A DNA stretch of 58,417 nucleotides from Balneolaceae bacterium. GTDB taxonomy: Bacteria; Bacteroidota; Rhodothermia; Balneolales; Balneolaceae. The notes under the pieces were generated by a model. That model made no database searches. It was not told the DNA's origin and was given only the letters and a program-made list of their open reading frames with translations. The DNA lies in NCBI GenBank assembly GCA_009711805.1, contig VEMX01000082.1, positions 1 to 58,417 on the forward strand, given 5' to 3'. Positions 1 to 58,417 of the stretch are shown one piece after another (position 1 is the stretch's first letter; every line of letters begins with the position of its first letter). The position numbers and the translations under genes were made by a program.

Positions 1-264
1 TGTATGCCATCATCAACACTATTGAATCCGAGAATTTACCATCCTTCAGGGCGTCCTGAAACTTCAAAAATCAGTTCGGGACCGTCATGGGAAAAATGTA
101 TCCTTGACTTTCTTTTTTATATAAGGGATGCCCGCGGCAGAAGTCCCGCTTTTTCACTTCAAAACTCAACCCCTATAGTCCTTGAGGAAATGTTGAAGAG
201 GATGAAAAGAAAGAAGAAAGGCAGTTATATCAAAAGTGAAAGGCAAAACAGCAGAAATAAAAAA

Positions 265-364
265 TGGGCAAGCTACCTATATCACACCGCTACGACCTAA
301 TTACCGCTGCTGCGTTCCCGCCCTGACGGAGTTCAAAGGGAGCTGGCTGTATAGGACTTGCCCA
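265..364 (-). ncRNA. ffs: Bacterial small SRP RNA (4.5S-type)
   Basis: On the minus strand this 100-base segment begins TGGGCAAGTCC and ends in the complementary GCTTGCCCA, giving one long hairpin. Its middle carries the conserved SRP domain IV signature: GTCAGG, an asymmetric loop region, then GAACGCAGCAGCGG. This is the Ffh M-domain binding site. The RNA joins Ffh to form the signal recognition particle that targets inner-membrane proteins. A T-run (258-263) follows the closing helix directly on the minus strand, so the closing stem probably also acts as the terminator. The length matches the Alu-less bacterial form. No ffh or dnaX lies nearby. Confidence 0.93.
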
Positions 365-520
365 AGGATTTTAAGATAAGGTTAATCACTATCCACTATC
401 AAGCAAAAATTGAATTTTTTGAATAAATAAAGTCATGCAAAAGGCACCTCTTTTTTTGTGTGAAAGGTCTTCTTCTGAAATGGTTGGGGTCGGGAGGAGA
501 AGATTTAGGTGAGGTGGAGT

Positions 521-653
521 ACACAGCGTACGGGGAAATTTCGCTGCTTAATCCGCACCTTAAAATTGGGCTATTACATAAAGCAATTCAACGGTGATAT
601 ATTCAAGTATATAGATCGCCATTTTGCATCCATTCGTGAATAATTCGGGTTAA
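521..653 (+). repeat. IS1380/piggyBac-like MITE, left-truncated copy 1
   Basis: From ACAGCGTACGGGG to the right terminus GTGAATAATTCGGG, followed by TTAA (650-653), this matches the right part of the complete 228-bp copy at 25911-26138. It shares the internal blocks CAAAATTGGGCTATTACATA (here with one change) and TTTTGCATCCATTCGTG. The left half is missing or diverged; the left flank instead reads GATTTAGGTGAGGTGG. No coding capacity. The right-hand TTAA is shared with an adjacent hairpin fragment (650-727), so the element seems to have inserted there. Confidence 0.8.
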
Positions 654-727
654 GTCTTACAGCGAGTATCGGGGTTTCAATTACAAAGAATGAAGCCAGC
701 CGAGCGCTGACTTAAGAGCAGGGGCCT
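650..727 (-). repeat. Fragment (core hairpin) of the 194-bp structured repeat element
   Basis: TTAAGTCTTACAGCGAGT at the left and CGAGCGCTGACTTAAGAGCA at the right match, in reverse complement, the core hairpin of the element found in tandem at 51613-52262 and at 55262-55455. The roughly 35-base loop between the arms has diverged. Only this hairpin is recognisable. Its TTAA is the target duplication of the MITE on its left. Just beyond, 735-752 forms a separate perfect 7-bp hairpin (CCTCTCC-TTCA-GGAGAGG) downstream of the ypdA-like gene on the minus strand; it has no clear T-run. Confidence 0.65.
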
Positions 728-818
728 CGCAAGTCCTCTCCTTCAGGAGAGGTAGGAGCTAGCGACAGCCCCGAGCGTCACTATCCCAACCTTAGCATAC
801 AGGAATAACAACCAACCA

Positions 819-1772
819 TTAAAGATGTTCTTCAATATGGCTGGCTATCTGGTTGGCATGTACCCGGGAGTTTTCAATAAATAATCGGCTGGTATCTTTA
901 CCGCCACATACAACACCGGCTACATATATACCTTTACGTTTGGTTTCGAGGCTATCCTCATCATAGACCGGCATACATTTTTCATCCTCAGTGAGTTCAA
1001 TTCCCAGGTGCTCCATCAACGTGTAGTTTGGGTGATACCCAGTCATGGCGAGTACGAAGTCGTTGGCAATGGATATTTCCCCATCAGGTGTGGTGAGAAC
1101 CACCTCTTTTTCCCGAATCTCTTTAACTTCAGAATTAAAATGAGCATCAATCTCATTATTCTTAATCCGGTTTTCGATGTCAGGCTTCACCCAATACTTT
1201 ACAGAAGGTTTTATGGTATCGTACTTAACCAGCATGGTTACCTTTGCTCCTCCTCTATAGCATTCCAATGCTGCATCTACAGCAGAGTTTCCACCACCTA
1301 CCACCAATATATTTTGCCAGGCATAGGGGTGGGGTTCATCATAGTAATGGCGTACTTTGGGGAGTCCTTCTCCGGGGACTCCCATCATATTAGCCTGACC
1401 ATAAAAGCCGGAAGCGACAATCACTTTGTTTGCACTATATTCAGCTTTGTCTGTCGTTACCGTAAAGTTGCCGTCAGAACCGTCCATAGACAGGACTGTT
1501 TCGTACAGGTTGATTGGTAATTCGTAATGCTCAGCCACTCTGCGGTAATACTCAAGGGCTTCGCTGCGGGTAGGTTTAGATCCATGCGATATAAATGGAA
1601 TACCTCCTATTTCAAGCTTATCCGAGGTGGAGAAGAAAGTCATGTTGGTGGGGTAATGAAAAATAGAGTTAACCAAACACCCACGCTCAATGATTTGAAA
1701 AGGTATATTTCTCTGTTTAAGCTGAATGCCAGTGGCAAGCCCAATAGGGCCTGCTCCAATAATGATGACCAT
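819..1772 (-). CDS. ypdA: YpdA-like FAD/NAD(P) reductase (bacillithiol disulfide reductase family)
   Basis: 317 residues from the ATG at 1772. The reading frame is open further upstream, but that extension precedes the dinucleotide-binding strand and has no homology-like content. The N-terminus MVIIIGAGPIGLATG is the FAD-binding GxGxxG motif. A second Rossmann motif, VVGGGNSAVDAA, lies near residue 160 and binds NADPH. The C-terminal GVVCGG...FIENSRVHA block is typical of YpdA rather than thioredoxin reductase, and there is no CxxC redox pair. By family knowledge, YpdA uses NADPH to reduce bacillithiol disulfide or bacilliredoxins in the cytoplasm. The length matches the family (about 325). 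It lies 131 bp downstream of the YheT-like gene on the same strand and may be co-transcribed. Bacillithiol use by this organism is inference, since no bsh gene is in the window. Confidence 0.85.
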   Translation of the reverse strand: MVIIIGAGPIGLATGIQLKQRNIPFQIIERGCLVNSIFHYPTNMTFFSTSDKLEIGGIPFISHGSKPTRSEALEYYRRVAEHYELPINLYETVLSMDGSDGNFTVTTDKAEYSANKVIVASGFYGQANMMGVPGEGLPKVRHYYDEPHPYAWQNILVVGGGNSAVDAALECYRGGAKVTMLVKYDTIKPSVKYWVKPDIENRIKNNEIDAHFNSEVKEIREKEVVLTTPDGEISIANDFVLAMTGYHPNYTLMEHLGIELTEDEKCMPVYDEDSLETKRKGIYVAGVVCGGKDTSRLFIENSRVHANQIASHIEEHL

Positions 1773-1903
1773 CTTGTAGAATAGTTGAGATTCGAAGTTA
1801 TAGAATGAGGCACAAATATACGGAACCAATAGTGTGCCGTCCAAGCGAGACCATCTATCTGCGGGATAGAGATCTTCATAAAGAGAAAGAGATAGATAAC
1901 ATT

Positions 1904-2887
1904 TCAAGGAGATGAAGCGGAAACGGCAGAGTCATCGTGCTCAAACCATTGCACAATCGTTCGATTCAGCCAGCCATGCGGAGAACTAATGAAGCCGACA
2001 TGCCCACCGCTTTTAGTAAAAATAGTTTGAATATATGGGTTGTCGTTAAGGTCTTTTGTGGGGGCGTATTCGAGCGGACAAAGCGGGTCGTCTTTACTGT
2101 GGATGATAAGTAAGGGGCATTGCACCTCTTTGTAGAATTTTTTACTGGAACATTTCCGGTAATAATCATCGGCATTGTTGAAACCATGCAGGGGCGCTGT
2201 TACCTGGTCGTCAAACTCATAGATAGAGTCTCCGGTAAAGGTTGGAAGGTCGGGATACTGCTGTCGTTTTTTCTCGAGTTTTTCCACTAATGTTTTCAAA
2301 AAAGATTGCTCATATAAGCGGTTGAATCCCTGGTGTAAACGTAGTGATCCACGCCTTAAATCGTATGGCGGAGATACCGCTACCGCTCTCAGGATTTGAG
2401 TACTCTCCCTCTTTTCTTTCAAAAATTTTACAAGTGCATTCGCTCCAAGGGAATAACCAACGGCATAAATATTTTTGTCAGGATAAGTCGATAACAACCA
2501 TCGTATAAGTGTGTTATAATCATCAGTGGCACCAGAGTGGTAGAACCTTCTGTTTCTGTTTAATTTGTTTCCGCACCCCCTAAAATTAAGAGCCGCAGAT
2601 GAAAAACCAGATGAATACAGGGCGCTCATGACAGAGTTTACATAATGCCGGTCTGATGATCCTTCCAGTCCATGAAAAAGAGCGACAACGGCTTTAGTAG
2701 AGTCGGCAATACTCAAATCAATTTCCAAAAAATCGCCATCGGGAGTATTTATTTCAATACGCTTATAGGTTGGTTTTTGGGGATTATATAGTAAAGATGG
2801 GACTATAGTGTGTATATGCGAGTGTACTGCCCACCAGGGGGATTGAAAGGGAGCAGGGGTAAATTGTTCGGCTTTTTGTTGAGGCAT
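1904..2887 (-). CDS. Alpha/beta hydrolase, YheT/ABHD1-3-like
   Basis: 327 residues. The order of motifs is that of the YheT (COG0429) hydrolases: an N-terminal PWWAVHSHIHTIVPSLLY segment, HGLEGSS (oxyanion region), NFRGCG, the nucleophile elbow GYSLGAN, the acid in HSKDDPLCP, and the histidine in GGHVGF. All three catalytic residues are present. Bacterial members are cytoplasmic or membrane-associated esterases or lipases whose physiological substrate is poorly known. No signal peptide is visible. It is the first gene of a probable two-gene minus-strand unit with the ypdA-like gene. Confidence 0.88.
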   Translation of the reverse strand: MPQQKAEQFTPAPFQSPWWAVHSHIHTIVPSLLYNPQKPTYKRIEINTPDGDFLEIDLSIADSTKAVVALFHGLEGSSDRHYVNSVMSALYSSGFSSAALNFRGCGNKLNRNRRFYHSGATDDYNTLIRWLLSTYPDKNIYAVGYSLGANALVKFLKEKRESTQILRAVAVSPPYDLRRGSLRLHQGFNRLYEQSFLKTLVEKLEKKRQQYPDLPTFTGDSIYEFDDQVTAPLHGFNNADDYYRKCSSKKFYKEVQCPLLIIHSKDDPLCPLEYAPTKDLNDNPYIQTIFTKSGGHVGFISSPHGWLNRTIVQWFEHDDSAVSASSP

Positions 2888-3452
2888 TAAAGGAATAGTA
2901 GCTATCAGGTGTAATGGTTAACAATAAATAAGTAAACAGTCTGCTTCGAGATTGTAAGTTAAATAAAGTAACATCTGGCTAATAATTCAGATATTATACA
3001 AAGTCCTGAACGCAGAGTATATAAAGATTATAATTACCGGGAATGTTAATATGTTGTCTTTAAGAAAAAAATTATATTCGCTCAAACATTGAATTTTATA
3101 ATGAGGGACACCTTTAAAAAAGCCAAGATGAAACCCTATATATATAAGGTCAAAAAATTTTAACAACTCCCTTGAAAGATTGAAAATAATTGGTAATTTG
3201 AGCTTGTCTACTTCCAAAGTAGTGTTTAACTTTGAACGAATTTCTAATTTAACTTAACGATGGGTATAATTAGGGTATGAGCAAAAAAGCTCTGCTGGGA
3301 TGTCTCATTACATAAGTAGAAAAAACTTGTAGGATTTTTAAACAATTTCTAAACACACAAATAAATCAAATAGTAAATCCATGCAAACTGCTTCAACAAT
3401 AAACGACGTGGGTATACCACGTTCTAAATCTAAATCAATCAAGGAGTCACGT
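2888..3452. other. AT-rich intergenic region between divergent genes
   Basis: About 565 bases separating the divergent YheT-like gene and the giant secreted protein. The segment 2940-3370 is strongly AT-rich. A 76-codon minus-strand frame (2987-3217) is rich in F, I and Y with no start signal or domain, and I do not call it. Promoters for both flanking genes should lie here. The only clear signal is the Shine-Dalgarno AAGGAG at 3441-3446, which sets the start of the next gene. Confidence 0.5.
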
Positions 3453-6400
3453 ATGATACCTCCTAAATTGCTACGAACGGTAGCTTTTTCAATTTTAACA
3501 TTTTTATTTGCCGTAGCGATGGGTGTGAACACATCATACGCGCAAGATACATTATATGTCGATACCGGCGGTAACGATGCAAATAATGGTCAGGCTCCGG
3601 CGTTAAGTGGCGGTGATGGTCCGGTTGAGACGATCAATCAGGCACTTTCACTGGCAAGCGACGGCGACCTTATTAGTATAGAGGCCGGTGTTTATTCTGA
3701 GAACGTAACTGTTGATAAAACAGTAATGTTTCAAGCCCGACAAACCGGTAGCCAGCAAGTTGTAACTTTCAACGACTTGGAAATAGATGGTAGTGGTAAG
3801 ACGCTTACTTTTGAGGCTAATGGTGGGAATACCTTTTCGATTGAAGATGTATTTTTAACTGATGGTTCAATAGATGTTGGTTCCGGCCTTGTTACTATGA
3901 CTGGTTCTGATATAGATGTAGGTGACGGTACAACTGCCGGTACGCTTACGGGTACTTTAACATTTCCTTCTAATGTAAATGTCGCATATGATATAGCTGC
4001 TGACTATACATCAGGTGATGAGCTTCCATCCGGTTTAGGATCTGGAACACTCTCAGTTCTGACTACTAATGCAGGAACAGTATTGGATCTTACTAAAGAC
4101 GTCACCGTTGATGAGTTTGATCTTAATAACGGTACTGGTGATGGTGTGATTGGAAGTAGCACTGTTAACATCAATACTGCGACTAATGTGGATATTGATG
4201 ATGACTTCACCGGAAGCCTTGAGATAGAGTATGATGGTGGAAGTGTTCCAACTTTTATTCTAAATGCTGGTTCAGCAATTACTGGTGATGTTTCAATAAC
4301 TCAGTCCAGTACTACTGCAGGTTCAGGTGTTGGAGCTGTAGATATTGATGGTGATGTGAGTGGTGGCTTTACCGTAAGTAATGCGGGCCCTGCTGCTGTA
4401 GGTGCACTAACGCTTGATGGTGATTTAACTGGTGATCTTTCTGTCAGTTCTACTGATGGTACAACAGGTCAGGTTACAACCAATGGTGATGTTACTGGAA
4501 ACGTTGATCTGTCAAGTACTAATGATGATGTAGATCTTGACGTGACTGGAACCGTTGATGGAGATGCTTCATTAGATGGTGTTATTGACCTTGCTGCCAA
4601 CGCTGAGGTTACTGGTACTGTAACTACATCAAATGATGTGACAGTAAGTGGTGCTGGTGCCGAAGTAGGAAATCTGACAGTTACTGGAAGTAATACTGTT
4701 GGTTCTGCTGGTAACGATCTTACCGTGAACGGTGATATCAATATCAATAGTGGTACATTAACTACTGGTGGTAATATTGCTACAATGAATATTACCATTA
4801 ACAGTGGAAATGAATTGGATCTGTCTGCAGGTCATACATTAACTGTGGATGATGGTTCTTTTATAAATGACAATGGAACCTTTACTGGTACAGCTACTTC
4901 TGTCATTGCATTCACGGGTACTAATAATGACGGTACATTTACTCCTGGTTCTAACTTTGATGTTGGTACTATTACTGTTAACAAAACAGGTCAAACTGTT
5001 ATGTTAACAGATGATGCGAACCTGACTGCTTCTGGTGGTGCTGCTCTTACAGTAACTGCTGGTACGCTGGATCTTCAGGATCATACACTTACTATTAGTG
5101 CAGACGGTGATGTTGTTAATAATGGTACTGTTGAAAGTGATAGTGCAAACGAAGGTGGTGTATTCTTTACTGCCGATAACGCAACTATCGATGGTGAAGG
5201 TTATTCAAATATTATCCTGAACACTACAACAAGTATTGCTCTTGCAGGAGATGTTACTTATAGCGGTAACCTGACGTTTATTTCTGGTAGCATTGATGGT
5301 GGAGCTTTTGATATCTCTCCAGTAGCTGCCGGACAGTTAGTAACTGTATTCCCAGAGAATTCTGATGGTGTAATTAACGCGGCTACTTTCAATAATGCAG
5401 GCCTTGATTATAACCTCAAGTACGATGGAGCTCTTACAGGAAACCAGACTATTGGAAACGAACTTACTTCTGATGCTCAGAACGTGACCGTTTCTACTAC
5501 AACTAATTCTCTGGTTCTGCCTAACGATGATGTTACTATCGAAAACCTGACAGTTGAAACAGATGCTATTCTGGATGCTGATGATAATGCAGCTCACACA
5601 ATTACAATAGATGGTACGCTGACAATTCAGGAAGACGGTACAGTAAATGGTGCTGCTACACTTGGTAATGATCTTACATTTGATCTTGCAACTGATGGTT
5701 CTACACACAGCATAGCTGGTGCTATCGATGTGCCAGGAAACGGTGCGGTGCTTCTTTCTGTAACCGGAGATAATGTAACCGTTAACGGTTCTTCTGCAGA
5801 TGATGCAGATAATAACTATGCTCAGGCTGCTGTAACAGTTTCTGGTACAGGTGCATCTGTTAGTGGGTTGCAATATGTTGGCCCGGTTACACTGAATGCA
5901 AATGCTACTGCTACTGTGGATCTGATCACAACCGATAACCAATCTACACTTAACGAAGATTATGGTGTTATTTATAACGGCGTAGATATAGCCGATGGCG
6001 CATCTCTAACGTTAGGTTCTGCAACTGCTCTTGAAGATAATACAGGTGGTACCGAGCTTGATATTGATGGAACCGGTACTCTTGCCTTGGTTGGGAACGA
6101 CTTCCTGATCGAAGATAACTTTAATGCAGACATTGAAGGCGCCGCCGGTGCTACTGTAACTTCTACTGGTGGTTACCTTGATATGGGTGGAACAGCTACT
6201 CTTTCTGCCGACGGAGCGTCTATTCCTTACCTCAGATTTGAAGGAACCATTGATGAAGATGTGACAGTTGCGACTAATCTTGATGTGACTGCTGCAATTA
6301 CCAATAATGCTGACGTTACTGTTGAAGGTGATGCTACTCTTGGTGCCGATGTAACAGGTACTGGTTCATTAACTTCTACCGGTGGTGGAACATTTACAGC

Positions 6401-9400
6401 AGATGGTAACCGTGCAATCGATGATCTGACTATCCAAAATGGTTTGACTCTGGCATCTAACAATGCTACTTCAAGAACATTCACTGTTAATGATTCTTAC
6501 ACCCATACAAGTGGTGATATTGAGTTGAATAACAATGTTCTGGCATTGAATGATATCAATCTCGACTTGACTGCAGGCAACTACACATCTGATTCAGAAG
6601 ATGGTGGTATTAATCTTATTAGTACAAGCGCATTAACCATCGATACAGGTGATAACGACTTAAGTGTTCCGAATCTTGAGATTTCCGGAGCAAGTGATGT
6701 TGACCTGACTAACGATGACACGCTCACTATCCTTTACGGATTAGAGTTTAGCGGAGCAGGTGAATTGAATGCTGAAGATGCTAATGATGAAGAGGTTGTT
6801 CTTTCAGATGATGTTACCATTACCCGTTCGGCGGCTGGTACATTCGATGAAGAGCCTACTTTTGCAGGTGTTATCAACCTGATCTATGATGCATCAGTTG
6901 TAACAGATTTTGAAGCACCAGCAACTGCGCAGAATGTGACAGTTCTTGGTGGTAATACTGTTGATTTGAATGATGACCTTGCAATTTCAGGAACGCTTGA
7001 ACTGAATGGTGATCTTGATGATAATGGTCAGGATTTATTGCTTACTTCAGGTTCTACTCTTGACCTTGACGGGGGAGCTATTACTGGTGGTGCTGTTGAT
7101 ACCGATAGTGACAGTTATACTGTTGCTTATCGAAACGATGTAAACATCGATACCAGTGATGATGAATTGGCAGGTACTAACTACTCTATCACTGTAGATG
7201 ATGAAAGTGGTGGTTCAGCCATTACAGGTACTCTTACATCTGATCTCAGTGTTGTATCACTGGAAACTGGTGGCGGAGATGATGTTGATCTTGATGGTAA
7301 TGACCTGACATTAACAGGAAACCTTACAGTAAGTACTGACGATTCATTCACCAATTCCGGAGGCGTAGGTGGAACAAACCCAGCTGCTCTTGTATTTGGT
7401 GGTAGTTCAGCACAAACGATTAACTTACCAACTACACTAACACTGCCTGGCGGTGGAACAGCTATAAGTGTTACCTTTAACAACAGTGCAGGTGTTGACC
7501 TTGCTTCTGGTAGCCTTGTAATGGGTGATGAAGGTATGGCCACATTCACTGATGGTGTTGTGACAACCGGCGATGATAACTACATCCAGCTCGACCACGA
7601 TGCTACTGCAGATCAGGGATACAGCCGAACTGACGGACAGGTATTCGGTAACGTTAGAAAGCTATTGCCATCAGGTGGTACTGCTTCTAACCGTGTTGAA
7701 TTCCCAGTTGGTGGTAACAACCTCGACGGATCAACAGGAAATGCTGAAGATGAGTATAGCCCTGTAGCTGTAACATTTGATGACCCTTCCAGCTTGCCCG
7801 CTGGCATCTACATGGTAGTAGGTCACTCAGAAAGCAACCCTGGTGGATTAAACGGATTCCCAATCGAAGATGGCGTTGAAGAAGGTGAAGCCATTGTACG
7901 CTATCCAGATGAGTTCTCCTGGAGCATAAATACATCTACAACATTACCTGCTACTCAGGTATATAGTCTTGAGATGGAGCGTCAGGGATACAGCGAATAC
8001 ACTCAAACAGGTGCTATCGCTGATGTTGAAGACATGAGAATCATCCGACGAGCTGCTGGTAACGATGATAACGACTGGTTACTCCAGGGCGAAAACACTG
8101 ATTATTCTCAGAACTATCAGACTGGAAGTTTCCCAAGTGTATACCCAACAATTATAGCATCAACTGTAACAGGTGGTCTGCTGGGTGGAAATGGATCTAT
8201 CTTTACTTATGGTCTGAAATCTAACCTCGAAGTGAACGAGCCAAGTGCAGCTAATATCAATGTTGGTCAAACTAATGACTTTGCCATTGTAGCTGACTCC
8301 ATCATTACTGGAGGTACAGGTTCTTATACATACACTTCCACTTATACATCAGGTAGTGCTTCAATTGCTACTGTAAGTATTGCAAGCGACACTGTTTCTG
8401 TAACTGGTGTTGCGGAAGGTTCTGTTGTAATCGCAGTTACTGCGACTGACGAACTTGGCGACGAAAATACTGTTGAATTAACAGTGAACGTAAGCGCTGA
8501 TCTTGTAGCCTCAACGATTGAAGATAAGGTTGCAAATGTAGGAGATACCTTAACGGTAGATCTTTCTACTGTATTCTCTGGTGGTACTTCACCGGTAACG
8601 TATGCTCCTGCAACTACTGATTCAGCCGTAGCCATCGCTTCTGTAAGCGGTAGCACACTAACAGTAACAGCTGAAGGCGCTGGATCTGCTGATATTACCG
8701 TAACCGGTACAGATGCAGCTAATGATACAGCCAGCGAAACCTTTACAGTCGCTGTTGGCGGTGCATTCGCTTCCACAGGAACAATTGCCGACCAGGCTCT
8801 GAGAGCCGGCGACGGACAAGATCAAGCTGCTGAGACATTCACAGCTGATTCACTCGGAAATTACTTCACTGGTGGATCTGCTCCATTCACATACTCTGCA
8901 ACAAGTGCAGACGTTGCAACAGCTATAGCAAGCACAAGCAATGATACACTAACAGTAACTGCTGCATCAGGAAGCACTAGTCCTTCTGCGATAACCATTA
9001 CGGTAACTGCCGAAGATGCTACTGGCGCAACTGCTACTCAAACATTCGATGTTACTGTGACACCTGCTTATGGTGATGTGAATGCTGATGGTACTGTGAA
9101 CGCTCTTGACGCTACAATGACACTGCAAAACAATGTTGGTCTTCTTGATCCGGCATTTACAGCAACTCAGGAATCTGTAGCCGATGTAAACACTGATGGA
9201 AACATTAACAGTTTCGATGCTTCTGTAATGCTGAGATACTCAGTTGAAGAAGCCGGTGTGACATTACCATTCAGTTCCAGTCCTAAAGTTGTCAGCAATG
9301 CTGAACTCAACTGGGGTGAAATGGCAAGAAAAGAAGGTAGAATTACCGTTCCTCTGAACGTTAAAGGATCTGGAATTTACTCAGTAGATTTCTCTGGTAA

Positions 9401-9932
9401 ATTCGATGCTACTCAGGCTTCTATCAAAAACCTTGAGTTTAATAACCTTCCTGATGGATGGATTGCAGTGAAAGAAGTTTCAGAAGATGGACGAGTTAAC
9501 ATTGCATTGGCTGGTACTACACCAATCAATACAGGTGAGCTTGTAAAAGTAAACTTCAAACTCAATGGTTTAAGTGAAAGTGTAAGCTTTAGCGGTGAAG
9601 GTTCAGTAAACACCAAAGCATTTGCACTGGATGAAATAGCAGTAGAAGAAGTACCAAATTCTTTTGCTCTTAACCAGAACTACCCGAACCCGTTCAATCC
9701 TGTAACCAATATTAGCTATGAGCTGCCTGCAGCTGCAGAAGTTACTATTGATGTGATTACAATCACCGGGCAAACTGTTCGCACACTGGTTAGTGGAAAC
9801 AAAGATGCTGGTATGCACACTGTTCAGTTAGATGCTTCAAACCTCGCAAGTGGAATGTACATCTACAGAATTCATGCTAAGTCAGCTGAGAAAACATTTA
9901 CGTTCACGCGCAAGATGACCCTAATCAAATAA
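3453..9932 (+). CDS. Giant secreted T9SS-sorted repeat protein with dockerin and cohesin-like domains
   Basis: 2159 residues from the ATG at 3453, chosen because AAGGAG lies 6 bases upstream and a signal peptide ending NTSYAQ follows directly. The frame is open 24 codons further up without a Shine-Dalgarno site. Order: signal peptide (1-about 31); a parallel-beta-helix opening of DUF1565 type with [11 protein letters not shown]; about 1300 residues of Asp/Gly/Thr/Ser/Asn-rich beta-helix-like repeats; a region with a G-x-V-F-G-N-V-R-K element common in sorted surface proteins; three Ig/cadherin-like repeats of about 90 residues (near 1610-1870); a type I dockerin (near 1872-1935) with two Ca loops [13 protein letters not shown] and [13 protein letters not shown]; a cohesin-like domain (near 1945-2065); and a T9SS type A sorting domain from residue 2069 ([10 protein letters not shown]...) ending MTLIK. 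Probably a cell-surface adhesin or scaffold. Very low Cys and strong Asp bias fit a Ca-binding secreted protein. The next gene encodes cohesin-like domains. Confidence 0.9.
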
Positions 9933-9941
9933 GATTATCGA

Positions 9942-9970
9942 GGGTGGGTGCACAATCACCCACCTTCTTA
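9942..9970 (+). terminator. Hairpin between the two T9SS genes (partial terminator or attenuator)
   Basis: GGTGGGTG (9943-9950), a six-base loop, then CACCCACC (9957-9964), followed by the moderately T-rich TTCTTATCTTT. The stem is a perfect 8 bp but the T-run is interrupted. It may lower expression of the second gene relative to the first or protect the 3' end of the giant mRNA. Confidence 0.55.
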
Positions 9971-10014
9971 TCTTTAATCAATGACTCTATATATTTAAAT
10001 ACTAAGGGAATCTT

Positions 10015-11829
10015 ATGAACAACTTAAAAACAACAATTTTCAAAACCCTGATGGCTATTATGGGACTGCTGCTAATAGGCGGTACCAATGCGATAGCTCA
10101 ACAGGTAGAATTGGATTTTGGAGGAAATATATCGGGCCGACCAGGAGATAGTTTTACCATTGAGGTAACAACTTCTGACCTGACCGACCTGAGTGTAAAA
10201 AACTTCGACTTTGAATTCTCTTTCGATGCAAGTTTAGTTAATGTAACTGCTGATGGTATAGAAGCGGGTGGCCTCGTTTCTGATATTACCAAAAATGTAA
10301 CCAATGATGATCGTATTCTTGTTCAATATGCAAGCTCTGATGACATTGTCGGGGAGGGTGTTTTATTCACCATATCTGGTACTTTTAATGGTACAGGAAC
10401 AAACAATTCCGGAATATCTGTAACTGATTATTTAATCGGTGACGGATCTCTGACTGTAACTCCTTCGCTACCTCATGATATCACTGTTCAGGTTTCTGAA
10501 ACAGTGGTCACACTGCCTATTTTCGATGCTGAACTGGGCTCTTCCTTTAGCCAGGCAATTGCTACTGACGATTTAAGCGCACTCGATATTCAGTCTTATG
10601 ATATTGAGTTTACTTACAATCCTGATGTGGTTTCATTTACTGGTATTAGTACATCTGGTACTGCTTCTGATGGAGCAAGTGCTCAGTTTAATACTCCACA
10701 AGATGGGCAAGCTGTATTATCAGTGGCTTTTTCTGAGCCAATTGCTTCTTCTTCAGGAGACTTAATTAACCTGGAAGGAACAGTGGAAAGTACTTCAACA
10801 ACCTCAAGTGAATTGAATTTCACAAAGGTTGAGTTTTTTAACTCTAACGGACAATCTGTTGCAATAGCCGGTGTATCTGGTGAAGTTTCAGTAATTGATC
10901 CAGTACCAGTTGAAGCAACTATTGCAGAAGCACGAGGCATGGATGAAGGTAGTCTTGTTGAGGTTACAGGTATTGTAACAACACCAGACTATGGATTTGG
11001 AGTGAATAACTTCTATATCCAAGATGCTACCGGCGGTATCCAAACTGTTGGTTTTAATTTTGGAACAAATAGTGATGGAAATTCTCCATTTGCAAGCGGA
11101 CAAGAGCTAACTCTTATTGGTGAAGTAGGATCATACAACTCTCAACTTCAAATTGAGATTGACTCCTATACTGAACTTTCTACAGATAATACTCTTCCTG
11201 ATCCCGTTAAGATTACAGACCCTGCTAGCGAATGGGCTGTAAATTCTGAGTTTCAGGGACAAAGAGTAACTCTCGAAAACGTTGTGCTGGAAGATGAATC
11301 AGAATGGCCAACCGAAAGCATAAGCAGCGGAAGCGGTGTAAATGTTAATGTATTAGGTAACAGCCCCAAATTGGAAGGAGTTACCTATGTACTCAGAATT
11401 GATAGAGGCGAATCATATTTTGATGGTACAACTGCTCCGGCAGACTCATTCTCTATTACAGGTGTAATGGGTAGGTTTGATGCTACAACTCAGCTATATC
11501 CTTTCTATGAGATTGAGATGGGTGAAGCAACTCATATTGATGAGCCAAATCAGCCTGGAGTACCTGAAGGGTTTGCTTTGAATCAGAATTATCCAAACCC
11601 ATTCAACCCTACAACTAATATTACATACTCTGTTGCTGAAGCAAGTGATGTAACACTGAAAGTTTATAATTCTCTCGGTCAGTACATTGCTACTTTAGTT
11701 AATTCAAAGCAGAGTGCCGGAGACTACACAGTTAGATTTGATGCTTCTAATCTCTCAAACGGTATGTATATCGTTAGAATTAAAGCAGGTAGCTTTGTGG
11801 ATTCCAAGAAGATGTTATTGTTGAAGTAA
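10015..11829 (+). CDS. Secreted T9SS-sorted protein with two cohesin-like domains and an OB-like domain
   Basis: 604 residues, with AAGGGA 7-8 bases before the ATG. A signal peptide ends near NAIAQQ (about residue 29). Two cohesin-like beta-sandwiches follow (about 30-155 and 160-295), each with the pattern 'DF.FSFDASLVNVTADG' / 'DIEFTYNPDVVSFTGI' and a later GDLINLEGT/GVLFTISGT strand. Next comes an OB-fold-like segment (about 300-400: ATIAEARGMDEGSLVEVTGI, then FYIQDATGGIQ), as found with secreted nucleases and surface proteins of Bacteroidetes. A T9SS type A sorting domain begins near residue 520 ([11 protein letters not shown]) and ends KKMLLLK. No catalytic motif seen. It follows the dockerin/cohesin protein by 82 bp, so the two may bind each other on the surface (inference). 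Confidence 0.85.
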   Translation: MNNLKTTIFKTLMAIMGLLLIGGTNAIAQQVELDFGGNISGRPGDSFTIEVTTSDLTDLSVKNFDFEFSFDASLVNVTADGIEAGGLVSDITKNVTNDDRILVQYASSDDIVGEGVLFTISGTFNGTGTNNSGISVTDYLIGDGSLTVTPSLPHDITVQVSETVVTLPIFDAELGSSFSQAIATDDLSALDIQSYDIEFTYNPDVVSFTGISTSGTASDGASAQFNTPQDGQAVLSVAFSEPIASSSGDLINLEGTVESTSTTSSELNFTKVEFFNSNGQSVAIAGVSGEVSVIDPVPVEATIAEARGMDEGSLVEVTGIVTTPDYGFGVNNFYIQDATGGIQTVGFNFGTNSDGNSPFASGQELTLIGEVGSYNSQLQIEIDSYTELSTDNTLPDPVKITDPASEWAVNSEFQGQRVTLENVVLEDESEWPTESISSGSGVNVNVLGNSPKLEGVTYVLRIDRGESYFDGTTAPADSFSITGVMGRFDATTQLYPFYEIEMGEATHIDEPNQPGVPEGFALNQNYPNPFNPTTNITYSVAEASDVTLKVYNSLGQYIATLVNSKQSAGDYTVRFDASNLSNGMYIVRIKAGSFVDSKKMLLLK

Positions 11830-11856
11830 CCAAAACAGTACATTCCATATCTGTTT

Positions 11857-11886
11857 TAAAAAGGCACCTTCGGGTGCCTTTTTTTA
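11857..11886 (+). terminator. Rho-independent terminator
   Basis: AAAAGGCACC-TTCG-GGTGCCTTTTTTT: a perfect GC-rich stem with a TTCG tetraloop, preceded by an A-run and followed by a T-run, 28 bases after the stop of the second T9SS gene. Confidence 0.95.
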
Positions 11887-11947
11887 TTTCTTATGTTTTC
11901 ATATATCATCAAAATAATATGTTCAACAAAGATAAAATCCTTACGTT

Positions 11948-13522
11948 TTGAGAGTAGCTCCTAACTTTGCCCCGGTTTTTCCTGTTAAAAGAATAGCAGC
12001 TATCGATCTCGGTACTAACTCATTTCATGCTATTATTGTTGAGGTGTATTCTGACGGAAGTTTTCGGCGCATGGATAAACTCAAGGAAATGGTTTTACTT
12101 GGAAAAGGAGGGGGAGAAAATGTTATATCAAATGCGGCTATAAAACGAGGTATTAAAGCACTAAAGAATATTAAAACACTATGCGATAGTTATGACTGTG
12201 AGCAGATTTTAGCTTATGGTACCAGCGCAATCCGTGAATCTGAAAACGGGGGGCTGTTTATACAAAAAAGTATTGATGAAGTAGGCGTAAAAATAAATGC
12301 TATTTCAGGAAAAATTGAAGCGGAATTAATAGGCTATTCGGTACAGCATGGAGTAAATATAGGCAACGATTCCGTACTTATGGTCGATATAGGCGGTGGC
12401 AGTGTAGAGTTCATTATTGGCAATGATGAAGAGTTCTTTCACACTGAAAGCAAAAAATTAGGAGTGTCAAGAATAACTCAAATGTTTGAACCTGACGACC
12501 CTATTTCATCCGAGGGTATAGATGCAGTTGAGCGTCATTATGAAAAAGAACTGGAATCATTATCAGAGCATATGAAACAATACCGGCCCAGGACTATTGT
12601 AGGCTCATCGGGAACAATGGAAAATATTGCACTAATGATTGCTTCTAAGAAAGATACAGCGGTGGATATAACACTGAACGAGTATGAATACTCGGCAGAA
12701 GACTTACAGGAATTTTATGCCTGGTTTATCACTTTAGACAGAACAAAAAGAAAAAAAATAGAGGGATTGGATGATAAGAGAGTAGATATGATTAATACCG
12801 GTATAATTCTGCTTAAGAAGTTAATTGACAAGTATGAGATTGAAAAAGTTCGAATTTCTACTCAAGCTCTTAGGGAGGGTATCATTATACGGCATCTTAG
12901 AAAGGAAATGATTGGGCTTTCCTGGGCTGGTAAGTTTAATGATCCAAGAAGAAGAAGTATTTTTGAGCTATTAAGAAAATGCCAGTGGCACGAAGAACAT
13001 TCCCGGCATGTAACCCGGATGGCGCTCAAATTATTTGATGCATTGAAGGAGGAATTGAATTTAAGTGATAATGACCGGGAATTACTTGAGTATGCCGGTT
13101 ACCTTCACGACATAGGGTACTATATTTCACATTCAAAACATCATAAGCATGCATTGTATATCATCAGGAATTCAAAGCTTAAGGGCTTTAAAGAAGATGA
13201 AATTGAAATTATGGCAAATGTGGCAAGATATCACCGGAGATCTACTCCAAAGAAAAGACATAAGCAATATTGGAAAATGCCCCGGGCTATCAGAACAAGG
13301 ATTAGAAAATTGTCAGGAATACTCAGGGTGGCAGATGGCCTGGATCGCAGCCATTACCAGAATGTGAAGGAACTGCAGGTACATTCAAACACAGATGAAG
13401 TTCTCCTTGAGATAACAACCGAAGATGAACCTTACCTGGAAATTTGGGGAGCTATGCGCAAAAGCAAATTATTAAAAACAGTGGTGGGAAAGAATGTCAG
13501 GATTGAAAGGAAAAATGTTTAA
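11948..13522 (+). CDS. ppx: Ppx/GppA phosphatase with C-terminal HD domain
   Basis: 524 residues. The ASKHA-fold phosphate-binding motif RIAAIDLGTNSFH is at about residues 17-30, so translation must begin upstream of it. The only start there before an in-frame stop (11933) is TTG at 11948, with no clear Shine-Dalgarno site. A second ATPase-like motif, MVDIGGGSVEF, lies near residue 145, and SSGT in VGSSGTMENIA near 220. The C-terminal third carries an HD phosphohydrolase signature (EYAGYLHDIGYYISHSKHHKHA). By family knowledge it hydrolyses inorganic polyphosphate and/or pppGpp in the cytoplasm, linking phosphate storage and the stringent response. It is preceded by a strong terminator and converges on the M28 peptidase gene. 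Choosing between Ppx and GppA is not possible from sequence alone. Confidence 0.88.
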   Translation: MRVAPNFAPVFPVKRIAAIDLGTNSFHAIIVEVYSDGSFRRMDKLKEMVLLGKGGGENVISNAAIKRGIKALKNIKTLCDSYDCEQILAYGTSAIRESENGGLFIQKSIDEVGVKINAISGKIEAELIGYSVQHGVNIGNDSVLMVDIGGGSVEFIIGNDEEFFHTESKKLGVSRITQMFEPDDPISSEGIDAVERHYEKELESLSEHMKQYRPRTIVGSSGTMENIALMIASKKDTAVDITLNEYEYSAEDLQEFYAWFITLDRTKRKKIEGLDDKRVDMINTGIILLKKLIDKYEIEKVRISTQALREGIIIRHLRKEMIGLSWAGKFNDPRRRSIFELLRKCQWHEEHSRHVTRMALKLFDALKEELNLSDNDRELLEYAGYLHDIGYYISHSKHHKHALYIIRNSKLKGFKEDEIEIMANVARYHRRSTPKKRHKQYWKMPRAIRTRIRKLSGILRVADGLDRSHYQNVKELQVHSNTDEVLLEITTEDEPYLEIWGAMRKSKLLKTVVGKNVRIERKNV

Positions 13523-13585
13523 TCAAGAATGTAAGAATTAGAAATAGCTTGAGAACTATTCCTAATTCCTAATTCCACCATTAAT

Positions 13586-14959
13586 CTATTCCCCAAAGGA
13601 ACCGGCCGGTCCGGGAAATACGACAGGGCTTTCAAATCCATCCTTAGAGACGCTGGCAACCCCAAAGAAGTAGTTGTCTATAACAATGTTCTCCAGTGTG
13701 TGCTCAGTTTGATCTGCGGGTACAAAAACACTCTTTTCCCAGGTAGGCGAAGTGGTTAATCTCCAATACACTTTATAGCCTGCCAATTGTGGGTTTTGAG
13801 CTTCATCAAGAGGCTTCCAGCTTAAAGTAGTGCTCGGTTGAACCGCACCGGAAATTTCTACACCAACAGGAGGATTGGGGGCCCACGACATAGAGGCCAT
13901 TACTACCGCATTTAAGCCGGTAAGTTTGGCGGCGAATTCAAAATCAACCCCTTCCAGAACGTCACCATACTTTATGCCGTTTTCGGTACGCAAATCCTGA
14001 TGCTGCCGGTGATAATGTTCATTGGTTTCCATAATACGAACCCCTGGGAAACCAGCTTCATTAAAAGGCCGGTGATGCCCACCTCGTCCAAATCTATCGA
14101 GACGGTAAATCATCATCATATCCAGGTTGCGAATGTAAAGGTCAGCCATTTTATTCACATAGCGAGCCAGGTTACGAGAAGGGGAATCTACTTCACCTCC
14201 TGTAAATCGGCGAATACGTGCTTCCCTTTCAGTTTCAACGTAGCGAGTACCCTCCGAAAAAACCCGGGCGGTAGTATTGTCGGTAATTCTGTTAATACCT
14301 GTAATATTGCCAATCATGTCATTATTAAGAACACCCTTAATTCTCCAACCTTGCTCTTTAGCATAATCTGCTAATATTTTGCCACCGAACAATCCCTGTT
14401 CTTCTCCGGAGAGGGCAGCATAAATGATGGATCCGTTAAAATCATAGTTGCTAAGCACTCGCGCCGATTCAAGTACACCGGCTACACCGGAAGCGTTATC
14501 GTTGGCTCCGGGAGAATCTGAAGTACCATCCAGGGGGTCGGAAACCCGCGAATCAATATCACCACTCATCATGACAAAACGGTTAGGGTCTGTGGTACCG
14601 CGTTGAATTGCAATCACATTCACTACATTAACAGGATCTGGAATTCGTCGTTCTCCCTCTACCACATCACCGACATAAAAAACTTCCAGGCAACCTCCGC
14701 ATTCTTCAGAAATACGTTCAAACTCAGCTTTTATCCAACGTCTGGCAGCACCTATACCCCTGCTGTCGGATGTAGTATCAGATAATGTATGTCGGGTTCC
14801 GAAGCTAACCAGCTTGCGTATGTCTTTTTCAACACGCTCGGCCGAAGGGGCTTCCCCGATATCCCTTAATGTCTCTGTTTGCGAGGTTTGGGCAGTAGAA
14901 ATAATAGTAAATGTGAAAACAAGAGCAGCAGTTAAAGCTGTGGGTAATAATTTTTTCAT
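13586..14959 (-). CDS. Secreted M28-family metallopeptidase with fibronectin III-like domain
   Basis: 457 residues with a Sec signal peptide (MKKLLPTALTAALVFTFTIISTAQ). The M28 core spans about 40-350: GANDNASGVAGVLESAR (residues 151-167, Zn-bridging Asp154), SGEEQGLFG with the catalytic Glu pair 186-187, NNDMIGN, and a C-terminal EHYHRQH segment supplying the last His. The usual first zinc ligand in the (A)HxDS motif is replaced: MSGDIDSR has Asp134 where most members have His. A fibronectin III-like module closes the protein (about 365-450). Probably a periplasmic or secreted aminopeptidase; no T9SS domain is visible. The upstream small membrane protein gene ends 4 bases before this start, so they form an operon. 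Weak inverted repeats (about 13533-13569) lie between this gene and the converging Ppx/GppA gene. Confidence 0.87.
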   Translation of the reverse strand: MKKLLPTALTAALVFTFTIISTAQTSQTETLRDIGEAPSAERVEKDIRKLVSFGTRHTLSDTTSDSRGIGAARRWIKAEFERISEECGGCLEVFYVGDVVEGERRIPDPVNVVNVIAIQRGTTDPNRFVMMSGDIDSRVSDPLDGTSDSPGANDNASGVAGVLESARVLSNYDFNGSIIYAALSGEEQGLFGGKILADYAKEQGWRIKGVLNNDMIGNITGINRITDNTTARVFSEGTRYVETEREARIRRFTGGEVDSPSRNLARYVNKMADLYIRNLDMMMIYRLDRFGRGGHHRPFNEAGFPGVRIMETNEHYHRQHQDLRTENGIKYGDVLEGVDFEFAAKLTGLNAVVMASMSWAPNPPVGVEISGAVQPSTTLSWKPLDEAQNPQLAGYKVYWRLTTSPTWEKSVFVPADQTEHTLENIVIDNYFFGVASVSKDGFESPVVFPGPAGSFGE

Positions 14960-14963
14960 GGTT

Positions 14964-15431
14964 CTAATTTTTATTAAGGTTGTCGTGAGGGCGTTTTAAA
15001 TCGTCAGACAGTTTGTTGTTCTGGTTAAGATGTTCTTCCAGTTCCTTTCGGAAAGCAATCTGTGCTTTCAAACCGGCCTTGTGACCAAAAAAACCTCCCA
15101 GTGCACAGCCAAAAAGAAGTGTAAATGCGAATAGCCAAAATGAATTGCCCAGGCCGGCATCATAAATGAAAATCCATACGATGGGGGGGAGAGCTGTAAT
15201 ACCGGTAAAAATAAAGGGTACAGGGCTGGGGCCTTGCAACCTGCGCATAAATCGACGGCTCCATATGAAAACGAGGTTCATATATACCAAGCCATAACCC
15301 AGTAAAACAAGAATACCCACAAAAGAAGGATCATTTACTTTTGAGATAAACCTGGAAGTAAACAGAATAATGGCAGACGAAAATAGCATAAGCCCGGAGG
15401 CATAAAAGACGAATCTGGGAAGATTATCCAA
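14964..15431 (-). CDS. Small integral membrane protein, unknown function
   Basis: 155 residues with a TTG start at 15431; an internal ATG at 15389 is the alternative. Four hydrophobic segments are visible (about 8-28, 38-57, 72-92, 98-120), followed by a charged, Asn/Lys-rich cytoplasmic-looking tail. No family recognised. It lies directly upstream of the M28 peptidase gene with 4 bases between them, so they are probably co-transcribed. This says little about function beyond an envelope location. Confidence 0.6.
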   Translation of the reverse strand: MDNLPRFVFYASGLMLFSSAIILFTSRFISKVNDPSFVGILVLLGYGLVYMNLVFIWSRRFMRRLQGPSPVPFIFTGITALPPIVWIFIYDAGLGNSFWLFAFTLLFGCALGGFFGHKAGLKAQIAFRKELEEHLNQNNKLSDDLKRPHDNLNKN

Positions 15432-16420
15432 GGAAACAGTAGTTAGTTGATGTTTCGGTGTCGAAAGATGATAACAGATTGGAAGCAGAAAATGTAATAA
15501 AAAGCGGTTTTATGCTGAAATTTTACGAATGGTTTCAATGCTTTTGAAATGAGCACGGAATAGTTAATCAAAGAATTCCCCGCCGGCTTTGCCTCGGGGT
15601 AGTTCATTCCTGCGCTGCAGATAGAATCATACAATAATTGTGAGATAAAGCCTTTCTTGGTTTGTGCCGATGTACATCAACGCTGATTGCATCAGTTGCC
15701 ATAGACAGGGAGACTGCCACGGGCTGGCTCGCCGTGCTCACCCATCCCTCGCAGATAGGGGCTTTTATATTTTTGACTAGTGCCCATGGTGAGGGGGGAA
15801 AGAAAAATCTCCAGGCTTGATACGATCGGCAAGGGGTTGCAACCCCTTGTCCAGACTACTCCAGGGAGAAGAAGGGGTTGATTTTGAATTATCTGGTCGT
15901 TGTATGAGCAGGTGCATCAACTTCAATATCCATCATTAAAAAACTCACCCACCAGCCCTGCAAACAACCTCTACACCCCTCCGCGAAACGCTGCGTCTTA
16001 CTCTGCGAAACTCCGCGTGAAACCACTCTACCCAAACCAACTACCCGACTTTTTTCAGTTTCCATTTTTTTTGAAACCTTTAAGGTTTGAGTTTTAGTAG
16101 ATAGGGGCAGCACTGCTCAACTTCTCTGAATATTTGTCGGGCTTTGAGGAAACCTTTATTGGTATAGTCAGTAGCTGCCAGTAGTATTTGTGTAGTGCCA
16201 AGTATTACTGAAGCCATTATAAAAGGGGGTTTGTAACACCTTATAGTACTTATTACCTATTTGCCGGATCTGGATTTAAGTACCGCCAAACTTGAGAGTG
16301 TTTATTCAAAATTAGGGTTGTTTATTTTTGACAATTATTTAATAGGTTATTTGGTCCCAATGGAAGCGACGGAAAATACAAAATACGCCGGGTAGACTCC
16401 TTGGGTTTTATCTTTAGTGT
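15432..16420. other. Long intergenic region with a perfect palindrome, no gene called
   Basis: About 990 bases. Short frames exist on both strands (for example 15889-16113) but none has domain-like sequence or a ribosome site. A perfect 18-bp palindrome, AAGGGGTTGCAACCCCTT, lies at 15831-15848. A Pro/Ser-coding-looking segment at 15960-16025 (CTCCGCGAAACGCTGCGT and CTCTGCGAAACTCCGCGTG) holds imperfect direct repeats that resemble dispersed intergenic repeats. AAACCTTTAAGGTTT near 16073-16087 is a second short palindrome. The promoter for the sigma factor gene should lie in 16280-16420. Confidence 0.5.
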
Positions 16421-16984
16421 ATGGACAGCTTTAAAACAAAAAATAAAAAAATCGAAATGCAGCTGGTGGATCAGATCCGCAAGGGAGACCATCAGGCTTT
16501 TGAACAGCTTTTCTTTGATTATTTCTTTAGCCTTTGTTCGTATGCCTTTCAGATCACCCAATCCAATGATCGGGCAAAAGATATCGTTCAGGAAGTTTTT
16601 TATAAAATCTGGAAACATCGTCACAAATGGAACATTCATACTTCGCTGAAAGCGTACTTGTTTCGTGTTGTCCGAAATGAAGCACTTAACCAGATCAACA
16701 AAATAAAACAACAAGAACAGGTTAAAGAGGAAGTATCAGCCGAAGGGCAATTACCTTATCCGCAGGAACGAAGACAGAAAACGGAGAGCGAAAAAAAGAA
16801 GATTCGTGCTATTTGGGAGATTGCACAGCAGATGTCTCAAAGACGGCGATCGGTATTTGTACTTCATCGCAAACATGGTCTTTCCTATAAAGAGATTGCC
16901 AAGGTGTTGGATATAAGCCGGAAGACGGTTGAAAACCACATGGGACTGGCATTGGAAGAAATCCGAAAGAAACTGGATTGCTGA
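16421..16984 (+). CDS. ECF-type RNA polymerase sigma factor, FecI/SigE-like
   Basis: 187 residues. Region 2 is seen at about 25-95: QAFEQLFFDYFFSLCSYA, then DRAKDIVQEVFYKIWKHR, the core-binding and -10 recognition helices. Region 4 is at about 125-180 with the helix-turn-helix GLSYKEIAKVLDISRKTVEN. Size and layout match Bacteroidetes ECF factors paired with FecR-type anti-sigma factors, and a fecR gene follows about 115 bases later. The likely role is to transcribe the downstream SusC/SusD genes after an outer-membrane signal. The ATG at 16421 gives a normal N-terminus. Confidence 0.93.
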   Translation: MDSFKTKNKKIEMQLVDQIRKGDHQAFEQLFFDYFFSLCSYAFQITQSNDRAKDIVQEVFYKIWKHRHKWNIHTSLKAYLFRVVRNEALNQINKIKQQEQVKEEVSAEGQLPYPQERRQKTESEKKKIRAIWEIAQQMSQRRRSVFVLHRKHGLSYKEIAKVLDISRKTVENHMGLALEEIRKKLDC

Positions 16985-17099
16985 GTTACCCAGCCATTCA
17001 ATATGGCTGAGATTTTTTTTAAAAATATTTTTGGGGGTAAGTCTCTTCGCAACTGTCTTATAAGTGAAGATCGATCTCAGACAGATAGAAAATCACTAT

Positions 17100-18158
17100 A
17101 TGAATCCCAAAGAAATTGATTACCAGCTTTTGGCTCGGTATATGGCTGGTCACTGCTCAGCTGATGAACAGAATAAAGTTGAAGAATGGATTAATGCCGA
17201 TCCTGAAAACAAAGAAAAAGAAAAACAGCTAAGACAGATTTGGCAGTTATCGGAACAAAAGGAAGATAGATTACAGGGATTCTTTGATCCCGAAAATGAG
17301 TGGGAGGGTTTACAGCGTCGAATCCAAAAGGAGAAAACTCCAACTCCACCTGTTGAGCGGGATTTGTATGCTGAAAAATACCGTACCTCTTCAATCCATT
17401 CAATGAGCCAACGCATAATACGGGTAGCGGCGATATTTTTGGTTGCTGGACTGATTGGAATATTTTCATTTCATAACCAGTATGAGCCTGAGCAGAAGGA
17501 CGAACAGATTGTATTGAGGGAAGTAAGTACGGAAAATGCCCAACGGGTAAACCTGACCCTCGGAGATGGTACCAAAGTGATGCTAAATGCCGACAGTGAC
17601 ATTAAATTTCCCGAAAAGTTTAATGCCGGTATACGCGAGGTGTACCTTAAAGGAGAGGCTTATTTTAATGTAAAAAGGAACCCGGAAAAACCATTCGTAA
17701 TTCATTCTTTCGGCTCGGTAGTGCGTGTGTTGGGTACCTCTTTTACGGTTCGTTCCTACGAAGAAGAGAATACAGTGAGGGTGGTCGTAGAGGAAGGAAA
17801 AGTGGCTTTTGGTCCTGAACAGTCTGACTTGGAAGAACAGGTATTGCTGACAGCAAATAAAATGGCTCACTTTACCATCGACAGTAAAGATTTGCGTACC
17901 TCAGAGGTTAAAGATATGCAATTATATCTGAGCTGGCGACGGGGCTACTTGAAATTTCGGGAATCACCTATGGAGCAAGTTGCTACCGCCCTGGAACGCC
18001 GTTATGGGGTAGAGGTTATGTTTCGTGATCCCGCTATAAAAAACAAGAAGCTTACTGCTTTTCTAAAGAGCCGTTCTATAAAAAATGTTCTTAATGTTAT
18101 TGCCATGTCATTGGATATCGAATACGAATTAACGGAGCACCGGATCATTTTCGGCTAA
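17100..18158 (+). CDS. FecR-family anti-sigma factor
   Basis: 352 residues from ATG 17100; a GTG at 17064 would add 12 residues and is less likely. The N-terminal anti-sigma segment has DYQLLARYMAGHCSADEQ, as in Bacteroidetes FecR proteins. One transmembrane helix lies near residue 113-132 (VAAIFLVAGLIGIFSF). The periplasmic FecR domain follows (about 150-245) with VNLTLGDGTKVMLNADS and VYLKGEAYFNVKRNPEKPF, then the C-terminal STN-like segment (about 275-350). By family knowledge the protein holds the ECF sigma factor until the STN domain of a TonB-dependent receptor signals ligand binding. It lies between the sigma gene and an STN-bearing SusC gene. Confidence 0.93.
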   Translation: MNPKEIDYQLLARYMAGHCSADEQNKVEEWINADPENKEKEKQLRQIWQLSEQKEDRLQGFFDPENEWEGLQRRIQKEKTPTPPVERDLYAEKYRTSSIHSMSQRIIRVAAIFLVAGLIGIFSFHNQYEPEQKDEQIVLREVSTENAQRVNLTLGDGTKVMLNADSDIKFPEKFNAGIREVYLKGEAYFNVKRNPEKPFVIHSFGSVVRVLGTSFTVRSYEEENTVRVVVEEGKVAFGPEQSDLEEQVLLTANKMAHFTIDSKDLRTSEVKDMQLYLSWRRGYLKFRESPMEQVATALERRYGVEVMFRDPAIKNKKLTAFLKSRSIKNVLNVIAMSLDIEYELTEHRIIFG

Positions 18159-18290
18159 TGAATGATTTTACACCTAATTAATAATTAAACACAAGTGCCC
18201 ATGAAAAACAGATACAGCATAAATAAGAATATATACGCTAATAGAATTTTTTTTCTCATTAAATGGTCAGCTTAAATGGAGGTCAGTAGT

Positions 18291-21200
18291 ATGAATGCAT
18301 TGTTTACTAAATTATTTAACAGGACGGTGTGGTATGGTTTACTTGGCACCCTTCTTCTGTTTTTTGGACAGGGAATGGTAATGGAAGCCAACGGCCAGTA
18401 TTTGACTTCGGTATCACAGCAGTCAGTAAGCCAGCCGTATTATTCGGTAGAGCTTTACGCCGATCAGATTTCAGAGCTGCGACGGATTATCTCAGTCGAT
18501 ATGAAAAACGCTGCTCGACATAAAGTACTGGAGGCTATCGTTTCAAAAGCGGAGCTTGGGCTGGCATATAACGCTGAGTTAATATCGCTAAAACAGCCGG
18601 TCACATTTAAAGAAGAGTATATTACAGTAGCAAAGGCTTTACAGAAGGTATTAAAAGGAACCGGATATGAGGCGGTTATTTCCAAGACTCGGGAGATTTT
18701 GCTGAAAAAGAAAATGGCACTGCCGGTCGTGAAAAACCGACAGGAGATATCGGGTGTGGTCACTGATGCAGAGACCGGCGAGGTAATGCCAGGAGTCAAT
18801 GTATTTGTTAAGAACACCCAGGTGGGAACTTCAACAAATGCGCAGGGACGCTATACCTTGAATGTCCCGGCTGATGCCGATACGTTGATCTTTTCATTTA
18901 TTGGTTATAAGAGAGAAAAGGTAGCTATAGGCAACAAAACCACTATTGATGTAGAAATATCCAGAGAAGCACAGGCCTTTGATGAGTTGGTTGTTACATC
19001 TTTTGGTATTGAGCAGGAAAAGAAATCACTTGGTTATTCGGTACAGGAAATCTCGAGTGAGGAGATTGCTAAAAGTGGAGAAACGAACATTGTGGGTGCT
19101 TTGCAAGGGAAGTTGGCCGGGGTAAATATCCAGAATACCAGTGGAGCCGCCGGGGCAGGCATGGATATTACTATTCGGGGGATTTCTTCCTTAAGCCCGA
19201 GTGGCGATAACCAGCCTCTTTTTGTGGTAGATGGAGTGCCTGTAAGCAATGAGACCAGTTATGGAAATGTATTGCCAAGCGAAGGTACCAATTCTCCGGG
19301 TAGTGCAGAACAGTTTTCATTCTCAAATCGCGGTGCCGATATAAACCCCGAGGACATTGAAAATATTTCAATTCTGAAGGGGCCGGCGGCAACTGCATTA
19401 TACGGGCAGCGTGCTGCCAATGGGGTCGTCGAGATTACAACAAAAAAAGGAGAGAGTGGTAATACTCAGGTTGCGCTCAATACACAGGTAGGATTTAGTG
19501 AAGTTAATAAAGTCCCTGAAATTCAGGATGATTATCAGCACGGGTACTATGGGGCATTGCCATATAGGGTATTTGGTTACGAGTTCTGGCAATACGGCCC
19601 ACCGACTACCGAATCATCGAAAGTCTATAACAACTACAAGCGGTTTTTCCAGACTTCAACAAACATTAGCAATTCGTTGAGTATTTCCGGAGGCAATAAC
19701 AGTACTACCTATTTTACTTCTGTTTCCAACGTCAATGAAGAAGGCGTTGTACCGAATACCGAGTGGGGCCGAACTACTTTTAAGCTAACAGGCTCACATA
19801 AAATATCAGAAGCTTTTGATATTTCCGGTTCGGTAAACTACTCGAATTCAGGGGGAGTCCGGCCTACCGGAGGGGACAAATCGATCATGAGTTCGCTGAG
19901 TTACTGGACACCTTCAAATGATATCAATGACTATAAATATCCCGATGGAAATCAGAAAAATTACTCAGGGTTTAGAGATGATCTCAATTCAGGATTCATC
20001 GATAATCCACGCTACTTTGCCGAGCACAGTACACTTAAGGATGATGTGAATCGCATAATCGGGAATATGAGGATGTCTTACGATTTTGCAGACTGGCTTT
20101 CCGTCGATTATACATTTGGTGCAGATTATTACAATGATTCCAGGGAACGATTTGTTCCACCCAATTTGGATGTGGGAACACAGGTCAATGGGTTTATTGT
20201 AAAAGAGCAGATTAATTATACCCAGTTAAACTCGAACTTATATGTACGGGCCAGCCGTAGTTTTACCGATAGGCTGAGCGGTTCAGTGGTCCTTGGTAAC
20301 CAGGTTACCGATATCTCGTCGGATCGATTGAATACCCGCGGCGAAGGGTTGAATATTAATGGTTTTCGATCTCTTGCCAATACCACAAATATATTTACTA
20401 CCGAAGTGGCCAGGCAGCGGCGTCTTGTGGGTGTGTTTGCTGATGCCAAACTGGAGTACGACGGAACCTATTTCTTAACGGTTACCGGTAGAAACGACTG
20501 GTCGTCAACGTTGCCTGAGGATAACCGATCTTTCTTCTATCCATCAGTCAGCCTGGGATACATTTTTACCGAAGATCTGGGATTGGCGAACAGTGACTGG
20601 TTACCGTTTGGTAAACTTCGCTTTTCCTGGGCTAAGGTGGGTAAAGATGCTCCACCATATAGTGTGGGACAGTATTTTGAAGGAGCTTCGGGTTTCCCAT
20701 TTAGCGGAACCGGTGGATTTAGTAAAGATACACGCGCCGGTGATCCCAACTTAAAGCCTGAGATTACAACTTCTTACGAACTGGGTACAGATCTGCGCTT
20801 CTTCAATAACCGGTTACGCCTGGATCTCACTTACTTTAAGCAAGCCAGTAAAAACCAGATTGTCGCCTTCCCGGTTAGTAATCCATCGGGCCTGTCGCGT
20901 TATACGACGAATGCAGGTGAAATTCAGGGCGAGGGAGTTGAAGTTCTGTTGAACGGTACACCGTTCAGGCAACAAGACTTCAGCTGGGATGTTTCGGTTA
21001 ACTGGTCTTCTGTAAGTAGTGAGGTAACCGAAATGCCTGAGGGACTGGATGTGATCGAGTTTGCGAACAGCGGCTTTCCCGGTGTTGTCAGTCGTATTCA
21101 GGAAGGTGGGGAAATGGGTGACCTTTATGGTTATAAGTTTGAGTACACCGACAAGGGTGAATTACTTATAGGAGACGATGGATTACCCACTATTCGAACC

Positions 21201-21755
21201 GATACCCTGGTTAAGGTTGGCAATGCACTGCCCGATTGGCAGGGAGGAATAACGAACAACTTCAATTATAAGGGGTTATCGTTGTCGTTTCTGATTGAAG
21301 TACGTATGGGGGCTGACGCCTATGATTCCGGACAGCGTAACAGTATTCGTAACGGGATACTGGAGATAACAAAATGGCGAAATGACGAAGTTATCTTTCA
21401 GGGTGTGACCAGCAACGGTTCGCCTAATGATAAACCAGTAAGAATTGGCCAAAATCTTTATCGGAGTTCAACCAGTTTTAACAGAGCTTCGGAAATATTG
21501 GTGCAAGATGCTTCCTGGATTCGTTTGCGGAATGTTCGTCTTTCATATGAGTTGCCTTCCAGGCTCACTCAGAAATTGTCGGTAGCTTCTGCTTCTTTTA
21601 GTATTTCGGGCAGAAATCTGTTTTTAAATACTCCTTTCAGAGGTTTTGATCCGGAAGGGCAACAGTACTCAGCGGGATCCAACACCTACGGATTCACAGG
21701 CTTAAACATACCACCTACGCGCAGTCTGTCGTTCAGTATGAATCTTAAGTTTTAA
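18291..21755 (+). CDS. SusC/RagA TonB-linked outer membrane transporter with STN signalling domain
   Basis: 1154 residues. ATG 18291 is chosen because GGAGG (18278-18282) lies 8 bases upstream; an upstream in-frame ATG at 18276 overlaps that site. Domains: signal peptide (1-about 36), STN domain (about 45-145), carboxypeptidase-D-like regulatory domain (about 155-225, ISGVVTDAETGEVMPGVNV), plug (about 230-380, LQGKLAGVNIQNTSGAAG and GISSLSPSGDNQPLFVVDGV), and a 22-strand-type beta barrel to the terminal LSFSMNLKF with the C-terminal aromatic. The STN domain, absent from plain SusC proteins, makes this a signal transducer for the FecR/ECF pair upstream. The substrate is unknown. SusD and a lipoprotein follow; no carbohydrate-active enzyme is nearby, so oligosaccharide import should not be assumed. 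Confidence 0.95.
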   Translation: MNALFTKLFNRTVWYGLLGTLLLFFGQGMVMEANGQYLTSVSQQSVSQPYYSVELYADQISELRRIISVDMKNAARHKVLEAIVSKAELGLAYNAELISLKQPVTFKEEYITVAKALQKVLKGTGYEAVISKTREILLKKKMALPVVKNRQEISGVVTDAETGEVMPGVNVFVKNTQVGTSTNAQGRYTLNVPADADTLIFSFIGYKREKVAIGNKTTIDVEISREAQAFDELVVTSFGIEQEKKSLGYSVQEISSEEIAKSGETNIVGALQGKLAGVNIQNTSGAAGAGMDITIRGISSLSPSGDNQPLFVVDGVPVSNETSYGNVLPSEGTNSPGSAEQFSFSNRGADINPEDIENISILKGPAATALYGQRAANGVVEITTKKGESGNTQVALNTQVGFSEVNKVPEIQDDYQHGYYGALPYRVFGYEFWQYGPPTTESSKVYNNYKRFFQTSTNISNSLSISGGNNSTTYFTSVSNVNEEGVVPNTEWGRTTFKLTGSHKISEAFDISGSVNYSNSGGVRPTGGDKSIMSSLSYWTPSNDINDYKYPDGNQKNYSGFRDDLNSGFIDNPRYFAEHSTLKDDVNRIIGNMRMSYDFADWLSVDYTFGADYYNDSRERFVPPNLDVGTQVNGFIVKEQINYTQLNSNLYVRASRSFTDRLSGSVVLGNQVTDISSDRLNTRGEGLNINGFRSLANTTNIFTTEVARQRRLVGVFADAKLEYDGTYFLTVTGRNDWSSTLPEDNRSFFYPSVSLGYIFTEDLGLANSDWLPFGKLRFSWAKVGKDAPPYSVGQYFEGASGFPFSGTGGFSKDTRAGDPNLKPEITTSYELGTDLRFFNNRLRLDLTYFKQASKNQIVAFPVSNPSGLSRYTTNAGEIQGEGVEVLLNGTPFRQQDFSWDVSVNWSSVSSEVTEMPEGLDVIEFANSGFPGVVSRIQEGGEMGDLYGYKFEYTDKGELLIGDDGLPTIRTDTLVKVGNALPDWQGGITNNFNYKGLSLSFLIEVRMGADAYDSGQRNSIRNGILEITKWRNDEVIFQGVTSNGSPNDKPVRIGQNLYRSSTSFNRASEILVQDASWIRLRNVRLSYELPSRLTQKLSVASASFSISGRNLFLNTPFRGFDPEGQQYSAGSNTYGFTGLNIPPTRSLSFSMNLKF

Positions 21756-21773
21756 TACTAATTGGGAATGTCT

Positions 21774-23261
21774 ATGAAACAATCAATGAAATATATTTCG
21801 ACCTTGACATGCATCCTGATAGTTTTTGTTATTGGTGCGTGTGAAAACTATTTAGGAGCAGACACGAACAAAGATCCTAATCGGATTTTTGAAGATGATA
21901 TTGGGCTTGATGCCTTGTTGCCGCCGATACTGGTCTCGACCAGTGAGGCTCATTTCGATGTAGCCTTTACATTTTCCCAGTATGCCCAGCAAATTTCGTA
22001 TGTGGGCGATACCGATTCGCATGAGGAGTCAGAGCTGACAGGCGCATGGGTAGAGATCTACCTCAACAGTTTGAATAACCTTGATGTAATGGAGAAAAAG
22101 GCACAACAGGCCGAGGCATCTCATTATTTGGGTATAGTGAAAGTAATGCAAGCCTATAACCTGAGCCTTGCCACTAATACATGGGAGAATATTCCCTGGG
22201 ATGATGCTTTTAAAGAGGGAGAGTTCTCGCCGAGCTATAATACTCAGGAAGAAATCTACAATGCTGTTGATCAGCTTTTGGATGAAGGTATTACCGAACT
22301 TGAAAAAGCTTTTTCGGAATTTCAGGAGCCCGGTAGTGATGATATCATTTATGGGGGCGATATTTCGAAGTGGATTAAAACAGCCTATGCGCTAAAGGCA
22401 CGTACTGCCATACATGTGACATCCAAAGGGGAGGTATCAGCCGCCGACGAGGCTCTGGCCGCCCTGGCGAACGCTTATACCAATAATGGAGACGATTTCC
22501 AGGTATCTTACAATACCGATAAAAACCTTAATCCCTGGCATACAAGTGCTTATTTAGCAGCTCAAACAGGGAATCCGGCTCCCGATCATGCAGATCAGTT
22601 TATTGATATGATGAATGGACAAACTTATCCCGAAACAGACCCTCGTCTGTCAATTATTGCTGAGAACGGCGGAGCTTCAGAATATTATGGCAGTGAAAGT
22701 GGTAATTTCGGTGTAAATAATGATGCTCCCGATAATAGTGCTAATACTGTTTTCAGCGATGAGACTTTTTATTCGCGGGCGGGTGCTCCCATTATTATGA
22801 TGACCTATGCTGAGATGAAATTTATTGAAGCTGAGGCCGAATTCCTTAAAGCCAATAGTGGCAATGCATTGGCAACGGGAGCCTCTCAACAAGCTTATGA
22901 TGCATATCTGGAAGGTATCCGTGCCAATATGGATAAGCTGGGAGTAGCAACTGCGGCTAAAGATGCTTACATGAATGCCGGTAGTGTGGATGTAGGTGCT
23001 GGTAACTTGACCATGGAGCTGATTATGAAGGAGAAATTTAAAGCACTCTTTCTGAATCCCGAAGTCTATAACGATTACCGACGGTATGATTTTAACAATC
23101 AGATCTTTAAAGGTCTGGCATTGCCGGCTGATCACAACGACGAATTGAATGGTGAATGGATACAACGTGCTGTTTATCCCAGTTCTGAACTGAGCCGTAA
23201 CTCGGAAGAAGTCAAAAAAGCACAAAAAGACATTGGAACACCAATGTGGTTCTATAATTAA
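21774..23261 (+). CDS. SusD/RagB-family nutrient-binding outer membrane lipoprotein
   Basis: 495 residues from ATG 21774; ATG 21768 and TTG 21762 are alternatives. A type II signal peptide ends with the lipobox VIGAC, so the mature protein is lipidated. The body is helical with TPR-like stretches and matches the SusD-like_2 type: NKDPNRIF near the N-terminus, ALKARTAIHV in the middle, and IMMTYAEMKFIEAEAEF plus FLNPEVYNDYRRYDF in the C-terminal half. It caps the SusC barrel and binds the imported ligand at the surface. It lies 18 bases after susC, so it is in the same operon. Confidence 0.93.
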   Translation: MKQSMKYISTLTCILIVFVIGACENYLGADTNKDPNRIFEDDIGLDALLPPILVSTSEAHFDVAFTFSQYAQQISYVGDTDSHEESELTGAWVEIYLNSLNNLDVMEKKAQQAEASHYLGIVKVMQAYNLSLATNTWENIPWDDAFKEGEFSPSYNTQEEIYNAVDQLLDEGITELEKAFSEFQEPGSDDIIYGGDISKWIKTAYALKARTAIHVTSKGEVSAADEALAALANAYTNNGDDFQVSYNTDKNLNPWHTSAYLAAQTGNPAPDHADQFIDMMNGQTYPETDPRLSIIAENGGASEYYGSESGNFGVNNDAPDNSANTVFSDETFYSRAGAPIIMMTYAEMKFIEAEAEFLKANSGNALATGASQQAYDAYLEGIRANMDKLGVATAAKDAYMNAGSVDVGAGNLTMELIMKEKFKALFLNPEVYNDYRRYDFNNQIFKGLALPADHNDELNGEWIQRAVYPSSELSRNSEEVKKAQKDIGTPMWFYN

Positions 23262-23281
23262 TCCAAAAGAAATTCAGTACT

Positions 23282-23764
23282 ATGAAACTAACAGATGTTA
23301 TGAAAAAAACGGTATTATTTTTAGTTATGGCCTTCCTGATGGCTTCTTGTTTGGAAGAAGACAACTGGCTAAAAGATAACATGGAAGAAACCGGACGTTC
23401 TTATCCCAATATATCTGATGTTGAGATTGCGAACTCCAAGGCTGAGTACGGGGAAGGGGAAATAGTGCAGTTAGATCTCCTTTTTTGGTCAGAAAACCCG
23501 ATTAAAGAAATTATTCTCAAAGATTCTGTTGTCAGCCAAACAGCGCAGCAGGTATATGGCAAATGGGGACCTGATGAGGCGGGCTTTTCCGCATCCAGTC
23601 AAACCGACTCTCTGAGAATAGAATATACGGTGCCGGTGGTTCCCAACGATTCTTCTCAGATTAATCTTGAAATAGAGATCGTCAATGAAAATGGTCTGTC
23701 CATGAATAATGTTGATGCCGACAATTTTACTGCCGGGCCTATCAACATAACAGTAATCAAATAA
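23282..23764 (+). CDS. Small surface lipoprotein of the SusCD operon, unknown function
   Basis: 160 residues; lipobox LMASC, mature N-terminus CLEEDNWL. The start may be ATG 23282 or 23300 (MKKTVLF...), the latter giving a shorter, more typical lipoprotein signal. The mature part looks like a single beta-sandwich (PNISDVEIANSKAEYGEGE, then VQLDLLFWSENPIKEIIL, and a closing FTAGPINITVIK). It occupies the place of SusE/F-like auxiliary binding lipoproteins, 20 bases after SusD and upstream of a terminator. No catalytic motif. Confidence 0.75.
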   Translation: MKLTDVMKKTVLFLVMAFLMASCLEEDNWLKDNMEETGRSYPNISDVEIANSKAEYGEGEIVQLDLLFWSENPIKEIILKDSVVSQTAQQVYGKWGPDEAGFSASSQTDSLRIEYTVPVVPNDSSQINLEIEIVNENGLSMNNVDADNFTAGPINITVIK

Positions 23765-23810
23765 TAGTTACTTTTAACGCTGCTAAATAACTGCTTAATC
23801 TTATCTCTAT

Positions 23811-23844
23811 AAAAGGCACAGAGTTTCATAATTCTGTGCCTTTT
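23811..23844 (+). terminator. Rho-independent terminator of the SusCD operon
   Basis: A perfect 12-bp stem AAAAGGCACAGA / TCTGTGCCTTTT with a 10-base loop. It lies 46 bases after the lipoprotein stop and separates the SusCD operon from the beta-lactamase-like gene. Confidence 0.92.
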
Positions 23845-23894
23845 ATGTATATATTAAAAGCCACAACCCAAAACCGGATGTTTGGGAACTATCT

Positions 23895-24785
23895 ATGAAG
23901 AAGTTATTTTTTTTGCTCACTGCCATAATACTGATCGGGGCCTGTGGTTCTGCGACCCAGAACTCTCAGCATCTGAAAGATCGAATCAGTGAACGGCTGG
24001 AAGGTGTGAAAGGTGATTTCGCAGTAGCATTCAAAAATTTGGAAGATACCACCGAGTCGGTCTATATCAATGAGAGGGAGATGTTCCATGCAGCAAGCAC
24101 GATGAAAACACCGGTGATGATCGAACTATTCAAGCAGGCAGAGGCTGGTAAATTTTCGCTGGATGATTCCATTATCATTAAAAATGAGTTTCGAAGCATT
24201 GTCGACAGTAGCTTATACAGGATGGATGTTGGCGAAGACAGTGAAGGAGAACTCTACAGTCGGATTGGTGAAAAGCGTACCATACGCCAGTTGATCAATG
24301 ATATGATTACCGTGAGTAGTAATCTCTCCACCAATATTCTGATCGAAAAAGTCGGAGCTCGCAATGTAAGCCGAACAATGCGAAGCTACGGGGCCGACAG
24401 CATTAAAGTATTGCGGGGTGTGGAAGATATCAAAGCTTACCAGCAGGGATTGAGTAACCGAACGACAGCTCGTGATGAGAGTATAATCTATGAGAAGCTG
24501 GGCCGCGGCGAGGCAGTAAGTGAAGAGGCTTCGGAGCAGATGATCGAAATTCTAACAAACCAGCATTTTAATGAAATGATACCAGCCCAGTTACCCGGGG
24601 AAGTTGTGGTGGCACATAAGACGGGCTGGATTACCGGAATTAACCACGATGCCGGTTTGATCATCTTGCCCGACGAACAGAAGTACGTATTGGTGCTCCT
24701 GTCGAAAAATGCACCGGATCGGGAAAAGGTACTGGCGGCTTTTGCCGATATTTCTCATTATGTCTACGATTTTGTGGTAAAATGA
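23895..24785 (+). CDS. Class A beta-lactamase-like serine hydrolase, lipoprotein
   Basis: 296 residues; lipobox LIGAC (Cys at residue 17). Penicillin-recognising motifs are complete: SxxK at Ser68-Lys71 (ASTMK), SxN at Ser141-Asn143 (VSSNLS), and KTG at 242-244 (HKTGWITG). Glu177 in RGVEDIKA sits where the omega-loop general base (Glu166) is expected. The SDN motif reads SSN, and spacing matches class A. It could hydrolyse beta-lactams, but lipoprotein anchoring and linkage with a DapB-like dehydrogenase also allow a peptidase or amidase role on D-amino-acid or cell-wall compounds. It is downstream of a terminator and probably starts its own two-gene unit. Confidence 0.85.
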   Translation: MKKLFFLLTAIILIGACGSATQNSQHLKDRISERLEGVKGDFAVAFKNLEDTTESVYINEREMFHAASTMKTPVMIELFKQAEAGKFSLDDSIIIKNEFRSIVDSSLYRMDVGEDSEGELYSRIGEKRTIRQLINDMITVSSNLSTNILIEKVGARNVSRTMRSYGADSIKVLRGVEDIKAYQQGLSNRTTARDESIIYEKLGRGEAVSEEASEQMIEILTNQHFNEMIPAQLPGEVVVAHKTGWITGINHDAGLIILPDEQKYVLVLLSKNAPDREKVLAAFADISHYVYDFVVK

Positions 24786-24849
24786 GGAGTTTACAACCAG
24801 ATCAGTTGTCAATAACAAAATTCAAAAAGCCAAACAGGAATAAGGATTC

Positions 24850-25839
24850 ATGGTCAAAGTAGTGCAATTGGGACTTGGGCCCATCGGTCAGCAGCTCACA
24901 CAATATCTTTTGGAACGCCCGGGGATTACAATTCTGGGCGGGGTGGATCCCGATCCGGCCAAAGTGGGGAAGGATATAGCTGTCCATGCCGGGTTAGCAA
25001 AGACAGGAGTAGAGATCGTCTCTGGCCTGGAGTTAGTGCCGAACATTGAAGCCGCTGATGTTGCCGTGATATCCACTCTTTCTTCTCTCCTGAAAGTTGA
25101 GCCGCAGATCAGGGAGGCAGCTGATTATGGTCTCGATATTGTGTCGACGTGCGAAGAGCTTTCGCACCCCTGGCAGACCCAGCCTGAATGTGCGGAACGT
25201 ATTCACAAATACTGTAAAGAAAAGGGAGTCAGTTGCCTGGGAACAGGCGTAAATCCAGGCTTCCTGATGGATTATCTACCGTCGGTGTTAACATCGGTAT
25301 GCCGTACTGTCGATTATGTAAAGGTGGAACGCATACAGGATGCTACACCCCGCCGAAAGCCGTTCAGAGATAAGATTGGGGCTGGATTGTCAGAAGTGGA
25401 GTTCATCGATAAACGGGATTCTATCCGCCATGTAGGGCTCGAGGAGTCGGTGCGAATGATCGCCGACACGCTCAACTGGAAGTTGGACAGGGTAGACGAA
25501 AGCCTGGACCCGGTACTAGCTGATCGTGATATCAAAAATGACCGAATCCATATACCCAAAGGCAATGTGGCCGGGGTACAACAAATAGGCAGCGGTTTTA
25601 TTAAGGATGAGGAGGTAGTAAGGTTGGTTTTTAAAGCTGCTGTCGGGATTCGTAATTCCCATGATACGATCTCTATAAAGGGCACTCCCGGTTTTCGTTC
25701 TACTATTGATGGCGGCATCAACGGAGATATTGCTACTTCGGCTATAACAGTGAATGCTATACGATCGGCACTCAGTGCAATTCCGGGCCTTAAGACGATG
25801 TCTGAAATACAAGTACCTGCTTTTTACAGCAAAGCATGA
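24850..25839 (+). CDS. DapB/Ord-like NAD(P)-dependent amino acid dehydrogenase
   Basis: 329 residues. The N-terminal Rossmann motif is VVQLGLGPIGQQLTQYLL (GxGxxG). VAVISTLSSLLKVEPQIREA and DIVSTCEELSHPW follow, then GTGVNPGFLMDYLPSVLT. These are the marks of the dihydrodipicolinate reductase-like family that includes 2,4-diaminopentanoate dehydrogenase (Ord). Genuine DapB proteins are shorter (about 240-270) and have a different catalytic block. The likely activity is oxidative deamination or reduction of a diamino acid-like substrate in the cytoplasm. It starts 64 bases after the beta-lactamase-like gene. Confidence 0.8.
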   Translation: MVKVVQLGLGPIGQQLTQYLLERPGITILGGVDPDPAKVGKDIAVHAGLAKTGVEIVSGLELVPNIEAADVAVISTLSSLLKVEPQIREAADYGLDIVSTCEELSHPWQTQPECAERIHKYCKEKGVSCLGTGVNPGFLMDYLPSVLTSVCRTVDYVKVERIQDATPRRKPFRDKIGAGLSEVEFIDKRDSIRHVGLEESVRMIADTLNWKLDRVDESLDPVLADRDIKNDRIHIPKGNVAGVQQIGSGFIKDEEVVRLVFKAAVGIRNSHDTISIKGTPGFRSTIDGGINGDIATSAITVNAIRSALSAIPGLKTMSEIQVPAFYSKA

Positions 25840-25910
25840 TTCGAGGCCTGCTTGTGAACAAAGAGGGAAACATTTGAGCAGGGCTCCCCATTGAAATTGA
25901 GAGTACTTAA

Positions 25911-26138
25911 CCCGGATTATTCACCAAGAAATTTAATCGTACGCAAGGCGAAGTGGAAATGGGAACGGAAGGGTACTGTGGTACCCTGAGTACCCCAATT
26001 TTCACTTGAACGCAGCGTACGGGAAGATTTCGCCGCCTAATCCGTACCTCAAAATTGGGCTATTACATAAAGCAATTCAACGATAATATATTCAAGTATA
26101 TAGATCGCCATTTTGCATCCATTCGTGAATAATTCGGG
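25911..26138 (+). mobile_element. Complete IS1380/piggyBac-like MITE (copy 2)
   Basis: 228 bp bounded by the inverted repeats CCCGGATTATTCACCAA (left) and the reverse complement of CCCGAATTATTCACGAA (right), flanked by a perfect TTAA duplication (25907-25910 and 26139-26142). The interior has nested palindromes around GGGTACTGTGGTACCC and no open frame. TTAA duplications are typical of piggyBac and of the related bacterial IS1380 family, so this is probably a non-autonomous derivative. Other copies: 521-653, about 30307-30401 and 58222 to the window end. Just outside, 26145-26240 has AAACC/GGTTT short palindromes only. Confidence 0.85.
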
Positions 26139-26259
26139 TTAATGAGCTTTTCCTAAACCTGCAAGGTTTCACCCCTGGCAATCAGGCTATTTGCGTAAAT
26201 ATAAACCCTGGAGGTTTTTTGAGGCTTAATCCAAGGCGCATGCAATGCAATGGGAAGGG

Positions 26260-27579
26260 TCAATCAAGCCACTGAACAGGATTCAGGTTTTGGTTACCCT
26301 TCCGAACCATAAAAAATAGTACTTCGCCCATTTCAGAGGCAGAAGTTCCGGACTTACCAATAAGATCTCCTCTTTCGAGTAATGAAAAATTCTGCACATT
26401 AATCTCTGAAAGGTTACCATAGGCGGTATAATATGAGCCATGTTGCACAAATACTACCGTGCCAAAACCTACAATAGGGACGATACTAAAGACACGTCCA
26501 TCGGCTACCACCTGTACATCAGAACCAGGTTCTGCTACTATATCAATACCGGGGTGTTCAGTAAAGGTGCCATATAATGGATTTCGGTAGCGGCCAAACT
26601 TCTTAGCAATAGTAGTGCTGTTAACAGGCCAGGGTAAGGAGCCTCTTGATCGGGAAAAAGCTGTTTCATAGGTGAGAAGAGTTTCTTCATCCAAATAGTT
26701 TTCCCGGACAATAGGCTTGGAATATTTAGCTACTTCTTCTGCGCGGCGGTCAGAGTCAGCTATGTTGCGGGCGGCTTCCAGTTTGGCCAATCGTTCATTC
26801 TCAGCCTTACGCAGCTTTTCATATTTCGCTATCAGGTCCGCAAATGTATTTTCCAGGCTCTCTTTCTTTTCCCGGGTTTTCCGAAGCTCAGCTAAATACT
26901 CACTTCTTTCCTGTTTAATATTTTCAACAATACGCTGTTGTTGTTGCCGCTGATTACCCAGTTGATCTTTTTCTTGGCGTATCTCGTCCAGAATAACTTG
27001 ATTTTTCTTGTGACTGTCTTCCAGGTCATCTTTCATCAAATCCAGTTCTTGTTTTCTCTTTTTAATCTGATTGGCTTGTTTTGCCTTTTGTTCTTCAAAT
27101 TTTTGCAGATAGTAAGAGCGAACAAGCATCTGGTTGATGGAGCTGGAGGTGAAAAGTAACTCAAGGTTGCTGGTTCGCCCATTTTTATAAGCGTACAGAA
27201 TAATGTCTTTATAGTTTTCTATAAGTTTGTTGAGTTCCTTCTCGCGGGTGTTAAGTTCTTCTCCGATTAAATTAACTTCATCCTGAATGCGCTGCTGTTC
27301 TGACTGAAGTGATCCTATTTTGTCATCTTGCAGAGCAATCAGGTTCGTTAAATTCTTATACTTTTTATACGACTTGTCATACCTGTTTTCTGTTTTACTG
27401 ACTCTTTGCTGAAACTGCTTGATTCTTGCTTCCAGTACATTAATTTCAGCTCTCTTTTTCTCCTGTTCTTCGAGAAGTGCTTTCCGTTTCTCTTCATAAG
27501 TCTGGGCATATCCATTCAGTGAGCATATGCTAAGCAGCAATGCACATAGAACAGAACCTAAAATGAATTGTTTTTTCAT
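26260..27579 (-). CDS. envC: EnvC-like murein hydrolase activator (coiled coil plus degenerate LytM)
   Basis: 439 residues. A signal peptide (to about GYAQ, residue 25) is followed by a long coiled coil (about 28-290, heptad-rich K/E/Q/L) and a C-terminal LytM/M23 domain from about 330. The HxxxD motif is kept (His342, HPGID), but the second metal site is degenerate: YGNLS in place of Y-x-H-L, and VLFFMV where active enzymes have LHFE. This matches EnvC-type activators, which switch on amidases rather than cut peptidoglycan. Its start overlaps the DUF4292 gene by 4 bases, so it is the last gene of a three-gene minus-strand operon. Confidence 0.9.
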   Translation of the reverse strand: MKKQFILGSVLCALLLSICSLNGYAQTYEEKRKALLEEQEKKRAEINVLEARIKQFQQRVSKTENRYDKSYKKYKNLTNLIALQDDKIGSLQSEQQRIQDEVNLIGEELNTREKELNKLIENYKDIILYAYKNGRTSNLELLFTSSSINQMLVRSYYLQKFEEQKAKQANQIKKRKQELDLMKDDLEDSHKKNQVILDEIRQEKDQLGNQRQQQQRIVENIKQERSEYLAELRKTREKKESLENTFADLIAKYEKLRKAENERLAKLEAARNIADSDRRAEEVAKYSKPIVRENYLDEETLLTYETAFSRSRGSLPWPVNSTTIAKKFGRYRNPLYGTFTEHPGIDIVAEPGSDVQVVADGRVFSIVPIVGFGTVVFVQHGSYYTAYGNLSEINVQNFSLLERGDLIGKSGTSASEMGEVLFFMVRKGNQNLNPVQWLD

Positions 27580-28331
27580 AACCGTTCTATAACTATATGT
27601 TCAGGAATGTCTATTGTTAAGTCAAGTTTGCTGGGGTTTACATCAAGGGATTGCACAAGAAAGGCAACCTTGGATTCCCCATCGGAACTAAATATGGTGA
27701 TTTTACGCGGAAAAATATAGCCCTGGAGTTCTCCATAGCCTTCATAAAATATTTTTGAATAAGGGAGTGGACTATCCCTTTTCTGAAGTACCTGCCAAAT
27801 CCTGCTCGACTCTTTATCGATGTAAGCTTCTGCACCGTTAGTTAAACGTAATTTATAGGAGTTCTGGTCTTCCTGGACATCAGTTACCTCAGCAGTCTCA
27901 ATTCGAAAATTAATCAGATCCAGGAAGTTGACAGAAGCAAGTTCATTCAAACTTGTAATGCGGCCATCATAAATAGAAATTTTGCGTGCGTGCTTTTCTA
28001 ACCGGTCATAAATAAGGATAGAGTCCTGGTCCACCAGCATTTTTCCACCTTTAATGCCAATTCTGTTTCGTATAGTGAGTAAGCTTTTTTCACGATTGGT
28101 TTTAAAGTCGATGGTTATTCGGTCACTGTTTCCGGGTTCGCTTATTATGGCTCTTCCACGGCCTTCCATTGCTCGCAGTTCGTCATCACTGTACATAGGC
28201 AGTTTATCAATAATATCGGAAGGATCGGTATCACTGGGGTTGAATTCACCTGTTGTCAACCGCTTAGAAGAACTACAGGCTGATACGAAAAAAAGAAATA
28301 AAGAAAGGGATAAGAGAGTGCGCAATTTCAA
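27576..28331 (-). CDS. DUF4292-family lipoprotein
   Basis: 251 residues; the signal peptide ends in a lipobox (FVSAC, mature CSSSKRL). The body is a beta-rich LolA/LolB-like fold as expected for DUF4292, with GRGRAIISEPGNSDRITIDF early, DSILIYDRLEKHARKISIYD in the middle, and FPRKITIFSSDGESKVAFLV towards the end. The function is unknown; the fold suggests binding of lipid or lipoprotein in the periplasm. It overlaps EnvC by 4 bases and follows the TPR gene by one base, an arrangement I recognise as common in Bacteroidetes. Confidence 0.85.
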   Translation of the reverse strand: MKLRTLLSLSLFLFFVSACSSSKRLTTGEFNPSDTDPSDIIDKLPMYSDDELRAMEGRGRAIISEPGNSDRITIDFKTNREKSLLTIRNRIGIKGGKMLVDQDSILIYDRLEKHARKISIYDGRITSLNELASVNFLDLINFRIETAEVTDVQEDQNSYKLRLTNGAEAYIDKESSRIWQVLQKRDSPLPYSKIFYEGYGELQGYIFPRKITIFSSDGESKVAFLVQSLDVNPSKLDLTIDIPEHIVIERL

Positions 28332-28332
28332 A

Positions 28333-30015
28333 CTATTGTATTTTGTCTTTTAAATGAGTTTTGGAGGTGTCTTTCTCGAAAGCTGCTTTCCACCATTTAC
28401 GGGCTTCATCAGGTTTACCCAGCTTTTTATATACATCACCCAGGTGTTCCAGAACTACAGCACCGGCATCACCAATGTCGATCGATGCTTTAATAAACCG
28501 GCGTGCCCGATCATAATCCCCAAGCTTATAGTAGATCCAGCCAACGGTATCCAGGTAAGCCGGGTTTTCGGGAGCCTGTTCAATGGCTTCCAGAGCAAGT
28601 TCTTTTGCCTTGTCTAGTTTTTCGCCACGGATCGACAGGTTATAGGCATAATTGTTCATTGCATTGTGATTGTCAGGATCATAGCGGAGGGCTGTTTCAT
28701 AGGCCTTATCAGAGGCTTCCGCTTTATTGAGGTTGGCTTGTACATCGCCGAGTGTACTATATACTGTGGATTTAAAAGGACGGCGGGCAGGTGCTCTGGA
28801 AGCTTTTTGAAGCCATTTTTCCGCCTCAGTATTATTGCCTTTCAGCATATAAGCAGATCCTATAAAGAACTGTATAAAGGCATCATCCGGAATATGCTGG
28901 TTTGCGACAAGACCTGTTTCTATAGTCTGCTCCAGTTTATTTTCACTAATGAGCAGTTGCAACCGTTGCCGCCAGGCTATATCATCTTCAGGTAATAGTT
29001 TGTTGGCTGTTTTAAGTTTCTCAAGTGCCTGGTCGGTTTTACCCTGCTGTGCAAAAAACTGACCAGTGAGTGTGAAGGCAGGACCATAGTCGGTCTCACT
29101 TTCAGTAAAAAGATCAAATATTCGTTCAGTCTCAATTTTAAGCTGAATGTTTTGAGGATTATCCTGGACCTTATTATACAAGTATTGAGCAATAACCATT
29201 TTGGCTTCAGCTTCATTAAGTGAGTCGGCCATAAAATTACCAAGCAAAGTTCCCGCACTATCCCATTTCTGTTCTTCAAAATAGAGCCCGGCAAGGTTTA
29301 TCAGAGACTGAGGGTCTCTGGCATTCCGATTAAGAGCATCGCCCAACACGGTTTTAGCTTTATCCTCTTTGCCCGACTTTGAGTAATAATTTCCCAACAA
29401 ATTGAGTACTTCCAGGTTGTCGGGGTCAATGCTTCGTATTGTTTCAAGTTGAACCAGGGCAGAATCTGTAACGCCCAGCTCTTCATAATTCCGAAACTTA
29501 AGGAGGTTGGCCTGTATGGTGGGGCCGGTTAATTTCAGGATTTTGTCCAGCGTCTGGTTCGACTTCACAAATTCACCATACTCCCTGTATGTTTTAGCCA
29601 ACATAAACAGTACATCAAAGTCATCGGGATATTGTTTTAGCAAGGTACTAAGTTCAGCAAGGGTAGCTTGGTTTTGCCCGGCATTTCGGTAAATCTGTGC
29701 CAGTTTCATTCGGTACCATTTGTTGGTGGGATCAGCAGCTACTGCTTCTTTTCCATAAAGTATAGCATTGGGAAGGTCATCCAGCTGTAAAAAAGTATCG
29801 GCAAGAGAATAACTTACCCCCGCCGGTTGATCAAGGTCTTTATATGCCTGGAGAAGATGTGAACGAGCTTCTTCATATTGTTCACTGGAAAAAGCTTCCA
29901 TTCCCTGGATGTATGCAGCTTTTCCGGAGAGTTCTTCTCTGCTTTGTACTTGAGAAACCCCATTTGTTATACAAAGGAGGCTAAGAAATATGTAAATGAT
30001 GATTGTTTTTACCAT
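28333..30015 (-). CDS. Secreted tetratricopeptide-repeat protein
   Basis: 560 residues with a signal peptide (MVKTIIIYIFLSLLCITNGVSQ). At least ten TPR units follow with the A/G-x(3)-F-x(6)-A-x(6)-P spacing, for example DNLEVLNLLGNYYSKSGKED and ENPAYLDTVGWIYYKLGDYD. The last units (AMNNYAYNLSIRGEKLDKAK) are typical of outer-membrane-associated TPR lipoproteins, though here there is no lipobox. Probably a scaffold in envelope assembly, acting with the DUF4292 protein and EnvC encoded directly downstream. Confidence 0.9.
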   Translation of the reverse strand: MVKTIIIYIFLSLLCITNGVSQVQSREELSGKAAYIQGMEAFSSEQYEEARSHLLQAYKDLDQPAGVSYSLADTFLQLDDLPNAILYGKEAVAADPTNKWYRMKLAQIYRNAGQNQATLAELSTLLKQYPDDFDVLFMLAKTYREYGEFVKSNQTLDKILKLTGPTIQANLLKFRNYEELGVTDSALVQLETIRSIDPDNLEVLNLLGNYYSKSGKEDKAKTVLGDALNRNARDPQSLINLAGLYFEEQKWDSAGTLLGNFMADSLNEAEAKMVIAQYLYNKVQDNPQNIQLKIETERIFDLFTESETDYGPAFTLTGQFFAQQGKTDQALEKLKTANKLLPEDDIAWRQRLQLLISENKLEQTIETGLVANQHIPDDAFIQFFIGSAYMLKGNNTEAEKWLQKASRAPARRPFKSTVYSTLGDVQANLNKAEASDKAYETALRYDPDNHNAMNNYAYNLSIRGEKLDKAKELALEAIEQAPENPAYLDTVGWIYYKLGDYDRARRFIKASIDIGDAGAVVLEHLGDVYKKLGKPDEARKWWKAAFEKDTSKTHLKDKIQ

Positions 30016-30627
30016 GGCGTTAAACTAACGAAAAGTATAGCAGGAAAGTGCGATTAAAACAGCTGAAGCTTAAAGAAAACATATACTCGCACAAATGTAG
30101 ATTCTATTTTGTCCATTCAGCCGGGTATAGTTAATTACAACTTCCTCCGCTAACGAAATAAAATGTTACGAAAAATACAAAATTATAGCTTTAACCTCTT
30201 TGGTAGCCTGTTCTTTTCTTTTTGTTACGGCCTTAAATGATGTGAATGAAACAGCTAAAGGAGATTACGGCTACATAGGCTGATATACTCAATAATCCCC
30301 GTGAATGTACCTCAAAATTGGGCTATTACATAAAGCAATTCAATGATAATATATTCAAGTATATAGATCACCATTTTGCATCCATTCGTGAATAATTCGG
30401 GTTAGGTGTTAGAGGCAATGCCGGCAGATGATTGCCTACCTGAGAATGTCCGGTATTACTCTCCCCTCAGTATTGATAATAGTTTAAATGCGGATGACAG
30501 AGATGAAGGGTGAAAAATTGTTGATGCCTTACTTGTGATGTCAACATCAACAGGAGTAATGTTGAAATGGATACAATTCCGCACTTTTTGGAATTGTGTC
30601 AGAAATCACACGCTCCAACAGCCGATA
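30016..30627. other. Intergenic region carrying a truncated MITE copy
   Basis: About 610 bases upstream of the TPR operon and downstream of the DinB-like gene. Besides the MITE fragment at 30307-30401 I see no gene. The first 150 bases next to the TPR gene are AT-rich and should hold its promoter. The rest is featureless. Confidence 0.5.
30307..30401 (+). repeat. IS1380/piggyBac-like MITE, left-truncated copy 3
   Basis: From GTACCTCAAAATTGGGC to the terminus GTGAATAATTCGGG this is over 95% identical to the right 95 bp of the complete copy. The target sequence on the right is TTAG rather than TTAA. The left half is absent. Confidence 0.85.
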
Positions 30628-31131
30628 TCACTTATTTAATGTGGCTCTGATTCTTGCAAGGTGATGGAAACTATGGCGAAGTGCATGGTCCTCAATAAAA
30701 AACTGAGTTGTAAGTGGAGCATCGGCATTTAGTGAAACCGCTGCCGCTTGATTGAGTTCTGTATCTGTAAATGCTCGAACTGAATCGGCCGCTACCTTAC
30801 TGTTGCTCCGTAACAATTCCAGTGTCTCCTTTTTCTCAACGGAGATATTCTCTTGTGCATGTTTGGCATTCATTTGATCTACCACTTCCATCGTTACTCC
30901 GGTAATCGGCTGGCCGGAAGCGAGAAGACGGGCAAGATCGATTTCTACAGGATATGAACTTGCAACATGATGAACTACAACCCCAATAGTGCGGCCATCG
31001 CCGGCCACTTTCCTTTGCCAATCGGAGGTGGATAATTTTTCGGCATAACCTTCCAGGGCTACTGCTCCCATTATTATGCGATCCGCGAGATCGTTTGCTT
31101 TTTGGGAGGTATTTGTTTGTGGATCTGACAT
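30628..31131 (-). CDS. DinB-like four-helix-bundle protein
   Basis: 167 residues, all helical in appearance. Histidines at the positions used by DinB/YfiT metal sites are present: VVVHHVASSYP near 50-60 and EDHALRHSFHHLARI near the C-terminus. DinB-superfamily proteins include metal-dependent thiol transferases and many uncharacterised members. It follows the nitrilase gene on the same strand (39 bases apart), so it is probably the last gene of the regulator-nitrilase unit. The substrate is unknown. Confidence 0.75.
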   Translation of the reverse strand: MSDPQTNTSQKANDLADRIIMGAVALEGYAEKLSTSDWQRKVAGDGRTIGVVVHHVASSYPVEIDLARLLASGQPITGVTMEVVDQMNAKHAQENISVEKKETLELLRSNSKVAADSVRAFTDTELNQAAAVSLNADAPLTTQFFIEDHALRHSFHHLARIRATLNK

Positions 31132-31170
31132 TATATCCTCTTTCTCTGTTTGTTACTATTTTTTTGTCTC

Positions 31171-32085
31171 TTATCTCTTCTTTACCCCAAACGTAAATAC
31201 ATCAGGACGTGCATAGTGACCAACCACATCAAACATTCGCTTAGCTGCAATAATCTGACCCAGATCAATATCAGCATATATAATACCCTCTTCCTCTTCC
31301 AGTGGCCCGGCTAACACTTTACCGTTGGGTGCTATTATGACACTATTACCATCATTTATCCATTCCCGGCCTTCCGGATAGAGCTTTTTGAATTCATAAG
31401 AATCCGGAATATCATTCATGTTAAGGGCCATGCAGCTGCTGATGACGAATAAGCCGCCTTCTCTTGCGATGTGCTGCATAGATTGCAGCCAGTTTGGGCT
31501 TTTGTCCCAGGTTGGTGAAACAAGAATTTGAGTACCTGATTCATACATTGCATTTCTTGCCAAAGGCATGAAGTTTTCCCAACAAATTAAACCCCCAATT
31601 TTTCCCGCAGAAGTGTGATACGATTGCAGGGTAGTTCCGTCGCCCTGGGCCCATATAAGTCGTTCTCCGCCTGTTGGAATCAGTTTCCGGTGTTTCCCTA
31701 AAATTGTACCCTCATCACTGATAAACAGCAGGCTATTGTAAAGGCTTGCATTGCTTTTTTCTGTGTTTCGTTCATGCATACCCATCACAACATTTATACT
31801 TGCCGACTTTGCAGCTTTGCATAGTTTATCCGTTGCGTTATCCGGAATCGAAACGGCATTGTCAACAAGCTTTACATAAAGTTCATTTAATTCTGCTCCT
31901 TTACTATTCGGAATCAGCCACACCCAATCCGGGTAGCCGGAAATAAATGCCTCCGGGAAAACAATAACTTTTGCGCCATTATTACCTGCTTCTTGAATTG
32001 CATTGCAAGCTTTCTCAACTGTTTTCTCTTTATTGAGATAAACAGGCGTTAACTGTGCTGCAGCTATTTTTGTTTTGTGTATCAT
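31171..32085 (-). CDS. Nitrilase-family carbon-nitrogen hydrolase
   Basis: 304 residues from ATG 32085, which has AGAAG just upstream; a TTG at 32124 would add 13 residues. The catalytic triad is visible: Glu in VIVFPEAFISGYPDW, Lys in LGKHRKLIPTGGERL, Cys in GGLICWENFMPLAR. The GYPDW and CWENFMPLAR blocks are those of true aliphatic/aromatic nitrilases and cyanide-degrading relatives rather than amidases. It would convert a nitrile to acid and ammonia in the cytoplasm. An AraC-type regulator lies 126 bases upstream and a DinB-like gene downstream. Confidence 0.9.
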   Translation of the reverse strand: MIHKTKIAAAQLTPVYLNKEKTVEKACNAIQEAGNNGAKVIVFPEAFISGYPDWVWLIPNSKGAELNELYVKLVDNAVSIPDNATDKLCKAAKSASINVVMGMHERNTEKSNASLYNSLLFISDEGTILGKHRKLIPTGGERLIWAQGDGTTLQSYHTSAGKIGGLICWENFMPLARNAMYESGTQILVSPTWDKSPNWLQSMQHIAREGGLFVISSCMALNMNDIPDSYEFKKLYPEGREWINDGNSVIIAPNGKVLAGPLEEEEGIIYADIDLGQIIAAKRMFDVVGHYARPDVFTFGVKKR

Positions 32086-32211
32086 GTCTTCTTTTTTAGA
32101 ATGGAATGGAAATGTATGACTCAAATTTGCAAAACTTATATACGAAACAATACCACGATTGAATCAAATGCTGAAACAATTGATTCAATTTGACTTGTTT
32201 TAACGTAGCTG

Positions 32212-33276
32212 CTATTGAATTTTGGCAAATGAAGTGGGAGAAATGCCAAATCGTTTTCGGAAGACTTTTGTAAAATAGGTGGGGCTGTTAAAGCCTAAAT
32301 CGAATGCTATTTCCGAAATGGTTGGATTACCTTTTTTTATTTTTTTTAAGGATTGTCGTAATCGTAATTCCCGAATCAATTGATTAGGAGCCATTCCGGT
32401 TAATAATTTTAATTTCCTGTACGCTTGCGACTTACTCAGTCCCAAAAGGTTGTATAAATCTTTACTTTTGAAGCCGGGGTCATAAAGGCTTTCTTCAAAG
32501 ACATCAAACAGGCGAAACAAGAAAATAAAATCCTCATCTCGTATAATTTTAAATGCGTTTTGAGGTTCGACAGGAGAAGTTCTTTCTTTTTCAGAAAGGA
32601 TTTGGGTTTCAAAATCAAGGCTCATCGTATTTTTTAAACTTGCCGCACACAAGTATAAAATTTTCTTTTTTGTCTCTTCAAACAAATGATCCCCTGCTTC
32701 ATCAACAGGCCTGCCACTAGACAGTGCTAAAGTAAATTCAACATTATCAGAAATTGAATGCAGATATTTACTAATGGTTAGTGCACACTGCATAGCGTTT
32801 GATGCATAAATAAAAGATGCCATTAAATCGTCGCTGGGCTGTAAGACCACTATACCTTCATACTGTTCAATAATTTTATAAACCTTATTTGTGTGGTATT
32901 TATGTCTTCTGGTTAAGTCAAACACCGTGATGGACAGAATGGTCCGGTAGCCTGTATCAATTTCCCCTGAAAACGTTTGAGCTAAATCATTTATATGGGT
33001 TCCTTGTCCCAAAAAAAGATTGAACTCATCATCTGATACTTCAATGATATTGCAAGCCGTATTACCATGAGATTGTTTATGGACTTCATTACAAGCCTCT
33101 TTGTTAGGGCCTCTCATGAGACAGAACAGTGTTTTGGCATCTACATTCACCCAATATTTTAGTTGAGTAACACCAAACCGTTCCTGAATAGCCAAATCTT
33201 CCATGTGGGCTTTGACAACATCTTCTACCGAAAATGTGTCCGAATCTACAGTGTGAATATCCATATATAAAGGCAT
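32212..33276 (-). CDS. AraC-family regulator fused to DUF4242 and a cyclase-like domain
   Basis: 354 residues in three parts. Residues 1-90 match DUF4242 (SCO4226-like nickel-binding; KTLFCLMRGPNKEACNEVHK). About 105-225 resembles a class III nucleotidyl cyclase fold (YRTILSITVFDLTRRHKYH, VLQPSDDLMASF, EFTLALSSGRPVDE) but without recognisable metal-binding Asp pairs, so it is probably a sensor. About 255-354 is an AraC DNA-binding domain with two helix-turn-helix motifs (LLGLSKSQAYRKLK; ISEIAFDLGFNSPTYFTKVF). It is transcribed towards the nitrilase and DinB-like genes and is their likely local regulator. Confidence 0.85.
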   Translation of the reverse strand: MPLYMDIHTVDSDTFSVEDVVKAHMEDLAIQERFGVTQLKYWVNVDAKTLFCLMRGPNKEACNEVHKQSHGNTACNIIEVSDDEFNLFLGQGTHINDLAQTFSGEIDTGYRTILSITVFDLTRRHKYHTNKVYKIIEQYEGIVVLQPSDDLMASFIYASNAMQCALTISKYLHSISDNVEFTLALSSGRPVDEAGDHLFEETKKKILYLCAASLKNTMSLDFETQILSEKERTSPVEPQNAFKIIRDEDFIFLFRLFDVFEESLYDPGFKSKDLYNLLGLSKSQAYRKLKLLTGMAPNQLIRELRLRQSLKKIKKGNPTISEIAFDLGFNSPTYFTKVFRKRFGISPTSFAKIQ

Positions 33277-33401
33277 AAGATCTTAATCTACAGCTTTCAT
33301 CTTAACGGTTCGCGGCTACACATAATGGTGAAAAAGAAGCTTAAAACTTTTAAGTGTACACAAATATGAGGAAAAGGCCAACGGTTTGTCTATCCCATTG
33401 T

Positions 33402-33699
33402 GTGCGCCCCGAATGGCAAGCTCCACAGGAATATAGCGATATTTTCTGATGGAGATTGGTTCTCTGACAGAATACAATTAGCTGGGGAGTAGCCCAAAGT
33501 CCCATCCTGAAAACGACCATCACCTTAGCCAGGATGAAGAAAAGGGGATATATCACTATGGTGGAACTCTATCATCAGATCAAGTCAAGATGACAAACCG
33601 CCGTGTACGCGACCCGTACGTACGGTGGTGTGCCCCGAAGAGGTGCTTTTGGCAAGAGGCGCACTCCGCTCAATCTTGGGTGGAGCCGCCTACTCGATT
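33402..33699 (+). mobile_element. Shrunken, ORF-less group II intron (remnant)
   Basis: The 5' end GTGCGCCCC (33402-33410) fits the GUGYG intron start. Near the 3' end, CCGCCGTGTACG-CGAC-CCGTACGTACGGTGG (33596-33630) folds as domain V with the diagnostic ACGTACGGT strand. Domain VI (about 33655-33690) pairs GGCGCACTCC with GGAGCCGCC and is followed by TACTCGAT, giving a branch-point A about 8 bases from an AY-type 3' end. Between them, blocks such as AGCTGGGGAGTAGCCC and ACGACCATCACCTTAGCC look like domain I. At about 300 bp it is far shorter than a complete intron ribozyme (usually 500 or more) and has no reverse transcriptase, so it is a deletion remnant or a reduced form. Confidence 0.72.
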
Positions 33700-33737
33700 A
33701 TTTTACCTATCTTACGTTAAACAAACCAATTAACACT

Positions 33738-34202
33738 ATGAAAATATCAAGAATTTATTTGGATACATCTGTGATAGGCGGATGCCATGATATAGAATTT
33801 GCGACATGGTCTAACGGACTGATGAAAGATTTCAGGTTGAAAAATTATCAGCCGGTATTATCCCAGCTAACTTTTGATGAAATAAGTAAAGCACCAGAGC
33901 GGGTCCAAGATACATTAACGATGCTATTGGATTATAAACCTGAGATATTGGAAATTACTGAAGATGCTTTAGAGTTATCAGAGGAGTATTTAAACCGAAA
34001 AATTCTGACTCCAAAATTTCGCGATGACACCTTACATATAGCATTAGCCTCGCTGGCCAATGTGGATGTTTTGGTTAGCTGGAATTTTCGCCATATTGTA
34101 CATTATGACAAGATTCGTCTGTTTAATGCCGTTAACATTGAAAATGGACTGAAATCCATCGATATTTATTCACCACGTGAGGTAACCAATTATGAAGAAT
34201 AA
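33738..34202 (+). CDS. PIN-domain protein, VapC-like toxin
   Basis: 154 residues from ATG 33738. The frame is open upstream into the intron remnant, but that extension is not protein-like. PIN acidic residues: Asp9 in IYLDTSVIGG, Glu in LTFDEISKAPER, and Asp in KFRDDTLHIALA, with SWNFRHIVHYDKIRLFNAVN towards the end. PIN toxins are metal-dependent RNases that cut tRNA, rRNA or mRNA. A 54-codon gene overlaps its last 11 bases, as expected of an antitoxin partner, although here the toxin gene is first. Confidence 0.82.
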   Translation: MKISRIYLDTSVIGGCHDIEFATWSNGLMKDFRLKNYQPVLSQLTFDEISKAPERVQDTLTMLLDYKPEILEITEDALELSEEYLNRKILTPKFRDDTLHIALASLANVDVLVSWNFRHIVHYDKIRLFNAVNIENGLKSIDIYSPREVTNYEE

Positions 34203-34356
34203 AAAATTCGATACAGTAAAAGAGACTCGGTCTATTAGGGATCGGAACTATCAGGAGACGAAAGGCTTATCAAAAAAAGAGTTGTTGGAGCACTATAAAA
34301 AGAGGGGAAAGGCAGCTTTACAGAAATTTAGAAAAAACTCAAAAGTTTCTGGCTAA
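34192..34356 (+). CDS. Small basic protein, probable antitoxin of the PIN protein
   Basis: 54 residues, starting inside the PIN gene (11-base overlap). It reads MKNKKFDTVKETRSIRDRNY and continues with QETKGLSKKELLEHYKKRG. The RxIRDxxxxET-x-GLSxxELLxxY pattern is that of the short partner usually encoded after PIN proteins of this type, where it folds as a helix binding the toxin. It is too short for standard gene finders. Lys/Arg-rich and without a recognisable DNA-binding domain. Confidence 0.75.
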   Translation: MKNKKFDTVKETRSIRDRNYQETKGLSKKELLEHYKKRGKAALQKFRKNSKVSG

Positions 34357-35093
34357 TCTACTTTAGGGAAGGTAAAATAACATATAATTAAGCGGATTTG
34401 CTAATCCGTACCAATACGCGTCATTATATTTCAAATCCCTCTAAAAACCAACTAAACCCAATTTTTTTCAATGTTATACGGATTTTGATGTGCTCAAATT
34501 GGTATAACATGGTTAAATATATATGTGTGAGGGTTGTCTTCTGTCTTTCACTTTTTACCTGCCCCACCGGGTGCATGCAATGGCGTCCTTATTCGATTTT
34601 CTAATTCCAATTTCCAATAACTAATATCCCTTTAACCAATAACCAAGCCCCACCACGCCCTCCGTCTCAGCACAATAAGAATGTTGCTTTTTAGCCCAAC
34701 CAGTGTGCTGATCTACCTCCCTCGAGGGAGGACTCAATCCGGAGCTTTGATTTAAGGATCGATAAACTTGTCCCATTTCACCTTTCACTTTTCACTTCTA
34801 CATTTAGCCTCTTAACACAACAAAAAGCTTTAATCACTTCCTCACTTCCTCACTAATATCCAAAAAAAACTAATTTCCATTCCCTCTTGTTTTATTCAGC
34901 TTTCTTTGTTTAACTTTAAGCCATGCAAATCAAAAGCAGAAATAGGATTTCTACTTCTTTTCTCCGGCGGATTCCGCGGCGGCGGTAAGCTATATCTGGT
35001 CGCTGGTGTAGCGACACTCATCTCTTTTTACCGTCAATCCTAATTTCAACCTTCATTCCGAAAGGAATATTTCTACACTTTTTATAAACCGCC
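34357..35093. other. Intergenic region upstream of the arginine operon
   Basis: About 740 bases. A 68-codon plus-strand frame (34398-34604) is compositionally random and not called. A 29-base segment starting CCCACCGGGTGCATGCA (34563) recurs with about 24 matches at 56369-56397. The 34860-35093 stretch next to the operon is AT-rich (TTTGTTTAACTTTAA near 34905) and should hold the operon promoter. I cannot identify an arginine-repressor box. Confidence 0.45.
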
Positions 35094-35738
35094 ATGTCCG
35101 TACACATTCAAATTGCTTCAAAGAAGCACTCCATTTATGCAAAAGATATATGCACGCTTGTTGAAGAAGCTGCAAAAAAACGTGGTACAGGTATAGCCAA
35201 GCGCGATCCCAACTACATCAAATCCAAGCTGGAGAAAGGTGATGCCGTTATAGCCCTGGATGGAGAACAGCTCGTGGGCTTCTGCTATATCGAGGCATGG
35301 GAGGACAAAAAGTATGTAGCCAATTCCGGACTTATCGTTCATCCGGATTACAGGGGACAAGGGTTGGCCGGAAAGATCAAGAAAAAGATATTTGAACTAT
35401 CCAGGAAGAAGTATTCTGGCTCGAAGGTATTTGGGATTACCACCAGCCTCCCGGTGATGAAAATCAACTCAGATCTGGGATATAAGCCCGTCACCTTTTC
35501 TGAGCTCACACAGGACGAGACTTTCTGGAATGGCTGCAAGAGCTGCCCCAATTACGACATCCTGAGCAGGAACAACCGAACCAACTGCTTATGCACGGGA
35601 ATGATGTTCGATCCCCAAAAACCAAATAAAAAATCTAAAAAGGAAAGAGAAAAAAACGTCAAAAAGTTCTACCGCTGGGTAAGGCTCAAAACGCATTCGT
35701 TTCTGAAACTCTTAATTCAAACCAAATTATTGTCATGA
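35094..35738 (+). CDS. ArgA-like GNAT acyltransferase, first gene of the arginine operon
   Basis: 214 residues. The GNAT core has VANSGLIVHPDYRGQGLAGK (acyl-CoA-binding R/Q-x-x-G-x-G/A) near residues 77-97. A C-terminal cysteine cluster (WNGCKSCPNYDIL then NCLCTGMMFD) is unusual for GNATs and may bind zinc. Being first in a complete argGCproC-DF'BEH operon, it most likely acylates glutamate; whether the donor is acetyl-CoA or succinyl-CoA is not decidable from sequence. It overlaps argG by 4 bases (ATGA), indicating translational coupling. Confidence 0.82.
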   Translation: MSVHIQIASKKHSIYAKDICTLVEEAAKKRGTGIAKRDPNYIKSKLEKGDAVIALDGEQLVGFCYIEAWEDKKYVANSGLIVHPDYRGQGLAGKIKKKIFELSRKKYSGSKVFGITTSLPVMKINSDLGYKPVTFSELTQDETFWNGCKSCPNYDILSRNNRTNCLCTGMMFDPQKPNKKSKKEREKNVKKFYRWVRLKTHSFLKLLIQTKLLS

Positions 35739-36928
35739 ACAAAAAGAAAGTAGTATTAGCCTTTAGCGGCGGACTCGATACCAGTTACTGCGCCGTACAT
35801 CTGTCCGGTGAGAAAGGATATGATGTGTATACCGCGGCCGTAAACACCGGAGGGTTCAGCCCGGCAGAAGAAAAAGAGCTGGCCCGAAAAACTGAGCAGC
35901 TGGGAATCGACCATCACATATGCCTGAATGTGGAAGAGGAGTTCTATCAGAAAGGCATCCGCTACCTCATTTTTGGGAATGTGCTTAAGAATCACACCTA
36001 TCCTCTTTCGGTAAGTGCCGAGCGTGTATTCCAGGCCATCGCCATAGCCGAGTATGCCAAATCCATTAATGCGGATGCTATTGCCCATGGGAGTACCGGC
36101 GCCGGCAACGACCAGGTGCGCTTTGATCTGGTGTTTAATGTGATGGTGCCCGAAATGGAAATCATTACCCCCATCAGAGACCAAAAACTGAGCAGGGAAG
36201 AAGAGGTTGAATACCTGGAATCGCACGGAGTGGAACAGGAGTGGGCCAAAGCCAAATACTCCATCAACCAGGGGTTGTGGGGCACTTCGGTTGGAGGAGC
36301 CGAAACACTGACCTCCCATCAACCCCTGCCTGAAGAGGCCTGGCCTACAAAAGCGGTGGAGAATGATATGAAAACCATTGAGCTGGAATTCAAAAATGGG
36401 GAACCGGTTGGGATAGAAGGAGAAAATCTTTCGCCGGTAGAAACCATCCGAAAACTGAATGAGATAGCTGCCCCCTATGGTATTGGCCGTGATGTGCATG
36501 TAGGTGATACCATCATCGGTATAAAGGGACGTGTAGGATTTGAGGCAGCCGCTCCACTTATCATCATAAAAGCACACCAACTGCTGGAGAAGCATGTGCT
36601 GGGCAAATGGCAGTTGTACTGGAAAGATCAACTTTCGGAATGGTACGGCATGCTAATGCATGAAGGCCAATACCTTGACCCGGTGATGAGAGACATTGAG
36701 GTCTTCCTGGAAAACACTCAACAGAACGTATCAGGGAAGGTATTTGTAAAGTTAGAACCGGGGTGTTTTACCCTGGAAGGTATACAGTCGGGTAACGATT
36801 TGATGGCTTCGGGCCATGGTCAATATGGAGAGATGAATAACGCCTGGAGCGGAGATGATGTGAAGGGCTTTACCAAAATACTTGCTAATTCAATGCTCAT
36901 TCAAAAACAGGTGCAGAATAATGATTAA
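35735..36928 (+). CDS. argG: Argininosuccinate synthase
   Basis: 397 residues, typical for ArgG. The ATP pyrophosphatase loop VLAFSGGLDTSYCAV (residues 6-20), AHGSTGAGNDQVRFD (near 113-127), the INQGLWG block and the C-terminal EPGCFTLEG segment are family features. It joins citrulline and aspartate using ATP. Its start overlaps the GNAT stop by 4 bases and its stop overlaps argC by 8 bases. Confidence 0.97.
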   Translation: MNKKKVVLAFSGGLDTSYCAVHLSGEKGYDVYTAAVNTGGFSPAEEKELARKTEQLGIDHHICLNVEEEFYQKGIRYLIFGNVLKNHTYPLSVSAERVFQAIAIAEYAKSINADAIAHGSTGAGNDQVRFDLVFNVMVPEMEIITPIRDQKLSREEEVEYLESHGVEQEWAKAKYSINQGLWGTSVGGAETLTSHQPLPEEAWPTKAVENDMKTIELEFKNGEPVGIEGENLSPVETIRKLNEIAAPYGIGRDVHVGDTIIGIKGRVGFEAAAPLIIIKAHQLLEKHVLGKWQLYWKDQLSEWYGMLMHEGQYLDPVMRDIEVFLENTQQNVSGKVFVKLEPGCFTLEGIQSGNDLMASGHGQYGEMNNAWSGDDVKGFTKILANSMLIQKQVQNND

Positions 36929-37886
36929 AGCAGGCATCATAGGTGGGGCGGGATATACCGCCGGAGAACTTATCCGTCTTTTGTTGAATCATCCCGGGGC
37001 GGAAATCACAAGCGTGGTAAGCCAGAGTCATGCGGGGGACTATCTGTATAAAGCTCACCCCGACCTGGAAGGTATTACTGAACTGGTATTTGATACAACA
37101 TTATCAGGTGATGCAGAGGTGGTATTTCTTTGTTCAGGCCATGGTAAATCAAAAATATTAGTTGAGGAGGGAGCGGTACCGGAAGGGGCATACATCATAG
37201 ATCTGAGTTCTGATTTCAGGTTAAAAGATGCTGCCCATGAATTTATATACGGTCTTCCGGAATTGAACAGGAAAGCTATACAAGGGGCTCAATATCTTGC
37301 CAATCCCGGCTGTTTTGCTACTTGCATTCAGCTTTGCCTGTTGCCGCTTGCGGATGCAGGCTTGTTGATTGGTGATGTGCATGTAATAGCCATTACCGGA
37401 AGCACCGGGGCCGGACAAAAACCCTCGGCGACTACCCATTTCAGCTGGAGAAGTAATAATGCCTCTGTCTACAAGGGCTTAACCCATCAGCACCTGAATG
37501 AAATCAACCAAAGCCTGATACAACTGCAGCCGGCTTTTGCACATCAGCTACATTTTATCCCCATGAGGGGAGCTTTTACCAGGGGTATTTTGGCGGCCTG
37601 TTATCTGCCATTCAAAGGATCTTTGGAGAAAGCACAATCCATGTACCAGGAGTATTACCAAGGCCATCCTTTTGCTTCGGTGGTGGAAAGCAGCCCCGAT
37701 GTAAAGAGAGTAGTTAACACCAACAGGGGGCTGCTCTATGTGCAGAAAGAAGGGGATCAATTGCTGATTACGGGAGTCATCGACAACCTGTTAAAAGGAG
37801 CATCAGGACAAGCTGTACAAAACATGAATCTTATGTTCGGGCTGGACGAAACGACCGGCCTGACTCTAAAACCAACCGCATTTTAA
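36921..37886 (+). CDS. argC: N-acetyl-gamma-glutamyl-phosphate reductase
   Basis: 321 residues from ATG 36921, inside the end of argG (8-base overlap). The NADP-binding GGAGYTAGELIRLL is at residues 8-21, the catalytic cysteine in YLANPGCFATC near 136, and HFIPMRGAFTRGI carries the conserved His/Arg. It reduces the acylglutamyl phosphate made by ArgB. The proC start shares one base with its stop (TAATG). Confidence 0.97.
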   Translation: MIKAGIIGGAGYTAGELIRLLLNHPGAEITSVVSQSHAGDYLYKAHPDLEGITELVFDTTLSGDAEVVFLCSGHGKSKILVEEGAVPEGAYIIDLSSDFRLKDAAHEFIYGLPELNRKAIQGAQYLANPGCFATCIQLCLLPLADAGLLIGDVHVIAITGSTGAGQKPSATTHFSWRSNNASVYKGLTHQHLNEINQSLIQLQPAFAHQLHFIPMRGAFTRGILAACYLPFKGSLEKAQSMYQEYYQGHPFASVVESSPDVKRVVNTNRGLLYVQKEGDQLLITGVIDNLLKGASGQAVQNMNLMFGLDETTGLTLKPTAF

Positions 37887-38698
37887 TGATGGACACACAA
37901 AAGAAGATCGCGATTATAGGAGCTGGAAACCTGGGAGTAGCCATTGCCAAAGGCATGGTAGCCAATGATATGGTTCAACCCAAAAATATATATCTCACGC
38001 GCCGTCATCTTGAAAAATTGGATTCTTTGAAACCAGAAGGATTCCAAATTACCTCTGATAACAAGAAAGCCGTGGAGGGCTGTGAATACATCATTTTGTG
38101 TGTTCAGCCCAAACAACTACCCGCTGTACTAAAGGAAATAGAACCCGCATTGGATGCAGAAAGTCATATTTTCATTTCCACCATTACCGGGATAAGCATC
38201 TCAACAATAGAGGAACATCTGGACATCACTTTGCCCATTGTGAGGGCTATGCCCAATACGGCCATTGCCATATCTGAATCTATGACATGCATGTGCGCCA
38301 GCAATGCCTCTGAAGATCAGTTGAAAGAGGTACAGCAAATATTCAAGGCTCTGGGAGAAACGCTCATCATCGATGAAAACCTGATGAAAGCAGCAACCGT
38401 GCTGGCGGCCAGTGGAATAGCTTTTTTCCTGCGGTACATCCGGGCGGCTACACAAGGAGGTATTCAGTTGGGCTTTCATGCAGAAGAGGCACAGAAAATT
38501 GCCATGCAAACGGCCAGGGGAGCAGCATCTCTGCTGGTTGAAGAACACAATCATCCCGAAACAGAAATCGACAAGGTAACTACACCCCAGGGATGCACTA
38601 TTGCCGGTTTAAATGAAATGGAGCACCAGGGACTGAGCTCGGCACTCATCAAAGGAATCCTGACTTCGTTCGAAAAAATTAACACCATCACAAAATGA
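37886..38698 (+). CDS. proC: Pyrroline-5-carboxylate reductase
   Basis: 270 residues. Rossmann motif IAIIGAGNLGVAIAKGM, then VRAMPNTAIAISESM and the C-terminal VTTPQGCTIAGLNEME (the proC signature, usually TPGGTT-like). It makes proline from pyrroline-5-carboxylate with NAD(P)H. Its place inside the arginine operon ties proline and arginine synthesis from glutamate together. ATGATG gives two possible starts 3 bases apart. It overlaps argD by 4 bases. Confidence 0.93.
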   Translation: MMDTQKKIAIIGAGNLGVAIAKGMVANDMVQPKNIYLTRRHLEKLDSLKPEGFQITSDNKKAVEGCEYIILCVQPKQLPAVLKEIEPALDAESHIFISTITGISISTIEEHLDITLPIVRAMPNTAIAISESMTCMCASNASEDQLKEVQQIFKALGETLIIDENLMKAATVLAASGIAFFLRYIRAATQGGIQLGFHAEEAQKIAMQTARGAASLLVEEHNHPETEIDKVTTPQGCTIAGLNEMEHQGLSSALIKGILTSFEKINTITK

Positions 38699-39822
38699 AT
38701 GTATTTAACGTATATCCACTGCTTGATGTGGAACCCGTAAAGGGTAAAGGAAATTATGTATACGACCAGGAAGGAACCGAATACCTGGATTTTTACGGCG
38801 GTCATGCGGTGATATCCATCGGGCACAGCCACCCGCATTATGTTAACCGATTGAATCAACAGCTCAGCAAGCTGGGTTTTTATTCCAACTCGGTACCCAT
38901 CAGCATACAACAAGAACTGGCGGGGAAACTAACGCAGCTATCCGGCTATAATGACTGGAAGTTGTTTATGTGTAATTCCGGAGCAGAAGCTAATGAGAAT
39001 GCCTTGAAGGTTGCCTCTTCATGGAATAGACGAAAGAAAGTAGTGGCTTTTAAAGGGGCTTTCCACGGGCGTACTTCGCTTGCAGTGGCCGCCACCGATA
39101 ACCCTTCTATTGTTTTTCCGGTGAACGAGGGGGCGGAAGTTACCCATGTGGACTGGCAAGACATCAAAGCAACCGAGCTGCTGCTGAAAGAAGAGGATGT
39201 GTGTGCGGTTATTATTGAAGGGATTCAGGGGGTAGGGGGCATTCGTATCCCCAATGCTCTTTTTTTGAAGCAACTGAGAGAATTATGTGCCCAAACCGGC
39301 ACGGCTTTGATATTGGATGAAGTACAATCGGGCTTTGGAAGAACTGGTAAGTTTTTTGCCCATCAGCATTTTGGGATAGAGCCGGATATCATCACCATGG
39401 CTAAGGGAATGGGGAATGGATTTCCGGTAGGGGCTGTATTAATTCATCCCAGGTTTGAGGCTTCATATGGAATGCTGGGAACCACTTTTGGAGGAAACCA
39501 CCTGGCATGTGCTGCTTCTTTAGCCGTGGTTGAGGTTATTAACCACAATGGGTTGATGGGACGTGCTACAAAGTTTGGGGCTTTCCTGCTTTCACAGTTA
39601 AAAGGATTGCCCGGCTCAAAAGAAATACGCGGACTTGGTTTAATGATTGGGCTTGAATTTAATCACCCTGTAGCAGAATTAAGGAAGGAGCTCTTGTACA
39701 AACACCACATATTTACAGGTTCATCTTCCAATAAAAATGTATTACGCCTGCTGCCTCCGCTTTCAGCAGGGAGAAAAGAATGCGATCAGCTTATTGAAGC
39801 TCTGCAGGAGGTGTGCCAGTGA
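38695..39822 (+). CDS. argD: Acylornithine aminotransferase
   Basis: 375 residues, a class III PLP aminotransferase. FYGGHAVISIGHSHPHYV and FMCNSGAEANENALKVA (phosphate-binding region) are N-terminal. LILDEVQSGFGRTGKFFAHQ precedes the PLP lysine in ITMAKGMGNGFPVGAV. GTTFGGNHLACAASLAV follows. In this operon it transaminates acylglutamate semialdehyde to acylornithine. It overlaps proC by 4 bases and argF' by 4 bases. Confidence 0.95.
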   Translation: MNVFNVYPLLDVEPVKGKGNYVYDQEGTEYLDFYGGHAVISIGHSHPHYVNRLNQQLSKLGFYSNSVPISIQQELAGKLTQLSGYNDWKLFMCNSGAEANENALKVASSWNRRKKVVAFKGAFHGRTSLAVAATDNPSIVFPVNEGAEVTHVDWQDIKATELLLKEEDVCAVIIEGIQGVGGIRIPNALFLKQLRELCAQTGTALILDEVQSGFGRTGKFFAHQHFGIEPDIITMAKGMGNGFPVGAVLIHPRFEASYGMLGTTFGGNHLACAASLAVVEVINHNGLMGRATKFGAFLLSQLKGLPGSKEIRGLGLMIGLEFNHPVAELRKELLYKHHIFTGSSSNKNVLRLLPPLSAGRKECDQLIEALQEVCQ

Positions 39823-40769
39823 AATCGTTTGTGTCTGTTGATAGTGTAGAGAATATAAATGCTTTGGTAGATGATGCCCTTGAAATCAAGAAGAATCCGC
39901 ATGTGCATTCGTGCCTGGGTAAGCAAAAATCGTTGTGCCTGATTTTTCTGAATCCAAGTCTGAGGACCAGGCTTAGTTCTCAAAAAGCGGCTTTTAACCT
40001 TGGGCTGGATGCTGCTGTACTGGACGTAGGAAGCCAGGGCTGGCAACTGGAATTCACTGATGGAGTGGTTATGGACGGAGATAAAGCCGAGCACATTAAA
40101 GAAGCGGCAGCCGTGATCGGTAGCTATTTTGATGTCGTAGCCATCCGTGCTTTTGCAAAACTGGAAGACCGTGATCAAGATTACAGCGAACAGATATTAA
40201 CGGCATTTCAGAAGTACTGCCCGGTGCCGGTGGTTAATATGGAGTCGTCGACTGCCCACCCATTGCAGGCGCTGGCAGATGTTATCACCATTGAAGAACA
40301 CAAGAAAAAAGCCAAGCCCAAAGTGGTGTTGAGCTGGGCTCCGCATCCCAAAGCCCTACCCCAGGCAGTAGCTAACTCGTTTTCGAGATGGATGCAGGTG
40401 GTGGATTATGATCTCACGATCACCCATCCCGAAGGGTATGAACTGGCGGAAGGGGTAGTTGGGCAGGCCCAAGTTGAATATGATCAGCAGAAAGCTTTTG
40501 AAGGGGCGGATTTTATCTACGCCAAGAACTGGAGCAGCTATGCCGATTATGGGAAGGTGCTCAGCAGGGATCTCAATTGGATGATAACTGCCGATAAGAT
40601 GAAACTGACAAACCAGGCTAAGTTTATGCACTGTCTTCCGGTTCGCAGAAATGTAGTGGTGGAAGGCAGGGTGCTGGATAGTGATAGCAGCCTGATCATT
40701 CCCGAAGCCGCTAACAGGGTGACATCCATGCAAGCGGTTCTTAAAAACATACTGGAGGGGCTGAACTAA
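39819..40769 (+). CDS. argF': N-acylornithine carbamoyltransferase (ArgF'; acetyl or succinyl specificity open)
   Basis: 316 residues from GTG 39819, which has AGGAGG 7 bases upstream and overlaps the argD stop (GTGA); a GTG at 39813 is too close to the Shine-Dalgarno site. The carbamoyl-phosphate motif is FLNPSLRTRLSSQK rather than SxRT. GWQLEFTDGVVMDGDKAEH, ESSTAHPLQALADV and SWAPHPKALPQAVANSF follow, and MHCLPVRRNV is near the end. This is the AOTCase/SOTCase branch, closest in look to the Bacteroides succinylornithine enzyme. Residue 90 is Ala, where I recall Pro in the succinyl enzyme and Glu in the acetyl enzyme. Confidence 0.93.
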   Translation: MKSFVSVDSVENINALVDDALEIKKNPHVHSCLGKQKSLCLIFLNPSLRTRLSSQKAAFNLGLDAAVLDVGSQGWQLEFTDGVVMDGDKAEHIKEAAAVIGSYFDVVAIRAFAKLEDRDQDYSEQILTAFQKYCPVPVVNMESSTAHPLQALADVITIEEHKKKAKPKVVLSWAPHPKALPQAVANSFSRWMQVVDYDLTITHPEGYELAEGVVGQAQVEYDQQKAFEGADFIYAKNWSSYADYGKVLSRDLNWMITADKMKLTNQAKFMHCLPVRRNVVVEGRVLDSDSSLIIPEAANRVTSMQAVLKNILEGLN

Positions 40770-41530
40770 TGGCCACATTGAAAGTAGTTAAAGTAGGCGG
40801 AAAGGTAATAGAGGATGATGGGAAGCTCCAGTCATTCCTGAAATCCTTCTCTGAAATTAAAGGATCCAAAATATTGGTGCACGGCGGGGGATCTATTGCT
40901 TCGGGGATGGCACAGCGTTTGGGGATTGCGCCAAAGATGAGGGAAGGCCGACGTATCACCGATGATGAAACCCTGGATGTAGTGATGATGGTGTATGGCG
41001 GATTGGTGAATAAACAAATCGTAGCCAAACTACAGGGGTATGGAGATAACGCCTTGGGGGTAACCGGCGTTGATCTAAACCTCATCAGAGCAAAAAAAAG
41101 AAAGCCGAAACCGGTAGATTATGGCTGGGCGGGAGATGTGGAGGAAGTCAATAAATCTGTTTTAAATATGCTGTTGGAGCAGGAAGTGGTGCCGGTTTTT
41201 GCCCCACTAACCCATGACGGACAGGGACAGATGCTAAACACCAATGCAGATACCATCGCTTCAAGGGTAGCGGCATCTATGGCGGGGCACTATATAACTG
41301 AACTGGTGTTTTGCTTTGAACAGGAAGGAGTGCTGAATGGCGAAGATGTCATTTCTAATCTTAGTTCAGAACGGTATCAACAGCTAAAACAGGAGGAAAT
41401 TATTAAAGATGGAATGATTCCCAAAATTGATGTCGGTTTTGAAGCCCGTACCCAGGGGGTCTCTAAAGTCAGTATTCGGAGTTATAAAGAAATTGCAGTA
41501 TCCAAAGCAGGAACGGAGTTAACATTATGA
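40769..41530 (+). CDS. argB: Acetylglutamate (acylglutamate) kinase
   Basis: 253 residues, amino acid kinase fold. VVKVGGKVIEDDGKLQSF at the N-terminus, KILVHGGGSIASGMAQRLG (phosphate and substrate loops), MLNTNADTIASRVAASM, and IIKDGMIPKIDVGFEA (nucleotide lysine). It phosphorylates the gamma-carboxyl of acylglutamate. The N-terminal helix seen in arginine-inhibited hexameric kinases is missing, so feedback inhibition at this step may be absent (inference). It shares one base with argF' and overlaps argE by 4. Confidence 0.96.
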   Translation: MATLKVVKVGGKVIEDDGKLQSFLKSFSEIKGSKILVHGGGSIASGMAQRLGIAPKMREGRRITDDETLDVVMMVYGGLVNKQIVAKLQGYGDNALGVTGVDLNLIRAKKRKPKPVDYGWAGDVEEVNKSVLNMLLEQEVVPVFAPLTHDGQGQMLNTNADTIASRVAASMAGHYITELVFCFEQEGVLNGEDVISNLSSERYQQLKQEEIIKDGMIPKIDVGFEARTQGVSKVSIRSYKEIAVSKAGTELTL

Positions 41531-42591
41531 TCGAAACGAATCAGCTTAAAGCGCAGGCCATTGAACTGCTGAAAAAGCTTATTTCTATCCAGTCGTACAG
41601 CGGAGAAGAAGACCACACGGCAGAAGTCTTGTTTAATGTGCTGACTGAATATGGTTTTCACTCCAAACGGAAAGGAAATAATGTATGGGCCTGGGCAGGG
41701 GAACAAGACACCTCCAGGCCCACCATCCTGCTGAATTCCCATCACGATACGGTGAAGGCAATATCAAAATGGACTAAAGAGCCTTTTAGACCTGTGGTGG
41801 AAGATGGAAGGCTTTATGGCCTGGGAAGTAATGACGCGGGAGGACCACTGGTGAGTTTACTGGCTACTTTTGTATATTTCTCCCAGCACGAGCAGCCGTA
41901 TAACTTGCTGTTTCTGGCTTCGGCTGAGGAGGAAACATCCGGGAAGAAAGGAGTGCCAATAGTACTTCCCGAATTGGGGAGGATTGATCTTGGAGTAGTG
42001 GGCGAGCCCACATCTATGGATATGGCGATTGCAGAACGAGGCCTGTTGGTGCTGGATTGTACGGCCCAAGGGATAAGCGGGCATGCCGCACGAAATGAGG
42101 GAGAGAATGCAATCTATAAGGCCATGAAGGATATTGAGTGGTTCAGAAACCATCAGTTTGAACAAACATCCGAAGTATTGGGTCAGGTGAATATGACGGT
42201 GACACAAGTTGATGCCGGAACTCAGCACAATGTGGTACCCGATAGCTGTTCGTTTGTGGTAGATGTTCGCCCCAATGAGCATTACGATAATCAAGAACTG
42301 GTAGAGATGATCCGGGAGAATATAGAATGTGAGGTGCGTCCTCGTTCGGTGAACTTAAAGGCTTCGGGCATATCAAAAAACCATCCCATCATAACAAAAG
42401 CTGAAGAGCAGGATGTTCGGATGTATGGATCGCAAACCATGTCGGACCAGGTACATATGCCTTTTCCTACTGTAAAAATAGGGCCGGGGAATACCCACCG
42501 CTCTCATACGGCAGATGAGTATATTTATTTGCATGAAATCAGAGATGGAATCGATAAGTATATTCGCCTTTTAGATGGCTTCCAGCTATGA
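41527..42591 (+). CDS. argE: Acylornithine/acylcitrulline deacylase, M20 family
   Basis: 354 residues. M20 metal motifs: LLNSHHDTVKA (His, Asp), GLGSNDAGGPL (bridging Asp), ASAEEETSGKKG (catalytic Glu pair), GVVGEPTSMDMAIAERG, and SHTADEYIYL (C-terminal His). With an argF' pathway the natural substrate is acylcitrulline rather than acylornithine, since the acyl group is kept through carbamoylation. It overlaps argB by 4 bases. A 120-base gap separates it from argH. Confidence 0.92.
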   Translation: MIETNQLKAQAIELLKKLISIQSYSGEEDHTAEVLFNVLTEYGFHSKRKGNNVWAWAGEQDTSRPTILLNSHHDTVKAISKWTKEPFRPVVEDGRLYGLGSNDAGGPLVSLLATFVYFSQHEQPYNLLFLASAEEETSGKKGVPIVLPELGRIDLGVVGEPTSMDMAIAERGLLVLDCTAQGISGHAARNEGENAIYKAMKDIEWFRNHQFEQTSEVLGQVNMTVTQVDAGTQHNVVPDSCSFVVDVRPNEHYDNQELVEMIRENIECEVRPRSVNLKASGISKNHPIITKAEEQDVRMYGSQTMSDQVHMPFPTVKIGPGNTHRSHTADEYIYLHEIRDGIDKYIRLLDGFQL

Positions 42592-42711
42592 TTTTAATTA
42601 ACAGTGTCCAAACATTGAAGTTTGAACGTTAGTAATTGACAGGTATTAACTGTGGATTAAATGATTGACGCATAAAAGAATGACATTTGATAAAACCAAA
42701 GCATAGGAACA

Positions 42712-44019
42712 ATGAGCAACAATAAACTCTGGGATAAGGGAATAGAGACCGACACGTTTATCGAGAACTTTACGGTAGGAAGCGACCGAGAATTAGATCT
42801 GGAACTGGCCAAATATGATGTGGAGGGAACCTTAGCCCATATCACCATGCTGGAGTCGGTGGGGCTGTTGGAAGAAGAGGAACTGGAACAGCTTACTGTG
42901 GAACTCAGGCGTATCCTGAAAGATGTGATAGCAGCCGGCGATTTTGTGATTGAAGAGGGAGTGGAAGATGTGCACTCTCAAGTGGAGTTGATGTTAACCC
43001 GCAAGCTTGGCGATGTGGGAAAAAAGGTCCATTCCGGGCGTTCCCGTAACGACCAGGTGCTGGTGGACATACGCTTGTATCTCAGAGATCAGATAAAAGA
43101 AATAGCAGCCCTTACCAAGCAGTTGTTTGATACGCTTATTGCACAAAGTGAAGCTCACAAACAGGTGTTGCTTCCCGGTTATACTCACACCCAGGCGGCT
43201 ATGCCCTCCAGTTTCGGGATGTGGTTCGGAGCTTATGCCGAGAGCCTGACCGATGATTTGGTACTAATGAGTGCGGTGTATGATATTATTAACCGTAATC
43301 CCCTGGGTTCGGCGGCAGGCTATGGCTCTTCCTTTCCCTTAAACCGACAGAAAACAACTCACCTATTGGGTTTTGAGGGGATGAATGTGAACTCGGTTTA
43401 CGCCCAGATGGGGAGAGGTAAAACTGAACAAACACTTTCATTTGCTATGGCGGGTATCGCAGGAACACTCAACAAGCTGGCGGCAGATGTATGCCTGTAT
43501 AACAGCCAAAATTTTGCTTTCCTGAAATTGCCGGACGAACTGACTACGGGATCAAGCATTATGCCACACAAAAAAAACCCTGATGTGTTTGAGCTGATAC
43601 GTGCTAAAACCAATGTATTACGCAGTCTCCCAAACCAGCTGATGATGGTGACGGCAAATATGACGTCAGGCTATCACCGCGATTTCCAGTTGCTGAAAGA
43701 AACCCTGTTTCCGGCTCTGCATGATTTGAAGGATTGTTTATCCATCACCAACTATGCCATGGAAAGGGTAGAGGTACAACAAAACATTCTGGATGATCCC
43801 AAATACCAGTTGATTTTTTCGGTGGAAGCCGTCAATCAGTTAGTACTGGAAGGAGTGCCGTTCAGAGATGCTTACAAAGAAGTAGCCCGCCAAATTGAAT
43901 CCGGGGAGTTTGAACCTCCTTCGGAATTGAAGCATACGCATGAAGGGTCAATAGGCAAGCTGGGGAATGAGCTGATTGTTAAGCGAATGGAAGAAGTGTT
44001 GGCTGGTTTTGGAGAGTAG
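42712..44019 (+). CDS. argH: Argininosuccinate lyase
   Basis: 435 residues of the fumarase/aspartase superfamily. EDVHSQVELMLTRK and HSGRSRNDQVLVDIRLYL are N-terminal. LPGYTHTQAAMPSSFGMW follows. The signature loop TGSSIMPHKKNPDVFE carries the catalytic Ser. It cleaves argininosuccinate to arginine and fumarate, the last step. It lies 120 bases after argE with no terminator between, so it probably belongs to the same transcript. Confidence 0.97.
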   Translation: MSNNKLWDKGIETDTFIENFTVGSDRELDLELAKYDVEGTLAHITMLESVGLLEEEELEQLTVELRRILKDVIAAGDFVIEEGVEDVHSQVELMLTRKLGDVGKKVHSGRSRNDQVLVDIRLYLRDQIKEIAALTKQLFDTLIAQSEAHKQVLLPGYTHTQAAMPSSFGMWFGAYAESLTDDLVLMSAVYDIINRNPLGSAAGYGSSFPLNRQKTTHLLGFEGMNVNSVYAQMGRGKTEQTLSFAMAGIAGTLNKLAADVCLYNSQNFAFLKLPDELTTGSSIMPHKKNPDVFELIRAKTNVLRSLPNQLMMVTANMTSGYHRDFQLLKETLFPALHDLKDCLSITNYAMERVEVQQNILDDPKYQLIFSVEAVNQLVLEGVPFRDAYKEVARQIESGEFEPPSELKHTHEGSIGKLGNELIVKRMEEVLAGFGE

Positions 44020-44727
44020 TTTTTGTGAATCAGTGAGGCCACTTGGTACTTACCCAATTAGTGTGTCTGGAGGTCTTGCTAGTGTAGGTTAACAACGTAC
44101 TTATTTTTTGAGTTAGTTGGTAGCTGGCTCAGGTGGAAAAAGATTCGTGTCGTATTTAATTGGATACTTTTCTTCGGTAGCACCGCTTGTCCATGGCTAC
44201 ATGCCCTAACAAGGAGATTCCGCATCTTCTCCCGATCAAATCGGGATGCGTGCGGGAAAACCCCGTCATCCCGGACAAGGCGTAACGAAGTGAAGTCGCC
44301 GATCCGGGATCTCCCGCCACATGGGTTACACCTGCCACGGCCTCGTTGTTAACCACCTTGCCCGTACCAGGGAGATCGCGGGTCTTCGTATACACTTCGC
44401 CCGCGATGACTCCTTCTTTAATACCCCCGTAGTTTAGATAGGTGAACCCCGCCCGATATCTTGGTTCATTTTTTAAGGGGGCAAATCGCCGGAATTTTCC
44501 TCGCCATTTCTCACAGACCCCTGCCAGCGCCGCCAAACCTACACAAGAAGACTTTTTTATGCTACCGGAAGACACACTTTCCTGGGAAGTACCGGCCACT
44601 TTTATATCAATCGGGGTCTTTCAATGTACCAAGTTGGGATTGGCCGTACCTGCGGCACTCTGGGTTGTTAAGAATTCTCCAGCAGCTATCTGTGAAGGCT
44701 TCATATTCTAAAGGAGGTGTACATAAT
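44020..44727. other. GC-rich intergenic region with three stem-loops
   Basis: About 700 bases between argH and the converging amidohydrolase. Inverted repeats stand in a row: 44221-44250 (CGCAT...CCCGAT-CAA-ATCGGG...ATGCG), 44268-44310 (ATCCCGGA ... TCCGGGAT, with inner GGC/GCC pairing), and 44375-44409 (ATCGCGGG ... CCCGCGAT). Frames here (minus 44156-44599; plus 44442-44739) look random and I do not call them. It may be a block of dispersed palindromic repeats, perhaps also ending the arginine transcript. Confidence 0.55.
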
Positions 44728-45864
44728 TCACCCAACTAATTTATCTTTATAAATCTCAAAAAAGACGTGGGCGGCAGGTTCTATAATGTCGTCTGGGAAA
44801 TCGTATTCAGGATTATGTAGTGGGGGTTGTTTCTCCCCGGCGCCGAAACCAAACTGAGCTCCTTTATACGTAGCAGTAAAATAGGCAAAGTCTTCCGACC
44901 AGCGGTTGGGTTTCTCCATCTGTTCGGTTTCCAGTCCACTGCGTTCGGCTGCTTCCCGGATCATGGAAACACACTCGATATCATTAATTGTAGCCGGGTA
45001 TATTTCGCTATAATTGATGTCATATGTAAGTTGATTGGTGTGGGCAATGAGTTCAACAATCTTTTCTGTTTTTAGCGTTAGCAGTTCCATATCCCCATTT
45101 TCAAAAGCCCGAAGGGTGATACCTAACTCTGCATGGGAGGGAGATACCCCAAAGGCGACTTCACCCATACGGATGTAGATGACAGTGGTAAAAGTAGTGT
45201 CATTAAACTGTCCGGAGTCTCTTATAAGTTCATTTAAGGCGTTTATGATATCGGAAATAGCCATAACAGGGCTAATGCCTTTCTCTGGTTCAGCAGCATG
45301 GGAGGTTAAACCTTCCAGCCGGACCGTCATTCCCTTTGAAGCTGCCGAAAAACTGCCCTCTTTAAGCAATACTTTATTTTTGGGTACTCCGGGTATGTTA
45401 TGTAAGGCAAATACATAATCAGGATCCAGTTCCCGGAAGGCCATCGACTCTACCACATCCTTGGCTCCCAGTTCGTTCTCTTCCGCAGGTTGAAAAAGGA
45501 TGACAGCTTTACCTTTCTCGGGTTTGTTTTCAGCTATTAATTTTGAAAGGGCAACCAGTATAGCCATGTGGCCATCGTGTCCGCAGAGATGAGCCACATA
45601 TGTATTCAGGGATTCGTAAGCCAGATTGGTTTGCTCGAGAATAGGCAGGGCATCCAGCTCAGCCCGGAAAACAACTATAGGTCCGGGCTCACCACTGTCA
45701 AAAACAAAAGCTTTTCCGGTATCAGAAATATCAAGTTCTTCATCAGGATTAAATTGCTGCATGAAGTCCGAAATACGTTTCGAAGTTTCAAATTCAAGAT
45801 TTGAAAGCTCGGGATAACGGTGGAGAGTGTGTCGTAGTTTTATTATTTCTCTAAAGTCTGACAT
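44728..45864 (-). CDS. M20D-family amidohydrolase (N-acyl amino acid / IAA-amino acid hydrolase type)
   Basis: 378 residues from ATG 45864; a TTG at 45873 would add three residues. RHTLHRYPELSNLEFET is the M20D N-terminal signature. FRAELDALPILEQTN, HLCGHDGHMAILVAL (metal site with the conserved Cys) and LFQPAEENELGAKDVVE (catalytic Glu) follow, and WSEDFAYFT is C-terminal. No signal peptide. Family members cleave N-acyl amino acids, including acetyl-diaminopimelate and hippurate-like compounds. It converges on the arginine operon, but nothing shows a pathway link. Confidence 0.88.
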   Translation of the reverse strand: MSDFREIIKLRHTLHRYPELSNLEFETSKRISDFMQQFNPDEELDISDTGKAFVFDSGEPGPIVVFRAELDALPILEQTNLAYESLNTYVAHLCGHDGHMAILVALSKLIAENKPEKGKAVILFQPAEENELGAKDVVESMAFRELDPDYVFALHNIPGVPKNKVLLKEGSFSAASKGMTVRLEGLTSHAAEPEKGISPVMAISDIINALNELIRDSGQFNDTTFTTVIYIRMGEVAFGVSPSHAELGITLRAFENGDMELLTLKTEKIVELIAHTNQLTYDINYSEIYPATINDIECVSMIREAAERSGLETEQMEKPNRWSEDFAYFTATYKGAQFGFGAGEKQPPLHNPEYDFPDDIIEPAAHVFFEIYKDKLVG

Positions 45865-46272
45865 GTGACTCAAAATGTTGATGAACAGTTATGAAATGTA
45901 ATTGTGCTGGCACATGCAAATTCTGGCCAATACGGGAACAATACATGTATTGAAAAGAAATCGGCTAACGATTAGCGACCAGCAAAATGGGTTCCAATTT
46001 ACTTAACGGCGGGAAAATATCATAGCTGTGATGTGATATACACAGTCCTTTCATACATTTGGCAGATTGTGGATATCCTGTAATTTGTTGACTGTTCTGG
46101 TTAAGACTGAGTTAGCTAACTCCCTTCTTACTGTGACAAGAGATAAATATCTCTTCAACAGCCTCCCCTTCTTTGTTTCGCTATAGGCGGAATAGAGCCA
46201 AAAATCGGCAGTGAGTATTTTAAGCCTCGTTCCAAATGCCTACCTTCGCTCTTTTGCCTAAAAACACCGGGA
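45865..46272. other. Intergenic region with a 14-bp palindrome
   Basis: About 400 bases between two minus-strand genes. CAATACATGTATTG (45939-45952) is a perfect 14-bp palindrome about 75 bases upstream of the amidohydrolase start and could be an operator. No gene or other signal seen. Confidence 0.45.
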
Positions 46273-46734
46273 TTAATCAGTGGAAACAAGAATATCTACT
46301 TCGGCATTATCCCAGTTTTTGCTTCGTTCACCGTAAACCTCGAAATCGTAATTATAAGCTCTGTTAAAGTCAGATTTCCATATAGTTTTCCAGGAATCAG
46401 AAATACAGTCCGGCATCTTACCCTTTGCCACTACTTTCCGGTATGTTTGCCCGGGAATGGTGAGGCTGTCCATATTCTCTGGTACATCGGCGTCCCCTTT
46501 AACTTTACAGCCTATGAAATATGAAAATGGCTGCATATGATCCCCTTCATATTCATAATAGACGGCATATATTTCATCATTTTCTTTGCCAGGTATCTGT
46601 CTGGTAATATGCTCCTTCTCAAATCTCTGCCATAAATTGCCACAATCGATACTTGATTGTCCATCCTGGTTGGTTGTCTTCTTGTCGAGTTTGAGGCCGA
46701 TTAATTTGAACGGCGGTAAATTTTTATCCTCCAT
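46273..46734 (-). CDS. GyrI-like/effector-binding domain protein (Cass2-type)
   Basis: 153 residues consisting only of a GyrI-like (AraC effector-binding) domain. FKLIGLKLDKKTTN is the first strand; LWQRFEKEHITRQIPGKEN, IYAVYYEYEGDHMQPFSYFI, and the C-terminal NYDFEVYGERSKNWDNAEVD and ILVSTD are in the usual places. Stand-alone members bind cationic small molecules or act as hydrolases of electrophiles; the ligand here is unknown. A 222-base gap separates it from the VOC gene upstream on the same strand. Confidence 0.82.
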   Translation of the reverse strand: MEDKNLPPFKLIGLKLDKKTTNQDGQSSIDCGNLWQRFEKEHITRQIPGKENDEIYAVYYEYEGDHMQPFSYFIGCKVKGDADVPENMDSLTIPGQTYRKVVAKGKMPDCISDSWKTIWKSDFNRAYNYDFEVYGERSKNWDNAEVDILVSTD

Positions 46735-46956
46735 GCTATATAGTTTTTAATTTTAAGAGTGCATTGATGATACTCCCCCCAACCAACGAAAACTATTTTA
46801 TAATAAAAAATCGGAATCTATACTTGAAATCTTATGGAAAACCATCCATAAATCTGAAAAGTACCGTTTCTAATCAGGCCGATGAGAATACATCCGATGT
46901 GGAGTCTTTTTTAATGTTTGATATCAGCTCTTTCTCTTTTCTGAAATGGAATCCCA

Positions 46957-47370
46957 TTAATTTGTTTCCCAGGGATCGTAGGATCCGAAGTTCCACATAA
47001 ATCCTTCCGGATCTTTACAGGTATATAATTTACCTCCGTAGTCCTCTTCCCGCAGTTCAATTATAATATTGGCACCAGAAGCTTTGGCTTGTTCGTAATG
47101 CTTATCAATGTTTTTTACAATGATATAAGGACTTTGAGTATTGACTCCACCCGCTTCTTCCGGGGTTCTGATGTATTGGCCATAGTCCGTTTCTCTGCGC
47201 GGACCAATCATGACCATTGAATTATTATAAGTGAGTTGGGCATGGGCAACCTTGCCGTCTTCATCTTCGGCGATCAGGTGTTGTTCAAATCCAAACGCTT
47301 CGCAAAGCCAGTTTAAAGCCTTAGTGGCATCCTTGTATTGCATAGTGGGTATAATGGCAGAATTTTTCAT
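46957..47370 (-). CDS. VOC/glyoxalase-like protein
   Basis: 137 residues made of two beta-alpha-beta-beta-beta units. IPTMQYKDATKALNWLCEAF opens the first; GKVAHAQLTYNNSMVMIG ends it. SPYIIVKNIDKHYEQAKASG opens the second, which closes with TCKDPEGFMWNFGSY. The Glu/His metal positions typical of glyoxalase I are only partly present; this is the PhnB/YdfO-like subgroup of antibiotic-resistance or unknown-function VOC proteins. It lies between the CGNR regulator and the GyrI-like gene. Confidence 0.82.
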   Translation of the reverse strand: MKNSAIIPTMQYKDATKALNWLCEAFGFEQHLIAEDEDGKVAHAQLTYNNSMVMIGPRRETDYGQYIRTPEEAGGVNTQSPYIIVKNIDKHYEQAKASGANIIIELREEDYGGKLYTCKDPEGFMWNFGSYDPWETN

Positions 47371-47592
47371 GGTGGCACTTTTGTGTTAATTGGGCATCCG
47401 GTTCGAAATGTAACAGAGTCATGGCATTTATTCTACTGTTATTGTTTTGCAGGCATACCTTGGGCAGGGGATGAAGTGAGATGGCAAAAGTGAATAGTTC
47501 AATTAGGGATGCGTGTTCAGTGACAAGAGTGGACAACTTTTCACTTTTGCCTTCTACCTTTTCACATGTTGGCCATGTTGGTTATTTGGGGA

Positions 47593-48204
47593 TCAGGATT
47601 TTTTTGTTCGGTGATAATAGCGTAATGCTTTATCCCGGCTGCCACAGTCTTCCATGTCGCACCATTTCCGGCTTCTGTTCCGGGTTGTGTCATAAAAGAT
47701 CCAGTCACAAGACGGGCAATGGCCAATGCGTGTATGATCGAGATCTGTGAGAACATGAACCGCATTCCATATGACAGAATTTAAAACCTGGGGTAATGTC
47801 TCCGGGATATCCCATTTCCACTGGTAGTCGGGGCTAAGGTATCGGTATTGTACAGCTTCGCGCATGAAGTCATTGAGAGTATTAAGAGCTGAAGAAGCGG
47901 GTTGTTCATCATGGGCAAGCGGCCTTAGAACATCCGCGAGACCAGAACGAATTTCATGAACTCTCACTAATTCCTTTTCAAGCTTGGTACCTGGTTGATT
48001 CGCAAGATCTTTTTCTTGCCCGGTATTAATAACACCTGAGGCCACCGCCCAGCTCAAAAAATTGTCGGTGCTATCCAGCCAGTCGTGCTCCTTTTCTGTA
48101 TCTGGCCATGCAATTGTATTTACGAGATCAAGGCTCACCTCATCTCCACCAATCAATTTATAGGTGCCGGTGTAATCTCCGGATTTTAATTCAACGGGAT
48201 CCAT
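47593..48204 (-). CDS. CGNR-type zinc-finger transcriptional regulator (ABATE domain)
   Basis: 203 residues. The N-terminal ABATE-like part begins at GGDEVSLDLVNTIAWPDTE. The C-terminal finger reads HCPSCDWIFYDTTRNRSRKW followed by CDMEDCGSRDKALRYY. The four zinc cysteines are present, but the CGNR tetrad is CGSR here. Such proteins are predicted DNA-binding stress regulators. It is divergent from the EamA exporter gene, and each gene has a copy of the same about 31-base motif just before its start, so it probably controls itself and the exporter. Confidence 0.85.
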   Translation of the reverse strand: MDPVELKSGDYTGTYKLIGGDEVSLDLVNTIAWPDTEKEHDWLDSTDNFLSWAVASGVINTGQEKDLANQPGTKLEKELVRVHEIRSGLADVLRPLAHDEQPASSALNTLNDFMREAVQYRYLSPDYQWKWDIPETLPQVLNSVIWNAVHVLTDLDHTRIGHCPSCDWIFYDTTRNRSRKWCDMEDCGSRDKALRYYHRTKKS

Positions 48205-48213
48205 TATTTATGC

Positions 48214-48244
48214 TTTACTATCTATTATAAAGTAGAAGGTAAAA
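48214..48244. promoter_or_regulatory. Motif copy 1 in the CGNR/EamA divergent region
   Basis: TTTACTATCTATTATAAAGT then AGAAGGTAAAA: a dyad of TTTAC ... GTAAA ends. It begins 10 bases from the CGNR start codon and repeats, in the same orientation, 61 bases further on. Probable operator, or a promoter overlapping one. Confidence 0.6.
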
Positions 48245-48273
48245 AAATATTGGGAAGAAAATGGTTATTTCTT

Positions 48274-48306
48274 ATTTTACTATCTAAATCAATTATAGAA
48301 GGTAAA
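48274..48306. promoter_or_regulatory. Motif copy 2 in the CGNR/EamA divergent region
   Basis: ATTTTACTATCTAAATCAAT then TATAGAAGGTAAAG: the same TTTACTATCT ... AGAAGGTAAA ends as copy 1 with a slightly longer centre. It ends 10 bases before the ATG of the EamA gene. Confidence 0.6.
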
Positions 48307-48315
48307 GTTTTAGTA

Positions 48316-49206
48316 ATGAAAAAAAGCTATAATTCTCAAGAAAAATCAATCACCAAGCGTATTCCGCCACATTTATACTTTATGGGTTCAGCTATCTTCC
48401 ATTACCTGGGGCCTTCCTTTGCGGTTCTGCTTTTTGCCCGTGTTTCGGTAAGTGGGGTGGCCTGGCTCCGAATTGTTTCTGCCGGACTTGTATTTGCCTT
48501 GTGGCGAAAACCATGGAAAGTATTTGCTCAAACCAATTATGAAACACGATGGCTTATCGTCGGCTTAGGTTCCGTTTTTGCCTTAATGAATTACTCATTC
48601 TATTATGCCATCGCCCGGCTTCCTCTGGGTACTGTAGCGGCAATAGAATTTATAGGCCCTATTTTACTGGCGCTTATAGGGACACGGTCCTGGCGTAATC
48701 TTGCGGCTCTTGTCCTGGCTGTTTTAGGGGTATATATGTTAACGGATATCCGGCTAGCCGGCGAACCCATGGGCTTTATCTGGGCATTTGTCAATGCGGC
48801 ATTATTTGTGGCTTATATTATATTGGCCCATCGGATTTCACGATCAGACACCGGCACAAAAGCCGTTGACCGGCTGGGTGCTGCAATGCTCATCGCCAGC
48901 ATTGTTATAACGCCACTCGGTATTAATGGAGCCCTTCCTGCTATGACAGATACTATAGCCCTGGCCGCAGGTTTAGGGGTTGGACTTTCTTCATCCGTAA
49001 TTCCATATGTATTTGATCAACTGGCAATGACGCGGCTTTCGCGTTCAACCTACTCATTATTTGTGGCCATTCTTCCGGCGATGGCTGTAATTATCGGGGT
49101 TATTGTGCTTCATCAAATTCCTACAGGGCTGGAAATTGTAGCAATTGGGCTTGTAGCCGGAGGTGTTTTATTGCATCGTGAAACAAAAACCACTGGCAAG
49201 AAGTGA
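48316..49206 (+). CDS. EamA/RhtA-like drug/metabolite exporter
   Basis: 296 residues from ATG 48316; a TTG at 48250 would start inside the regulatory repeats. Ten hydrophobic helices in two EamA halves. YFMGSAIFHYLGPSFAVLLF, RLPLGTVAAIEFIGPILLAL and the second-half RLSRSTYSLFVAILPAMAVI are characteristic of RhtA/YdcZ-like inner-membrane exporters of amino acids such as threonine and homoserine. The substrate here is not known. It is divergent from the CGNR regulator. Confidence 0.9.
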   Translation: MKKSYNSQEKSITKRIPPHLYFMGSAIFHYLGPSFAVLLFARVSVSGVAWLRIVSAGLVFALWRKPWKVFAQTNYETRWLIVGLGSVFALMNYSFYYAIARLPLGTVAAIEFIGPILLALIGTRSWRNLAALVLAVLGVYMLTDIRLAGEPMGFIWAFVNAALFVAYIILAHRISRSDTGTKAVDRLGAAMLIASIVITPLGINGALPAMTDTIALAAGLGVGLSSSVIPYVFDQLAMTRLSRSTYSLFVAILPAMAVIIGVIVLHQIPTGLEIVAIGLVAGGVLLHRETKTTGKK

Positions 49207-49363
49207 CAATACCACTCATTCCAACTACATGCGTCAACATGTTGAACCCTTCCGGGAGAAATCCCCTGGGAACTTCAGGGTTCGTTCTTGTCCTCTGTAC
49301 CAGTTTACATTCTGAGTTATTCAAGGCTTGAGGCCGAGGGTAAATATATTTTTAAAATCTGGA

Positions 49364-49393
49364 TGTCCAATTTCCGAAGTTTCAGTCATTATA
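49364..49393 (+). promoter_or_regulatory. Predicted ECF-type promoter upstream of the DoxX cluster
   Basis: TGTCCAATTT ... GTCATTATA, with TGTCCA at 49364 and TCATTATA at 49386. The same two boxes with the same 22-base offset occur at 52420 and 52442 upstream of the YciI-sigma pair. Downstream bases (GTGTAATGCAAACACTCA and ATGTAAAGCAAATACTCA) are also similar. TGTC-type -35 boxes are what I recall for ECF41/ECF42 sigma factors. Confidence 0.6.
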
Positions 49394-49488
49394 AGGGTGT
49401 AATGCAAACACTCACATCAACAAAGACGAAAATGAAAGAGATAAAGGAAAACATTTTTAGTACATCAAATCCGAAAAGGAGGTAAACC

Positions 49489-49859
49489 ATGAATACTTTC
49501 TTATGGGGACTTCAGATCCTTCTTGCCCTGCATACCGCCATAGGTGCAGCGTGGAAGTTTTCCAATTCGGCCGGGGAAAAACCATGCCTTCACTTAAAGC
49601 GATTCCTAACAGAGTTTGGAGGGCGATGAGTATCATTGAATTACTTTGCAGTGTCGCCCTGATCCTCCCTGCAATTAGTATGTCCATGGCTATCCTGGCC
49701 CCTGTAGCGGCAGTATGCATAGCCGCGGAAATGCTGATCTATTGCGTGTTACATATTTCTTCGGGTGACAAGAATTACGGTCCCATGATCTATTGGCTTG
49801 TCGTGGCTGCCATTTGTGCGTTTATTGTCTATGGCAGGTTTGTGCTGAAGCCTTTTTAA
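49489..49859 (+). pseudogene. DoxX-like membrane protein gene with a frameshift at an A-run
   Basis: ATG 49489 has an excellent Shine-Dalgarno (AAAAGGAGG, 49475-49483). It encodes MNTFLWGLQILLALHTAIGA then AWKFSNSAGEK; the frame then runs out at 49626-49628. The continuation TMPSLKAIPNRVWRAMSIIE with three more helices is in the -1 frame. Joined at GGGGAAAAACC (about 49574-49584), the two give a normal DoxX-like protein of about 123 residues with four membrane helices. The cause may be a one-base loss in the A-run, a sequencing error, or -1 ribosomal slippage on AAA. The second frame has its own ATG at 49503 but no ribosome site and a non-DoxX N-terminus. Confidence 0.75.
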
Positions 49860-50120
49860 ATGAAAAAGTTATTGAATTAGAAAAAACCAAAATAGCGTGA
49901 ATTCGAAGCCAAATATTTGATATTTAAGTTAAATTAATGCTCAGCGGGTCTCCCCCGGCTCTTTAGAACCACTTGCCCCACCTCTCTTCGCTATCCGTTT
50001 CGTTAAAACTACGAGGATCAGGAAAGCTACGGAAGACAGGTCAAGGGGGGATTTTTGACCCTTCACTCTAAGGCCGAAGGGATCTCGTTGGGAAACTCAC
50101 TATAAAATAGAAATCACATC

Positions 50121-50531
50121 ATGACAACGACGAAGCGAAATAAAATTATCTACTGGATTGCCACGCTATGGCTGGCATTGGGAATGACATCAACCGGAAT
50201 TGTTCAATTGTTAAGAATGGAAGCAGAAGGAGCCGTGGCGCCACCCGGGGTATACGGTATTGAATATTTGGGCTATCCCGTCTATTTTTTGACTGTACTG
50301 GGTGTTTGGAAATTGTTGGGAGTTGTGGCCGTGCTTGTCCCTAAATTTCCTTTAGTAAAAGAATGGGCATATGCAGGTTTTTTCTTTTTAATGACAGGAG
50401 CGATATTCTCACATATCGCTGTGGCTGATCCTGTGATTGAACTATTACCCTCGTTGCTGCTTCTGACCCTGACTGTGATATCCTGGTATTTCAGGCCTGC
50501 GGATAGAAAAATCGTTTCGGTTCATCAATAA
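50121..50531 (+). CDS. DoxX-like integral membrane protein
   Basis: 136 residues with four hydrophobic helices (about 10-30, 55-75, 80-100, 105-125). IIYWIATLWLALGMTSTGIV and FLTVLGVWKLLGVVAVLVPK fit the DoxX-like family; FFLMTGAIFSHIAVAD carries the conserved GA-x(3)-H. DoxX-like proteins are linked to quinone or thiol redox and stress resistance, but their mechanism is unclear. It follows the frameshifted DoxX gene by 261 bases and precedes a DUF1801 gene by 5. Confidence 0.87.
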   Translation: MTTTKRNKIIYWIATLWLALGMTSTGIVQLLRMEAEGAVAPPGVYGIEYLGYPVYFLTVLGVWKLLGVVAVLVPKFPLVKEWAYAGFFFLMTGAIFSHIAVADPVIELLPSLLLLTLTVISWYFRPADRKIVSVHQ

Positions 50532-50536
50532 ATGAA

Positions 50537-50896
50537 ATGAAAATGTCAAAGCCAGAAACCGTTGATGCTTGCATTGCTAATTCAGCCACTGAAGCTCGTC
50601 CGATCATGAAAGAACTTCATGAAATTATAACATCAACTGTTCCGGAAGCTGAAGAAGGAATAAGCTGGAATGTGCCCATCTACAAACACCACGGGATTCT
50701 TGCCGGATATGATGTAAGCAAACATCATGTCAGTTTTGGTATCGATTCACTGCAGAATGCAGACCGGGAATTACTGGGAGAGCAGGGATATAAAACTGGC
50801 AAGAAAACTATTCAAATTAAGTTTGATCAGGAAATACCGGTAGCAATAATAAAGAAATTATTATTAGAACAAGCAGAGATTAACAAAGCCAAGTGA
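50537..50896 (+). CDS. DUF1801 (YdhG/frataxin-like fold) protein
   Basis: 119 residues; ATG 50537 or 50543. The DUF1801 signs are AHxI-like EARPIMKELHEIITSTVPEA, GISWNVPIYKHHGILAGYDV, and the closing KKTIQIKFDQEIPVAIIKKL. A YdhG homologue has been called an iron chaperone, but the function is not settled. It is 5 bases after the DoxX-like gene and 19 before the YdeI gene, so probably in one operon. Confidence 0.85.
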   Translation: MKMSKPETVDACIANSATEARPIMKELHEIITSTVPEAEEGISWNVPIYKHHGILAGYDVSKHHVSFGIDSLQNADRELLGEQGYKTGKKTIQIKFDQEIPVAIIKKLLLEQAEINKAK

Positions 50897-50915
50897 ACAT
50901 TAAATTATACATAGT

Positions 50916-51494
50916 ATGAATCCCGACGTTGATAAATTTATAGAAAGAGCTTCGAAATGGCAGGATGTAATGGCCCAGTTGAGAAAGATCAGCCTTGACT
51001 GCGGACTTACCGAACGTATAAAGTGGGGAAAACCCTGCTATTCTTTCAAAGGAAGTAATATCGCTATCATTCAGCCTTTTAAAGCGTCCTGCGCCTTTAT
51101 GTTTTTTAAGGGGACTCTATTAAATGATGCTGAGAATATTCTTGAGCCACCTGGAAAAAACTCCAGGGTGGCACGCCGGGCGGTGTTTACTGATGCTCAG
51201 GAAGTAACCGAAGCGCATTCTACGCTAAAGGCTTATATCTATGAAGCCATTGAAGTGGAAAAAGCCGGGCTGGAAGTAAAACTTGAAAAGAATCCCGAGC
51301 CTGTCCCTGAGGAACTTCAAGTTAAATTGGACGAAAACCCAAAGCTTAAGGCAGCCTTTGAGGCGTTAACACCGGGGCGGCAGAGAGGATACATCCTGTA
51401 TTTTTCTGACGCCAAACAATCCAAAACACGGGAGCGAAGAGTTGAGAAATACATTCCGAAAATTCTCGATGGAAAAGGATTTCATGACCGGTAG
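50916..51494 (+). CDS. YdeI/OmdA-like protein (DUF1801 plus YdeI C-terminal domain)
   Basis: 192 residues. The N-terminal DUF1801-like part has ERIKWGKPCYSFKGSNIAII and CAFMFFKGTLLNDAENILEP. The C-terminal helical domain has LKAAFEALTPGRQRGYILYF then SDAKQSKTRERRVEKYIPKI, the YdeI/bacteriocin-protection (OmdA) signature. It is last of the four-gene DoxX cluster. The cellular role is unknown; relatives are induced by stress. Confidence 0.88.
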   Translation: MNPDVDKFIERASKWQDVMAQLRKISLDCGLTERIKWGKPCYSFKGSNIAIIQPFKASCAFMFFKGTLLNDAENILEPPGKNSRVARRAVFTDAQEVTEAHSTLKAYIYEAIEVEKAGLEVKLEKNPEPVPEELQVKLDENPKLKAAFEALTPGRQRGYILYFSDAKQSKTRERRVEKYIPKILDGKGFHDR

Positions 51495-51612
51495 CTTAGC
51501 TGCCAATATGCTGATTTATAGACTCAGCTAAATTAGTCGAGCTCATTTTTTAACTTTTCAAGATGCTTCGAAATAACTTTGGACTTATCTTTTTGGATTT
51601 TTTCCCCAACTT

Positions 51613-52262
51613 CCCCAAAGATCTTTTCAGTCTTTAGCGTAGCGGAGACTGGAAAGTTGATGCTCAGGAAGTCTCTGACTTCCAACCCAAGCAAATCATC
51701 AAATCAGAATCTCGTTGAGCCGGTGCTCTTAAGTCAGCGCTCGCTCTGCATTTGTTTTCGAATAGTAGTTTCGAGACTCGCTGTAAGACTTAAGAGATCT
51801 GAGGATATTTCCTTTTTTACAGGCAAGACCTCCAGGGTTTTTCCAAAGATCTTTTCAGTCTTTAGCGTAGTGGAGACTGGAAAGTTGATGCTCAGGAAGT
51901 CTCCGACTTCCAACCCAAGCAAATCATCAAATCAGAATCTCGTTGAGCCGGGGCTCTTAAGTCAGCGTTCGTTCTGTATTTGTTTTCGAGTAATAGTTTC
52001 GAGACTCGCTGTAAGACTTAAGAGATCTGAGGATATTTCCTTTTTTACAGGCAAGACCTTCAGGGTTTTTCCAAAGATCTTTTCAGTCTTTAGCGTAGCG
52101 GAGACTGGAAAGTTGATGCTCAGGAAGTCTCTGACTTCCAACCCAAGCAAATCATCAAATCAGAATCTCGTTGAGCCGGGGCTCTTAAGTCAGCGTTCGT
52201 TCTGTATTTGTTTTCGAATAATAGTTTCGAGACTCACTGTAAGACTTAAGAGATCTGAGGGG
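51613..52262 (+). repeat. Tandem array: three 194-bp structured elements at 228-bp period
   Basis: Each unit runs from (CC)CCAAAGATCTTTTCAGTC to GACTTAAGAGATCTGAGG(GG); these ends are imperfect inverted repeats. CTTTTCAG recurs at 51623, 51851 and 52079, exactly 228 bp apart. Units contain several hairpins: CAGTCT/AGACTG, GGAAGTC-TCT-GACTTCC, and CTCTTAAGTC/GACTTAAGAG. The linker ends AGACCTCCAGGGTTTTTCC, and the same octamer in inverted form (GGAGGTCT) follows the last unit, giving a longer terminal repeat of about 38 bases. Units differ by only a few percent. Because 228 is divisible by 3, a 241-codon frame runs through, but it is an artefact. Confidence 0.9.
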
Positions 52263-52419
52263 AAAACCCTTGGAGGTCTATACCATAATAATTTAAGTTA
52301 TTAAAACAGAAAAAGCTTTTTTGGACAGCCTGCATAAAGCCAATAGGGTTTGTTATGTTTGACAATCATGATAGCACGTTTCATTTTATTCATACAAATC
52401 AACATAGAGCCTGTTAAAA

Positions 52420-52449
52420 TGTCCAATTTTCAGCGTCTCGATCATTATA
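52420..52449 (+). promoter_or_regulatory. Predicted ECF-type promoter upstream of the YciI-sigma operon
   Basis: TGTCCAATTT at 52420 and TCATTATA at 52442, with the same spacing as the motif at 49364-49393 and about 75% identity over about 50 bases. It lies about 40 bases before the YciI start, consistent with autoregulation by the ECF42-type sigma factor encoded next. Confidence 0.6.
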
Positions 52450-52489
52450 GAGATGTAAAGCAAATACTCAATTTTTAAAAAAAGCGATA

Positions 52490-52849
52490 ATGAAAGAATT
52501 CATGTTATTATTCCGGCAACCAAGCTACGATTATAGTGATGTCTCAAAAGAAGAGATGGCTGCCCTGTCAAAAAAATGGAGCGACTGGTGGAAAGGCATC
52601 GAAAAGCAAGGAAAACTGGCCAGTCGAGGACCGCTGCTCTCGATGGAGGGCAGAGTATTAAAACCCGGCGGGGTAGTTACTGACGGCCCCTTTGTAGAAA
52701 TCAAAGAAAAGCTGGGCAGCTTTATTGTTGTGAAAGCAGAGGACCTGGAAGAAGCAACTACCCTGGCTCATGGATGCCCGGCACTGGATCAAGGCGGGAG
52801 CGTTGAAATCAGGCCGTTCGGAAACCCATGGGCGGGTTCCAAAAAATAG
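52490..52849 (+). CDS. YciI-like (DGPF) protein paired with an ECF sigma factor
   Basis: 119 residues. MKEFMLLFRQPSYDYSDVS at the N-terminus and VVTDGPFVEIKEKLGSFIVV in the middle carry the DGPF motif and conserved His/Asp region of the YCII/DGPF family. Proteins of this type are regularly encoded beside ECF42-group sigma factors. The biochemical role is unknown; some YciI relatives are hydrolases or isomerases of small lactone-like compounds. The downstream sigma gene overlaps its last 22 bases. Confidence 0.9.
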   Translation: MKEFMLLFRQPSYDYSDVSKEEMAALSKKWSDWWKGIEKQGKLASRGPLLSMEGRVLKPGGVVTDGPFVEIKEKLGSFIVVKAEDLEEATTLAHGCPALDQGGSVEIRPFGNPWAGSKK

Positions 52850-54105
52850 CGAGATATAAGGTGGTACAACAGACTATACAGCAGTTATTTCACCAGGAGT
52901 TTTCCAAGATGGTTGCGGTCATCAGTAAACTTTATGGCTTGTCAAATATCCAAATAGTCGAAGATGTTGTAAGTGAAACCTTTCTCCAGGCGGCCGAAGC
53001 ATGGGGGATCGAAGGGTTGCCCGAAAACCCCGCGGCCTGGCTGTATGTGGTAGCCAAACGAAAAGCCCTGTATCACTTTCGGCGAAAGAAAATTTTCGAT
53101 GATAAAATATCTCCTGAGCTGACCTACAGGCATCAACAAAAACAAGGGATACCGGAACCCGACTTCTCGCTGAAGAACATCAAAGACAGCCAGCTGCAAA
53201 TGCTCTTTGCCGTATGCCACCCTGTTATTGCCAGCGAAGCCCAGATTGGCCTGGCCCTGCGTATCCTCTGTGGGTTTGGTATAGATGAAATAACCGAAGC
53301 GTTTTTATCCAATAAAGAAACCATCAACAAAAGACTGTACCGGGCACGGAAAAAACTACGAACCGAGAACATTACCCTGGAAATGCCCCCCGAACATGAA
53401 ATCACAGACCGGCTCGACAATGTGCTACACGTAATCTACCTGCTTTTTAACGAAGGATATTACTCCAAAACCCAGAACCAAATTCTCCAAAAAGACCTGT
53501 GTCTCGAAGCTATGCGGCTTGGACTCTTGCTAACGGAATATGAACAAACCAATCTCCCCAAAACAAACGCCCTTGTGGCTCTTATGTGTTTTCACACTTC
53601 CCGGTTTAATGCAAGAGAAAACCATCCCTCGGGCATGGATGGCCTGGTACTCTACGAAGATCAGGACTATGAATTGTGGGATACGGCCCTCATAAAACAG
53701 GGTATGCATTTTTTGGGTGAATCTGCTCAGGGTGAGGATATCAGCTCGTATCACCTGGAGGCTAAGATTGCCTACTGGCACTGTATTAAAGAGGATACCA
53801 AAGAAAAATGGCAAGACATCCTACACCTATACAACCAGCTCCTTGCAGTGAACTACTCTCCCATCGCAGACCTTAACCGGATATATGCTTTGTATAAGGC
53901 TGAAGGAGTTGAACCTGCCCTGGAGGAAGCCCGGAAACTTAAGCTGGAAGACAATCATTTCTATTTTGTGTTAGTGGGTGAACTTTGCAGGGAAATGGAT
54001 CCCCGGGAAGCAAAACAACATTATCAAAAAGCCTGCTCGCTGGCCAAAACCGAAGCTGAGCGAGAGCTAATCATGGGCAAGATTAATGAATTAGAAAAGT
54101 TGTAA
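52828..54105 (+). CDS. ECF42-type RNA polymerase sigma factor with long C-terminal extension
   Basis: 425 residues; ATG 52828 lies inside the YciI gene, and GTG 52861 is an alternative. Region 2: FSKMVAVISKLYGLSNIQIV then EDVVSETFLQAAEAW, and PAAWLYVVAKRKALYHFRRK. Region 4: RILCGFGIDEITEAFLSNKE then TINKRLYRARKKLR. After about residue 190 an extension of more than 200 residues (NVLHVIYLLFNEGYYS, ALMCFHTSRFNAR, and a TPR-like end) is the DUF6596-type domain that marks ECF42 proteins and regulates activity in place of an anti-sigma factor. Probable targets are its own operon and the DoxX cluster upstream. Confidence 0.9.
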   Translation: MGGFQKIARYKVVQQTIQQLFHQEFSKMVAVISKLYGLSNIQIVEDVVSETFLQAAEAWGIEGLPENPAAWLYVVAKRKALYHFRRKKIFDDKISPELTYRHQQKQGIPEPDFSLKNIKDSQLQMLFAVCHPVIASEAQIGLALRILCGFGIDEITEAFLSNKETINKRLYRARKKLRTENITLEMPPEHEITDRLDNVLHVIYLLFNEGYYSKTQNQILQKDLCLEAMRLGLLLTEYEQTNLPKTNALVALMCFHTSRFNARENHPSGMDGLVLYEDQDYELWDTALIKQGMHFLGESAQGEDISSYHLEAKIAYWHCIKEDTKEKWQDILHLYNQLLAVNYSPIADLNRIYALYKAEGVEPALEEARKLKLEDNHFYFVLVGELCREMDPREAKQHYQKACSLAKTEAERELIMGKINELEKL

Positions 54106-54143
54106 TGTGACCCGTTTACCGGTTAGAAGTACCATTTAGAGAA

Positions 54144-54230
54144 CCTACGAGCGTCCGCAGATCCTCGTAGCGTTCGGCTTTCCAGCGAGAATCCCGTAAC
54201 GGTCGCAGGATCTACGGACACTGCGAGGTT
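54144..54230. repeat. Imperfect inverted repeat between the sigma and HAD genes
   Basis: CTACGAGCGTCCGCAGATCC with CTCGTAG closes a local hairpin, and GTCCGCAGATCCT pairs with the later AGGATCTACGGAC. Intergenic, no gene. It may be a dispersed palindromic repeat or the terminator region of the sigma operon; there is no T-run. Confidence 0.5.
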
Positions 54231-54376
54231 ACTCCCTTTCAATACTGTTTTAAGCTAATCTCCAACTGGTAAACGCGTTAATGTGCTTATGTTTTATTGT
54301 ATTAAGGTAATTTTGGCAATAGGCTGGTATCTTATAAAGGAGTACTTTTTATAATCTTGTAAATCCTTCTTTCTTC

Positions 54377-55123
54377 ATGATGAAATCATTACTCTGCGAG
54401 ATCGACGCCCTCTTTCTGGATATGAACAGCACCTTTATGTTTGAGGAAGATAACTTCGGTGACGATCAAGATTTCTATGCTACCTACCGGGAGATTGGGG
54501 GTGACCTCCTACAGCAGGATATGGTGAATGCCATTATCAGGGCGACGTATCATGGCATGGAGGGGCTGTACCAGGATCCTGCGTATTATGAACAGTTTCC
54601 ATCCGTCTTACAGTCTATACCTGCGTTTTCTTCCAAAACCAAAAACTTGTCGGATGTTGAATTAGAACGGCTTACCGATGTATTTGCCATCCACGAGCTG
54701 GGAACTATACCAGATACATATGCTTCTTTTGTGATCAAACTCTCGTATCACTTTACATTGGCTTTGGTTGCAAATATATGGGCTCCCAAACACCACTGGG
54801 TCGCAGAATTTAAGCGTGTGAACCTGCACACCGCATTTGAAGCATTGATATTTTCGAGCGATTACTCTTTTATGAAGCCTTCTCCCAAGATCTATCAACA
54901 GGGCTTGTCGGCTTGCAATACCCGGGACACCAGCCGGGCAGCTTTTATTGGAGACAGTCTTACCTATGACATGCAGGGCGCAAAGGAACTCGGCTTTCAA
55001 ACCATCTGGATTAACGAAGAAGCTTTTCTGAATGAACAAAAACCGGATGCTGTCGATGTTGTAATTCCCAACCTGCTCTGCCTGAAAGAATGTTTACTTC
55101 TCATCAATGAATCAACATCATGA
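54377..55123 (+). CDS. HAD-superfamily hydrolase with altered motif I
   Basis: 248 residues. Motif II Ser in ALIFSSDYSFMK, motif III Lys in MKPSPKIYQQGL and motif IV Asp in AAFIGDSLTYDMQGAKELGF are intact. Motif I reads FLDMNSTF: the nucleophile Asp is present but the second, acid/base Asp is Asn. This may mean weak phosphatase activity or a different reaction. A helical cap lies at about 20-130. Its stop overlaps the start of the broken VOC gene (ATGA), so the two were once translationally coupled. Confidence 0.82.
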   Translation: MMKSLLCEIDALFLDMNSTFMFEEDNFGDDQDFYATYREIGGDLLQQDMVNAIIRATYHGMEGLYQDPAYYEQFPSVLQSIPAFSSKTKNLSDVELERLTDVFAIHELGTIPDTYASFVIKLSYHFTLALVANIWAPKHHWVAEFKRVNLHTAFEALIFSSDYSFMKPSPKIYQQGLSACNTRDTSRAAFIGDSLTYDMQGAKELGFQTIWINEEAFLNEQKPDAVDVVIPNLLCLKECLLLINESTS

Positions 55124-55560
55124 AAACAGTCTATTATTCATATTGCCCTGGTAGTTAAAGATTATGACGAAGCAATAGATTTCTACACAAACAAGCTCAA
55201 CTTTACGCTTGTTGAGGACACCTATCACGCTGAGCAGGATAAACGCTGGGTAGTAGTATCTCCCCAAAGATCTTTTCAGTCTTTAGCGTAGCGGAGACTG
55301 GAAAGTTGATGCTCAGGAAGTCTCTGACTTCCAACCCATGCAAATCATCAAATCAGAATCTCGTTGAGCCGGGGCTCTTAAGTCAGCGTTCGTTCTGTAT
55401 TTGTTTTCGAATAGTAGTTTCGAGACTCGCTGTAAGACTTAAGAGATCTGAGGGGATGAAAGCCAAAAATATCAATTTTGTAAGAGATCCAAAGAATGCA
55501 CCATATGGCACGGTTGCTGTTTTTGAAGACCTGTATGGTAATCGTTGGGACCTTGTTTAG
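55120..55560 (+). pseudogene. VOC/glyoxalase-like gene broken by a frameshift and a repeat element
   Basis: The ATG overlaps the HAD stop. Its own frame ends after 12 codons, but one base out, after ATGAAAA, the sequence reads QSIIHIALVVKDYDEAIDFY, TNKLNFTLVEDTYHAEQDKR, then WVVVSP. There the 194-bp element (55262-55455) begins. After it the gene resumes with MKAKNINFVRDPKNAPYGTV then AVFEDLYGNRWDLV and a stop. A normal VOC protein of this type has about 40 more residues between VVVSP and MKAK, so the element replaced about 120 bases rather than simply inserting. The gene cannot make a functional protein. Confidence 0.88.
55262..55455 (+). repeat. 194-bp structured element, single copy inside the VOC gene
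   Basis: From CCCCAAAGATCTTTTCAGTC to GACTTAAGAGATCTGAGGGG; nearly identical to the array units at 51613-52262. It lacks the outer AGACCTCC/GGAGGTCT arms and shows no target duplication. This copy defines the element borders, because VOC coding sequence abuts both ends. Confidence 0.92.
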
Positions 55561-55858
55561 TTAACAGAAGATAAGGGATTGAGTGATTAAGGAAAGAAGT
55601 ATGGGTATCAATAGCAGCATAAATATATAGTATGAAGGATATTCCCCAAAAGCTCATAACTTCAACGATGTTCGAGATTGTATGAACTCAAGCCGCTGTA
55701 CAGCCCTAAAAGCCAGGGCTGATACACACGGTAATCTTCCAGCTTTCTTAATTTTCCTCTTTTTGTATCACCGGAAGCTGGAACTTGGTAAGGTGTTATT
55801 AAGCATATCTTCCAATACTTCAATTTTCATTGGCTTGTCAATACTTTGTTCGAACCGG
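55561..55858. other. Intergenic region with two hairpins
   Basis: Hairpins AGCCCT-AAAAGCC-AGGGCT (55700-55718) and TTCCAGCTTTC ... GGAAGCTGGAA (55735-55781) lie between the broken VOC gene and the 3' end of the small minus-strand gene. Either could stop transcription from both sides. No gene seen. Confidence 0.45.
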
Positions 55859-56068
55859 TTATTTTTCTTCACAGGTTTTCGAATTATAGTAGTTAAAGAG
55901 AGCTGCTCCTATTGCCAGGCCGGCTCCGGCACCGATTGATAGCCCTATGGCAATATTATCGAATACAACTCCATAAGTAATGCCAAGGCCAGTACCAATA
56001 GACATTCCACAACTAAGCATCACTATTGATAGATTCTTATTTTTTTTATTCACTGAATCAGATTCCAT
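55859..56068 (-). CDS. Small glycine-rich two-helix membrane protein
   Basis: 69 residues. Two hydrophobic segments rich in small residues: LSIVMLSCGMSIGTGLGITY and NIAIGLSIGAGAGLAIGAAL, with GxxxG-like spacing as in glycine-zipper proteins, flanked by charged ends (MESDSVNKKNKN; NSKTCEEK). The hydrophobic periodicity and charge layout make it more likely real than a chance frame. Function unknown; possibly a small stress-related membrane protein. Confidence 0.65.
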   Translation of the reverse strand: MESDSVNKKNKNLSIVMLSCGMSIGTGLGITYGVVFDNIAIGLSIGAGAGLAIGAALFNYYNSKTCEEK

Positions 56069-56538
56069 TTTCGCTCCATTTTAAATACGTTTAATAATTT
56101 AGACTCGGGTTATACGCCAGCAGTGCTATTTGTTTCATAATTAATAACTCAGCGTTTAAAGTACTATCAAATCTTTTTAAAAAAAAAAGGAAAGACTGAG
56201 ATTAAGAATGGAAGCTTGCTCTACTGGAAACCGGAGCTTTTGCTATGTGCAAAGAGAATTCCTATAACCGGGTATGGGTAAAAAACATATCAGAAATAGG
56301 GTGAACAGGTATTTTTGATGAGGATTAATTTCTAACGGGGCAACACCTCATTAATCAAGGCTGGCATTCCCACCGGGCGCATGCACTAACGCCCTTAGAG
56401 TATTAAATTTTTGTCTTTGTTTGCCATTTTCTTTAAATATGTGTTGTTGATAACAGGAGAGCAGTACACTGACAACAAATTGAAAAGAGGCGACAAATAA
56501 CCAACTTAAAAGCACAATAACCATTAGAGGGAGAGGAG
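56069..56538. other. Intergenic region between divergent genes
   Basis: About 470 bases. It holds the second copy of a 29-base dispersed sequence (CCCACCGGGCGCATGCA..., 56369-56397) seen also at 34563. An A-run lies near 56180-56190. The Shine-Dalgarno GGGAGAGGAG just before 56539 sets the next start. No gene seen. Confidence 0.45.
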
Positions 56539-58155
56539 ATGAAAAAATTACTACGCATTTTACATCTGGAAGATGACAAAAACGATTTTAGGCTTGTGCA
56601 AATGGCTTTGGATCAATGGAAGTTAAACCACGATATCCAACTGGCATCTACTCAAGAGGAATTCCTGTCTACGTTGAGTAATAATGAATTTGATCTGATA
56701 TTGTCTGATAGCAGCATTCCCGGTTTCAGTGGTCGGGCCGCACTGGAAGCAGCCCGCGAGCGATTCCCAAAAATACCTTTTATTTTTGTTTCCGGGCATA
56801 TTGTTGATGAATCTGAACGGGATGTTGAAGCCGAGTATGTATCAAAAGAAGAACTTGGGAAGCTGAAATCAACCATAAAACGCCTAATGGAAGATGCCGG
56901 AATCAAAACTGAAGCCCGGAAAGACAGCGACTCTTCAACGAAGCAGCTTATTGATGCGGTACAACAGCTTTCACTGGCCCGGGACCTGCAAGCAGTAATG
57001 AAAATTGTACGCCGGGTGGCACGTGAGTTGACTGGTGCCGATGGAGCTACGTTCGTTCTCCGCGAACGGGGACTATGTTATTATGCAGATGAAGATGCCA
57101 TCGCGCCTCTTTGGAAAGGGAAACGGTTTCCCATGTCGGCATGTATTAGCGGATGGGTGATGAATAACAGCGAGTCGGCCATTATTGAAGATATTTATTC
57201 AGATTCAAGAATTCCGGCTGATGCCTACCGGCCGACTTTCGTTAAGAGTTTGGCAATGGTGCCCATCCGGTCTAAAAATCCTGTAGGAGCTATTGGCAAC
57301 TATTGGGCCAGCAAGCATAAAGCCACTTCCGAAGAGGTAGAAATGTTGCAGACGCTGGCCAACAGCACAGCTATTGCCATGGAGAATGTCCACCTTTATA
57401 ATGAACTGGAGTGCCGGGTAGAAGAGCGGACTCAACAATTGAAAGCGGCAAATGAAGAGTTGGAAGCCTTTTCGTATTCGGTATCTCATGATCTGAGAAC
57501 CCCACTGCGTCACATAAAGGCCTACAGTCAATTGCTTAAGGAGGATTCAGCCGATCAATTGGGCGATACCGGCAACGATTACCTGCAGCATATAAGAGAA
57601 TCTGCATCGCGAATGGGACAACTGATCGAAGATCTCCTTAAACTGTCAAAAATAACGCGCACTGAAATTGTAAAGGAACAGGTCAACCTGACACAAATGG
57701 TCAATGAAATTGCCTCAAGCCTTCGGGAAGAAGACGATTTCACTGACCGACAAGTAACTTTTGCCATTGAAGAAGAGGTTGAGGTGGAAGGGGACCCGTC
57801 CCTGCTTCGTGTAGTTATAGAGAACCTGTTCTCCAACGCCTGGAAATATTCGTCGGAGGAACCGGAGACCAAAATCTCTTTTGGTTGTAATCAGGAAACC
57901 GGCGAACCCGATATTTACTATATCAAAGATAACGGAGCCGGGTTTGATATGGAGTATGCCGATAAGCTGTTCAGCCCTTTTCAACGCCTGCATGCAGAAT
58001 CGGAGTTCTCCGGAACGGGTATCGGCTTGGCTACTGTGCAGCGTATTATTCATAAACATGGCGGCCGTATTTGGGCAGAGGCTGCCAAAGGAAAAGGAGC
58101 CACTTTCTTTTTTACGCTATCTGCGAAGTCATCTGAAAAGAATGCGACTGAGTGA
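56539..58155 (+). CDS. Hybrid REC-GAF-histidine kinase
   Basis: 538 residues with GGAGAGGAG just upstream. The N-terminal receiver (1-120) has the acidic pair in LHLEDDKND, the phospho-acceptor Asp57 in LILSDSSIPGFSG and Lys103 in YVSKEELG. A GAF domain follows (about 140-295: ADGATFVLRERGLCYYADED, CISGWVMNNSESAIIEDIYS, SLAMVPIRSKNPVGAIGNYW), then HisKA with His317 in SVSHDLRTPLRHI, and HATPase_c with NLFSNAWKYS, DNGAGFD and GTGIGLATV. No membrane segment, so it is cytoplasmic and probably senses a soluble signal or light/redox through GAF and a relay phosphate through REC. No response regulator is adjacent within the window. Confidence 0.92.
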   Translation: MKKLLRILHLEDDKNDFRLVQMALDQWKLNHDIQLASTQEEFLSTLSNNEFDLILSDSSIPGFSGRAALEAARERFPKIPFIFVSGHIVDESERDVEAEYVSKEELGKLKSTIKRLMEDAGIKTEARKDSDSSTKQLIDAVQQLSLARDLQAVMKIVRRVARELTGADGATFVLRERGLCYYADEDAIAPLWKGKRFPMSACISGWVMNNSESAIIEDIYSDSRIPADAYRPTFVKSLAMVPIRSKNPVGAIGNYWASKHKATSEEVEMLQTLANSTAIAMENVHLYNELECRVEERTQQLKAANEELEAFSYSVSHDLRTPLRHIKAYSQLLKEDSADQLGDTGNDYLQHIRESASRMGQLIEDLLKLSKITRTEIVKEQVNLTQMVNEIASSLREEDDFTDRQVTFAIEEEVEVEGDPSLLRVVIENLFSNAWKYSSEEPETKISFGCNQETGEPDIYYIKDNGAGFDMEYADKLFSPFQRLHAESEFSGTGIGLATVQRIIHKHGGRIWAEAAKGKGATFFFTLSAKSSEKNATE

Positions 58156-58221
58156 GTTCGTCAACCGGCGGAAGAGAAGTGAGGCTGTACAGCCTGATTA
58201 CTGAATAATTTCTTTTTTAAA

Positions 58222-58417
58222 CCCGAATTATTCACGAATGGATGCAAAATGGCGATCTATATACTTGAATATATTATCGGTGAATTGCTTTATGTAATAG
58301 CCCAATTTTGAGGTACGGATTAGGCGGCGAAATTTCCCCGTACGCTGCGTTCAAGTGAAAATTGGGGTACTCAGGGTACCACAGTACCCTTCCGTTCCCA
58401 TTTCCACTTCGCCTTGC
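58222..58417 (-). mobile_element. IS1380/piggyBac-like MITE copy 4, runs off the window
   Basis: It begins CCCGAATTATTCACGAATGG and matches the complete copy, in reverse complement, almost base for base up to the window edge. About 32 bases should be missing beyond it. The bases before it are TTAAA rather than exactly TTAA. It stands 66 bases after the kinase stop. Confidence 0.88.

Follow-up and report, generated by a model that had tools for sequence, protein, structure and literature searches.

A probable local ECF42 regulon with two matching promoter sites at a DoxX/DUF1801/OmdA cluster in a Balneolaceae bacterium

Genes and paired promoter-like sites of the locus

We analyzed a 58,417-nucleotide stretch of a Balneolaceae bacterium genome (contig VEMX01000082.1; hereafter the window), in which a cluster of DoxX, DUF1801 and OmdA genes is followed by a YCII gene and an ECF42-type sigma factor gene (Table 1). 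The sequence TGTCCAATTT-N12-TCATTATA occurs on the + strand at 49364–49393 (P1) and 52420–52449 (P2) with no mismatches and the same offset in both, as expected from the original prediction that two upstream regions about 3 kb apart share a motif with a 22-base offset. The further ungapped similarity that had been noted downstream is also present: 39 of 52 bases are identical, and the best 52-base match between the P1 and P2 intergenic regions reaches 40, whereas none of 300 dinucleotide shuffles exceeded 32. Downstream of both cores the regions have TGTAA..GCAAA.ACTCA in common. The useful core of the motif, TGTCCAATTT-N13-CATTAT-N5-TGNA, is wider than the one first described. Transcription is predicted to start near 49399 at P1 and near 52455 at P2.

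Table 1. Features of the locus, in window coordinates
Feature	Position	Strand	Description
P1, putative promoter	49364..49401	+	TGTCCAATTT-N13-CATTAT-N5-TGNA; 5' of the DoxX/DUF1801/OmdA cluster
DoxX1, first DoxX-like gene	49489..49859	+	Frameshifted in this assembly, two frames
DoxX2, DoxX-like membrane protein (DoxX_2)	50121..50531	+	PF13564; first intact DoxX gene
DUF1801 protein	50537..50896	+	PF08818
DUF1801 + OmdA/YdeI protein	50916..51494	+	PF08818, PF13376
228-nt repeat, three head-to-tail copies	51615..52298	+	Between OmdA and P2
P2, putative promoter	52420..52457	+	Motif as P1; 5' of the YCII-sigma pair
YCII protein	52490..52849	+	PF03795, E 7.5e-14, contains DGPF; directly 5' of the sigma gene
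ECF42-type sigma factor	52828..54105	+	sigma2, sigma4, DUF6596, TPR-like C-terminus

The sites lie where they had been placed, one before the DoxX cluster and the other before the YciI-sigma pair, with the qualification that the DoxX gene directly after P1 is frameshifted. The gene order after P1 is DoxX-DoxX-DUF1801-OmdA(YdeI). The DoxX1 frameshift is located near a GGGGAAAAA run at about 49574–49581 and reflects either a sequencing error or real decay; a strong ribosome-binding sequence, AAAAGGAGG, precedes the DoxX1 ATG at 49489, and intact DoxX1 orthologues are present in two relatives (G002 and G071).

A fourth copy of the 228-nt repeat, at 55264–55491, breaks into the reading frame of a VOC (glyoxalase-like) protein near 55264. 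The repeat has 43 full or partial matches genome-wide, including another array on contig C18, and gives a good RNA fold (z −2.9). A hindrance of read-through from OmdA to P2 by the repeats is a guess, since a search for a terminator-like site between OmdA and P2 found none. An intergenic inverted repeat with 26-nt arms (47474–47560) adjoins a VOC gene.

Alignment with relatives suggests that the sigma factor starts at a GTG codon at 52861. In Pfam searches Sigma70_r2 scored above cut-off (2.3e-7) and DUF6596 matched strongly (4.8e-30), followed by about 240 residues of paired helices with pLDDT mostly above 90; sigma4 is weak in this protein (0.005, below cut-off) and is detected in 33 of the 34 aligned members. 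The structure model (mean pLDDT 87, 34 sequences) contains sigma2 and sigma4 together with an extended solenoid built of helix pairs; among solved structures the model comes closest to TPR proteins and ECF sigma factors, with E-values that are weak throughout (0.005 and up). TPR sequence models match at most two members of the alignment; the TPR label of the C-terminal extension rests on the modelled fold, not on TPR sequence models. A Pfam scan of the neighbouring genes for anti-sigma models found none. A TPR-type C-terminal extension of about 200 residues, a YCII-related neighbour and the absence of a nearby anti-sigma gene are features of the ECF42 group (PMC8999054, PMC6180224). The promoter form also resembles that of the group, with TGTC at −35 in the Sinorhizobium meliloti register and a −10 of CATTAT rather than CGTCAT. 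The window sigma thus has the marks of ECF42, as had been proposed, and is assigned by these features: domains, C-terminal extension, YCII neighbour and promoter form.

Conservation, specificity and co-occurrence of the motif

The two promoter-like sites match each other, are conserved and specific, and co-occur with the sigma gene. Genome-wide scoring was by pattern matching. TGTCCA-N16-TCATTATA has exactly two perfect matches, P1 and P2, in the bacterium's own genome (4,076,035 bases, 99 contigs); with one or two mismatches allowed, matches are near background (42 in total versus 35 for the reversed control). One such site with a single mismatch, C5:65081, was rejected because it lies inside a long reading frame on the opposite strand. 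A longer form, TGTCCAATTT-N14-RTNAT-N5-TGNA, gave four matches in 394 genomes of the phylum, all at ECF42 loci, and none in the control. The scatter over many unrelated sites that would have spoken against a dedicated promoter is therefore not seen.

Five relatives carry an orthologous sigma factor, 72–76% identical to that of the window. In all five the DoxX/DUF1801/OmdA genes adjoin the sigma orthologue and the clusters begin with the motif, so that it is conserved upstream of the orthologous clusters. The arrangement is P1-DoxX1-DoxX2-OmdA-YCII-sigma in G002, P1-DoxX2-DUF1801-OmdA-YCII-sigma in G034 and G070, and P1-DoxX2-DUF1801-OmdA-P2-YCII-sigma in G067; G071 has site-DoxX1-DUF1801 and, about 5 kb further, site-OmdA-YCII-sigma. 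Two sites are thus also present in G067 and G071. In the other three, a remnant of P2 survives in the OmdA–YCII interval, with one change in TGTCC (G034), a changed −10 (G002) or the −10 half only (G070); in the window P2 is intact, with the three repeats between OmdA and P2. The remnants therefore suggest that two promoters are ancestral in the locus, and P2 looks to have decayed in these three relatives, in which P1 could drive all the genes.

Relatives of the DoxX2/OmdA genes that are located away from an ECF42 gene (G061, G003, G104, G065, G018, G075, G033 and G005) have no motif 5' of them; in G061 the genes before them encode an ArsR regulator and an AHSA1 protein. The DoxX/OmdA genes as such therefore do not bring the motif with them. 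At L261 (G071:C13:145000-155000) a further ECF42 gene is followed directly by a DoxX gene and two YCII genes, without the motif, so that DoxX beside ECF42 either arose more than once or is older than the clade of the window sigma. In Tamlana agarivorans (L176:10507-11243), a DoxX gene with 65% and a DUF1801 gene with 58% identity to their window counterparts are found at a distance of about 3 kb from an ECF42 gene; an AHSA1-like gene precedes them, and the motif is missing.

The co-occurrence of motif and sigma gene that had been named as a check was examined in 92 genomes of the family. TGTCC-N17-TNRTHAT-N5-TGNA was found in 20 of the 24 with the sigma gene and in 7 of the 68 without it (Fisher p=8e-11), and the reversed pattern showed no link with the sigma gene in the same genomes (p=0.77). 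The pattern had been fixed after 13 of the 24 sigma-bearing genomes had been viewed, hence a test on the held-out genomes, where the motif occurs in 9 of 11 with the sigma gene versus the same 7 of 68 without (p=2.5e-6). All nine sigma-bearing genera (9/9) have at least one genome with the motif. In genomes that lack the sigma gene, most core-pattern matches fall within reading frames or antisense to them and were judged to be chance hits. Further probable targets within the family are a DUF6265 protein (G023:C1:154601; look-alike G033:C1:1124334) and a small SnoaL-like protein (G033:C1:472145; named by eye), whose genes each begin 23–41 bases after an intergenic site.

The broader pattern TGTC[CG][ACG]-N18-[GA]T[ACT]AT gave 50 sites 5' of 108 ECF42 genes and none in the reversed control, the 50 including near-identical congeners and one locus in two versions (L034/L260) and so not being 50 independent events. 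The 108 genes come from genomes of the family and from named genomes, mostly Bacteroidota with a few from other phyla. The spacing, set here by the pattern itself, equals that of two mapped S. meliloti ECF42-dependent promoters. A site of the same spacing, TGTCC-N20-T[TCA]AT, precedes YCII-sigma operons across Bacteroidota; those in L032, L033 and L056 were found in wider upstream stretches. The motif is not universal for ECF42, since G010, G062 and G081 have the sigma gene and no match, and it was not found at many more distant ECF42 loci in other families. Among plasmid-borne ECF42 loci (Rhizobium, Aulosira and Streptomyces) a TGTCG..CGTC site is present in Rhizobium only, three loci being too few to use.

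The sigma clade and known ECF42 systems

A quick tree placed the window sigma in a clade of 12 (support 100) with factors of Chitinophaga, Pedobacter, Flavitalea, Flavihumibacter and Flavobacterium, apart from most other ECF42 factors of its family, which suggests lateral transfer. TGTCCAATTT is common to the clade members, and nearly all have a CAT[TC]AT −10 (C24-A25; L119 reads CCTTAT); TGTCCAAT with [CT]GT[CT]AT is the usual form in the neighbouring groups. Several columns of the sigma alignment, residues 81, 84 and 85 among them, vary in step with A25 against G25, but clade and trait coincide, and no specificity residue is claimed. The YCII-ECF42 operons of Chitinophaga, Pedobacter, Flavihumibacter and Flavobacterium (L119, L120, L122-L124) encode sigma factors 61–67% identical to that of the window and share its promoter subtype, but have a CMD (carboxymuconolactone decarboxylase family) gene in the interval from site to YCII instead of DoxX/DUF1801/OmdA. 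Accessory genes therefore change while promoter and sigma stay. We tentatively propose, as a possibility somewhat short of an even one, an ECF42 sub-lineage in Bacteroidota with a promoter code of its own (TGTCCAATTT, A for G in the −10) that changed with the sigma, passed from one family to another with sigma and promoter as a unit, and picked up different accessory genes: CMD in Chitinophaga-like hosts, and DoxX/DUF1801/OmdA here, which elsewhere (G061) stand behind an ArsR-type regulator.

Among the closest described parallels is RpoE10 of S. meliloti (PMC6180224), which likewise has a YCII gene before the sigma gene, a long C-terminal extension and a small regulon of little-known proteins. 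Its targets carry TGTCGG-N17-CGTCAT and TGTCGG-N17-CGTCCT with mapped starts, and the window sites share the register and spacing of these two promoters, with TGTC at −35 and a CGTC-like −10. The systems differ in sequence (TGTCGG/CGTCAT versus TGTCCAATTT/CATTAT) and in targets, which are glyoxalase-like and ligand-binding proteins in S. meliloti and DoxX/DUF1801/OmdA proteins here. Sven_0747, Sven_4377 and Sven_7131 of Streptomyces venezuelae and ECF-10 of Pseudomonas putida (PMC8999054), from other phyla than the window's, also combine a TPR-type C-terminal extension with a YCII-related neighbour, and regulation through the extension has been proposed for them.

Alternative readings and the proposed regulon

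The P1/P2 similarity could reflect recently copied DNA, by promoter duplication or a mobile repeat, with no shared regulator. A family of 228-nt repeats does lie between the two regions, and P1 and P2 share bases beyond the core; both sites, however, are outside the repeat, and their spacers have diverged while −35, −10 and spacing were kept. P1 is closer to the P1 of G002, and P2 to the P2 of G067, than P1 is to P2, so both appear old, and the same site precedes YCII-sigma operons in other families. Such conservation already contradicts copying, which we regard as very unlikely. An operator for a repressor or activator in place of a sigma promoter seems more improbable still. It would account for the AATTT that close relatives additionally conserve next to TGTCC, beyond a usual −35 hexamer, but not for two blocks in fixed register, with a variable spacer, a short distance 5' of start codons; the blocks match the ECF42 −35 and −10 with mapped starts in S. 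meliloti, and the site tracks a sigma gene, with no repressor gene in the cluster.

We give rather more room, while still holding it improbable, to recognition by another ECF factor, by the second ECF42 factor of the genome (C5:57606, 36% identical to the window sigma) or by both ECF42 factors. ECF factors of S. meliloti are reported to overlap (PMC6180224), and a related site, TGTCCCC..TTATTATA, precedes the YCII gene that belongs to the C5 factor. That second locus reads TGTCCCC..TTATTAT, and the second ECF42 locus of G034 reads TGTCCAATTT..TTGTTAT. P1 and P2, in contrast, carry the promoter subtype of the window sigma's clade and not that of C5, and in the five relatives the cluster adjoins the orthologue of the window sigma.

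The locus is very probably a local ECF42 regulon with two promoters, P1 and P2, read by the window sigma. The earlier proposal that this factor reads both its own promoter and the neighbouring cluster gains support from specificity, conservation and co-occurrence, and likeness in form and spacing to the mapped S. meliloti promoters supports the assignment; we infer, on strong support, that the window sigma recognizes P1 and P2 and that both are transcribed. RNA polymerase with the window sigma would read TGTCC (−35) and CATTAT (−10) at both. P1 would drive DoxX1-DoxX2-DUF1801-OmdA and probably, if there is no interruption, all genes as far as sigma, and P2 would drive YCII-sigma, with positive autoregulation and activation of the accessory genes as the outcome. 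Autoregulation through P2 is proposed and is not certain, because overexpressed RpoE10 did not raise its own operon in S. meliloti (PMC6180224). As proposed for ECF42 (PMC8999054), the TPR-like C-terminal extension, possibly together with YCII, probably controls sigma activity in place of a separate anti-sigma factor. By analogy with P. putida ECF-10 (PMC8999054), and judging by their families, the accessory proteins probably act against chemical or oxidative stress.

In the literature searched, no link of ECF42 with DoxX or DUF1801 was found; the kind of regulator was already known there, and the promoter subtype and target set were not found described. DoxX-like, DUF1801 and OmdA/YdeI proteins are widespread and poorly understood, and a likely regulator and promoter offer a route to when they are made. 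The motif is specific enough to find regulon members from sequence alone. Together, the promoter subtype, its presence twice in the locus and the decay of copies in relatives offer a natural test case, if a small one, for the gain and loss of targets by an ECF regulon.
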